From the NCBI GenBank assembly GCA_900095095.1, contig FMBT01000037.1, positions 1 to 49,991 on the forward strand: a DNA stretch of 49,991 bases, in the 5' to 3' direction. The notes under the pieces were generated by a model. The model worked only from the letters and a program-made list of their open reading frames with translations, was not told the DNA's origin and did no database searches. The DNA is from Fragilariopsis cylindrus CCMP1102 (Eukaryota; Bacillariophyta; Bacillariophyceae; Bacillariales; Bacillariaceae). The first letter of the stretch is position 1. The number at the start of each line of letters is the position of its first letter. Made by a program: the position numbers and the translations under genes. This document shows, one piece after another, positions 1 to 49,991 of the stretch.

Positions 1-1344
1 ATTGGACAACGTAGCGACGTCAGCGTATTTAGAATGGTAACTAAGTCTCCAGTGGAGGAGAAGATTCTAAGTCGCGCTACAGAGAAACTCAACATGGCTG
101 ATCTTGTCGTTGAGGCCGGCCAATTCAATAAGGGTAGTGTGGAAAATGACAATAGTCTTGAAAGAAAACGAATGATGGAAGTCTTGTTGGTAGACTTCGA
201 AACTAACGCTAATGCAAACAAGAATGATTTAGTTCCAGTTAGTAACAGACAATTAGAAGAAGATAAGACCCCGGATCTCCCTGGCTCAGAAGATGGTGAG
301 ATTGACGACGTTGATGATGACGATGACGATGACAATAACAGTGAAGCCAGCAACGAGAACGATTTAAATGACTTACTAAGTAATAATGAGAATGATTACC
401 AGCTATACAAAAGTTTGGACAAAATTCAGGCAACGGCACCAAAACCCGTGGATGCAAGCTTGTTTACATCAGCAGAGGATGTTCCAGATTGGATCAAATA
501 TCCATCTGGAAAAAAGGACACTGCACTAGAAGATACTAATGTACCGGGCAGTGGACCAAGGAAGCGCAAGGAAGTTGCATACGACGACGGGTTGACTGAA
601 AAGCAATTCTTAAAAATGATGGATAAACAGTTTGATAACGAAGTTTCCGCTCGTCAAGAGAAAAAATCGTCAAAACGAGATGCTAAATCAGCAGCTGGAG
701 TCCCCGTAGTGTCTGGTGGTAGAGACGCTGTTGCAATTGCCACAGCGAACAGTGATCTTACAGACTGGGCTTTTCGCAAGCTTCTTAGTTGTGCGAAAAC
801 CGTTGTAAATTTGAAGGAACCTACAACAAAGCGACGCATTTGTGAAATTTTCCTCGAGAAACCATCCCCAGAACAGTTCCCTGATTATTACGAAATCGTT
901 TTAAATCCCATCGCGATCAATGACATCTTGCGCAAATGTAGGGGCAAGCTCTATGGGAATCTCCAGGAATTTCTTGATGACTGGAAGCTTATGTTTGCAA
1001 ATGCAAGCCAATTTAATGGCGCAGATTCATGGGTGGCTGAAGACGGTAAAACAATCAAGAAGGAGCTAGATCGTGTTTTGAAGAAGAACGGTTTTGCTGA
1101 AGAGGGAGAAAAACCGAAAAGTCCCCCAAAACCGAAGAAAAAGAAAATTGTTGCCGAAGAGGAAGTTACTACTGAAGCAGAAGCCAAACCGAAAAGTCCA
1201 CCAAAGAAAAAGAAACTTCGTATTAAGCTATCTTTGAAGAATTTTAAAAACGAAGAAAACGCAGTTGAAGGAACAGGCGAGGATAACGGAAAACCATCAG
1301 AGCCGGTTAAAAAGAAGAGGAAGAAAATCAAGCAAGATAAATAA
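1..1344 (+). CDS. SNF2/BRM-type chromatin remodeling ATPase, C-terminal part with bromodomain (5' end outside window)
   Basis: The frame is open from base 1, so the methionine at 34 is internal. The first ~45 residues match the end of the SNF2 helicase C domain: an IGQ motif, then a VEEKIL segment and a KLNM segment, as in BRM/BRG1/SNF2 proteins that slide or evict nucleosomes using ATP. A very acidic stretch follows (about 290-345). Near 565-640 comes a basic RKRKEV segment followed by an LTEKQF segment, as seen after the SnAC region of SWI/SNF ATPases. A bromodomain, expected to bind acetyl-lysine, lies at about 770-1085 and includes the FPDYYEIVLNPI core. The tail is Lys/Pro-rich with two copies of a KPKSPPK motif and basic nuclear-localisation-like clusters. 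The stop is at 1342-1344. The ATPase N-lobe is not in the window. SNF2 identity is secure; assignment to BRM rather than another SNF2 subfamily rests on the bromodomain and flanking motifs. Confidence 0.9.
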   Translation: MGQRSDVSVFRMVTKSPVEEKILSRATEKLNMADLVVEAGQFNKGSVENDNSLERKRMMEVLLVDFETNANANKNDLVPVSNRQLEEDKTPDLPGSEDGEIDDVDDDDDDDNNSEASNENDLNDLLSNNENDYQLYKSLDKIQATAPKPVDASLFTSAEDVPDWIKYPSGKKDTALEDTNVPGSGPRKRKEVAYDDGLTEKQFLKMMDKQFDNEVSARQEKKSSKRDAKSAAGVPVVSGGRDAVAIATANSDLTDWAFRKLLSCAKTVVNLKEPTTKRRICEIFLEKPSPEQFPDYYEIVLNPIAINDILRKCRGKLYGNLQEFLDDWKLMFANASQFNGADSWVAEDGKTIKKELDRVLKKNGFAEEGEKPKSPPKPKKKKIVAEEEVTTEAEAKPKSPPKKKKLRIKLSLKNFKNEENAVEGTGEDNGKPSEPVKKKRKKIKQDK

Positions 1345-2616
1345 TAGCTATGTTTCGTTATTAGAATACTTTCGACAAATATTGTATTTATTTCTTAGGA
1401 CTATCTTTATTTAGTATATATATATTTCAGTTTGATAACGCCATTTATTTTTTCAATTCAGATATAATATCTTTGATGTTAATTGTCATTCAGCAAATCA
1501 AATGAAATCTTGTCGTTCATTACATGCCTCCTTGTGTGCTGCACACTGCTTGTGTCACCACACACCCTCCATTGATGCTCTTATAACAGTATTCTATGTT
1601 AGCTTAGACAGGAGGAAACTAATTCAAAGCAGAGGTTAATGCGTGCAGTGAACTATGATATGCTGTTTTTTCTATGACCATAATACAAACTGGAAACATG
1701 CATATAAATAAATACTCAATCATTAACACAAGGTAGCTCTATAATCATCTGAGCTCAAGGTTGAAATTATGTAGTACTATCTCTGTCCCAGCCACTGCTA
1801 GTTACATTCAATTGTACCTTTGCATCACACTGAAGTGTTTAAAATGTTTAATACAAATCAATATTAATTGACAGAGGGGGTGTTTGAGGAGAGAGGGCTT
1901 TGCTATCCTATCTTCTGATACTAGTATAATATGAGAGGGCAGTTGGTGCCGTTGTGTGCTCATACCGGCACGCTCCAGTAGTGCCGTAATTACGTCATGA
2001 CGTTTTTGTTGTATGAAACTTCATCATCGTTTCGCTCGTTTTCTATCTTCTTGAAGATTGTATTAAATATTATTATGAATAGCCTATTTGACACGCGCGA
2101 AACCGATGCCTGATGTATGCATGTACAATAAAGAGCTCTTGCTTCTTCGCACACGATAAGAAGAACAATAGAAATTATCGCCACCAAAACCCAACGTCAT
2201 GCTTTTACTGTGTATGAACCAATTAAAAATCGTGCTCTTCGACACTTATCCGCGAACCACATCAAAATTCAACATCAAAATTCAATCATCGCATTGCTGA
2301 TTTGAGATTGTGCTTTTCCTACGTATAAAATGATGCCTTTCTAAATCATCTTTTCCGTTGTAGCGCTTGAATGCGTCGCATTATGGATATTATTTGATTT
2401 CTTTATAATTACTGTACATGATACAGTAGACTCTAAACACGATTTGAAGTACAAAGCATTTAAACATCCATCATCCATCATCCATCATACGTCGCCCTAC
2501 GTCTATTAGCATACAATACGTCTAACATACACACACACAAAGCACACACTTTTGACGAAATAGTACAGTCTACGCACAGTCATATATAATTCAACCTACT
2601 GTACTTTCCTAACAAC
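1345..2616. other. intergenic spacer, AT-rich
   Basis: No supportable gene was seen on either strand. It holds short tandem repeats (two copies of an ACATCAAAATTCA unit near 2257-2285, and CCATCAT units near 2466-2490) and the ACGTCATGACGT palindrome listed separately. It should include the 3' UTR of the SNF2 gene and the promoter of the homeodomain gene. Confidence 0.6.
1992..2003. promoter_or_regulatory. Palindromic ACGTCATGACGT, possible bZIP/CRE-type site
   Basis: A perfect 12-bp palindrome made of two inverted TGACGT half sites. It lies about 610 bp upstream of the homeodomain gene start. TGACGT is the core bound by CREB/ATF-like and TGA-like bZIP factors. Binding here is inference from the motif only. 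Confidence 0.3.
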
Positions 2617-3591
2617 ATGACGGCAGTAGTTTCAGTACAATCGCCATCATCCAAAAAGACGACCAAGAAACAGGGACGTAGAAGATCGAATAGTCTTCAA
2701 CCTCATGTCGTTGAGTATCTTAAGAAATGGTTGATGTGTGAAGAGCACATCAATCATCCATATCCGACTGAAGAAGAAAAGAAAGTGATGGTAGCCGATA
2801 CAGGCATTGATATGAAACGATTGAATAATTGGTTTGTCAATAATCGAATTAGATACTGGAAACCAAGATTTGAAGCCTTACAAGCAAAACAACAACAACA
2901 ACAAAAGGAGAAGAAACAAAACAATAACGAAGATGAAGATTTGTCCACCGATGATCATTCACTTTCGTCGGTACAAGTACCGATACAAGATGAAGAGGAT
3001 ACACCGTCGTCAACGGAAAGTGTGAACCATCCGAAAGTCATGACAAGCATGAATATGATTGACGTTGAAGTGTGTGGATCGGAGGAAGAAGACAACATCA
3101 TCACGAAGACTACCACGAAGAATATCACGAAGACTATCACGAGCAGGACTCACGTAGTTCCACCAAGATTACTCGATCTAAGTCATTTGGTTCAAACATT
3201 TATCAATGATGTATCCACAACAATTATTGCTGATGATAGTACAAGTAGTAGTAGTAGTAGTAGTATCGTCACGGGAGAAGAAGAAGAAGACCACCAAGAA
3301 AATATGGATGAAAGCTATGACTTGATTTCCTCCTTTCGATTTCAACATCAACTTTGTAATAAGCGACAACGGACCGAGAACGAAAATGATTACTATATCG
3401 ATGATAATAATGCCACTACAGGTAAAACAAGCACCTTCGAAACTACTACTCCAAGATTCAAGTACATGCGCAAAAACGTTGAGCAATGGAAACTCGCATG
3501 TGTTACATCTCCGAAGCCTGACGATAAGAATTTACCGACATTCGATGAGGCAGCACACCTCTTTGGTTATTCGAGCATCGTAATGGCCTAG
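2617..3591 (+). CDS. TALE-class homeodomain transcription factor
   Basis: A 324-residue protein. The homeodomain is near the N-terminus, about residues 22-88. It has the three-residue-extended loop form (an INHPYPTEEEK segment between helices 1 and 2) and the recognition helix WFVNNRIRYWKP, with the W-F-N-R positions of TALE homeodomains. A poly-Gln/Lys patch follows. The rest is low complexity: acidic stretches, Thr-rich segments and Ser runs (encoded near 3240-3265), and ends with a short ordered-looking region around residues 280-320. It is expected to be a nuclear DNA-binding regulator. The start is the first ATG after an in-frame stop and gives a compact leader to the domain. No intron is needed. 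No second TALE domain (MEIS, PBC, KNOX or BEL) is recognisable, so partners are unknown. Confidence 0.9.
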   Translation: MTAVVSVQSPSSKKTTKKQGRRRSNSLQPHVVEYLKKWLMCEEHINHPYPTEEEKKVMVADTGIDMKRLNNWFVNNRIRYWKPRFEALQAKQQQQQKEKKQNNNEDEDLSTDDHSLSSVQVPIQDEEDTPSSTESVNHPKVMTSMNMIDVEVCGSEEEDNIITKTTTKNITKTITSRTHVVPPRLLDLSHLVQTFINDVSTTIIADDSTSSSSSSSIVTGEEEEDHQENMDESYDLISSFRFQHQLCNKRQRTENENDYYIDDNNATTGKTSTFETTTPRFKYMRKNVEQWKLACVTSPKPDDKNLPTFDEAAHLFGYSSIVMA

Positions 3592-4480
3592 CTAAGCAAG
3601 AGAGAACAAGCCAAGCAAGAACTACATTTCAAGATAAATCTTTCATATAGTAAAAAGAAACAAGAAAGAAAAGCTAATCCTATACGTATACGTATACAAT
3701 GGTTATGTACGGGACGGTACGAACCATCAATTATCATTGTGCATCACCTTCATTATCATCATTAATCCTATGACGTTGTATCATGTTGGCAACTCCATAT
3801 TATAATGCACACATATATTGTGGAACGGCAGCATTGGATTGATAACAGGGTCTGAGATATGATGCAACATGTGTAACTAAATATTGTGGAAGAACAATGT
3901 TGAAATAAAAACAAATATTACATAGTAAAAATATTGTAGCAATAATAATATTATATTCGGATCATATTTATTTATATTTATAGTTTTTGGTTAGAGAGAG
4001 ATTAAGGACATCATCTTGTTAGCTATTGAATCTACTGTAGCTTTGTGAGTAAATAATTGTTCGTCATACCATATTATGTTCACAAACCATCATGGTATAA
4101 ATGATACTTCTTCAATGTACCTCCTATCCTGTACTACTGTTAGTTGACTTGTTAGTAGCCAACGCACTCAGACTAATGAATATCTCAATGAACAAAATCT
4201 GATCTTTCATTTTCCTTGCCTAGCTTTTTCAAATAGATGACAACATTATATATTGAAAGAACCTTTTTATAAAATGTTGGATGCGGGCGGGACTGGATAA
4301 TACATCATACACGATTGAAACACAAATTACAAATCACAACATAATATTATCAAAACAACACAAAAAAGAAAAAGGAGCGTCCACAACATGGGGTTAACAT
4401 AGATAATGCCGAGAGATGCGACACACGGTAGCTCACAAGATAGAATAGATAGTATTTCTTTCATTCGGCCTTAAAGCAAA
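3592..4480. other. intergenic spacer
   Basis: AT-rich sequence between two genes on the same strand. It should include the 3' UTR of the homeodomain gene and the promoter of the DEAH helicase gene. No ORF, RNA gene or repeat family was recognised. Confidence 0.6.
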
Positions 4481-6790
4481 ATGTCGGCTTCAACGTACAC
4501 TGGCAATGATGGGTTCTGGAAGCCCTCGTCCACAACAAGTGCCAGGAATAAAACTGATAGTAACGCACCGGTTTTCAATTTTTCCTCCGCACCTTTGGCG
4601 CAGCAGCGTCTGTTGCTTCCCATTCACAAGCACAAAAGACAAATTCTATACAGCGTCGAAAATTTTGGAGTAGTAGTTATTGTGGGAGAAACAGCATGTG
4701 GAAAATCAACGCAGATACCCCATTATTTAATGTCCAATGGCTGGTGTGACAATGGCTTTCAAATTGTTTGTACACAGCCACGAAGAATTGCCGCACAAAC
4801 GCTCGCAGCACGAGTTACAAAGGAAGTGGGTAGAACACTAGGTACTACCGTTGGATATACTGTTCGTTTCGACAATAAAACATCCGAAAATACAAAAATT
4901 ATTTACGTGACGGACGGTATTCTACTGCGTGAAGCGACATTAACCGATCCGTTGCTATCTCGTTACAGTGTAGTTATGGTAGATGAGGCCCACGAAAGGA
5001 ATCTCAATACTGATGCACTCTTAGGGCTATTAAAAAAGATTCGACGAAAACGCCAGGATTTACGAATCATCGTGTGTAGTGCCACTATCGATGCGCAGGC
5101 ATTCCTAGACTTTTTCGTTCCAAAAGAGGAAAAGGTAGCGAAGTTCAAGCGCCGTCGATGGGACAATGCAGATGGTGGAACAATGAAGAATGCGGCAGAA
5201 ACGACATTAAATATAGGAACAATAATATCAGTCGACGGACGTCAGCATGCAGTAGATGTTCTCTATCTCGATAAGCCAACAAGCAATTATTTGCGTTCAA
5301 CTGTTGAAACCGCGTTAAGTATTTGTAAATTATCTTCCAAAAACCCGAAAGGGGTAAATGGAGAAGGTGATATTTTATGTTTTCTACCATCTGGTGAGGA
5401 CGTAGACGAGGCTATACGAATGGCTCAAGAAGTTGTTGACAGTCAGGACCCTACCCTTGCCAATCATCTAGTCTTTTTGCCATTGTATTCAAAACTACCA
5501 TTTAACATGCAAGCTCGGGTCTTTCAGATCGATGAAAGAGATAAACATAAAACCAAAAGAAGGATTATTTTTTCCACCAATATTGCCGAAACAAGTGTGA
5601 CAGTACCACGGATCACTCATGTCATTGATAGTGGACTTGTTAAGCTTCCATATTTTGATCCGAAGACAGATTTTGAACGTCTTATTGTAGTTCCAAGTAG
5701 CCAGGCAAGTGCTAAGCAACGAGCTGGAAGGGCGGGTAGACTACAAGCTGGACAATGTTATAGACTGTACACCGAGAATTTTTTTCTGAAACTAGAAAAA
5801 GCGACACCACCTGAGATTTTGAGGACAAATCTCTCCAGCTTTATACTGACGCTGAAGGCATTAGGGGTTGATAACATTTTAGGCTTCGACGTCATGGACC
5901 TACCGGGTGTTGATTCTCTCTCACACGGACTTGAATCACTCTATGCACTGGGAGCTATCGACGATGACACAAATTTGACTGTACTAGGGATGGATATGTC
6001 TTCCTTTCCCACCGAACCACGGGTGTCTAGAATGTTACTTGAATCGTTGCGAGAAGAATGCTCGGTAGAAGTTGCTGGAGTATGCGCTGCCCTTCAAGTG
6101 CGATCATTGTTCCTTACACCACGCGGTGGAAGCTCGGCGGGTAGACAGCAGCAGCAACTAGACTATGAGAGTGCCATATCTGAATTTGCTGATTCTTCTG
6201 GAGACCATGTTACGTATGCGAATGTCATCTCACATCAGGATGATCGACGAATGGATCGCGAAGAATGCAGCGAAAGATTTTTAGATTATGTTGCGATCCG
6301 ACGAATTTCTGAAGTTCGGGATCAACTATTGCGCTTTCTAAAGAAATTTGGAAGGATACGTTCTCTTGGTATGGCAACTGTCGATGAAAAGAGAAAAGTC
6401 ATATTGAAATGTTTGACTTCCGGATTTTTCTTTAACGTTGCCAAGCTTCATAACGATGGAAAAGTAAGTAATACATTGTTTTGCTTTGCTTTGATTAGAT
6501 TTGGGATCACGTATTTGCAACCATGCTGATGTTATCTTACACCAAATATATCTCGTCCTCCTTGCTCCAATTGTTTCTTTGTGCTCTATCAGTACTATAC
6601 AATCCGTGGGACTAATCATATCCTCGTGTCACCGAGCTCTTCGAGCATTTTTCATACACACGGGTCACATGCTGAATATATTATATTTTGCGAAACACAC
6701 GATGGATCTAGAGGGGGAATGGAACTTAAAAATGTTTCAGCTATAGATCCTCGATGGCTTAGAGAATTGGCGCCTCACTATTGGAATTAA
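4481..6790 (+). CDS. DHX35: DEAH-box RNA helicase, DHX35-like, two exons
   Basis: Exons 4481-6463 and 6593-6790 with a 129-nt GT-AG intron (GTAAGT donor, CTATCAG acceptor, phase 0). Spliced product is 726 residues. Without the splice the frame stops at 6529 and the conserved C-terminus is lost. Motifs: Walker A GETACGKST at residues 69-77, DEAH at 168-171, SAT near 200, NIAETSVT, and QRAGRAGR. HA2/winged-helix and OB-fold regions follow. The second exon supplies the TIRG segment and the final WLRELAPHYW, typical of spliceosome-associated DHX35 rather than Prp22/Prp43. It is expected to act in the nucleus as an ATP-dependent RNA or RNP remodeler in splicing. The Walker A has Ala-Cys where most DEAH proteins have Gly-Ser; GKST is intact, so activity is likely retained. 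Confidence 0.92.
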
Positions 6791-6840
6791 TTGAATAATA
6801 CATATTATATACATATTATGTATGTATATATATATAGTCC

Positions 6841-6871
<31 letters not shown>

Positions 6872-7537
6872 TATAACGGGAGATTAATGACACATTTCAA
6901 GTAGTTTGTTTTGTTCTTTGCTGAAAATAAATACTCATACTGTACTTCACTAGTAAAACAAATTAAAATTGTAGATACGTTTTGGAATACTAGATAGAAC
7001 GTCCGTCCTTCCGTCGCTCGCGTTCTTCATTAATACCTTCGTTTTCACCATAAAAAAATATAAATGACTCACTCATCCGTTGATTTTATTGATTTTAATA
7101 ATTATTTAGCGCCACAGTGTCCTTAAGCGAGTTTAAGATAAACCTAACGGTAACGTTATATAAATTTGAGATTCGAATAGTTAGGCGAAGATTATGCGGA
7201 AAACATGAGTATCGGAGATGAAATAACGGAAATAATAATAGCAATGAATCTGAGAAAAGATGATGCATTCAATCATTAATGATTCATCGCAGTCCGATGG
7301 ATGACTCACAAAGAAAAAAAAAGAACAGCGGTTGTGTAAGTAAATAAAGCAAATACCCAAGTAGTTAGATAGTATTATCTTTATCTGCTTCAACCATCCG
7401 AAATACAACTCCCTCCACAATCTGAATCGAACATATTCTTTTCGGCCATCAGATACACATTCTCTTCAGCAAACCAAACAAAACAATAAGTCGTACTATT
7501 ACACACTTACTTCATTGTAACAATAATAATAATAATA
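6791..7537. other. intergenic spacer with (TA)n tract
   Basis: It begins with a TA microsatellite (listed separately) just after the DHX35-like stop. The rest is AT-rich with no supportable coding sequence. The end, near 7500-7537, has AAT repeats immediately before the next ATG. Confidence 0.6.
6841..6875. repeat. (TA)n microsatellite
   Basis: A nearly pure alternating TA tract 50 bp downstream of the DHX35-like stop codon, preceded by more imperfect TA/TGTA sequence from about 6808. It can fold back on itself in RNA. It may be polymorphic and prone to assembly error. Confidence 0.9.
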
Positions 7538-8050
7538 ATGATGAATTCCTTCACGCGGATGATGACTTTCCTGTTGTCACTACTATGGCTTGCATTACTG
7601 GCAGATTGTGCTTCTCCTTCTGGACGTTTCGCTGTCCTTCGAAAGCAGAGTTATACCGAACATTATGATACACACCCCACATCATTGTCTTCGTCTTCGA
7701 CGCATTCTTCCACCAATAGAGAAGGTGTTACACAAGGAAGAAGATCATCAACTCGTATTTACGATGATGATAACATCGACGATAACGACGACGTTACAAT
7801 CAGAGACAAGGCTACTATTCAGCAACAAAAAGGTCGTTTCGCTGTGGAATATCAATACGAACGGAAACTTAATCGATCGGCAGAACATGCCAATATTTTA
7901 CGAAGACGTCCAGATGTGGATAATAATAATAATAGTGGACGTACTGCTATGCCTGCCGTTTATTCAAATGCTAAAGAAGGCGTTCGACATAATAGTAGAA
8001 GACAACAACGAACATTTATTCATCAGAACAATGATCCTATCTTTGTATGA
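7538..8050 (+). CDS. Small secreted protein with repeated GRFAV motif, function unknown
   Basis: A 170-residue ORF. The N-terminus is a convincing signal peptide: a hydrophobic LLSLLWLALLA core ending in a short-side-chain DCAS cleavage region around residues 22-26. The mature part is polar and disordered-looking, with Ser runs, Asp/Asn runs and several Arg-rich sites. The motif GRFAV appears twice, at residues 29-33 just after the signal peptide and at 99-103, each followed by an aromatic/basic segment. No catalytic domain is recognisable and there are no Cys pairs in the mature part. The second ATG (7541) is an equally possible start. A shifted-frame ORF overlaps (7590-8063) but lacks a signal peptide, so this frame was chosen. 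Whether it is processed at basic sites is not known. Confidence 0.6.
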   Translation: MMNSFTRMMTFLLSLLWLALLADCASPSGRFAVLRKQSYTEHYDTHPTSLSSSSTHSSTNREGVTQGRRSSTRIYDDDNIDDNDDVTIRDKATIQQQKGRFAVEYQYERKLNRSAEHANILRRRPDVDNNNNSGRTAMPAVYSNAKEGVRHNSRRQQRTFIHQNNDPIFV

Positions 8051-9525
8051 CACGTATGAATAGTGATAACGATTGATGAAATTGTTAACTTTAAAGGACA
8101 CAAGCAAGAATAATAATATATCACGAGGATATTACCGGAACTGTTTGGGTCAGATGGTTGTGGTGGGCCATGACTTTTTCAACTCACATGATCTGTACAA
8201 ATTGTAAAATAATATAGAAAAGTAAATAAGATAGTGTAAAAAATAGTTTATAACATTTATGATCCCTTTTTACTTCCTGTTCTATCTAGCTAGCATTCCA
8301 ACAACATAGATCATTCTCAACACATTTTGCGGATCCACTGCATTGTGTTGGTAATGAAGAAAATAATAGCTACTTCTTGATTGTTTGGGTAAATGAAATG
8401 CAATTAGTGTAAATGAAATGCAACAATAAACATGTAGTAATAATGAAAGGGAAATGAGGATTGAAGCTGACTGATCAAAATAAAGGAACCCCTGAATATC
8501 CATTAGTAGATCCATACTGATAACAAGCTATTAAGTAAGATACTATGCCTTAGTAGTGTGCTATTCCAAGTGCAGTGATGATGACCATAACTTATTTGAT
8601 TCTAGTTTGTTGGCTTGTTCCCATCCTCCTATATGTGTGCTATGTAACTAGGACTGGATTACGCGCAACTTTAGTATATGGCCCTACTAAACCATTCATT
8701 CTCCAGTCTATGTCTAGTCTAGCTAGCGTAGATCCATATGTTATTGTAGTTCTGTAGCAGGATTGACCGCAGGCATATCATATCAGGGTGGGAATCATCA
8801 CCTTCAGGGAACTGATGCGATGTGCACAATGGGTAAAAAGTTCTCTAGAAATAGTATCAGACACATTAATTCAGTGCATAGAAATTTAATCCTTATCAGA
8901 ATTTATTCAATGATACCTACACTGCTACCTGTAATTGTATTTCTTTCCTACTGTATGTATTGCATTGTTGGGGGTTACTGTAGTTTATTTCTTAAAAATT
9001 GTGAGGAGAGAGAAATAGTGCTCATCACAGGCGTACTTCATAGTACTGGGACTGGATTCCCCAGTCACGAAAAGGAAATGCCTACCAACCATTCTTTATC
9101 ACGGCGAATATTTTTATAATTTTTTTTCAAAACTCAACAAGAAGCCGAGCCAATCATCATTCAAAGCGGGATGACTCGACGTGGTCATTTTCTGACGTGT
9201 ATTTAGAGGAGTTCACAAACATACGCCGTCACTAGTACACGACTGATTTAAGAGTTCACGAACAGTCACGACTACAGCCAGCACTATCATCCGACTTCAT
9301 AACTCGTATGCTTCATAGCTCTCATGGTGTGCAGGTATTCGCGTACAGTATTGCTCAGGCAAGACTCGCGTCCCTGCCTACGAAACTTTCATTTGCGTAC
9401 TAGCAGTGGAACAACGGTATCCTTCAATTTCAATGCATTCCTTCTCCACATAAAATATTCCAACCAAACTGACGAAACTAATACGCTGAAACAACATAAA
9501 CCAAACCACCAGACCAAACTTAACA
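8051..9525. other. intergenic spacer, no supported gene
   Basis: About 1.5 kb between two genes on the same strand. Two short open frames (8575-8757 and 8763-9119) have no recognisable domain and no biased composition. A GGACTGGATT decamer occurs near 8651 and 9051, too short to define a repeat. It must include the promoter of the Sel1 gene at its right end. Confidence 0.5.
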
Positions 9526-10469
9526 ATGAGCACATCCTACAGCCAACCATCCGTTCCTTCTCTTTATCTTGAAACTCACAGTAGCATTGATGACACCACA
9601 TCAATAAACGGCAACAATAACGAGAATAATAATTCTACAACTCCAGAACTTCCATCGGAACTTCTTTCCCTTTGTCTGGCTTCCTATGCGAATTGGGGTG
9701 ATCTCGCAAAACTAGCATGTGTCCAAAAATCATGGTCAAACATTGTTATGGATACGGCCAATCAATCATCAACATCCCAATGGGAACTGGCGATGGCTCT
9801 TCTGAACGGTGATTGTGGTCTTGAAGAAACACCAAAACGTGCTGTTCAAATTTTAAAAGCACTATCAAACATCGCAATCGACGAAAGCACGGGCAAACCA
9901 CTTCCTGTCCCAGAAGAAAACAACAACAAGATTATTGCCAGCGAAGAAACATCTGCAATGAAAAAATTGCTGAATGTTATTTAGAAGGAACAGGTGTTCC
10001 ACAAGACGCAGCCGTTGCTGTTTCATGGATGGAAACTGCATATTATATCGGTAATGATTCCGATGCAGCACATGAAATGGCAGTTATTTATGAATACGGC
10101 CGACATGGTGTTGATATTGATGTTGTTGCAGCTGCTGAATGGTTCGAACGTTCTGCTAAGCTGGGTAACGTCGAATCGATGGTCGAACTTGGTCTATGTT
10201 ACGAGTTGGGTGCAGGCGTAGAACAAAATGATGAGGAGGCACTTGATTGGTATACCAAGGCAGCCAATTTAGGATGTGCAACTGGTAAATTTTCTGTTGG
10301 AGAAATCTTCGAAGAAGCCCGTGGTGTGCCACAATCGGATGCTGAGGCATGTCTTTGGTATTATTCTGCCGCTATGGATGGTTGCCAAGACAGCAAGATT
10401 GCTTTACGCCGCTTGTACGCTATTGCACGCATTGTAGTACCTGGTGTTACTGCAATTCTAAATGAGTAG
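9526..10469 (+). CDS. F-box-like plus Sel1-repeat protein, reading frame broken once
   Basis: Two open frames form one protein. The first (9526-9984) has a low-complexity N-terminus and an F-box-like segment at about residues 40-70 (LPSELLSLCLASYANWGDLAKLACV). The second frame contains tandem Sel1/TPR-like repeats with the G-x-G-V-x-x-D and A-x-x-W-x-x-x-A-A signatures, ending at 10469. The first complete Sel1 repeat starts in the second frame right at the break, so the shift lies at the A6 run 9961-9966; one additional A would make the frames continuous. F-box/Sel1 proteins usually act as adaptors in ubiquitin ligase or signalling complexes, but the partner is unknown. Options are a sequencing or assembly deletion, -1 slippage on the A-run, or a pseudogene. 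The clean coding quality on both sides favours the first. Confidence 0.75.
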
Positions 10470-11204
10470 AATGCGCAGGGAATGCGCTGATTAAACAAAT
10501 GTAAATATAGAGATATAAATATAAAATGTAATAGTAGAATATACAGTAATATAATGTAACATGTATATTAATAATAAAAGATAACTTGGTATAAAATTAA
10601 ATTGAATGAGAATTATGTGTTCGTAGTAACTTTTCTAGTAACATAAAGGCTTCACCACGATAGGCAGAATTTTTGCGTGTGGATCGACTTTTCGAATAAT
10701 GCGACTTTTCGCAGTTAAAAATACCATGTATTCTTGTAGATAAATCAATCGAACGTAACCAACAATTAATTGCCGTCAGCTCTGCTAGTTAACTCAGTGT
10801 AGCGCTAGGAATAATTATCGCATAGGAAGCAAGTAAATGATAAGAAAATGATTATTTTAAATATAATATGTATAAGAGGGTACTTTAATTAATAATAAAT
10901 ACAAGCATTATGTGCAGTTATTGTTGTTGCTGTTTATCATGAAAGAAGTTCACGGAACAAAAAGATCTTTGCTAAACATACAAGAATATATATTTGATTC
11001 CATGAACTATTTCACTGAATCATTGAATTGAAGTTAAAATATAGAGGGCGTTGCTTGGCATGCCCAAATCACAACATCATCATCGATTACCCCTCGGCAA
11101 TGGCGTCGTCCGTCTGTCGTCAGTTTTATGTTGTTATTGTATCTACATAATTATTTATGAAGATGTTTAGTATAGACTGACTGATGTAAGTGTGCATTCA
11201 TTCT
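10470..11204. other. convergent intergenic spacer
   Basis: Sequence between the Sel1 gene (plus) and the Ser/Asn-rich gene (minus), so it holds two 3' ends. AT-rich, with AATAA-like signals near 10570. No gene, tRNA or repeat was recognised. Confidence 0.55.
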
Positions 11205-12728
11205 TTATGCAACAACTCCCATGGGAGCATTCATATTGTTGGAACCAAACAAGGATGAAAATTGAATATGGTTACTTTCGGAAACAAATTCAATTGCAAA
11301 GTACCCAATAGTCGTTGCTTCTTTCATCTCTGTCTTCTGAGCTAAGACGGGAGATACTCGGACGGTACATTTCATGGGTTCTTGACTTGCTCCTTGTTTG
11401 AGGAGGTTAAGTATAACTTCTGATCACCAGCTCTTCCTCTACTTCTACTTGAACTTGATGACAACATAAATGCTACCAGAGATGATTCATCTTCGAATGG
11501 ATTCGATTTAGTGTCCAGTAAGGAGAGAAATGATGTACCGGTCACGGCATCAGTCGCTTGCTTTCCTACTAAACGTGGAAAGCTGCATTTGCGTGAACAA
11601 TAGAAAAGGGAGCAGATGCATTTGTTACAATTCTATATCCAGAAAAGAGAGAAAGGAAGAGAAGAAGGGATGAGTAAAAAGTATATAATAATAATACAAA
11701 TATTATGCACAAGAAAAAGTAAGAGAAAATCCGATCGTACCTGGCTGTACTGCTCAGTTGTAAAATTTCAGACATGTGATTGCATTGGACAAGATAGACA
11801 GCATGTTTCGTGGATCGATTGTTGTTCTTGTTGCTGCCCTTGTTGTTCTTTTATTCTTGTTGGCGGCTTCGATTTGAGAAGAATCGAGGCAATCTTCTAG
11901 CAATGGCGAAAAAGAAATAACTTGATCATTCACACTGCTTCCAGTTGCACTTCCTGAATCACTTTCGGTATCAGGATCACTAACATCAGATGATGTACTT
12001 GGGGATGACCATGACGATATAATTTTGGATGATGAATTGATATTGATATCATGACGACTTCGAATACCATAATTGAGAGGATGAAACTCCTTTACTGCAT
12101 TGATCATACCTGTATAGTCAGAAGAAAAGAGACCTATAAAGTTCGATGATGGTGATGATGATGATGATTGAAGATGCGAATCGGTTACGTAGTCACCTGA
12201 ATGTACCAACTGTACATGATTCTTGTTGAGATTGATAATGTCGACATTATTTCCAAGAACATTATTCGTTGAAGTTTCTGCTTCCGTTTCCATATCATTT
12301 TGTTGCTTTTGTTTGAATGGTATACCAGCACGGGCTAGATCTACCTTGGCATTGGTTGCTGCAAACTGCCTCTCATGCAACTTTCGACGTTTTGGACACT
12401 TGAAATTGTTTCCTGTCATAGAGAAGATGCTATTCGAATGTAGGCAGTTGATAGAACCGACAGGAGGACTATTATGATGTACATTAGAAACAGTGTCTCG
12501 ATCAGCTGAATATCCACTCTCACTGCAATCATTATTATGTGCATTAAGTGGTGAAGAAGTCTTCATTATGCCTGCAAAAGTACGTTTCGTGCCGCTACGA
12601 TTGAGATTGTCTTCACTAATACTGGCGTTTCCGCGACTGGGACAATCAACAATTTTCGTGCTTGTCGTGCTGCTTGTACTGCTTGTGCTTGTTCCAGCAT
12701 AGAATCTTGAGCTTAAGGGGGATACCAT
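11205..12728 (-). CDS. Ser/Asn-rich protein of unknown function, two exons, frame broken twice
   Basis: The long first frame (12728 down to 11754) encodes a disordered Ser/Thr/Asn-rich protein with a KRRK basic patch suggestive of nuclear import. Beyond its stop, protein-like sequence continues: a shifted frame runs to a donor at 11740 (exon end 11741), a GT-AG intron spans 11583-11740, and exon 2 runs from 11582 to the stop at 11205. Exon 2 needs another one-base shift near 11417-11425, and exon 1 one near 11754-11790. Both breaks have the sign of a missing base. The C-terminal ~150 residues look folded (alternating hydrophobic strands, a VGKQATDAVTG segment, and a GYFAIEF strand) and could be a PAS-like sensor, but this is weak. 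No bZIP or other DNA-binding domain is visible. Confidence 0.55.
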
Positions 12729-13824
12729 TATGACTTTTTAGGATAGAATAAACGATGTTATTACTGCAATTACGGTACGATATTAAAGAGGAGTAACGTA
12801 AAGATGGTAAAATGATAAGTTGTGTGCTGTTGTTTTGGCTCTTTTGTTTGACGCTCCTTTTAGTTTTTTGAATGCTTTTTGGTGTTTGTGTGCTTTCCAA
12901 AAACTGTAAGTGAAGAATCAATCTTGCGTGGTGTGGTTGTTGCTTCTTTTCGAAGTTTATCGCCTAGTTATTTCTATTGTTAGATGTTACGTACATAGAA
13001 TGTGTCCAATCGTATTATGAAAATTGACGACGCATTTTTTATTATCGTTGTTCTTTTTCTTTTGTGGCCACTCATTAATAACGAAACGAAACTACGTGGC
13101 ATATTACTTATTGAAATTTAATTTACGATTGTTGATGTTTACGTTATATAATAATTTAGAAGAACAGGATGGTTTCATGGGCGCGACTTGACTAGCCAAT
13201 TAAAATCAAGTATTGATCAAATTATTATCTTGTCATCATTTTTTATATGACATCATCTATCTCAAACTCGTATGATTTTTTGCGTACGAGCTTTCATGAT
13301 GATGACAAATTTTTTTTCTTCATTAAGTAAGAATTATCCAATGAAAGAAGAACACTACGTAGAACATCATACTTTTTTTCTGATGTATTTTTGTAGAATC
13401 ATGAGCAAATCAACAGAAAATCTGACTAGAACATACCTCACTCCAATACATACTATGAACATCATACCAAGGTTCATACCATCATCGCAGACCAAAGCGA
13501 CGAAGATAAAAATAAATGCATAAAAATATCTTAGTATCCATCATCATCATCATCATATAAAAAGAGAAAGGAGTTCTTACACCCCTTACTACTGTAGCAA
13601 TTAACCTACTAATTGGCTGGGTTTGCAATCAATTTGCAACTCAGTATTAACCATTCAGCCACAATTCGGATCCAAATCGCTGGTCTTTGCTCGATTACGT
13701 TACGTTCTACTTGTTCGATTTCGTCGTCGGAAGCATTTGCCATACTCAAGTACCTTCGAAAAGAATAATAACCACACACGCCAGTACACGTAGGACTATC
13801 TTCAAAACCGATCATCGATTGTTG
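12729..13824. other. divergent intergenic region (shared promoter space)
   Basis: It lies between the minus-strand Ser/Asn-rich gene and the plus-strand cyclo-ligase gene, so both promoters should be here. AT-rich; includes CATCAT repeats near 13540-13556. An open stretch upstream of 13825 continues the cyclo-ligase frame but has no ATG, so it is treated as 5' leader. Confidence 0.5.
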
Positions 13825-14814
13825 ATGTCTTCATCAACAGCCACCACCGACAATAATATGGAAGATATACGGAAACAGAAACAGGAACTAAGGAAACAAC
13901 TTCGTTCTGCGATGAAAAATCTTACCGTAGAAGATATTGAGATACAATCGAAATCAGTTTGGGAGAAAGTTTTTAAATTACCTATATATCAAAATGCCAA
14001 GTCGGTTGGTTTGTTTTTATCGATGCCAATGGGGGAGATTAGTAAGATTAGTGAAACTGTCCTGTCCTGCTGTGTGTATTGTATCTCACTCTACTCTCTT
14101 ATTTGTCTCATTTTCCTTCCTTCCTTCTCTACTACTTTTTTTTCTTCTTCTTCTTCTTCTGTACTGTATCTGTATATGTATTTTAGATACTGATCTAATA
14201 CTACAACATTGTGTTCAAAACGGAAAGGTATGTAGTACGTTATGTTGTTTAATTTACCAAAAACATACTTTCTTGCCCCTCCAATCAACGAGAGCATAAA
14301 ATAAATTCCTGATCATATATTAAGACTGTTCTCTAACTAATTGGACATGCATTTATTTATTTACAAACAAACAAACAAACAAACAAACAAACAAAAGGAT
14401 ATTTATGTGCCAGAAGTTGGAAAGAATTTTGAACTTTGTGATATGGAACTTCGTAAAGTAATCCTTGACGAATCAAATAGTGATAATGGAATGTTCCATA
14501 AATCGTGGCCGAAAAATAAGTGGAATATTCCCGAACCACCGGACTCTATGCCTACAGATACAGCAAAACCTGGTGATATTGATCTAATGATCGTTCCAGG
14601 TTTAGGTTTCGATAGGTCGTGTAATCGTCTCGGACAAGGAAAAGGATACTATGATCGGTTTATTGCCAAAATGACAAAAGACGGTCAAGATCTTCCCCTT
14701 GTGGCGGTTGCATTGAAACCACAACTATTGGTCGATGGTAATCAAAAAATTCCAGTTGCAGAATACGATCGAAAAATGGATATGTTGATTTTACCGGACG
14801 AATCTATAGAATAG
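13825..14814 (+). CDS. MTHFS: 5-formyltetrahydrofolate cyclo-ligase (MTHFS), three exons
   Basis: It converts 5-formyl-THF plus ATP to 5,10-methenyl-THF in one-carbon metabolism. Exons 13825-14041, 14187-14227 and 14398-14814 give 224 residues, close to the usual ~200. Intron 1 (14042-14186) has a GTAAGA donor and TTTTAG acceptor. Intron 2 (14228-14397) has a GTATGT donor and an AAAAG acceptor preceded by a CAAA tandem repeat rather than a pyrimidine tract. The tiny middle exon (41 nt) supplies the segment ending QNGK that joins the conserved N-terminal FLSMPMGEI region to the third exon. Signature motifs in exon 3 are the PGLGFD segment and the glycine-rich RLGQGKGYYDRF loop that binds ATP/phosphate. 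The start chosen is the first ATG in frame. No clear organelle presequence is seen, so a cytosolic location is likely, although a longer 5' exon cannot be excluded. Confidence 0.92.
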
Positions 14815-14920
14815 CAAAAGAAAAAAGAGCTTCATATCTTCATTCAGAGCGTTAATAAATTATTCTTATTAATCATAGTTTTATCCAAACTTATTCAAGC
14901 TCTAATAAATTTAATTGTTA

Positions 14921-16036
14921 TCATTCTTCTTCTTCAAACAATTCTTCCTTTCCAAACATCAGTATTCCAATCTCCCATAAATCTAGTGCAAACGGAATAA
15001 CAACCGCAGTAGGCAATGTCGTAGATGATGATGATGGTAATGACGGCGATGACGACTCCACACTGCTCTCAAATATGATACCACTTTCGGTGACAGAATT
15101 TTTTGCTCCTGGCTTCGCCATCATTTGAAGGGTTGATGCCAATTTTATTATTGCTGATTTTGTGCTACACGTCACAGCAACCCCACCAGTTCTCGTCAAA
15201 GGCTCATCGTCTTGCTGTATATTGGTATCATTTTCGTTTCCACTCAATGTAGTAGTTTGTGCATCCGTTTTTGGTAGTACTAATCCATTTGTTTCGGTTG
15301 TAGATGACCACATCATCCCTGCGTCCGGTGCGGCAGCGGATGATACAATGTCTAAGAAATTCCCAACGGATTCAATCCTCATCGATTCCGCATGATCATC
15401 GGGATTATCTTTACCCTCTTCTTTTCCGAGTAGGAGCCACTTTCCATCGGTGATCATTTCGATTGTCCCGAATAGATCTTCCACTGGTACAGCCATATCA
15501 CTTGGTGTTGATATAATACACCCAAATGGAGTCGATAAACCTTTACTTGAAGAGGAAAATATGTCATCGTTTTTGGAAGATTGGTATAAAATTGGAATAG
15601 CAGCAAGGTAAGGGTCGTTAAAATCAACAAGATTTTGGAATACCTTTTCAGATAGCAGAATTCGGTCGACTAATGGTGGTGACGACGATGATGACGACGA
15701 GGTCGTCGTTGCTATTGTCCTTCCTAATTGCGTTTCTAATTCATCAATAGCTGCTTTGGGATGGAAGGCAGTACGTCGAAGGTCGAGCCAAAGTTCTGTA
15801 TCTTGCGCTTGTGAGAAAATCGAATCGTAGGAAGAAATAACGTCTTCCAGATCTTGGGAGGAGTTCTGCTGCACCTGTACCGATGTTACCTGGTTTCTAC
15901 TTTTACGATACTGCTGTCGCAATGAAATACTCTGCTCTTTGTTGTTTCGAGCGAACGACAACGCGTAGCAATATGGTCCATGCACTAGAGACAACACTGA
16001 CACCGTTAATATAAAAAATACGCCAGTCGGATTCAT
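14921..16036 (-). CDS. Conserved-looking secretory or plastid-type protein, function unknown
   Basis: A 371-residue protein beginning with a hydrophobic signal peptide (about residues 5-25) that ends in CYALSFARN. An SF dipeptide after a signal peptide resembles the ASAFAP-type motif of diatom plastid preproteins, and the following stretch is basic and Ser/Gln-rich like a transit peptide, so plastid import is possible. The mature part contains an ordered region at about residues 65-230 (LWLDLRRTAFHPKAAIDELE, then PFGCIISTPSDMAVPVEDLFG) and a low-complexity Ser-rich C-terminus ending in Glu residues. I do not recognise a family. It is convergent with the cyclo-ligase gene, about 105 bp between stops. 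Confidence 0.6.
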   Translation of the reverse strand: MNPTGVFFILTVSVLSLVHGPYCYALSFARNNKEQSISLRQQYRKSRNQVTSVQVQQNSSQDLEDVISSYDSIFSQAQDTELWLDLRRTAFHPKAAIDELETQLGRTIATTTSSSSSSSPPLVDRILLSEKVFQNLVDFNDPYLAAIPILYQSSKNDDIFSSSSKGLSTPFGCIISTPSDMAVPVEDLFGTIEMITDGKWLLLGKEEGKDNPDDHAESMRIESVGNFLDIVSSAAAPDAGMMWSSTTETNGLVLPKTDAQTTTLSGNENDTNIQQDDEPLTRTGGVAVTCSTKSAIIKLASTLQMMAKPGAKNSVTESGIIFESSVESSSPSLPSSSSTTLPTAVVIPFALDLWEIGILMFGKEELFEEEE

Positions 16037-16593
16037 GGCATTTATTTTCCAGTAAATTATCTTCGCTTTTGTAAAAAGAGTTTATGTAAAGATCTTTTTT
16101 CTCATTCTTTGTTGTTTTGTTTTGTAGACAATCCATGATTTTTTAGTGGTGAGTCGAGTCGTGGCGCGATATTAAAAACTTTTATACAACAAAAAAGGGG
16201 AAAAAAGGAAGAACATTAGGGAGGAAAGAAGAATCTTAATCAAAATGTTCAATGGAGTCGATAGATATAATATTACTTTGTAGGTATACCGAAAGTAAGC
16301 ATTATGAACAGGATGAAGATTGACACCAGAATGTGGCCTAGATCAGAATTATCAGAGAATGAATCTTCAGTAAAAAAATTCTAGTGCAAGTACATAGTAG
16401 AGAATTAAATTGATTTTATTGCGGCCCTCGATATAATATTGCTAGCATGTTGAAGTCGGACTCGACTCGAAGCAAGGTAAATAATTACTGTTTATAAATT
16501 GTCTAATCATCAGATTGCAATTGCAGGACCCACTCAGTATAAGCATAATAATGTCACGTAATTAAACTCTTCATCTATTTATTAATCACTAGA
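16037..16593. other. intergenic spacer
   Basis: Between two minus-strand genes. It should contain the promoter of the secretory protein gene and the 3' UTR of the DDX55-like gene. No coding or RNA feature was recognised. Confidence 0.55.
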
Positions 16594-19232
16594 TTATTTG
16601 TCTTCATCATCATCTGATGACGATTCTTGTTCGGCTGCGACATTTTTTGGTGTATCATCATTTGTCTTCAATGAACCAAACATTAGTTCTTCATACTGTT
16701 CTTTGGTGATCTTACCACGACGGAACTTCTTGTATAGTCGCTCTTCTTTAGCTAGTTCTTCCCATTCATCAACAATCTGGGCATTACGGCCCCGTTTCTT
16801 GTCCGGATTGCGACCTTTATCAACCGCTACTTTCCGACGTTCTTTTGACCGCATCACTTGATCTGCTTTCTTCTGCTCCGCCTTGATTTGCTTCGCATTC
16901 TTTCCACCAGCAGCCAGCTCAACAGCTAGACGCTTTTGTCTGGTGGTTTCTCTCGCCTTATCGAGGAAGGGGATTTTATATATATCAACCTCGGGGCCAG
17001 CAGACAGAAAGTACTTTAATTTTCCATTGAATTCTCTGAGCTCGGGCATCTTGGGTAATCTCAGTAGACAAAAGGAAGTAGCGAGATGGCCAAGATCCAA
17101 AGACGCAAACCTAGATAAAAAGATCGAAGTGAAAACAAAACGAAAAATTGTTAGAGCTCTGGGTTACGACCTATCCTATAAATCGTCGGTGGTAGTGAAT
17201 ATAGCTCGAAGGGACTACTGATCCCCTTTCTTATAATTTATATTGCATTTGATAGTGAGTCGATGTTTTGCACAATTGGATGAATATGGCAAAAACTTTG
17301 TAAGCCCTACCCCATTTTAGAGTCGGACAGAACAAAGAATTAAACCTCATCCTAGCCACCGAACTGCTACCTCTGCTTGTTATAATTTGAAAAATCACAA
17401 CGATGATAGATAACTTTATGCAACTTACCGAAAAATAAATCGACATACATGTTCTTTGTAGGCACGAATATAGGAAGTAAAAGCTTTGGTTCCTTTTTCG
17501 AGAAAATCTCGATCCTTCAAAACAATTCCTCGAATTTTCGGAAGAAAAGGAATAATATTTCCATTATCATTTATTGGTGTCATTGTATCATCTTTCTTGA
17601 GATTATTTGTAGAAGTATCCCCTTCAGTTGTATAGTCGATATCTCTACGACATACTTCTCTTTCAGGTAATTCTTGCATAGAAACCTGACGATTCGCCAA
17701 CAGGTCAACGTATGATTCTTCTTTCTCTGTCAAAAACAACAAACTTGATCCTAGTCGGCCTGCTCTTGCCGATCTTCCCACCCGATGGACGAATTGGGAA
17801 GGATCTTGTGGTGCATCAACTTGTACCACCCAATCAATATCAGTAACATCTAACCCTCTCGCCGCTACATCCGTTGCGAACAAAACCGCGCCCGTTTTAC
17901 TTTCTCTGAATCGTTCCATAGCCTTTTCTCTTTTCTTCTGCAGTAACTTTCCGTGCAAAAGCTCAATGGTCAAACCATCCTGATCCTGAGCGTCATTATC
18001 TTCGCCCTTATCATGGATTTGTTACTTTTAGTGCTGTCTAAGAGATGTTGGAAAGCAGTACCATAAAAGTCAACACAGGCACACGTCAAGAAGAAAACAA
18101 TCGTTTTTTCGTGACGGTGACTTTGGAGGAATGCTGCAAGCCGACAAATCTTTTCCTCTAACTTGGTTACCAAGTAGTAGTTTGTCAATGAAGTTGGAGT
18201 GTACGTTGTGGACAACACCGGCCTTGATTTTTCATTCTTCGTAGCAACATCATCTTCATTTTTGGAATCCAACGTTTTTAAAGCTACCACGTCTGTTGCA
18301 TCATTATCGTCATCATCATCGTTAGCAGAAGGCGCAGGAACGACAGCTGCCACTTGTACATTAATAAGAACTGGATTACGCATACCAGCCCTTTGCAGTA
18401 AAGGTTTGACTGACTTGTTGCTTGTAAAGGTAGTAGTGGCACTAAAGATTCCAGTTCGTCTCATTTTCGGTAGCCGGTTAAGGATGGATGCAATAGTTGG
18501 ATCAATAACAGTTCTTCCAAAAAGTAATACATCAGCTTCATCTAAAATCAAAATTTCAAGTTCAGTGACATCTAATACATTGTATCTGGTCAATATATCG
18601 TCCATTCTTCCCGGTGTTCCAATTATAATATCATTAGATTCACGATGAAAGGTTTTTAGGTCTTCTGTTACGGGTCGATGATTGAGACCACCTGATTTTC
18701 CTGAACGACCACCTCCTACTAGTAGTAACGGTGGTGCCATTTGTACCGCCTCACAAAGTTCTGAACAAACCGTCCAAGTTTGTAATGCTAATTCTCTTGT
18801 AGGTGATAAAATTAACGCACCAATCTGATGCTTTAATAGTGGTGTTAGACGTTGCCGTATCCGTTGCACGGTTGGTACCAAGAATGCTATTGTCTTTCCG
18901 CTCCCAGTAACGGCTTGTACAGCAACATCTTTATTTTGTAAAAATAATGGAATAGTAGCTTCTTGAACAGGCGTCATCGTATGAAAATTCTTCGAGTCTA
19001 AAAAATCTAAAATACCCTGTGTGAGGGGAGGCTGGATATTACGAAACGATCCTTTCTTTGGCTGCTCGGTAACTCTTGGCCGTTTTCGTTTTTGTTTTAG
19101 TGGTGGAGCCGACGATGACAGTGACGAAGCCTTTTTTAAGCTAGCCATTTTCACGTCTTTCATGACCTCCTTCTTCGCAGCTGCCGCTGGAGCTGCAGAA
19201 GCCTTTTTTCTTCTATTTTTCGATGGTCCCAT
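16594..19232 (-). CDS. DDX55: DEAD-box RNA helicase, DDX55/Spb4-like, two exons with one frame break
   Basis: Spb4/DDX55 helicases act in the nucleolus in 60S ribosomal subunit assembly. The start chosen is the ATG at 19232, giving a basic Lys/Ala-rich N-terminus; upstream in-frame ATGs would add an unlikely extension. Motifs: Q-motif region MTPVQEATIP, AVTGSGKT, PTRELALQ, DEAD, SAT, then in the second frame ATDVAARGLDV and VHRVGRSARAGR. The SYIRAYKEH segment and the following LLRLPKMPEL segment are diagnostic of Spb4/DDX55. An intron at 17111-17428 (GTAAGT donor, TCTAG acceptor, phase 2) joins these two halves. The frame shifts once between about 18020 and 17974, inside a poorly conserved acidic insert; one missing base explains it, and no GT-AG intron I tried there restores the frame. 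The C-terminus is Lys-rich and ends in an acidic tail. Confidence 0.88.
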
Positions 19233-19947
19233 GATAAATTGAGACTGACGGAATAAATATTGGTCGTTATTATCGTGTCCGCTTTGGTCATGTATCCATT
19301 GGAACTTGTGTGTCCATTGGCTTATGGTACTGTCAAACGTTATTATGCGTTGTGTTGTAAAGTTAAAAGTTAGTAAGCAGTAAATAAAAATAGATTTGAA
19401 ACAATGAAATAAGAAAAAAATCGTCAGAAAATTGAATGGTGTTGTTTCGTGCTTAAGATTGGATGGACGGATGTACGGATGGACGGGCGGGTGCTGCGAA
19501 AAATTGTTACTCGAGAAAAGAAAATCGAGAACGAGAAACAAAAACGATGACAAAGAAATCCGATGTCAATCATTTATCATCACTAGTTGAAAGTGTATAG
19601 AAGTAATATTGTCGTATATTGTGTATCCTAAAATCTTTACTGGCGTACATGCTCTAATGGATTGATAGTTTTTAGTGGGATTCTTTTAAGCAGTTATACA
19701 GAGCATTATAATAATGATGATGATCGTACTTGTACTGGTACTACTCGTGAAAGTGCAGGTGCAAATAATAATTATACCAGAGGGACTAATACTCAAGGTA
19801 AAATAGAAATGGTTGATAAGTCGTAAATTAGATATAATACTTTTATGCTTTTATTTTATTTTACTACTATTCAATTATACAAATGCAAATAATCCTACTA
19901 CTAAAACACTGTAAAAAATAGGGATAGTATCCACCACCACTTGTGAA
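19233..19947. other. intergenic spacer
   Basis: It contains the DDX55-like promoter and leader, and the 3' region of the AIM24-family gene. The leader of the helicase gene stays open upstream of 19232 but without family similarity. A GATGGACGGATG-type short tandem lies near 19462-19492. Nothing else was recognised. Confidence 0.5.
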
Positions 19948-20973
19948 TTATTTGTTTCCACCACTTTCTCCTCCTCCACCACTTTCACTACCGCTCTCAC
20001 CACCGCCGCCACCGCCCATTGGTACTCCAAAGCCTATACCACCACCACCAGAGGGCACTCTTCGAGCGATCTCACTGACAAATCTTTGCATTGGCATGCC
20101 CGAAAGAAAAACAGCACCAGGGCCTTTCAGTGTTGTCATGAACAATCCTTCTCCACCGGCAATTACATTCTGAAAACCCTTGATCATTTGAACATCGTAA
20201 TCGACACCCTCTGAAAAACAAACCAAACATCCACTTGATATACGTAATTCTTCTCCCTCTTCTAAATCTCTTCGGATGAGAGTACCCCCAGCCTTTAAAA
20301 ATACGTCACCCTCTCCTGTCAGTGCCTGCAATATAAATCCCTCACCACCAAAAAATCCACCAGTCATAGTTTTTGTAAATTCCATTTCAATGTCAATAGT
20401 ATGTGAACAACATAATAGAGCTCCCTGTTGACATACTAGTTTACCACCATATTCTTCTACGTTCAATCGAATGATTCTAGATGGGAAATCAGTTCCAAGT
20501 GCCACCGTTCCATGCGTACCTATTTCACCATCGTATGTATAATCACTAATGAAGAAATTTTGTCCAGTTAACATACGCTTAAATCCCGAAGATAGTCCAC
20601 CTCCAGACGTTGTATTCATATGAACATTTTCAGTCATGTACATTAATGCACCAGATTCTGCTCTTAAAATTTGATTTGGTTCTAATTTTACTGTAACAAT
20701 TTGTGACTCATTCCCTTCAACCTTGCTCTGTATATCAAAGTCAATGGGTAGTCCGACTACTCCATCCTTGCTTGTTTTAGCGGGAAGGTTGCTGCTGCTA
20801 TCATTATTGGTATTGTCTGCGACGGGGGAAGAAGAAAGTGATCGTCGAGATGTGAGTCGTGTCGTGTTATTCCCAGTAAATTTGTAAGATGTCGTCGTCG
20901 ATGTCGGCCGGGAAACCCGAAAAAGTACCCTCCTAACGGTAGGAGATATAATTGAACGAGTTGAACATATCAT
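19948..20973 (-). CDS. AIM24: AIM24-family protein, probable mitochondrial
   Basis: A 341-residue protein. The first ~45 residues are Arg/Ser/Thr-rich with no acidic residues and look like a mitochondrial presequence. Residues ~75-310 match the AIM24 (TIGR00266) beta-sandwich family: an LRAESGALMYMTE segment, SDYTYDGEIGTHGTVALG, a GALLCCSHTIDIEMEF segment, a glycine-rich FFGGEGFILQALTGEGDVFL core, and VIAGGEGLFMTTLKGPG. The C-terminus is a Gly/Ser-rich tail (about 25 residues), unusual for the family. Yeast Aim24 is an inner-membrane protein needed for MICOS integrity and respiratory complexes; a similar role here is inference. The gene is divergent from the secreted paralogue gene at 21275. 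Confidence 0.88.
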   Translation of the reverse strand: MICSTRSIISPTVRRVLFRVSRPTSTTTSYKFTGNNTTRLTSRRSLSSSPVADNTNNDSSSNLPAKTSKDGVVGLPIDFDIQSKVEGNESQIVTVKLEPNQILRAESGALMYMTENVHMNTTSGGGLSSGFKRMLTGQNFFISDYTYDGEIGTHGTVALGTDFPSRIIRLNVEEYGGKLVCQQGALLCCSHTIDIEMEFTKTMTGGFFGGEGFILQALTGEGDVFLKAGGTLIRRDLEEGEELRISSGCLVCFSEGVDYDVQMIKGFQNVIAGGEGLFMTTLKGPGAVFLSGMPMQRFVSEIARRVPSGGGGIGFGVPMGGGGGGESGSESGGGGESGGNK

Positions 20974-21274
20974 CGTGAATATTTACTATTAGATCTGGTG
21001 TTGCTGACTTTGCTTGACAATATAATGATGACGAATATATATTTCCTCCATTTATTTTGTAGATTGTAGATATTATGAATTATGATATTTTACGTCGTAG
21101 AAAAACGTATCCTACGGTTTACGCGCATTGGCACGACGTTATTGAACGTTATTCAAAATTCAAATATATTCGAATAGTGTATACACAAAACTTTAAACTC
21201 TCCTCATTATTATTGACATCCAAGACGTCGAGAAGTATCCTCAAACATCGGTATCGGCCAGGTCAATAATTATC
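20974..21274. promoter_or_regulatory. divergent promoter region
   Basis: A 301-bp AT-rich region between the start codons of two divergent genes (AIM24-family on minus, secretory protein on plus), so it must carry both promoters. No known motif stands out. Confidence 0.45.
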
Positions 21275-22318
21275 ATGTTGTACATACAAATAATAATTGT
21301 TGGTCTTTTGCTAACAATAGCTTCTGTCAAATGCTCCTTTTGGAATGTTAACAAGCAGAACAAGAGAGTGGTCAACCCAATTTCGAAGAACAATAGCACA
21401 TTATATGAGGTGATAAAAACAAATGGAGGTTCCTTGCAGAAGCAGCAGCAGAAATGTGACAGAATACATGATACTGACAGCGACAATGACGAAGGAGAAG
21501 GTTTGGTATTTGAAGGAAAATTTCGTTCTCAAAGTGATATTATAATACCCGTCAATAAGGCGGCTGATGATAATGATAATGATATATTATATAATTTCTT
21601 TTTAGATCCAAAAAATCGCGACCTTGCAATTAAGGGTGGTGGTAATCCCACGAAATGTATACCATCGACACTCGAACTTCGTAAAAAATGGACTACACAA
21701 TCACGTATCGTACAAAGTACACCACCTGCTGATGATGGATCAAATAATAATGGTAGTCAAGAACAAAAACAACACAATGAAGAGATATTGGCAGTATATA
21801 GTGAGGTGCCTATCGTACCTGGTTTATCATTACGAGCTTGTTCCTATACGGGATGTAAAACTATGATACAACCAATAAGTAATTTACCATGTTATGAATT
21901 TACATTACTGAAAGAAAGTTATGAACCTGTTGGAAGAAAAGCAATGACGTGGGTATTCGATAGAGTTACTGGAAGCAATAACTGTAAGAATAAAAGGGGT
22001 AATAGTAGAAAGATTACCACCAGCAGTAGCAGTAGCAACAACAGTGCAAGTAATGCAAGTAGTGGCAGTAGTCGAGACACGTATTGTTTGAGCCGTGTCA
22101 CTCTGGAACCGTTCCCAAAAGAAGGTGGATGTAGGATATGTTATTATGGTCATGTGAGATTAACGTTATCAAAAAGGTTTCTTTATATGTTACCATTACC
22201 AAAACGGATCGTTCAAGCAAAAGTGAATAAATCCATTAAGAAACAACTTCAAAAGGAATGTAAGAAATCTATTGATAAGTTAACGATGGCACTAAACGAA
22301 CATCTATTGGAATTATAA
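21275..22318 (+). CDS. Secretory/plastid-type protein, paralogue of the gene at 22662-23756
   Basis: A 347-residue protein with an N-terminal signal peptide (hydrophobic residues 2-18) ending in VKCSFWN; an S-F pair at the probable cleavage site is compatible with plastid import. A low-complexity segment follows. The folded part starts around residue 105 with FFLDPKNRD, then TLELRKKW, VPGLSLRAC, CYEFTLLKESYEPVGRKAMTWVFDRV, and a final segment with basic C-terminal helix. The same order of motifs occurs in the convergent neighbour: FLIDPQN, TTELLEEW, IPGLTVEW, ELELVLIKDE..RPIVWIFNRL. They are therefore diverged paralogues or two members of one family. I do not recognise the family. This copy has several Cys residues that the neighbour lacks. 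Confidence 0.65.
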   Translation: MLYIQIIIVGLLLTIASVKCSFWNVNKQNKRVVNPISKNNSTLYEVIKTNGGSLQKQQQKCDRIHDTDSDNDEGEGLVFEGKFRSQSDIIIPVNKAADDNDNDILYNFFLDPKNRDLAIKGGGNPTKCIPSTLELRKKWTTQSRIVQSTPPADDGSNNNGSQEQKQHNEEILAVYSEVPIVPGLSLRACSYTGCKTMIQPISNLPCYEFTLLKESYEPVGRKAMTWVFDRVTGSNNCKNKRGNSRKITTSSSSSNNSASNASSGSSRDTYCLSRVTLEPFPKEGGCRICYYGHVRLTLSKRFLYMLPLPKRIVQAKVNKSIKKQLQKECKKSIDKLTMALNEHLLEL

Positions 22319-22661
22319 AAAATAAAGTAATGGAAAAGAAAAAGAAGAGTGAGAGAGAAGGAAAGATGTAACGAGCAACGGCGTAATACGGTACACAGTG
22401 TCGTGAGCGTGACAGATTAATAGTATCAAAAATACTAAAAACGTCTATTCTGACTACTATTTTTCTATCTGATTATTGTACCTAGTAATAATAGTGGTAA
22501 AAGTAGTATACAATTATTTATTTTACATAATCTATAATTCTATCTCATATTGTATTCAAAAATCAATCGACATTATTATTCATCGTTGTAGCTAGAAGTA
22601 GCAATACTTTTATAATATAGTTCTCTTCCTCCCTTACTCATTAGTACCACGATCAGTACTA
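22319..22661. other. convergent 3' spacer between the paralogues
   Basis: A 343-bp AT-rich region holding both 3' ends. No gene or repeat was recognised. Confidence 0.5.
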
Positions 22662-23756
22662 TCAAGTATCGGTGTTATTGAACCACGATAAGTAACTTTC
22701 TTCCCATATGATAATATGTTGTTTTATATCCTTTTCTATATATTTAGTAATAATATTATTCATTAGATTTTCTGATCGTTCCATTTTACTAATATGTGAT
22801 GCTTCATCATCGTCACCTCCTTTTGACGATGATGAAAAAGCAAATTTTCGTACCAATGCTGGTATTCGAAATTTCATTTCCATCGTCCCATTACATCGGA
22901 GAACTAATGATTCTTCATCATCATCGTTACCTTCGTTAATACCAGATGACGAAAATCCAAGTCTTGTGAAAAGTTTCGTATCTATACTTTTGTTGTTGTT
23001 GTTGTTGTTGGTATTTTTCTTATTTTTTTCTGATAATTTCATCAGCCTATTAAAAATCCATACTATAGGCCTTGACCCACTTGAAACGTTAGTTTCATCT
23101 TTGATTAGTACAAGTTCTAACTCAGGGTAGTGACTATCAATATCAATCAAGTTGGTACCAATTAAAGCTGACCATTCCACTGTAAGTCCTGGGATGGAAA
23201 TTCCAGCAGTTCGAACTGATACAATAAAACATTTAGCATCATCATTATTATCAGAATTGGAAGTAGATTGGGTTGATGGCTTTGCTGCGCTAACACGATG
23301 ACATGCAATAGTCCATTCTTCTAATAGTTCTGTTGTGGTTGGAACAATCTTCATTTGTATGGATTCTCCTGCCCGTAATAAATTTTGAGGATCTATTAGA
23401 AAATCACCTAACATTAAATCTGATGATGATGAAAGTTGTGGTAATTTTCTGACTTGGTTTGAAATGTTGATTGAAACGTTAACATATTCTTTGTGTCGTT
23501 GTCGTCGGTCGTCGTTTTGATCATAATCGTCATCATTATTATTCCTATCATCATCGAGTAAATTATTTTCGTCTGCTGTTTCGCCAATGCCACCTATTGT
23601 CGCAACAAATACCTTCAGTCGTTGTCGTTGGCGTTGTCGAGGGCTAGTATTGCTACAAGTATTACTTCTTGGTAACAAAAATGCCGACGACGAGAAAGCC
23701 CACGAAAAGAAGCAGAGAAGGCATATAGAAATTGATTTTACCAAGATGCAGGTCAT
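22662..23756 (-). CDS. Plastid-type preprotein, paralogue of the gene at 21275-22318
   Basis: The frame opens at 23810, but the ATG at 23756 is preferred because it gives a clean signal peptide (hydrophobic to about residue 25) directly followed by SSSAFLLPRS. This fits the ASAFAP-type cleavage motif of diatom plastid preproteins, with Phe at +1 and a basic Ser/Arg-rich transit-like segment. An acidic Asn/Asp-rich linker precedes the folded region. That region repeats the motif order of the neighbouring gene (FLIDPQN, TTELLEEW, IPGLTVEW, VWIFNRL) and ends in a helix with IEKDIKQHIIIWEESY. Function is unknown. The pair faces tail to tail, consistent with an old inverted duplication or simple clustering. 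Starting at 23756 gives 364 residues. Confidence 0.65.
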   Translation of the reverse strand: MTCILVKSISICLLCFFSWAFSSSAFLLPRSNTCSNTSPRQRQRQRLKVFVATIGGIGETADENNLLDDDRNNNDDDYDQNDDRRQRHKEYVNVSINISNQVRKLPQLSSSSDLMLGDFLIDPQNLLRAGESIQMKIVPTTTELLEEWTIACHRVSAAKPSTQSTSNSDNNDDAKCFIVSVRTAGISIPGLTVEWSALIGTNLIDIDSHYPELELVLIKDETNVSSGSRPIVWIFNRLMKLSEKNKKNTNNNNNNKSIDTKLFTRLGFSSSGINEGNDDDEESLVLRCNGTMEMKFRIPALVRKFAFSSSSKGGDDDEASHISKMERSENLMNNIITKYIEKDIKQHIIIWEESYLSWFNNTDT

Positions 23757-24181
23757 TTTAATAAGTATCGTGAATGTATAGTATGAGATGAAATAACTTA
23801 CAATCGTCAACGGATGATGATAAGATATGATTGAATAGTATGTGTTGAGGTCAAATCGTTATGAAGTACAATGTGCACGGCGTATCCCACTCTTACTGCC
23901 TGGGGCCATAGCGGCAGGGGTAATCGGCATCAATAAAACACCAAAAATTATTATTTTGGCGTGTTGTTATAGTGGACGGAGGAGTGATTTTACGAAATCA
24001 ATTTTCATGCGCGTTTTTCGGGCCCATACGCCTAAGGTTGATAGGTGTGTATCCTTTCATTACTGTACTTCGAAACATGTTCAATGTGTAGATACGTGGA
24101 GCGAGTTTTGATCTTATTTTTTGACATTTTTATTTAAAAGAAAGTGAACAATAATTCCTCTTTTTGAAAGAAAAATGATAC
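23757..24181. other. spacer between the paralogue gene and the retroelement
   Basis: It holds the promoter of the minus-strand gene. A short open frame at 23842-24111 starts with a non-ATG codon and shows no domain; it is not annotated. The sequence runs uninterrupted to the left end of the retroelement at 24182. Confidence 0.5.
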
Positions 24182-24362
24182 AGTCAAGGAGTGTTAAAGC
24201 TGTAAAAAGGAATCAAGCGATTTATTTTTATACAACGCGCGCGCTAGTAGAAAAATCAAAGTCCAGAAGAGAAATCTATTCTGGACTCATTCTTTTGGAA
24301 ACATCGTGTTTTGTTGTGAGGCAGCTCCGGAGCTGACGTGACCGCTGAAAGCGCTTCTTCTT
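24182..24362 (+). repeat. Retroelement A repeat, left copy (A1)
   Basis: 181 bp, identical to 34034-34214. It contains two hairpin-forming inverted repeats: GTCCAGAA/TTCTGGAC around a 10-nt loop, and the perfect palindrome CAGCTCCGGAGCTG. It also has a CGCGCGCG run. This is the left terminus of the element. Confidence 0.95.
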
Positions 24363-25482
24363 GGACTACCCGTCCGCTCAATGGAGACAAGACAACAACA
24401 GAGACCACCACATGGAAAACAACAAAGACATGGAGCGCAGCATCCACGGAAACACTCCGGACGACATCGTTGCCCTCATCACAAACATGCAACGAATACA
24501 AGCCGTGTTGATACAGAATTTTGGCAACGAATCGCCACAGGCCACCGAAATCAAGCGCCTGCTTGCGGCCATGTATGAAAAACACAATTACCCAACTCCG
24601 GAGTAATAGGAATGGCGTCAACTAGACGAAACACCCGGTTACGACGAAACGCCTCGTAAAGAGACAACTACATTTCACAAGTCAAAACTAAATCTTTACC
24701 ATTTCCAACCAAATGTTCGCCGCGCACGCAATGTCGCACGACAGACGAATACACCCACACAGACAGACTGCATGCAACACCACAGGTTTTAGATCCAAAA
24801 AGGGATTCCGGACCTCAACGTACAACGGTCAAAGTCAGGAGCACGACACGCATACCATGCCACGTGCCCACACATTAAAAACGAAAAACATCTTAAATAA
24901 TAGACAAGTCCAAATATAAGAATATAATATAACGTTAAATCACATAATACATTCAAATTTTGTCAGGACTCAACCGTTCAACGAAACTAGTTAGCACCCC
25001 TGCACGCACCCTCGCATGCGTCACTCCTAGCTGTCAAATTTTCAACTCCGGAATTGAATTTTTCGATTTCAGGCACACATAAGCCCAGAACACAATACAT
25101 AGGTACATAAGTAATTTATTCACACTTCCTATTTGCCTTATCCCTCGTTGGGACAAAAACAAAATAACATTCAACAATATTTCACGTAATTATTCACCAA
25201 CGTAATGGGGCTCACCCTAACTAAACAACATCGTTTAGGACGACTTCCACCCTTTGTCAACATAGATTCTGAACAATAACGGCGACTCCATGCCAATCGC
25301 ATGCCATTCAGGCTCACCACATCACTGACCAAACGTCAGTTCCGGACGTCAAACGCCCGAAAAACATAAATTTCCACATTTGGCACTATTCCGGAACACA
25401 TTGTTTCGGCACACAACACTCTCACAATCTCAACTTCGAGCAACTCAAAACCGCTCGCAGCCAGGATTTAAACATCAGCACG
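24363..25482 (+). other. Retroelement 5' leader
   Basis: Over 1.1 kb between A1 and the Gag-like ORF. It contains the small ORF at 24412-24606 (listed separately), then about 870 bases with no supported gene. Leader length and C/A-rich composition resemble the inter-ORF regions of the element rather than host DNA. Confidence 0.7.
24412..24606 (+). CDS. Small leader ORF, diverged copy of an internal Gag-like segment
   Basis: A 64-residue ORF from the first in-frame ATG. About 50 residues (the ERSIHGNTPDDIVALITNMQ block and the block ending RLLAAMYEK) align without gaps worth noting to the Gag-like protein at nt 27304-27465 (ERSIPGTPQIPDTIDALITNL and RLLDALFDN). DNA similarity is also visible, for example GAGCGCAGCATCC at both places. 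So a Gag segment was duplicated into the leader and has diverged. It may be a small regulatory or RNA-binding product, a transduced fragment, or a remnant. Expression is unknown. Confidence 0.55.
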   Translation: MENNKDMERSIHGNTPDDIVALITNMQRIQAVLIQNFGNESPQATEIKRLLAAMYEKHNYPTPE

Positions 25483-28065
25483 ATGGCGTTCACAGAGGGA
25501 GGATTTCAAACAGCAATCCTCGATGAGGCAACCCGGGCCAAAGAGTCGAACTCCAGAAGCCAACTCATCACCCACCCACTCACTTTCAACAGGACCACTC
25601 ACCTACCGGACCAAGCGTTGTTCTGCGGAATCGGAACCTTGGGAGTTGCAGTGTTAAACACTCAACCGAAGAAGGTCACCCCCATTTTATGGGTACGAGC
25701 TTACCAAACACAACGTTTTGGTATCACAATCACATCATGCCCACAGGCAGTGATATTCGATGCCAACGACCTAGTGGCATCGGACGTCTGGATTGCGAAA
25801 GATGCCGACTCAACTGCGAATCAGGGCTTGGACTATGTCACGAGCGCTCTGATCAAGCAACGACCCATGATGAAACTAATCCCAATCCGGGCTGAAACCA
25901 TCACGGATTTCTTCAATGCCGACAATTCTCACAAAAGCGTCCGCGACTTAATAACAATGTTCAAAAGCAGAACCGACAAACATGACAAATTCGTTTATAG
26001 CTGGCTTCGTGCAGCAGCAATGGTCAGGGATACTACCCTCCCCAACAACGCCGACAGCACCAGTCAAATGCAACTAGAACCGGACCAACCACGTTGGTTC
26101 ACACTTGCACATTCGGTGGATATTTACAAGGACCTACAGACGGGTTTCAGCGAAGACGACAATACACTTGGCACCGCCATCGCCAATGGAGTCCTGAACT
26201 GCCTCAGCAAGGAGTTCCGCCCGACCCCAGCACCGGAAGACGTCATTGACGTCGACGATGAAACACTTCTGCGCAATAATCGTCAGCGCACAGGAAATGC
26301 TCCAGGAGAAACTGCAACCAACGAGGCTAATCTCAATGCGGTACTACAACGAAATGTCCAACTCGAGGAGCAACTAGCGCAACAGCAACGCATCGCAGCA
26401 GCATTGGCCAGACAACATCAAAGTACCAGGACAGCAACAGGCAACGTCTCCTTCGAAGGCGACGGACTGCCATATGGAACCGGGCACCCAGTTTCATCCG
26501 AAAGACCCGAAAGGACCGGACTACCATTTGACATCGCGGCCAACCCGTTCGAAGGCAACGGTTTTAGCAACGACTCATCGTCAACGTTCCAACAACCGGC
26601 AGCCAGGTCCCACAATCCGTACGGCACACCGGGCGCCACCAACCCATTTGGTGAACCCACTCCGGGTCACCCAGGGTATCATGGTGCACCGGCTTTCACC
26701 TTTGGAGCATCGGCAAGCAATGGGGCTTTCAGTTTTGGGGGTCACACGGGTGCATCACCTCACCAAAGTATTGGTGATCACCTACATGCAATGCTCAACA
26801 GAGGCCCAGGCCTTCCCCTCACCTCCGAGGACATGAACCGATTTCAAGTGCTCAAGTTTCTTGCAGCGGAATCCAAGAGTCACCCAAACTCGACCAAGCC
26901 GGACCAACCAAAAAAGGCAAAGGACAGTATGGGCACCAGATCGTGGAATTTATGTGGATGGGCACATCTACAACCACACGAGCTCCATTTTTTGCACCGG
27001 TGCAACAACAGCGGTTGGTTGAAATACAACAAGGCTCCTGACAAAGGCGAAAAGGACTCCGTCATTGACACCTACTTCATTCAACCAATGATCAAGAAGA
27101 ATCCCCGTTTCCGCCAAATCATCACGGCCGAATTTCGGAAATCTATCACGGATTGGCGTCTAGCCCCAACGAACTTCGAAGGCACCAAACCCCATGGGGG
27201 GCTTGGCCCTCTCACTTACGTCACCAGGTCGACGGCCGAGAGAGAGAGACTCGAAAGTGTTCGCGCTCTCAACGCACAATGCGTACCAACGTCAGCCGAC
27301 ATAGAGCGCAGCATCCCAGGAACGCCACAGATTCCGGACACCATCGATGCCCTAATCACCAACCTGCAATTAACTCAACTAGGTTTAATACAGGTAATTG
27401 GCGACAGAGCGCCACCGTCAATTCAACTCCAGCGCCTGCTCGATGCCCTGTTCGACAACTACAGTCGTCTATCCGCCATAGCCAACTTCCGGGCTCTAAT
27501 CAGCAACGAAATTATTTACCAACTGTGCCGCCATCTTGAGCGGTATTTCGGCGTCTTTTGCACAGCAGAAGACGTAGCCGCCAAGCGTTTCCCGAAGTTC
27601 AACATCGATTTTCTCATCCTGGGTATCGAAAACAACAACTTGTCCTTGTCGCACAGCTACGGTCCAATTTTCCTTCCAGCGAAGACTCCGGCAACGCCGC
27701 GACCCAGCCCTCCAACACCTACAGACCGGAATACAGACCGGAAGCGAAATGCTGACAAATCACCAAAGAAGGACAAACCTACAACACGCAAGGGTCCGGG
27801 ATGCGACGCCATCAGAAAACTAATCGCGGACCACCGCGCAACACATGACGGCAACTTCCCCCGCCTCTCGGACATCCGGACTGCCAACGAGTTCGGATCG
27901 ACGAAAGAAATGTGCGAGGCCCTAGGCCTCAAATCGAGTAATTGTCTCAACTATGGGCTTTTTTGCTACTGCAACGGAAAATGCAAGAACACCCACCAGT
28001 CCGATTTCAGCGCTTATAAACCGGACAAGGCCATCGAGATGTTAAAAAAGGCCACCACCATGTAA
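25483..28065 (+). CDS. Gag-like structural protein of the retroelement (ORF1)
   Basis: An intact 860-residue ORF in the first position of the element, where DIRS-type elements encode Gag. Visible parts: an N-terminal folded region (about residues 1-250); a short Gln-rich coiled coil (about 285-313); a Gly/Pro/Phe-rich disordered region (about 335-430) with repeated FG dipeptides, including NPFG, FTFG and FSFG; a folded region with two WXXX-type motifs; the segment duplicated in the leader (about 608-660); a basic Pro/Lys-rich linker; and a C-terminal Cys/His cluster (CLNYGLFCYCNGKCKNTH) that could bind zinc and nucleic acid, though it is not a canonical CCHC knuckle. I do not recognise the N-terminal fold by name. 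Assignment rests on position, size and the basic/Cys-rich tail. Confidence 0.75.
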   Translation: MAFTEGGFQTAILDEATRAKESNSRSQLITHPLTFNRTTHLPDQALFCGIGTLGVAVLNTQPKKVTPILWVRAYQTQRFGITITSCPQAVIFDANDLVASDVWIAKDADSTANQGLDYVTSALIKQRPMMKLIPIRAETITDFFNADNSHKSVRDLITMFKSRTDKHDKFVYSWLRAAAMVRDTTLPNNADSTSQMQLEPDQPRWFTLAHSVDIYKDLQTGFSEDDNTLGTAIANGVLNCLSKEFRPTPAPEDVIDVDDETLLRNNRQRTGNAPGETATNEANLNAVLQRNVQLEEQLAQQQRIAAALARQHQSTRTATGNVSFEGDGLPYGTGHPVSSERPERTGLPFDIAANPFEGNGFSNDSSSTFQQPAARSHNPYGTPGATNPFGEPTPGHPGYHGAPAFTFGASASNGAFSFGGHTGASPHQSIGDHLHAMLNRGPGLPLTSEDMNRFQVLKFLAAESKSHPNSTKPDQPKKAKDSMGTRSWNLCGWAHLQPHELHFLHRCNNSGWLKYNKAPDKGEKDSVIDTYFIQPMIKKNPRFRQIITAEFRKSITDWRLAPTNFEGTKPHGGLGPLTYVTRSTAERERLESVRALNAQCVPTSADIERSIPGTPQIPDTIDALITNLQLTQLGLIQVIGDRAPPSIQLQRLLDALFDNYSRLSAIANFRALISNEIIYQLCRHLERYFGVFCTAEDVAAKRFPKFNIDFLILGIENNNLSLSHSYGPIFLPAKTPATPRPSPPTPTDRNTDRKRNADKSPKKDKPTTRKGPGCDAIRKLIADHRATHDGNFPRLSDIRTANEFGSTKEMCEALGLKSSNCLNYGLFCYCNGKCKNTHQSDFSAYKPDKAIEMLKKATTM

Positions 28066-28400
28066 GCAACAACCAATAACCGCCAGTAGCGAGTATACAG
28101 TAATTAAGTAATAACTATAAAACAATCTATGTTAATTTTCATATATAATTTTCTCATTACCATCACCTGCTATAATGTTTCTCCAACCCCAGCGTACCGC
28201 CTAGGTTCACACTCCCGAGTGTGCCACACCCGCGGTTCACACTACCGAGTATACCACCACCACCTCGTTCGCCATGCCGTCCAGACACTCCGTACAGGAC
28301 ACCGTATTGTCGACCGATCCCTCCACCGCCCCGACGACAACCAGTCGACGACAATGCGTTTACTCCAACCCAAAGTAAGTTACCACAATTCAAAGGTTTA

Positions 28401-30685
28401 ATGTTTCCTCGTCATGAAGTTTTAAATCACCCAGCAGGTCCGGATCTGCTAGAATACGCACTCGAAGGCTGCCCAGTCGACTGCGGCGATGATTGGACTC
28501 TGGAGCGCCTAGAATTAGCAATCGCGAGTGGAGCACACTCCAGTGCGAACGTACCCGAAGCAGCAGCCGCATGCAAAAAGGAAGCCCTCGAACGCGTCAC
28601 GGAGGGCTCCTGTCGCCTCGTCAATTGGGAGGACATCAAACATGATTTCCCCCCAAATCTAAAAATTTCACCACTAGCTGCAGTACCGCACAAGTCCGCG
28701 TCTATCGGATGATCCTAGACTTATCCTTCCAGCTCCTCGTCAACGGAAAGAAGCTGGACTCAGTAAACAGTGCGTCCGACAAATCATTGGCAAAACAAGA
28801 ATCAATGTACGAACTAGGGAACGTTATCCCCAGAATCATATGGGCAATGGCTCTGTCGAAAGACAAAACGACACCTTTTATGTTCTCAAAAGTAGATTTA
28901 AAGGATGGCTACTGGCGAATGGCAGTCAGCGAAAAAGATGCATGGAATTTTGCATACGTCCTACCAGGAGCAGGCCCGGACGACCCGGTACAACTCGTTA
29001 TCCCGGACGCCCTCCAGATGGGCTGGAGCGAAAGCCCGCCTTTCTTCTGCGCCGCAACCGAAACGGCACGCGACATCATCAACGACAAGATGCGACATGA
29101 CGTCATCATCGACGAGCAACCGATGGAAAACATCATGATGGACATCGATTGGACCAAGATCAACAAACTTCACACTCCAATCGACTCGGAAACTGATAAA
29201 CGGACGTTCCTTCAACTCATCGAGGTCTACATCGACGATTTCATCGGCGTAATCCAGAGCACCAACGAAGCCGATCTACTCCAGTTTTCACGTCGCATCC
29301 TCGACGGCATCACCAAGGTATTTCCGCCTCCGGAATTGTCCGGAAGCAAGATGGCACATCCGGTCTCGGAAAAGAAGCTTTTCGAGGACGGAATCTGGGA
29401 CACCAGGAAAGAAATCCTAGGTTGGCTCTTCGATGGAATCTCACGCACCATCGAACTGCCACAACGTAAATGCGAAGAACTCCTTACCGAACTCAAGGCG
29501 ATACGCCGCAAAGACAAGATTGAAGTAAAACGTTTCCAAAAACTTCATGGACGACTACAATTCGCGACCATTGCCATACCATGTGGCAAACCAATCCTGG
29601 GACAACTAAATTGTTACATGGCCGCAGCTGCCAAAAACCAGGGTCGAAAAATCGAAGTAACAAACGACTTCGCAAACATCCTCCGGGATTGGTCAGCACT
29701 CATCCGTCTAGTCGGACGACGACCAACACATGTCTCCGAACTCATCGAACATCCACCATCTTATCAAGGCTTCGTAGATGCATCCAAATGGGGAGTCGGT
29801 GGAGTCTGGTTCAGCGGCACAACGACCGTCGTCCCGATCGTATGGTTCTTCGAGTGGCCGCAAGAAATACGAGACCAGTTTTGCTCGTCATCCAACAAAA
29901 GCGGGCAACTCACGATATCAGATTTAGAACTAACCGGAATACTCATGCACTGGCTTGTTCTCGAGCACAGCGTGGACCCAATTACACTCCGGGGCGTCAG
30001 CGTCTCAATCTGGTGCGACAACCTCCCGGCAGTAGCGTGGATGTACAAATTCAGAACGAGCACATCATTGGTCGCAGCACGAATCCTCCGAGCCATGGCG
30101 GTACGCCTGCACACCAACAGAACAGCATTACTCTCAGTGGAACACATCTCCGGCATTTACAACAAAATGGCAGACGTTGCATCCCGCAAACATAGTCTCG
30201 ACAATGCTACATTCCTCACCGACTTTTCCGCTCATTTTCCCCCACCACAGGACGAATCCTGGACTCTGTTCCTCCTCAGCAACAAAGTTACGTCAAAAGT
30301 CTCTTCGGAGCTGCTACAGAAGCAATCGACTTTGGAGTCGTGGCGTCGACTACCAACGAAAGAATACGTTTTTGGAAAGCTTGGACCCACTACCTCGCCA
30401 TTTACTTTCCTACCTATGACGAAAAACTCAGTACACTTACTCAACAAGACAAAATCGAAGTGCTGGTCAGTTTCGCCCAACATGTGCGATCCGGAGGCGT
30501 TTCACGACAAAAACAACAAGTTCGTGCGCAAACAGTCCAAGTATCGCTTCGGGCCATCACAGCGCGTTTCGAGATGGACGGAGAACAAAGTCCGGTGGTT
30601 AACACGCAAGGAAAATATTATAAAAAAATCGGCCAACTTATTGAGGGCTACCGACGAACCGACCCCCCTGCCAAATTCAAATTAG
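28401..30685 (+). CDS. Reverse transcriptase/RNase H of the retroelement (ORF2), one frame break
   Basis: The N-terminal part lies in the frame ending at 28712; the first ATG there is 28401, and the frame is open back to 28221 without an ATG. The main frame runs from the ATG at 28709 to 30685. The conserved DIRS-type RT entry (AAVPHKS then YRMILDLSFQLLVNG) is split exactly across the two frames, so the domain is continuous only with a shift near 28695-28708; one missing C in the CC at 28696-28697 would explain it. The stop and start overlap as ATGA. In the main frame (numbered from 28709) the RT has the KVDLKDGYWR segment and the catalytic VYIDDF at residues 173-178. The RNase H has its four acidic positions D357, E407, D437 and D489. 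The 3' end overlaps the recombinase frame for about 490 bases. Confidence 0.9.
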
Positions 30686-31446
30686 CAGTACCAATCAGTG
30701 TCCCAAGATACATGTATCACTACGCGTTAACAGGCACCGAAAAACAAAAGGCAGTGGCAGATATAGCCATCATCGCTTTCTACTATCTCCTCCGAGTCGG
30801 AGAGTACACGTACACTCCGACCTCAACCAAAAAGCTAACACAAGCTTTCAGACTCCAGGACGTCACATTATGGGACAAGAATACCATCCTCGACCATAAC
30901 CTCCCAATCGACGCCCTTTTAATCAGATGCACAGCAGCAACTCTTCGAATATCGAATCAGAAAAATGGCAAACGAAACCAGGCAATACACCATTTTACAA
31001 CAAATACGGATACATGCCCAATAAAAGCACTAATTAGAAGAGTCAAGCACATCACTGCTCACACTTCAGTCCCGACTGCTATAATTAGCACGTATTTCGA
31101 ACACCCGACTCACCAGGGCAAAGTAATGCGCGCAACCGAAATTAACTCCGCGCTCAAAGCAGCAGTACTCCAACTCGACATGAAAAAACACGGGTTTGAA
31201 GCAGCGCAAATAAGCTCACACAGCTTACGCGCAGGAGGGGCGATGGCGATGCACCTACACAACACCCCAACACACACGATTCGAAAAATGGGACGCTGGA
31301 GCAGCGACACTTTTCTCGACTACATCCACGAACAGATCGCTGTTTTTTCAGCCGGCCTGTCAACAGCGATGGGCAAGAACATTTTCTTCCATAACATAGG
31401 CTTTCGCGCCATCCCGACCCCTATTTTAGACAACGAAGATACTTAA
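30196..31446 (+). CDS. Tyrosine recombinase of the retroelement (ORF3)
   Basis: Open frame 30196-31446; the family-like N-terminal segment begins before the GTG at 30340 (around 30247), and no ATG lies at its head, so it may be expressed by frameshifting from the RT frame or from a spliced RNA. Numbering from 30340, catalytic residues are visible: Arg152 in LLRVGE, the HSLR box at 294-297 (His294, Arg297), Trp320 in GRWSS, and nucleophile Tyr328 in LDYIHEQ. A core-binding domain precedes them with an RIRFWKAW helix. It should recombine a circular cDNA with the target without target-site duplication, in keeping with the AGT-only junctions. The catalytic set is complete, so it may be active. 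Confidence 0.92.
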   Translation, partial: SRQCYIPHRLFRSFSPTTGRILDSVPPQQQSYVKSLFGAATEAIDFGVVASTTNERIRFWKAWTHYLAIYFPTYDEKLSTLTQQDKIEVLVSFAQHVRSGGVSRQKQQVRAQTVQVSLRAITARFEMDGEQSPVVNTQGKYYKKIGQLIEGYRRTDPPAKFKLAVPISVPRYMYHYALTGTEKQKAVADIAIIAFYYLLRVGEYTYTPTSTKKLTQAFRLQDVTLWDKNTILDHNLPIDALLIRCTAATLRISNQKNGKRNQAIHHFTTNTDTCPIKALIRRVKHITAHTSVPTAIISTYFEHPTHQGKVMRATEINSALKAAVLQLDMKKHGFEAAQISSHSLRAGGAMAMHLHNTPTHTIRKMGRWSSDTFLDYIHEQIAVFSAGLSTAMGKNIFFHNIGFRAIPTPILDNEDT

Positions 31447-31596
31447 TTAATATAAAAACAAACATTTACCCTAACTAATTTGCTCACAACTAGTCGCGCT
31501 CAAAACCACTGAGCTACCGAATACAACTTTCACGACGCCCTTATTTTATTTTCGCATATAATCTCCTGTTTGAGTTATAAATCCGTTACCAATCTA

Positions 31597-33442
31597 ATGC
31601 TAGAACAAATAGAAACAACCGTTTCAACTCTGCCCACAAGGCCAGATCCGTTGCATAAACATACAACGGTTAGCAACACAACGGACTCTCCATCCACTCA
31701 AAAACTTGTAACAATGAAAAACCTGAACTCAAACTTGACCCCAGGACACAAAAGAAAACTAGACGTTTCTAAACCAACAACGCAACACATTGTCGCGACT
31801 AATACGCAACCGATTTTAACACAACAAAATATACTCGATAGTTACACAAATCTACTTTGGTACAACTCACCAGCAATAGCACACAAATTCTATTTCGAAC
31901 AAAACAAAAAGGCAAATTGCACCATAGCGCTTTCAACTCAATCTAGTATGAAGTTTGACATTCCCACTTTCACCGCCCTCGACGATGATACGTACTTCGA
32001 ACTTGCTTCGTTACTCACCCGTAAATGTTGTACCCAGGTCACCAAGGAACACCTCGGGGACGTGGACTACAAGTTAGCCGAGGAACGAGACAACAGAGCT
32101 ACTATCGAACCTGATGCGAAACGCATCAAAAACGAACAGCTCCCCGGCACATTCTATGCCAAGATCGCCAAGGCTATCAGCACCACCAACGTCATGGTCG
32201 TCGCAATGGACATGACACTCCAGCATTACAGAGCACAGGAACACATCAGCAAACTACAAACTGCTAACAGTGAACTCCAGGCTGTCGATCTCACGGACGA
32301 GACCGGCAAGAGTGTCATCGAAACACTTCCGGATCTAGTCGACAAGGGAGTCATCATTCCCGACAAGAAACGTGCAGCAACAGTCGCAACACTTCCGGAA
32401 CACGTCGACAATGGTGTCGTCGTTACCGACAAGAAACGTGCAGCAACAATCACCGTAAATCCGCACTTGCAAGCTTTCGCACTGGGTTAATGGCCGAAGT
32501 ACGGTCAGAAAATGCACGACTAGCCAACAATGTCACTCCGAACGATAAACCTATCGATCAGGCACCTGTCAAAAAGCCCACCGCTAGAAGACGATTGTAT
32601 CAATTGTTCGAGTGGGACGGCCTAGCAACACACAACTTAATCACAGCATTTCAAATGCCCAGGCAATGAAACGTTCAGGACCGTCTTCCCCAACATGAAA
32701 CCGGAGCCACCAATCCTTTCATGCCTACCAAAGGACAACCCGCGAGCATCGTTAGAAACAGCGCTCGCGCTTGTGGGAGCATCCGTACCATCTCATTGGC
32801 TCGACAGGGTATTTCTACCCGACTACACCAAGCATGACACGCCCATCTCGGTCATCTTCAACGAAACAATGCAGCGGAACGATTCGCCTACAAAGATTAC
32901 GACGCAGCAGTAATCGAACATGGTCTCAGTCCAGGCATTGCAGATTGTTTCAAAGGCCAGAATGCTGGCAACTTCGCGGAGAAGGCTGTTTCACAACCAC
33001 CGCTCCTCTCTTGTGCCAAATGGAAATCAAGGGAATCAGGTACAAGCATCAAGGGCAAAGTTACCAATGGCTTATCTACATTCCACATATGAACGTAGTA
33101 ATCTCTTGCAACAACCACAAACCACCCAGCTCCACGTATTAAAGAAGCAGAAAAACGTCTGGATCCTCGGCAAAACACGATCAAAGCATTGACCGAAGAG
33201 GACAGCAGCAGCATCAACAAGCTCCTGGGCAAGTTAGCGTTTCCAGCAAAGATGACAACGCCCAAAACCTCGCTTACACAGCGCAGTCTGGATTCAAAAC
33301 ATCAATTCCAACTTCAACCTTGTCGACGAGTCAACGAAGATTAGAAATGTTTGATATACCGCACCATGGCCAGAGTCGTGCTACCACAATAGCACTCCTG
33401 ACTCAACCATTCCGACATCCATCTACACCGAACAAATCGTAG
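31597..33442 (+). pseudogene. Fourth ORF of the retroelement, unknown function, frame broken about six times
   Basis: The first part (31597-32490, 297 residues from the first ATG) is open. It has a coiled-coil-like stretch and a 22-residue tandem repeat near its end (DNA 32323-32388 and 32389-32454, ending in DKKRAAT). Beyond its stop, protein-like sequence continues in changing frames to a stop at 33440-33442. Examples are QLFEWDGLATHNLITAF, then NETFRTVFPNMKPEPPIL, then a segment with SHWLDRVFLPDY, AAERFAYKDYDAAVIEHG, YQWLIYIPHMNVVISC, RIKEAEKRLDPRQNT, and a tail with RRLEMFDIPHHGQSR. Shifts fall near 32480, 32650, 32865, 33000-33060, 33100-33130 and 33250, of both signs. I see no hydrolase or DNA methyltransferase, the extra domains known in Ngaro and DIRS1/PAT. 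The short ORF at 32490-32665 begins at a TAATG stop/start overlap. Confidence 0.55.
32323..32454 (+). repeat. 66-bp tandem duplication in the fourth ORF
   Basis: Two in-frame copies of a 66-bp unit (22 residues), 32323-32388 and 32389-32454. Both contain ACACTTCCGGA at the start and GACAAGAAACGTGCAGCAACA near the end, with several substitutions between copies. Confidence 0.85.
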
Positions 33443-33767
33443 ACTCCAGGATCACGCCTATACAATCACGACGTATCCAACGAACATCTTGTTAAAGGTT
33501 CTGTACCACAACGAACCAACAATTTAACTATACATATATAAAGAAAAGAGAATAATCAGTAGTTAACTAATAATCGTAACTTTCACCGAAGCTACAACTA
33601 GGTTGCAACACACAATATTTCATTCTCAACTTTCACATTAGCTACACTAATACTAGAGTCTCACTCCCGTGCACATAGCCTGGCCTAACACACCCACGCT
33701 ATGACCGGAAGTCATTTCAACATTCCACACATTTATGGGACTATACCCAACTAAAGTTGGTTTGATG
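33443..33767 (+). other. Retroelement 3' region before B1
   Basis: About 325 bases between the last protein-like sequence and B1. No gene. It contains a TATATAAAG-like string near 33536-33543 whose role is unknown. Confidence 0.5.
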
Positions 33768-34036
33768 GAGGAAGCTCTTTTAGTATCTTTAGTGGCTAGT
33801 GAACCCCGGAACACAAGTGGTCCGGAATACACAATCCACCAAAAATAGGTCACATCAGTTCAGTCCCGAGTTAGCCACGACTGACAACAATCAACCTCTT
33901 TTGACGAAACTATATACACTTAGATAGATCCAGAAAAACGTGTTCAACAAAACCGAGGTAAGCCAGAAGAATGATTCACAATAATTACTTTAGTCGCATA
34001 GCAACTCCGGCTAAATTTAGTGCAACTAAATTTAGT
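33768..34036 (+). repeat. Retroelement B repeat, internal copy (B1)
   Basis: 269 bp, identical to 34236-34504. It ends in two copies of the palindrome CTAAATTTAG separated by TGCAA, then T. Its last three bases (AGT) are shared with the start of A2. Confidence 0.95.
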
Positions 34037-34214
34037 CAAGGAGTGTTAAAGCTGTAAAAAGGAATCAAGCGATTTATTTTTATACAACGCGCGCGCTAGT
34101 AGAAAAATCAAAGTCCAGAAGAGAAATCTATTCTGGACTCATTCTTTTGGAAACATCGTGTTTTGTTGTGAGGCAGCTCCGGAGCTGACGTGACCGCTGA
34201 AAGCGCTTCTTCTT
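34034..34214 (+). repeat. Retroelement A repeat, internal copy (A2)
   Basis: 181 bp, identical to A1 at 24182-24362. It directly follows B1 with a 3-bp AGT overlap, so B1-A2 reproduces the junction expected when the element ends are joined in a circle. Confidence 0.95.
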
Positions 34215-34235
34215 CCACAACCATCCTCACTCCTA

Positions 34236-34504
34236 GAGGAAGCTCTTTTAGTATCTTTAGTGGCTAGTGAACCCCGGAACACAAGTGGTCCGGAATACAC
34301 AATCCACCAAAAATAGGTCACATCAGTTCAGTCCCGAGTTAGCCACGACTGACAACAATCAACCTCTTTTGACGAAACTATATACACTTAGATAGATCCA
34401 GAAAAACGTGTTCAACAAAACCGAGGTAAGCCAGAAGAATGATTCACAATAATTACTTTAGTCGCATAGCAACTCCGGCTAAATTTAGTGCAACTAAATT
34501 TAGT
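34236..34504 (+). repeat. Retroelement B repeat, right terminal copy (B2)
   Basis: 269 bp, identical to B1. It is separated from A2 by 21 bp and ends at the right terminus, 77 bp before the stop codon of the methyltransferase gene. Confidence 0.95.
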
Positions 34505-34581
34505 TGGAATTCTACCGGTCGCCACCCACATACATTCGAAAACAAGAAGAACAATACATTATTATTTTATTCTTCTATTTT

Positions 34582-36285
34582 TTATTCTATATATCCAACC
34601 ACTGTCCGTTCTCCACTTCTATTAGAAAACAAATGAAATGTCTCTACACCAACCACATTGACAAACGATGTACTGCGCAGTTTATCAACAACTTTCTCAA
34701 CCTGTGAATCAAATGCACCCTTTGAATGTCCCATTACACATTTCAACGTCAGAACAAAGAATGCATTGGGTGCCAATAATCCTTTCTCCTTAGCCATCAG
34801 TAGCTGATCAACTTGTTCCACCATCTCATGAAGACACATATCACTAACCCAAATCTTGACTTGACCCGCAGCAGCCTCTTCCTTCTGTAGTAGTATTGGC
34901 AATGCATCTTGAATTTTCATTTGCATATGACGTGTCTCTTCTAACTTTGCGACAGATGGTGCTAATGAGCCAGGATCAACACTGTATACTTTTGGACAAT
35001 GGAAATGCTCTACCAGATACTTGGTCCAGCCTCCCGGGGCAGAACCGCAATCCAAGGCTATTGATTCGTACAAGTCTTGATCTATTGTACCAAGGCTAGC
35101 CTCGTACGTTTCTTTTGCCTCCTTCAGTTTATAGTAGGCTCGGGAGACATCGTCTCCACTACTATCATCAACAAAAATATCCTTTGTATCAATCACGTCC
35201 AATTCCAATGACGCTGTTGATATACCAATCATATAAAGTCTATTGTCTTCTTGAAGTTGCTGCTCTTCCCATCCCCGTCCCCTGTATTGATACACTTCAA
35301 CCACTGAAATCATATGACTAAATCCCTTAGGAGAAATCGTAAAGTGTTGCGAATCGTCCTCATTTATGATACCATCAAATGATTGAAGAAGGCGAGATTG
35401 ATGTTTTGGCGGAAAAGCTTGCACCCGAAGCGAGCTCACATCTTTGTTTTGAGATGAAATATCAAAAAGATTCTTTGCGATATTGTTACATCCCTCTTCT
35501 GTTGCTAGGTTTCCCTCTTTTAACCCTGGCTGTACAATATATGACTTGTTGATGGCTCTTGCCAAAAGTGGATCCGTGTTCAGAATTCTTGATAATTGGC
35601 TTGGATTGTCACAAGATAGGAATAGTATGGACATATTTCTGCTATTGGCGGCGTTGGTCGATCCAACGACCCTGCAAGAATTATCAGATGCTGTGTCCCC
35701 CCTTGGATGATTGTTGTTCTGACTATTATTCCACCGATGAAAATACTCCACCAACCGATCAAGATGTGTCGACTGCACCTGCAAAATCAAATTAGTCTCT
35801 ATACTAAACTCCTCAATTTGTGTTCTACCTTCAAGTTCCTTTGCACGTGCTGTATTACTCCTCTGTCTAGTCTCTTTTGGCATGGCATACTGAACCTCAT
35901 TATACACACTAACATCAGCATCAGTTTCAGTTGATGGCTTTGGCGCTTCAATTGCTCGTTGGGCAGAGTCAATATCATCAAACGTAACAAAGCAGTAGGG
36001 CAATCGCCTTCTCTTCTCCGTTGCTTCATCTTGTCCAATGATAAGAATGTTCTGGACTGTTCCAAATTCAGAAAATGTAGCTTTGATGCTTTCTTCGGTG
36101 CATGTATGGGAGATACCGCCGACAAATACTCGAGAGGATGGCGTCGTTGTGATTTTGCGATTGATGGATGATAGTGTAGATGCTAGACTATTACCTGCTA
36201 GTGATTCAGCGAATCGATGATTGCATGATAGCGATAGGAGTATTGCAACGGATACTTTTATTGTGGATAGAGAAATGAGAGCCAT
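34582..36285 (-). CDS. RRM plus FtsJ/RrmJ-type 2'-O-ribose methyltransferase fusion protein
   Basis: A 567-residue protein. Residues ~1-30 are a hydrophobic N-terminus that could be a signal or organelle-targeting sequence. An RRM follows at about 50-130: RNP2-like VFVGGIS and RNP1-like YCFVTFDD. A long linker precedes a C-terminal Rossmann methyltransferase: AYYKLKEA (first catalytic Lys), ALDCGSAPGGWTKYL (SAM-binding loop), VYSVDPG, VSDMC (catalytic Asp), LTLKC (second Lys) and SGERTVVG (Glu). The K-D-K-E tetrad of the RrmJ/FtsJ/RlmM family therefore looks complete. It probably methylates an rRNA ribose, perhaps in an organelle. An RRM fused to this domain is uncommon to my knowledge. The retroelement lies just beyond its 3' end, probably in or next to the 3' UTR. 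Confidence 0.85.
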   Translation of the reverse strand: MALISLSTIKVSVAILLSLSCNHRFAESLAGNSLASTLSSINRKITTTPSSRVFVGGISHTCTEESIKATFSEFGTVQNILIIGQDEATEKRRRLPYCFVTFDDIDSAQRAIEAPKPSTETDADVSVYNEVQYAMPKETRQRSNTARAKELEGRTQIEEFSIETNLILQVQSTHLDRLVEYFHRWNNSQNNNHPRGDTASDNSCRVVGSTNAANSRNMSILFLSCDNPSQLSRILNTDPLLARAINKSYIVQPGLKEGNLATEEGCNNIAKNLFDISSQNKDVSSLRVQAFPPKHQSRLLQSFDGIINEDDSQHFTISPKGFSHMISVVEVYQYRGRGWEEQQLQEDNRLYMIGISTASLELDVIDTKDIFVDDSSGDDVSRAYYKLKEAKETYEASLGTIDQDLYESIALDCGSAPGGWTKYLVEHFHCPKVYSVDPGSLAPSVAKLEETRHMQMKIQDALPILLQKEEAAAGQVKIWVSDMCLHEMVEQVDQLLMAKEKGLLAPNAFFVLTLKCVMGHSKGAFDSQVEKVVDKLRSTSFVNVVGVETFHLFSNRSGERTVVGYIE

Positions 36286-37565
36286 GTTGTAGTGCTTGTA
36301 TGAGATATAGAGTATCGATGATGGAGGCTACTACTAGCTAGCTAGCTACTGTACTAACGTTAGCAGGCGATTATAATGTTCCGCATGTGAATGTTGTGCA
36401 TATTATTCATTATTTTCTGCACACTGCACAATTCTTAATTCAAAGTTTTATCTGTGAATGTTTATGGTTCTCGTGCGTCGTTCTCTCTTGATCTCGATTC
36501 GTGATCTAACTCTACATGACTGTACATAATAATGCTAATGCAAAGAATAGTAACCAAAACCACCATATCTAACTTATTGCAACAGCAACAACCATACATA
36601 GTTTAGATATGAAGTATGATAGCAGTACCAATGATAAGCTTCTCTCAGCTAATTTGTTGTTCGCAGGATGGGGCTGCCCATTATTATTGAGCTCCTCTCC
36701 TCCGCCTCCTGAACCCCCCTCGTAAAATATACCCCCTTAAATTGTTTTGTCATTATTGATCTTCCTTCTCGCAAAAATGAGCCTATAGTGTACCAGCAAT
36801 ATGTATATTTCATAGATACGTGTGTCATCTTTAGGCATGAGAGCAGCTTTAATGATGGCCCGGTGTACCTTAATCAAGAGATTGCTTCTTTTTCTGTTCT
36901 GCTGCTGCTAGCTGCTGCTGCTGTGCACAACGGCACATCTCCAACTTTTTAAGGACATACAGTTTGATAGTGTGAGATTGAAGTAAGAGTTCATGGCATG
37001 ATATATCAGGTTGTGGCAAAGGAATCTAATTCCAACCCTGATTGACATGACATTGCTTGCACACAGACTTTGAAGAAGACCTCTACTACAAATATTACTA
37101 TCTAATGATAGTCCGCGAATTGCTCACACAATATCAAAAAAACACAACGCTGCTAACGTTAACTTACTATCTCAACTACAAGTATGGAATGAAAGAATCT
37201 GAAACGGAAAAGGGCTCATATAATTGCTCGCACCACTTTACCTTCGCGTTCACTTGATTCGGCGTCAAATTCACGTAGCTCCGATTTTAAGGGTTATAGA
37301 GGCTTTAGTGCGTAAGTTTGCGTTCGCTGGAGGAAGTACCTTCTTTAGTGATAATAATTACACCGGGTAGAGAAAACTGAATGGATACTATATTATGATC
37401 TATGACTTCATTATTTATTTTGTCATTCATTATTTATTGATACTAGTAACCCCATATCGACTAAGTTACTGTATGTCATACTTGTAAATCAAGAATAGAA
37501 CGAATAACGCAGCATCAGCAGCCGTGAATAAAGAGACTACAACAAAAAAGGTAACAACAACGACG
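36286..37565. other. divergent intergenic region with dispersed repeat copy
   Basis: It carries the promoter of the methyltransferase gene (minus) and of the glycosyltransferase gene (plus). It contains short CTAG/AGCT runs (near 36333-36347), a CTG/GCT-rich tract (36898-36922) and repeat copy 37106-37245. A small open frame at 37057-37257 overlaps that repeat and is not supported as a gene. Confidence 0.5.
37106..37245 (+). repeat. Dispersed repeat, copy 1
   Basis: About 140 bp nearly identical to 40104-40225. The shared start is TGATAGTCCGCGAATTGCTC and the shared end is CACTTTAC. This copy contains about 18 extra bases near 37173-37190. Both copies have the same orientation and flank the glycosyltransferase gene. 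No terminal inverted repeat or ORF was recognised. Confidence 0.9.
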
Positions 37566-39670
37566 ATGACGACAATCCTTCAACAACGAAACGAAGCAAC
37601 ATCCATATACAATCGTTTTCGTCGTCGTTCATCGAAAACAAAACATACATTCATCACATTCATATTCCTACTATTTATTATTCTTCCTTTGTTCCAAAAT
37701 TTAAATTTACTTTCATCATTTAATAATAATGATCCAAATATTAATTCAGATGTTTATTCAAACTTACCACAACTATCATCACAATTAGTATCAAAGAATC
37801 AAGGAGTGCAGGTACAAGATCGAGACATACTTCTACAGGAATATCTTATACAAAACGACAATACTACTACTAACAAACAACGAGTTCCACGAAAACAAAC
37901 AAGTAATAATTCAAATACTTATTCAGACTTACCACAACTGACATCACAATTATCATCGAAGAAGAATCAAGTAGTACAGGTACAAGATCGAGACATACTT
38001 CAACAAGGGTATCCCACACATAACGACAATACTATTACTACAAAACAACGGCTTCCACGAAAAAACACAAATGTCTTTATCTTAAATTCAGATATATGTT
38101 GTGATATAATCACGACAAACACCATGACAGGAAAAAAAGAAAGTAATTGGTTGTCCAATGCAGGATGTAATCATTTATTAATAGATGGAATAGCTAGATC
38201 AGATATATTAAATCGTACGTTTGATGTCCATGAAGAAGATGCCGTATGGGTCTATATGATATTTCATGAATATCCACTGCCGGCAATCAAACAACGGATC
38301 GAAGAAAGTATAGTCGAACGAAAGAAACGAAAAAGAATCGAGCATTAGATACTACTCCTAACCTAACATCAGACATAGATATAGATATCAATATTGATAA
38401 TATATCAATACCATCATGGGAAATATATTTAATTGATGAAAGTGATAGTGGTTACGTCAATCAACCAAAACACAAAGGGAACAATCAAATAGAGTTGTTA
38501 CTAGGTATTAGTTCACTGTTATCATCGTTGGATGATACTAATCATATAAATCGCAATCATAGTGGTACAACAAGTACTACTAATCATACAGATAATGGTA
38601 ATAATAATAGTGGTAAAAGTCTCTATAATCATACTCATCATCGTCGTCATATACATATGACAACACGAAAAATGGTGGAAAGAAGATATATTCGATTTGA
38701 AGATGATGAATTTTTGAAGAGTGATTATTTTCAAAAAAATAAGAATCAAATTCTCAAAGGTATATATCCTCCTGGGAAAAATACAACTATAAATACAACA
38801 TGGCCCATTGTTAATGCCACCATTCCTTTCAATCGATTAGGTACGAAAATAAATTGGACCGAACCACAACAAACCAAACATATTTATGGTGGTAAACCAC
38901 GTCAATTTAGATATTTCGTGAGAAGTGATATCATTGATTGGATAGAAACATCATTGAATGGGACATTGTATCCTGATCTTGATAATAATCATAATCAACA
39001 ACAATATCTTGATTTGGTATATGATCAAAATCGTACATTGGCAGATGTAGCTCATTTTACGTATCGTAAGGAAACAATAGAATTACGTGGTCATGTCAAT
39101 ATGTATTTACAACAAATGGAAAAAGAATGGGAAATAGAGCAACAAGAAATTCAACAACAAAGAAATGACAGTAGCTATTCCAACAACAAAAACAAGAGCA
39201 AACACAACAAGGAAATGATAACCCTAATGACATCAACCACTACCTCGACTAGTTTTACAGTAACTCCACACCAAAAATTCTTCTTAGGGATTGTGGGGGG
39301 TAAGGGACGATCCGGTCGTCGATCAGTCCAAAGTCAATATTGTTATCAACTCCTCAAAAGTAAAATTATTGTGGTCGGACAACGATTGAAATGGGAAGAT
39401 CATTGGAGATTGATGGAAGCACTTGCGTTGGGTGGATTAGTCTTTACCGATCCCTCTGTGGGTGATTTGCCATTTGGTTTGGTGGAGGGATATTCTATTA
39501 TTGTGTATCATTCACTTGCCGAATTAAAAACAAAAATACAGTATTATTTACATCCCTCCAATGAAAAGGAACGATTGCAAATTGCCTATCGTGGACATCA
39601 TGCAGCTATTGACTATCATCGGAGTTATCAAGTATTAGAACGAATTATATTTGAAGAATATCCAATTTGA
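37566..39670 (+). CDS. Type II membrane glycosyltransferase, frame broken once
   Basis: The first ATG in frame is 37566. It gives a short basic cytoplasmic tail, a transmembrane anchor (HTFITFIFLLFIILPLF), and a disordered stem with a ~50-residue tandem duplication (listed separately). The frame stops at 38348, but coding continues one frame over from about 38336 through WEIYLIDESDSG to the stop at 39670. One more A in the A5 run 38330-38334 would join them, giving about 701 residues. The C-terminal region (CYQLLKSKIIVVGQRLKWED, RLMEALALGGLVFTD, PFGLVEGYSIIVYHS, then a final HH/DYHRSYQ helix) resembles the nucleotide-sugar-binding half of CgeB/Glyco_trans_1_2-type and exostosin-like transferases. 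A Golgi location is inferred from the topology. Donor and acceptor are unknown. Confidence 0.75.
37746..38063 (+). repeat. In-frame tandem duplication in the glycosyltransferase stem
   Basis: Copies at about 37746-37895 and 37914-38063 encode ~50-residue units. Shared motifs are NLPQL/DLPQL, VQVQDRDIL, NDNT and a final PRK. DNA is clearly alike, including GTACAAGATCGAGACATACT in both. Confidence 0.9.
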
Positions 39671-40451
39671 TGAGATAAAATAAAATACGAAAATAAAATA
39701 TAGGTATTAATACTACCTAGCTAGTAGCTAGTATGAATAAAAGGAATAATACTAACACTGCTAATTACGATTGCTATACATACTACCATACTTTCATACC
39801 ATATATAATACCTTACCAAACTAGAATTACAGTATATATATACATATTTACTCATTAATGAACAATAAAGAAAACAAAACATATTTGCATATGTACAGTA
39901 CACTACTTCAATATACGAACACATATACTAATATTATATTATAATATGGTGCATGATCTATATTATGTACAGTGTACTTGTAGACTAAGTATGAAACGAT
40001 AGTACAATTATATTGAGGCACATTACAGTATATTAGATGTAGTATTACTATTTGAATATCCACATCCTCTATTTTTAATATTAGTCGGTTAACAAATTAG
40101 TAGTGATAGTCCGCGAATTGCTCACACAATATCAAAAAAACACAACGCTGCTAACGTTAACTTACTATCTGAAAGAATCTGAAACGGAAAAGGGCATATA
40201 TTATTGCTCGCGCCACTTTACGTTCAGTATGACTCATTGTAAATAATGAGAGCATATGCGTTGTACTTCACATAATTTGGCCGCGGTAATCCGATCTGTG
40301 TATCTCATTCATTTTCTATCATCTACTAGCTTCTAGTAGCTACATCTATTCCTCTAAGATAATATTGCTTGTTATTATGCAATACATTGTAACGACGAAC
40401 ATGGGCATCCCTCATGTATAAGATCACAATTCTCTATCACCAACAGTAATC
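39671..40451. other. intergenic spacer with dispersed repeat copy
   Basis: AT-rich, with many TACAGTA/TATATA strings. It contains repeat copy 40104-40225 and then the promoter of the C2-like gene. No supported gene. Confidence 0.55.
40104..40225 (+). repeat. Dispersed repeat, copy 2
   Basis: About 122 bp nearly identical to 37106-37245, lacking an internal 18-base segment and with a few substitutions towards the 3' end. Confidence 0.9.
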
Positions 40452-41586
40452 ATGACATTAAAAAGGAATGTTACGGAGATGGATACCTGTATTGAGTTAA
40501 CACTTCAAAGTATCCGTGGCCTCAGATATGGCAACGGTAACGGCAATAGCAAGGATGATATGTCAGGGATCAAAGCATACGTGTCTTTTTCTGGATCGGT
40601 GCCAAATATGAAAGTCTCATCTTTTGCAATGTGTCCAAAGCGTGAGAGCTTGGTTGTTGAATCAAATACACCTGAACTAGATGAAGAAGCCAGATCGAAT
40701 CCAGCAAAGAAAAAAGTCATCAGTATTACGTTTAACAATCGTTTAGAAGAAAAGGGGACGAGTCAACGCCTGCCATCAGGTAACTCAGTTTCTTCTGAAA
40801 CTTCAAGCATCTCATATCAACCACATTTACAATTCGATCTTCAAAAAGTAAATAAAGTAGATAAACAAAGAAGCGAGACCGAGGCCGAGGCCCAACACGC
40901 ATCTAATTCTCGGCATAATAAAATCATAAAGTTATATATTACAATCAGATCAGTCGACGGAAGTATTCGTTCTGAAGGGATAGCAGATCTAATGGTCTCT
41001 TACAGTAACATTATAGGTCTTCCTTTGACCCTGGATCTTCCCGTCAAGAAAAAATCCTATAAGAACTCTGAACAACCACAGATTTACTTCGAAGAGGATG
41101 CATACATTCGCGTCCATCTCAATTGCATCCTGAAGCGCCTAGATGGCTTGCCTTCTATAAGCAACGCTTTGCAAGAATTAGTTTTTTCTGATCAGGCTGA
41201 CGAGATTCAACCTGAAGGTATGGTGAAAAAGATTCACGAGGAAGAAGAATTGGAAAAAGCGCGTGTCAAAGCTATCAAAGTTAACTTAATCAAGGAGGGA
41301 AACGGCACTAAACGTTTCAGTTGCAACGGACCAGTAAATATCAAGCATTCTTTTATGGCATTCCTTGATGGAATAAGAGGATTGAGAACGAAGTGTGTGG
41401 ATCCGGAGGAGGAACTACTATTCACAAGTATCACAATGACATCCACCATCGATACGAGAGATTCCTTAGGAAGGTAAAAGATTTTGTATATTTCTAATCT
41501 TGAGATTGCATGTTATCCAAATTATCACCAGCAATCGACAGTTATATCCTCCTCCTTCTCCCCCCGATCAAAAGATGTTGCATTGA
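40452..41586 (+). CDS. C2-like (NT-C2-type) protein of unknown function, possible short second exon
   Basis: The open frame 40452-41477 encodes 341 residues. The N-terminal ~210 residues look like a C2-type beta-sandwich of the NT-C2 kind: CIELTLQSIRGLR, KAYVSFSGS, then after a low-complexity loop IIKLYITIRSVDGSIRSEG, GLPLTLDLPV and YIRVHLNCILK. Such domains bind membranes or partner proteins, often without calcium. A charged helix (EEEELEKARVKAI) and a basic C-terminal region follow. A GT-AG intron at 41474-41531 (58 nt, phase 2) would replace the immediate stop with an exon ending at 41586 that encodes a Pro-rich tail (LYPPPSPPDQK); the splice is plausible but unproven. No enzyme motif is seen. 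Confidence 0.6.
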
Positions 41587-41866
41587 GCAGTCAGGCTACA
41601 ATCTTATAAATTGTAACACCTCTTATGCAACGATACGTCATGTGTAGATTATTTCCCATTTGTATTGAATATCCAGTATTTCTATGCCACTAATGATAAT
41701 ACTGTAGTAAAAATAATGATAATGACAGCAATAATAATAATAATAATAATAATAGTAAGTAGGATTAGTAGTCCGTCCTAGTTGAACAATCTTTAAGAAG
41801 GTATTAACACTATAGACATAATAATTGTAAACAGAAATAAATATTACAGCCATTTTGATCTATCAT

Positions 41867-43336
41867 TTAACTGTATCGTACTTGATAGAGACCACTTTTA
41901 GTAATATTTCTGACACCCTTGTATGGTTGGTAAGATTCCCCGGTAATGCTCAAACCACTGACCGTCAAACCACTCACAGACGTTAAAGGAATCTTCCAGT
42001 GAAGTGACAAATTAGGAGGCTGAATTTTTTCATCTTCGTCTTCATCATCGTCATGCTTGTTGTGTTTTTTGGGTGGAGTTAGTTTAAGCGTTGCCGTGAG
42101 CTGTGCACGTGGCATGTTTGGGTAGTCCGCTAGTTTGCCCAGTGTCCATTTAGCGACCTTCCCCGCTTCATCATATACGACCGATCCAATCGATACCTGG
42201 AAGGTAGCAGTCCAGACTTGTTTGGGAAGTGGAATAGTTATGGCAACGTCTTCTACCATCATTCTTATATTACTGTTGCGCGAGGCGCTAGTAATTAGGG
42301 AAGAAAGAGATTTCGCTCGAACAGTGACTAAGAGTCGGGCTGACAAGTCAACTTCCGAGCTGTTATTGGTACCATTACTAAAATCTTCCGGCTTGGAAAC
42401 GTTCCATTGGGAATGACATTCTAATGGTGGAGAAAAATTCGACTTTCGATCAGGGCTGAGAGAATACTTCATAAGTTCAAATTTGCCATCAGGAGGGACA
42501 AAGCTAACAACTTTATCTCGATCGAAACGTCCATATCGAACACACGGATGGAAGGAACAATCGTCGATCAATCCAGGGTCTTTGAAGGTCAAGAGTAGAT
42601 CAGGAACGCCACTAAGGCTACATTGGCATTGAACAGATCCGGATACATCCGAATATACGATATTCCCCGTCACTGCATCAATGATTGCGTCGATTTCCTC
42701 CACGATATCCATATATATTTCATTTTGTGTATAAACAACTCCATCCGCTCTCCAGGGCATATTATTAATCATTCCAGTGGGTAGCGCATCGGAAACATTC
42801 GTGTTTGAAAATACCGCAGCAGAAATTTTTGACATAACCGTTGGTGGTCGAATCATAGCTTTTAGGGCATTCGGTTCGGTTGTGAGGGGCCAACCGTAGT
42901 CAACCATTTCTTCTAGGAGCTGGTAAACAATGGAAAAGTTTTCCTTCACGGCTGATTCATCCGCCGGACTTCCAAAATAATCAACAAATATATCCGCAAT
43001 TCGATGCAAGAATTCGATTATCATTAACGGACTGACTTCTGCTGGAATAACGGCCAGATATGATAAACCATCCCGTAGGATACTTATGATGTATACCGTC
43101 CCATGATCACCATTAGGAACCTCCATAACGGGAAGAACGGCTAGGGGTAGCAACAATTGTTGTTCTTCGTTGCTCAGAAGCGAGGTGGTTGTCGATAAAC
43201 CTCCATGGTGTGAAATTCCCTTCGATGCTTTTTCCCAAAAATAGTCACAGACTGATCGTGAAATGATGGTACCACGAAAATGCCGTTCAATTAAAACTTC
43301 ACCGGTCGGTGATAAGATAAACATTGACTGAATCAT
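41867..43336 (-). CDS. AP3M: AP-3 adaptor complex subunit mu
   Basis: A 489-residue medium chain. The N-terminal longin-like domain begins MIQSMFILSPTGEVLIERH and continues to a DYGWPLTTEPNALKAMI segment typical of mu chains. The mu-homology domain begins at about residue 195 (the WRADGVVYTQNEIYMDIVEEIDAII block) and shows SGVPDLLLTFKDP and the AP-3-like FHPCVRYGRFDRDKVVSFVPPDGKFELMKYSL. AP-3 sorts cargo from endosomes or TGN to vacuole/lysosome-related compartments; the mu chain recognises tyrosine-type signals. Length fits the family (~415-490), with a short acidic insert in the C-terminal part. The start codon gives the expected longin N-terminus. It is divergent from the RNase H2A gene. 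Confidence 0.93.
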   Translation of the reverse strand: MIQSMFILSPTGEVLIERHFRGTIISRSVCDYFWEKASKGISHHGGLSTTTSLLSNEEQQLLLPLAVLPVMEVPNGDHGTVYIISILRDGLSYLAVIPAEVSPLMIIEFLHRIADIFVDYFGSPADESAVKENFSIVYQLLEEMVDYGWPLTTEPNALKAMIRPPTVMSKISAAVFSNTNVSDALPTGMINNMPWRADGVVYTQNEIYMDIVEEIDAIIDAVTGNIVYSDVSGSVQCQCSLSGVPDLLLTFKDPGLIDDCSFHPCVRYGRFDRDKVVSFVPPDGKFELMKYSLSPDRKSNFSPPLECHSQWNVSKPEDFSNGTNNSSEVDLSARLLVTVRAKSLSSLITSASRNSNIRMMVEDVAITIPLPKQVWTATFQVSIGSVVYDEAGKVAKWTLGKLADYPNMPRAQLTATLKLTPPKKHNKHDDDEDEDEKIQPPNLSLHWKIPLTSVSGLTVSGLSITGESYQPYKGVRNITKSGLYQVRYS

Positions 43337-43989
43337 GGTCCTGTTGTTGTGTTTCGTTCAAATTATACAAAGCGATCTTTTATGTAGTATTGTGATTCCC
43401 TCTCTTCCAAAACTCATGCCAATTAAGGTTGTATCGAGCAATAAAATATTCGATGATGTTGTGTCTTCGTGTCTCAGAAAGTAGTGAGATAAGAAAAGGT
43501 ATGGATATTAGGACTAACACGCAAAGGTAGAATACAGTACAAATCATACATAACTCCTACGTCATGTTTTATGTATTTGGAGATTCTGACAATATTAGAG
43601 GTAAAATAACTTTCTATGAAAATTTTACAAATAAAAAAACAAACTACCACACCCTCTTCAATCATTTCATTATTTTGGCGCGAATCGATTAAAGCATTGC
43701 TTTCAATGCTTTCCTTCACGAATTCGAAAATAATCGTAAAGCATTGTATTATTAATTATTATAATACTGTATAAGTTGTATACAGTACGTATGTACAGCT
43801 ACAATTAATTATACAATACATCTTTGTCTTTTGGTCTACAGTACTTGCAACTTTATATTGTATCGTCGATACAAGTTCCCAGTATTACCACCATCCGCTA
43901 CAGACTACCATAAGCCCACCCTACGAAGCTACAGAATTTGCTTTGCTACATCTATCGGAAAAAAGAGAAAAATTCCCTGCAACAAATAA
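43337..43989. promoter_or_regulatory. divergent promoter region (AP3M / RNASEH2A)
   Basis: 653 bp between two divergent start codons. AT-rich apart from an E2F-like motif at 43673-43684 (listed separately). No other known element was recognised. Confidence 0.5.
43673..43684 (+). promoter_or_regulatory. E2F/DP-like site TTTTGGCGCGAA
   Basis: A match to the E2F consensus TTTSGCGC with its extended flank. It lies 306 bp upstream of the RNase H2A start, a DNA replication/repair gene of the kind often under E2F control in plants and animals. Use of the site here is inference. Confidence 0.45.
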
Positions 43990-45671
43990 ATGATGGAAGA
44001 CCAAAAGCATGAAGAATCAGTCGGAGAGAATAATGGATCATCTACCCCTGATCTAGAACAGAAATCAGAAACGAATAATGACGACGAAGGAGATGATGAT
44101 AAAACGTCGGCAGTTGTCGTCTATTGCACGTGCCGTCATGCAACGTTGTGCAAGAAATGTGGTATTCCAATGAAATCAAAAGATGATACCAAAAGAGTTG
44201 TCAGATCATTAGTCGTTGATGAACGTCCTCCACTCGCAAGCGTATATGGAAATGGTCCTTTAATTGTATCCGACGTTCCAAATTCTGCTATCACAAGCGA
44301 GGTTGTCCTCGGTATTGATGAAGCAGGAAGAGGTTGTGTGCTTGGTCCGATGGTGTATGGATGCGCTTATTGGAGCGTGGACGTTGACGAAACCAAAAGT
44401 ATTCCCAGTGGATTCCGTGATTCCAAGACACTCAATGAGAAAGGTAAGTTAGTAGTAATACAGTATGTTCCTTGTTCTTGTTCTTGGAAAAAAAATATTC
44501 AAGTTGTCTAATTTTGATTTTATTCATTCTTATTTTATTCATTCTTATTTTATTCATTCTCTCGTTCCTCGTTCGTTGGTTGTAGATAGGGAACGTCTTT
44601 TCGAAGAATTAAGTGGTAAGTTACGTGTAGTGTAGTAAGTCTGTTGTTGTGATTATTTGTCATCAATAATTCAAACATGCTGAAATATTGCCCCTTTTTT
44701 TTCTAACTCATTCCTGCTCATTTACGATAATAATGATAATAATTAATGAAACTAAAAGAAAATGCCGACATTGGATTCGCTTTAAGGTCAATCTTACCAT
44801 CAGAAATTTCGCGAAGTATGCTTCGTAAACCAATTGATATATACAATTTGAATGAAATGAGTCACGACGCAACTATAACATTGATTCGAAAAATTGTTGA
44901 AAATGGTAAAGTTAAAGTTAAGACGGCGTTTATTGATACAGTTGGTAATCCCAACTCATATAAAAGAAAATTGGAACGAGAGTTTCCTGGTATACAGTTT
45001 GTTGTTGAAAGCAAAGCTGATGCAAACTATGCACCGTGTTCGGCGGCGTCCGTAGGTAAGACCAAAAAGAAGTACGAAGATAAAATTACAGCAACAAAAT
45101 CTCGAGCATTGAAACTTGATTGTAGATTATCCTATCTCTCTCAAAATACTATCCTAATCTTTCTCTATCTATATATATATCCTATACGTAAATGATGGTG
45201 CAGTGGCCAAAGTCATGCGAGATAGAATGCTGGAAAGCTGGAAATATTCGGAATCGTCTTCTGGATTTGATTGCGATATCTCTCGCGACTTTGGGTCTGG
45301 TAAGAGTTTTGTCTCGTCTTTAATTGTCGTTGGTTTTTTTGATTTGGCGATAGACTTCTCACTCTCTTTGTTTTTTCAAACGAATTTGTTTAATAGGATA
45401 TCCGAGTGATCCAAAATGTAAAACATGGATGGACAATTTGCACGGAGGGAAGGTATTTGGATACAATGATTTTTTACGATTTAGTTGGGCACCCACTAAG
45501 CATCGATTAGAAGAACATGGTGTCCCAGTTGTATTTCGTGCAGATTTGGACGACGACGATGATGAAATTGAACAACAGAAAGGAATGCAGAATTTTCTAC
45601 AAAAGAAACGCAAAAGACTGGGATATTTCGAAAAAAGAAACATTCGAGTGAATAATTCTCTTTTCGAATAG
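43990..45671 (+). CDS. RNASEH2A: Ribonuclease H2 subunit A, five exons
   Basis: Catalytic subunit of RNase HII type; it cleaves RNA in RNA/DNA hybrids and removes misincorporated ribonucleotides in the nucleus. Exons are 43990-44443, 44586-44615 (30 nt), 44759-45055, 45204-45299 and 45397-45671. All four introns are GT-AG, 97-148 nt, all phase 1, and splice to 383 residues. Motifs: GIDEAGRGCVLGPMVYG with the catalytic Asp-Glu pair, FRDSKTLNE, FIDTVGNP, the ESKADA segment, SAAS, and YPSDPKCKTW followed by FLRFSW. The N-terminal ~90 residues are an acidic extension with a Cys cluster (CTCRHATLCKKCG), which could bind zinc and is not part of the core family. The C-terminus after about residue 350 is acidic then basic, nuclear-localisation-like. 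Confidence 0.93.
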
Positions 45672-45773
45672 AGTAGCGACAAAGATCTTTGGAAAAAAAT
45701 ACCCTGCTTCGAACAACTTCTTAATGGAATCAAATATAGATGAACGAATCTGGCTTCCTGGGGGTGATTGAAG

Positions 45774-45805
<32 letters not shown>

Positions 45806-46779
45806 TATATAGATATATAATATATAAATATATGGTGATCCGGCATCGATGTTTAACAATAATCTTTAAGATCTACCAAGGTTTTCTTCAATCTATCTCC
45901 CACTACCCGTAGTAACTTCACTTTTTCTAGGTTCAACCCGCAGATTTTGCGACATAGTAGGGTTGATACGATCTTTTCGTGCAAGTAAAACTAACTTTTC
46001 ACAAGAAGAGATCCCACTAGCCACATAGCCTAAACTTGTACAGTACAGTATATCATTTACTTGGGCTTAGGCTTAGGCTTACTGTAGGCTATGTAAGTGT
46101 AGTACCTACATATCATATATATCATATTCAATATCTGTAACAACAGCACGGTCGGCGAATTTTTGATGACACTTTCTTTGGGAAAATTTTTCAGTCTGGA
46201 AATCGCTAGAAAATAATGTGCTGTACAGAACATAATAGTAATAGGTGTTATTTCTTTACACGTCTGAGTGAAACTGATTGAATCCAATCACTGCGAGTGA
46301 GTAGAATTCAGGAAAGCGCTGATTGATTCGACGTCGTAAATTCAACGGCGTTGACGCGTAATTTTGTCCACGACTGACACATCAGCGGTTCGCTCGCTCA
46401 TGTCTTCAATTGTGACATCCCCATGTGACTCCGACCGTTTGCTACCGGTTCGCTCTAATCCGTGTTTAGGAGTTCTGTCTCAAAAAGCGACGTCAAACGG
46501 TATCCGCCGTTGATGTCTGAGAGTTTTTAAGACGATTGACGCTGGTTTCTTTATTACGTATACTCCAATTCTTACTCATTCTCGAATTCACTACATCATC
46601 GATGTTTTTCGCACTGATCGTCTCACAATAGAATTTTCCACCTAAACTAAACAAGAATCAATACAAGCAAACCATAAAAAGCATACCAAACTAAACAACC
46701 ATAATTTACGAAACATACAAACCACAATACCGTACTACAAATAATATAAACAAAAACTTCATATACAACAACAACAACA
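45672..46779. other. intergenic spacer with (TA)n tract
   Basis: It starts with the 3' region of the RNase H2A gene and a TA microsatellite (45773-45834). A GGCTTA/CTTAGG repeat of three units lies near 46064-46081. The 300-480 bp before the next gene are richer in GC and CpG (GACGTC near 46330, GACGCGT near 46353, GCGACGTCA near 46487), suggesting a promoter. No gene was recognised. Confidence 0.5.
45773..45834. repeat. (TA)n microsatellite
   Basis: Alternating TA tract with a few interruptions, about 100 bp after the RNase H2A stop codon. Confidence 0.9.
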
Positions 46780-47286
46780 ATGATTTCCAGAATAGTTTCA
46801 ACACGAGTCGCAAGTCGTCACCTTATCAGCAGAGTCAATGGTATCAATAGTATCGCCAGTCCGATGCAATTTCAATCTCGTTCATTATCTTCACTTGATA
46901 AATTGAGGAGCGCTCTTGAGGAATACAAATCAAAAAAGTAAGTACACTTTACAATAAGAAATGTATCATGCGCTTTCTTTTTCTTCTCTTTTTTATAACT
47001 ACGTACAATATACTCACTTATCCGTCTTTCTGTTCTTCTTCTATTTCTTCTTTCAATCAAAATTATTAGTTACTCACAAAGTATACCAAGTCGATTCAAG
47101 AAGGATATTGTTTGTGCTGCCAAAGAAAAGGAAACAGAACATGTCGTAATCGAAGGCCTACAAAAAGTTGTTGCTAATATCGGTGGCACTCATCAAGTGT
47201 CACGTCAGGATTTGGAAACAATATTCTCTGAAGTTGGTTCGTCTGATGGACGGATTTCATGTGAACAAATGATGAAATTACTTTAA
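46780..47286 (+). CDS. Small mitochondrial-type protein, two exons, function unknown
   Basis: Exons 46780-46937 and 47070-47286 with a 132-nt GT-AG intron (GTAAGT donor, ATTAG acceptor, phase 2) give 124 residues. The first ~38 residues are Arg/Ser-rich with no acidic residues and fit a mitochondrial presequence. The mature part starts around SLDKLRSALEEY and is mostly helical, with an IPSRFKKDIV segment and a C-terminal EF-hand-like stretch (SEVGSSDGRISCEQMMKLL). Only one such loop is present and its Ca-ligand pattern is incomplete, so calcium binding is doubtful. I do not recognise the family. Both exons are needed: neither makes a sensible protein alone. Confidence 0.75.
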
Positions 47287-47757
47287 TCAGAAATTGTAAT
47301 TTCCGCCTGAACAAAAAATAATGTACAGTAGAGCGAGGGGAGAGGGGTCCCCTCCAGTTTTTAATACGACAATGAACATAATACGCACACGCACTATGAC
47401 AAGCTAGAAAAAATAAATCAACGATACAATAGATAAAGAAGAAGTATCATTATAATATAAATATTCAATTGCTATATACATTCTTTCTTTCACTTTTCCT
47501 TCTATTAATGGTTTTCATTACATCATACAGACATACAATTAGTAATATGATTTATAGTTAGAAAACAATTGCATAGTAGTTAATGATTGTCTTGAGTTGG
47601 TTCTATCGATTTATTCATATGTTGATAGAAGTCAATCAAAAACAGGATCAGCTGTATGTGTCTTAAGCGCTTGGTACTTGTTTCTAAAATATTGGTTAAG
47701 TAGTTAACGCTAGTGATTAGTAGTTCATATTAGTAAGCATAAATGTTAATTAAATAA
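47287..47757. other. convergent 3' spacer
   Basis: Between the small mitochondrial-type gene (plus) and the VDR gene (minus); AT-rich with both 3' ends. No feature was recognised. Confidence 0.55.
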
Positions 47758-49602
47758 TTATATATTTGACTGCATTTCCTTCTTCTTCTTCTCCTTCTTC
47801 TCAAGGATGTCCTTCCTATAGAAATCAAGGGGTGGTGAACCAGCAGCTATAGCACCAGGAGACTTATCGGTATTGTCAACAGCGAAAAGTTCAAATGGTT
47901 CAATACCGGCCGAACGTAATTTTGGATATATCGTTTCATTTCTTTCTGATTCTGAAGGTAATGATCCATCGGCTGTACATAATAACCCACCTAAGTATCT
48001 TTGACCTACACTGGCAGCGGCACCGGCATAATGCATGATTACATAAGACAGATCATCAGCACAATCGACAAGAGTCCAAAATTCATCGGATGTAACACCA
48101 TTATCAAGGACACTAAATCGAAATGTACCAGGCACTTTGCCGTCTCTGACTCTGTAATGTCTCTTCGCCCAAACTTGACGTCCGTCAAGAGTTTCGACTC
48201 TGAAGACAGGATCATACCACATACTTTTACCACCAATGGCTTCATAGAATATTTGATTCTGGGATGGGAATTGATCATATGCGACATTCGCCCCAGCTGC
48301 TACTTTCCATGATATATCAGTATTTTCACTACCATCTAACGAACTATCGTCATCTAAGTGTCCAATCAAAATCTTTCTAGCAACTTCCTTCGTTAATGGC
48401 TTATTTCTAAATGTCTTCATTGGAGTTACTACTGGTAACGTAGGTATTTTTGCATCACAATTAAAGATATTATTCTTTTGTAGGATACAGAAACTAAAAT
48501 CTCTCAATAGTTCTGATTCGTATGAAACAATTGTTCGGTAGGATGCAACTTGATCACTCGTATCGACAGCAGTCAATGCATCAAGGCATTCTTTACACTT
48601 TTCATCAGCAACACACTTTTGTACACAATCACCACATTTCGTTATCATATTATAGAATTCTTTCGCATTTGTAACTGGACCCTTCTCCCATGTTGCATCA
48701 ATAGAATGTTTCACCCAATCAATTGGAGCATAGTATTGATTAAAGAATAGCATTAATGCATAAGTGAAATCATCTGTTGTCCATCGATCGAATAGTTCTA
48801 TCATCTGTTCATCCAATCGTTTGGCACTTGCAGTACGACTCCAGGCAAATACAGTACTAATCGATGGTGATTCAGGATCGTACGGGCCACATAGTGATAA
48901 AAGTTTACTACTTCCTCCTTTATTGCAGTCCAAAGCAAATTGACCGACCTCCTTTTCATCAATGGATGATGTCTCCTTCCTCATTTGAAACAAGTCATTG
49001 ACGTAAGATATATCAATATCTCTTTCTAAATTGAATACGACCAATACATCTGCATCTAAAGCTTTCTGTTTGATAATATTTGGAAAATCTTCTTCGTTCT
49101 CTGGCATGAGAATAATATCGGCAACAACCATGTCATCCGAAAACCATTTCGCTTTTCTCTGTAATTGTTCTGCTGCTTCTAAGATGGATGGATTCCCGTA
49201 TGGTGAATTGGAACCAAATTTAGATTTGACATCATACGCATTGTGAGGGAGAATGAATAATGATTTGCCGATTACAGTCTTCGATGATGATGATGATAAT
49301 TCGTTGGACACCCCACATGTTTCTTCTGACGATGCAATGCTCATCATCTGTACTGTATTCCGAGAAATATTCGACTTTGATCTCGATACCGACCTCCTCA
49401 TTTGGCTTATCCTATTCGTCCTGACATCATCGGTAAATAAAATTCGTGTACCATCGAATGCAGTGGCAGCACTTCCAGTAGTCCTCGACGACGACGACGA
49501 CGACGAAAAAGACAGTACAGGTGTAGGTATTACGAGTGTAACTATAGTCAGTACCGTCGCGATGACAACGATACCGTGGCGAGCTATGATATGAATCGGC
49601 AT
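47758..49602 (-). CDS. VDR: Violaxanthin de-epoxidase-related protein (VDR), plastid preprotein
   Basis: The frame opens at 49737, but the ATG at 49602 is preferred: it gives a hydrophobic signal peptide (HGIVVIATVLTIVTLVIP) followed by VLSFSSS, fitting the signal-plus-transit design of diatom plastid proteins. This start gives 614 residues. The VDR core begins near residue 300 with the Cys-rich block (CGDCVQKC, DEKCKECLDAL), YRTIVSYESELL, CILQKNNIFNCD, then the lipocalin-like barrel with WKVAAGANVAYDQFPSQNQIF, MWYDPVFRVETLDGRQVWAKRHYRVRDG and GQRYLGGLL. These match VDR rather than classical VDE. VDE family enzymes convert epoxy-carotenoids in the thylakoid lumen; the substrate of VDR is not established to my knowledge. 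The ~180-residue region between transit peptide and Cys block is folded-looking. The Lys-rich C-terminus differs from the Glu-rich tail of VDE. Confidence 0.92.
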   Translation of the reverse strand: MPIHIIARHGIVVIATVLTIVTLVIPTPVLSFSSSSSSSRTTGSAATAFDGTRILFTDDVRTNRISQMRRSVSRSKSNISRNTVQMMSIASSEETCGVSNELSSSSSKTVIGKSLFILPHNAYDVKSKFGSNSPYGNPSILEAAEQLQRKAKWFSDDMVVADIILMPENEEDFPNIIKQKALDADVLVVFNLERDIDISYVNDLFQMRKETSSIDEKEVGQFALDCNKGGSSKLLSLCGPYDPESPSISTVFAWSRTASAKRLDEQMIELFDRWTTDDFTYALMLFFNQYYAPIDWVKHSIDATWEKGPVTNAKEFYNMITKCGDCVQKCVADEKCKECLDALTAVDTSDQVASYRTIVSYESELLRDFSFCILQKNNIFNCDAKIPTLPVVTPMKTFRNKPLTKEVARKILIGHLDDDSSLDGSENTDISWKVAAGANVAYDQFPSQNQIFYEAIGGKSMWYDPVFRVETLDGRQVWAKRHYRVRDGKVPGTFRFSVLDNGVTSDEFWTLVDCADDLSYVIMHYAGAAASVGQRYLGGLLCTADGSLPSESERNETIYPKLRSAGIEPFELFAVDNTDKSPGAIAAGSPPLDFYRKDILEKKEKKKKEMQSNI

Positions 49603-49991
49603 TTTTACAAATTCTACAATGTTTTCAGAGTGAATGGCAAGTGAATTGTAAATTGTAACGGCAGTGAAACTATGGGCATGCCATAAAATTAATAGAGTGT
49701 TGAAAAAAGATACAATTTTATCGAACTGACCCGACACATCGTGACTTACTCAGCGATTATTGATTTGATATATTCAGACATGGATAAAAAATATAGAGTT
49801 AAAATCTTATTTTAGTTGAGTATAGAGTCAAGAATGATAACTTATAGTTACCAGTAGTATGTATGTTCAATATGGTGACAAAATTGACCACAGCATCAAT
49901 GATCCTCAACAGCATCAATCAGAGAATGAATGGATCAACAATGGACTTTACGCGAATTTGTATACAGTAAAATAAAATAGATGCTGGCTGG
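49603..49991. other. region upstream of VDR, to window end
   Basis: Presumed VDR promoter and leader. The VDR frame stays open to 49737 but without a targeting-type sequence. Nothing else was recognised up to the edge. Confidence 0.45.

Follow-up and report, generated by a model that had tools for sequence, protein, structure and literature searches.

A 10.3-kb tyrosine-recombinase (YR) retrotransposon family of Ngaro-like architecture very probably exchanges one of its genes, ORF4, as a cassette among near-identical backbones. One copy lies at positions 24182–34504 of the 49,991-nucleotide stretch of DNA analyzed here (the window), with all features described below on the forward strand. It is a real YR retrotransposon copy, one of a recently active split-direct-repeat family. 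This Ngaro-like family is new, and its new feature is the occurrence of ORF4 in very different versions inside near-identical copies.

Results

Structure and Ends of the Element

A preliminary description had read an A1-ORFs-B1-A2-B2 layout with exact 181-bp A copies and 269-bp B copies, and the direct-repeat search of the window reproduced it. The left split direct repeat, A1 (24182–24362), is identical to A2 (34034–34214), and B1 (33768–34036) is identical to the right split direct repeat, B2 (34236–34504). These pairs are two of the three exact repeats of at least 40 bp in the window, direct repeats being the class that was searched. A 21-bp spacer (34215–34235) lies between A2 and B2. B1 and A2 have the bases AGT in common (34034–34036), where the sequence of the joined ends is repeated inside the element (...AAATTTAG|TCAAGG...), and all 13 full 3' blocks contain this internal AAATTTAGTCAAGG.

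The copy-invariant part of the element begins with T 24184 (TCAAGG) and ends with ...AAATTTAG at 34503. The outer 5' ends read T|CAAGG in all 18 anchorable cases, with about 13 distinct flanks (C66, which has no anchor, was left out), and the outer 3' ends read AG in 15 of 15. Three opposite-strand matches with 3 mismatches (L011, L012, and L013) were left out of the 3'-end and 3'-block counts.

An inverted-repeat search (pairs of at least 20 nt) found no long terminal inverted repeat within 24182–34504. Four pairs were detected. Two of them are self-palindromic stretches, one inside A and the other inside B, and the remaining two are of 20 nt with 75% identity. A self-complementary stretch of 25 nt closes the element at 34479–34503 and is also present in B1 (34011–34035); these palindromic stretches could conceivably be YR-binding arms. 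No match was obtained in an Rfam search across the element.

Genomic Copies and Empty Sites

The B1-A2-B2 block is kept at 99–100% over at least 728 of 737 bases at no fewer than 13 genomic places including the window, and its arrangement is thus not due to chance; this number is a lower bound, since 40 matches were scored in the genome search. At least 12 other 3' blocks at 99% or more, and also solo A-B repeats, were found, the preliminary description having proposed a search for other copies and solo repeats.

That description had also suggested a recent insertion, and a syntenic contig (C182) supports this. C182 matches both sides of the window insertion but contains neither the element nor a target duplication, and the insertion looks young. 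Just left of the site the match is only 81%, with the last 35 bases outside it, and the two sequences differ in length by about 210 bp at 250–300 bp left of the site. The flanks of the solo repeat at C90 are joined without duplication in C174, and C356 is a further empty site, with left and right flanks joined without duplication, whereas C405 joins the flanks of C398 with 31 extra bases. Flanks also appear exchanged among copies, as the empty site C356 pairs the left flank of C209 with the right flank of C471, and C299 and C398 have the left flank alone in common; the assembly may thus be wrong around the element repeat. The suspected diatom host is supported as well, and is very probably the pennate diatom Fragilariopsis cylindrus.

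Reading Frames of the Backbone

ORF1 (25273–28065), a frame of 930 aa from stop to stop, becomes rich in Cys and His near its C terminus (from 27943). It is 99–100% identical in several copies and 23–29% identical in distant in-genome relatives, and gave no Pfam match above cut-off; its position suggests a gag-like protein.

ORF2 (28401–30685) encodes a reverse transcriptase (RT)/RNase H of 761 aa in close relatives. The active-site motifs are in place for RT (D, YIDD) and RNase H (D/E/D/D), as they are for the YR encoded by ORF3 (R, K, HxxR, GRW, Y). Motifs, family matches, and folds thus bear out what the preliminary description said of an RT, an RNase H, and a YR whose catalytic residues are all present. 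The structure model of the relative P0126 (pLDDT 83.4) had retroviral RTs as its best Foldseek matches, with Ty3 RT at rank 23. Pfam RVT_1 matched 17 of 40 family members scanned and missed 23, the window protein being unmatched; such elements may thus be under-annotated. No integrase match was found among the element ORFs scanned.

ORF3 (30196–31446) is a 416-aa frame that overlaps ORF2 by 490 nt in a different frame. Where RT and YR overlap, pS is reduced to 0.44, from 0.73/0.67, and pN stays at about 0.3, a dual-coding signature. The first ATG of the ORF3 frame is codon 127, all 126 codons before it being of other kinds, which counts against our best explanation. A search for slippery heptamers that might serve YR expression returned two overlapping matches in one A-run at 30622, and these cannot rescue the YR because they are too far downstream. 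The window has CTG where several YR homologues start with Met, an observation on which we base no claim. The YR was matched by the fold search, and a PDB profile search returned no match. Eight YR loci with 26–45% identity were seen on viral contigs.

The element had been called complete, and this holds for its structure but not at the coding level. The ORF2 frame of the window is broken inside 28646–28712, leaving pieces at 28176–28712 and 28646–30685, and ORF4 stops at 325 aa. Over 4.4 kb, the window differs from the copy C209 by 15 one-base indels and six substitutions. Both frame breaks are probably residual long-read errors.

ORF4 Occurs in Divergent Versions

The ORF4 cassette of the window, type I, spans 31513–33355, the end being approximate and taken from open copies. 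The window itself has a 325-aa frame (31513–32490). Of 13 anchored copies, 8 have an open ORF4 of 600–614 aa. At least three versions exist in the family, and types I and II are about 41–43% identical in amino acids. Five contigs carry type I and seven carry type II, including the contig-end copy C562, which has its right flank in common with C166. Judged from its substitutions, ORF4 is evolving as a protein (omega about 0.36–0.43).

The backbones around these versions are near-identical. Between the window, of type I, and C340, of type II, there is one substitution in about 2.7 kb upstream of ORF4 and none in about 0.97 kb downstream. C209 (type I) and C81 (type II) show 11 differing positions in the 2047 bp before the YR stop, and 954 differing alignment columns in all, with an onset 77 nt past that stop; the divergence of C324 starts at the same +77 nt. 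Across 12 copies (the incomplete C562 and C156 being left out), types I and II are not separated by a fixed difference at any backbone site. One backbone site, 860, conflicts with a single I/II split. Type III backbones are 39–59 substitutions away per about 2.7 kb. As near-identical backbones carry divergent ORF4 types, ORF4 behaves as an exchangeable cassette. No donor backbone of the cassette was found.

ORF4 gave no Pfam or NCBIfam match above any cut-off, hydrolase included. Several identities were considered and rejected: a trehalose-phosphatase (a lone weak match, E 0.045, far below cut-off), CviR (the only PDB matches to the ORF4 profile, E 0.2 and 0.37), and an envelope protein, there being no clear membrane segment (maximum hydropathy 1.19 in type I, and 1.90 in a low-complexity stretch in type II). 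Homology with the ORF4 of a 55–58% subfamily is not claimed, as hhalign gave an E of 0.013 but a probability of 3.3%. A protein database search with the 325-aa ORF4 yielded one match (76% identity over 61% of the query) among entries of about 179–569 aa, a range that excludes full-length relatives (577–586 aa from Met). No ORF4 relative was found on viral contigs in a search sensitive to close relatives only.

Discussion

Proposed Cycle and Origin of the ORF4 Exchange

The analysis showed the exact repeats, the internal joined-end copy, the mapped ends, the empty sites free of target duplication, the RT/RNase H and YR folds and active sites, and the solo A-B repeats. In the cycle proposed here, which follows the published split-repeat model, a transcript would run from A1 through the internal B1-A2 block and would be reverse transcribed by ORF2. 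B1-A2 would provide the joined-end sequence, a circle with the junction AAATTTAG|TCAAGG would arise, and the YR would insert this circle by recombination at a host site of little sequence constraint, leaving no target duplication. The most likely route of the ORF4 swap is that reverse transcription switched templates from one RNA to another, divergent one.

The same swap could have come from ectopic exchange among genomic copies, by gene conversion or crossing-over, an alternative to template switching that we judge rather unlikely. Near-identical genomic copies are numerous, four-gamete violations occur in 29 of 153 backbone site pairs, and the flank exchanges, unless they are assembly errors, point the same way. 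However, among the best candidates examined, the only type II ORF4 donor with a divergent backbone is the remote C354, and about 1.9 kb, a long tract, has been replaced between flanking sequences that are near-identical, evidence that is compatible with either route.

It is still less probable that two or three older families with different ORF4 genes had the remaining element homogenized by concerted evolution. The nearly invariant repeats and RT/YR, and the distance of the type III backbone, would agree with such a history, but conversion would have had to stop at the same borders in C81 and C324, and no type II remnant with a divergent backbone was seen. An artefact in the assembly of a 10-kb repeat is a very improbable source of the cassette pattern: the assembly, apparently PacBio with Quiver polishing to judge from parts of PMC5634323, is a long-read one, the window shows an excess of one-base indels, and flanks are exchanged, but both types lie on many contigs, each is linked within 2.4 kb to an identical YR and B1, less than the 8-kb read N50 given in those parts, and the differences of type I from type II are those of ordinary coding divergence.

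ORF4 is perhaps a fast-evolving accessory protein dealing with the host or the target. We tentatively consider, at somewhat less than even chances, that it may be a modular determinant of target choice, of interaction with the host, or of escape from silencing, and that YR retrotransposons swap it by recombining while they are reverse transcribed. A single backbone could then expand with alternative, deeply diverged versions of a gene, comparable to the exchange of viral surface or specificity genes. Our literature search turned up no report of ORFs being exchanged in YR elements.

YR retrotransposons count as one of the less well understood groups of retroelements. With its ends mapped, its empty sites located, and frames that are open, this young multi-copy diatom family makes the proposed circle-integration cycle testable, and the ORF4 cassette offers a natural experiment, in which the same engine carries alternative versions of an accessory gene, that bears on the role of post-YR ORFs and on element recombination. 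Metagenomes contain many relatives, with 923 homologues counted for the YR and at least 748 for the RT; the homologue sets used here were hand-picked for spread and comprise 35 of 120 listed YR and 39 of 120 listed RT sequences, each with the window's own.

Comparison with Known Systems

The element combines RT/RNase H and a YR with no DDE integrase match and no target-site duplication, as elements of the DIRS order do, and its A1-ORFs-B1-A2-B2 split direct repeats are those of Ngaro-like elements, split direct repeats as such also being found in PAT-like ones. The DIRS-order assignment with PAT/Ngaro-like repeats made beforehand is thus upheld. So is the reported lack of methyltransferase and hydrolase: profile searches (for methyltransferase, Pfam scans of the window ORFs and 40 RT homologues) gave no match, and the SGNH hydrolase that follows the YR in vertebrate Ngaro, although not in all Ngaro, was not detected. 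In architecture, on which the placement was made, the element is closest to Ngaro-like elements. Ngaro and PAT elements are described in stramenopiles in sections of PMC12477816 and PMC8547959, and DIRS in another diatom (PMC5859163).

A PAT-like or separate lineage is a rather unlikely alternative. The repeat layout is common to PAT, 10.3 kb exceeds the approximately 6 kb of Cafeteria Ngaro, Pfam often misses the RT, and Ngaro usually have no ORF overlaps according to part of PMC3266345. However, no methyltransferase was detected, the YR has the same orientation and lies 3' of RT/RNase H, and Xenopus Ngaro combine a post-YR ORF with overlapping ORFs (PMC9210276, in part). On overlaps, the portions of these sources differ, from unusual in Ngaro (PMC3266345), to present in Xenopus Ngaro (PMC9210276), to frequent in YR elements (PMC6681497).

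Among Ngaro elements, types 1–4 of Cafeteria burkhardae resemble the diatom element in their split layout, gag-like/RT-RNase H/YR order, lack of methyltransferase, and solo A-B repeats (PMC8547959, in part), and 15 Ngaro-like families of Ectocarpus have the same layout (PMC12477816, in part). Xenopus DIRS-53_XT and 54_XT have an additional post-YR ORF and overlapping ORFs; as the extra ORF of vertebrate Ngaro is a hydrolase at this position (sections of PMC9210276), a post-YR ORF is not a novelty in itself, and its presence alone is no mark of a new lineage. Unlike Ngaro, the diatom element is 10.3 kb long, its RT is usually missed by RVT_1, and its near-identical copies carry several divergent versions of a post-YR ORF for which no hydrolase match was obtained.

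The PAT group (PAT, kangaroo, and TOC) also consists of YR retroelements with split direct repeats, but PAT lies near DIRS1-like elements and its YR region can be inverted (parts of PMC3266345 and PMC6681497), whereas neither a methyltransferase match nor an inversion is seen here. DIRS1 elements share RT/RNase H, a YR, the absence of target duplication, and a 3-bp circular junction, and half of the 28 elements compared also have ORFs with a long overlap (PMC3266345, in part). They differ by inverted terminal repeats, internal complementary regions, and a methyltransferase domain, the diatom element having no long terminal inverted repeats. VIPER/TATE elements have the split-repeat layout in some copies and no methyltransferase (passages of PMC6681497 and PMC3266345), but are set apart by description: they come from kinetoplastids, and in published trees their YR is near Crypton and their RNase H near hepadnaviruses (PMC6681497, in part).

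Copies of the element, their repeats, and their ends

The identity of the split direct repeats claimed in the preliminary description proved exact, A1 (24182-24362) being the same as A2 (34034-34214) and B1 (33768-34036) the same as B2 (34236-34504); AGT is common to B1 and A2, and a 21-bp spacer separates A2 from B2. Further copies and solo repeats, for which a search had been proposed, were both found in the genome (67.9 Mb, 818 contigs designated by C-numbers, the window being C349). The 737-bp B1-A2-B2 block was present at at least 13 places, window included, with at least 728 bases at 99-100% identity (40 matches scored). At least 16 copies of A1 at 97-98% were among the matches listed, 11 of the 16 having a 3' block on their own contig at a distance of about 9.5-10.2 kb, and solo A-B repeats were found in C90 (100%) and C103 (95%).

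Nineteen loci were tried for the outer 5' end, and all 18 that could be anchored (C66 had no anchor) read T|CAAGG; because of shared flanks, they represent about 13 distinct sites. The outer 3' end was AAATTTAG| in 15 of 15 copies read, the next base being T in 10, C in 4, and A in 1; the outer end of C298 fell outside the stretch examined, and C166 and C562 have a common right flank. The internal B1-A2 joint was AAATTTAGTCAAGG in 13 of 13 copies. These reads together indicate that the internal joint is the sequence made by joining both element ends. The window copy has AGT at both ends partly because of its target, only the left T and the right AG being constant across copies.

An inverted-repeat search inside the element revealed no long terminal inverted repeat. 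Self-complementary stretches, possibly recombinase-binding arms or hairpins, were observed in B (34011-34035 and 34479-34503) and in A (24260-24287 and 34112-34139), with the B-repeat stretch located directly at the 3' end of the element. A neighbouring gene has a VDE domain, and an exact 67-bp direct repeat (37106-37172 and 40104-40170, 3 kb apart) lies near a glycosyltransferase-like ORF.

Divergent ORF4 versions in a near-identical backbone

Eleven copies were compared with the window in 250-bp bins. Outside ORF4, the extra gene between YR and B1, they were mostly 97-100% identical to the window; low upstream bins in C81 (66, 66, and 80%) and C209 (60%) were tentatively taken for indel or edge effects. 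Within ORF4, C398, C260, C209, and C298 were like the window (type I), C81, C324, C166, C282, C340, and C471 had bins of about 40-62% (type II), and C299 had bins of 60-85% (type III). The contig-end copy C562 was also of type II. Up to the YR stop, C209 and C81 differed at 11 positions in 2047 bp, compared to 954 differing alignment columns overall; the divergence began 77 nt past this stop and thinned out 417-154 bp before B1. No fixed difference separated type I from type II among 12 copies, in a comparison covering about 2.7 kb on the upstream side and 0.97 kb on the downstream side; the window (type I) differed from C340 (type II) by one substitution upstream and none downstream. Thus, two ORF4 versions, different at most positions, are housed in essentially one element.

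The proteins of types I and II are 41-43% identical, and those of types I and III 68% over the C-terminal 422 codons. As pS exceeded pN (omega about 0.36-0.43), the ORF4 versions are under selection as proteins.

Among 18 informative upstream sites, four-gamete violations were found in 29 of 153 pairs, and site 860 did not fit a single I/II split; recombination among copies would produce such a pattern. The simplest account is an exchange during reverse transcription, in which a cassette of about 1.9 kb carrying ORF4 would be swapped between related RNAs; gene conversion, through which ORF4 would likewise be exchanged, is the main alternative.

In ORF4, the profile search found no family match above the cut-off, and no clear membrane span was found; the protein-database search used the truncated 325-aa frame of the window as query. 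That ORF4 acts in host interaction or targeting is a guess. In Cafeteria, loss of ORF1, a different ORF, is described as accompanying an altered integration preference in the parts of the report consulted (PMC8547959); targeting in such elements can thus depend on accessory parts.

A second subfamily in the genome (55-58% related) carries, in the position of ORF4, a separate ORF of about 500 aa, whose homology to ORF4 is only hinted at. In L093 (C81:419100-422300), the last 215 aa of this analogue are encoded twice (ORFs 141-1652 and 1804-2448 of that stretch), and the 3' end of the gene therefore seems to lie within the B repeat of this subfamily.

Overlapping frames and state of the window copy

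The YR frame, whose first ATG is codon 127, starts at 30196, just past the last RNase H motif (30170), and overlaps the ORF2 tail by 490 nt in another frame. In comparison with a relative in C523, both frames gave a pS of 0.44 within the overlap, lower than in the bodies of RT (0.73) and YR (0.67), whereas pN was 0.29-0.33 throughout. The third, unused frame is interrupted by stops in either sequence (pS 0.30, pN 0.34). With another relative (C81:416k), the result was similar, though somewhat weaker (0.73 and 0.66 in the bodies versus 0.47 and 0.51 in the overlap). Given this drop in pS with steady pN, both overlapping proteins, RT/RNase H and YR, are likely real. The overlap as such is already known, ORF overlaps being reported as frequent in YR elements (PMC6681497). 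Distant YR-like frames (24-29%) at C593:41284, C184:663942, C762:4390, and C106:5458 are possibly parts of Cryptons or of other YR elements.

The RT frame of the window is split near 28646-28712. Among nine stretches around RT, window included, four have one intact 836-aa frame, and in one (C81:430778-436057), the gag-like and RT ORFs form a single open frame of 1760 aa. Between ORF1 and ORF2, positions 28176-28400 are CT-rich, read as proline-rich repeats, and are likely indel-prone. ORF4 encodes 325 aa in the window, whereas 8 of the 13 anchored copies have it as one frame of 600-614 aa. Over the 4.4 kb between RNase H and B1, 6 substitutions and 15 one-base indels separate the window from C209; in the same comparison, C260 showed 11 substitutions and one longer indel. 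A comparable indel excess was seen between C471 and C81 (15 indels, 41 substitutions). The pattern in the window copy looks like residual long-read errors, although real mutations are possible. The published FALCON assembly of Fragilariopsis cylindrus, the probable host, is described as Quiver-polished PacBio sequence, with 59.7 Mb primary and 9.1 Mb alternate sequence (PMC5634323, consulted in part).

Empty sites and flanks

Twelve joined flank pairs were used as queries in the empty-site search. The insertion site in the window was found without the element in the syntenic contig C182, in an alignment crossing the junction (query 55-140). On the left, C182 is 99% identical over 3.2 kb; the two contigs then differ in length by about 210 bp, and the next 218 bases are 81% identical. 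On the right, C182 is 98% identical over 4 kb. Most simply, the insertion is in one haplotype and missing from the other. C174 holds the empty site corresponding to the solo repeat in C90, and the empty-site comparison revealed no target duplication at insertion.

The empty site C356 matches C209 on its left side (88%) and C471 on its right side (95%), and the flanks of these two copies are thus swapped, through misassembly or by natural exchange between copies. C405 unites both C398 flanks with 31 extra bases. C299 and C398 share their left flanks alone (99.7% over 1.5 kb), whereas their right flanks differ. A common 300-bp left flank (99.7-100%) was observed in C260, C298, C553, C505, and C156, yet A1 of C156 is only 93% like the query.

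Relation to known elements

Among the 120 matches listed, the nearest organism-named YR homologues were from Nitzschia inconspicua (44-46%). No description of divergent alternative post-YR ORFs in near-identical elements was found in the open-access literature searched, including parts of PMC3783388, PMC9210276, PMC6338049, and PMC8547959. Published accounts, consulted in part, list 14 DIRS copies in Phaeodactylum (PMC5859163), and report split-repeat YR elements in stramenopiles, with 15 Ngaro and 5 PAT-like families in Ectocarpus (PMC12477816) and Ngaro-like elements in Cafeteria (PMC8547959). Since such elements are reported from stramenopiles, the diatom element, placed by its layout and by published descriptions, is a new family of a kind already known. 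It is unlikely to be PAT-like or a separate lineage, the more so as Ngaro elements with overlapping frames and with a further ORF behind YR have been described. The Ngaro-like families of Xenopus are reported to have an additional hydrolase-domain ORF after YR together with overlapping ORFs (PMC9210276).
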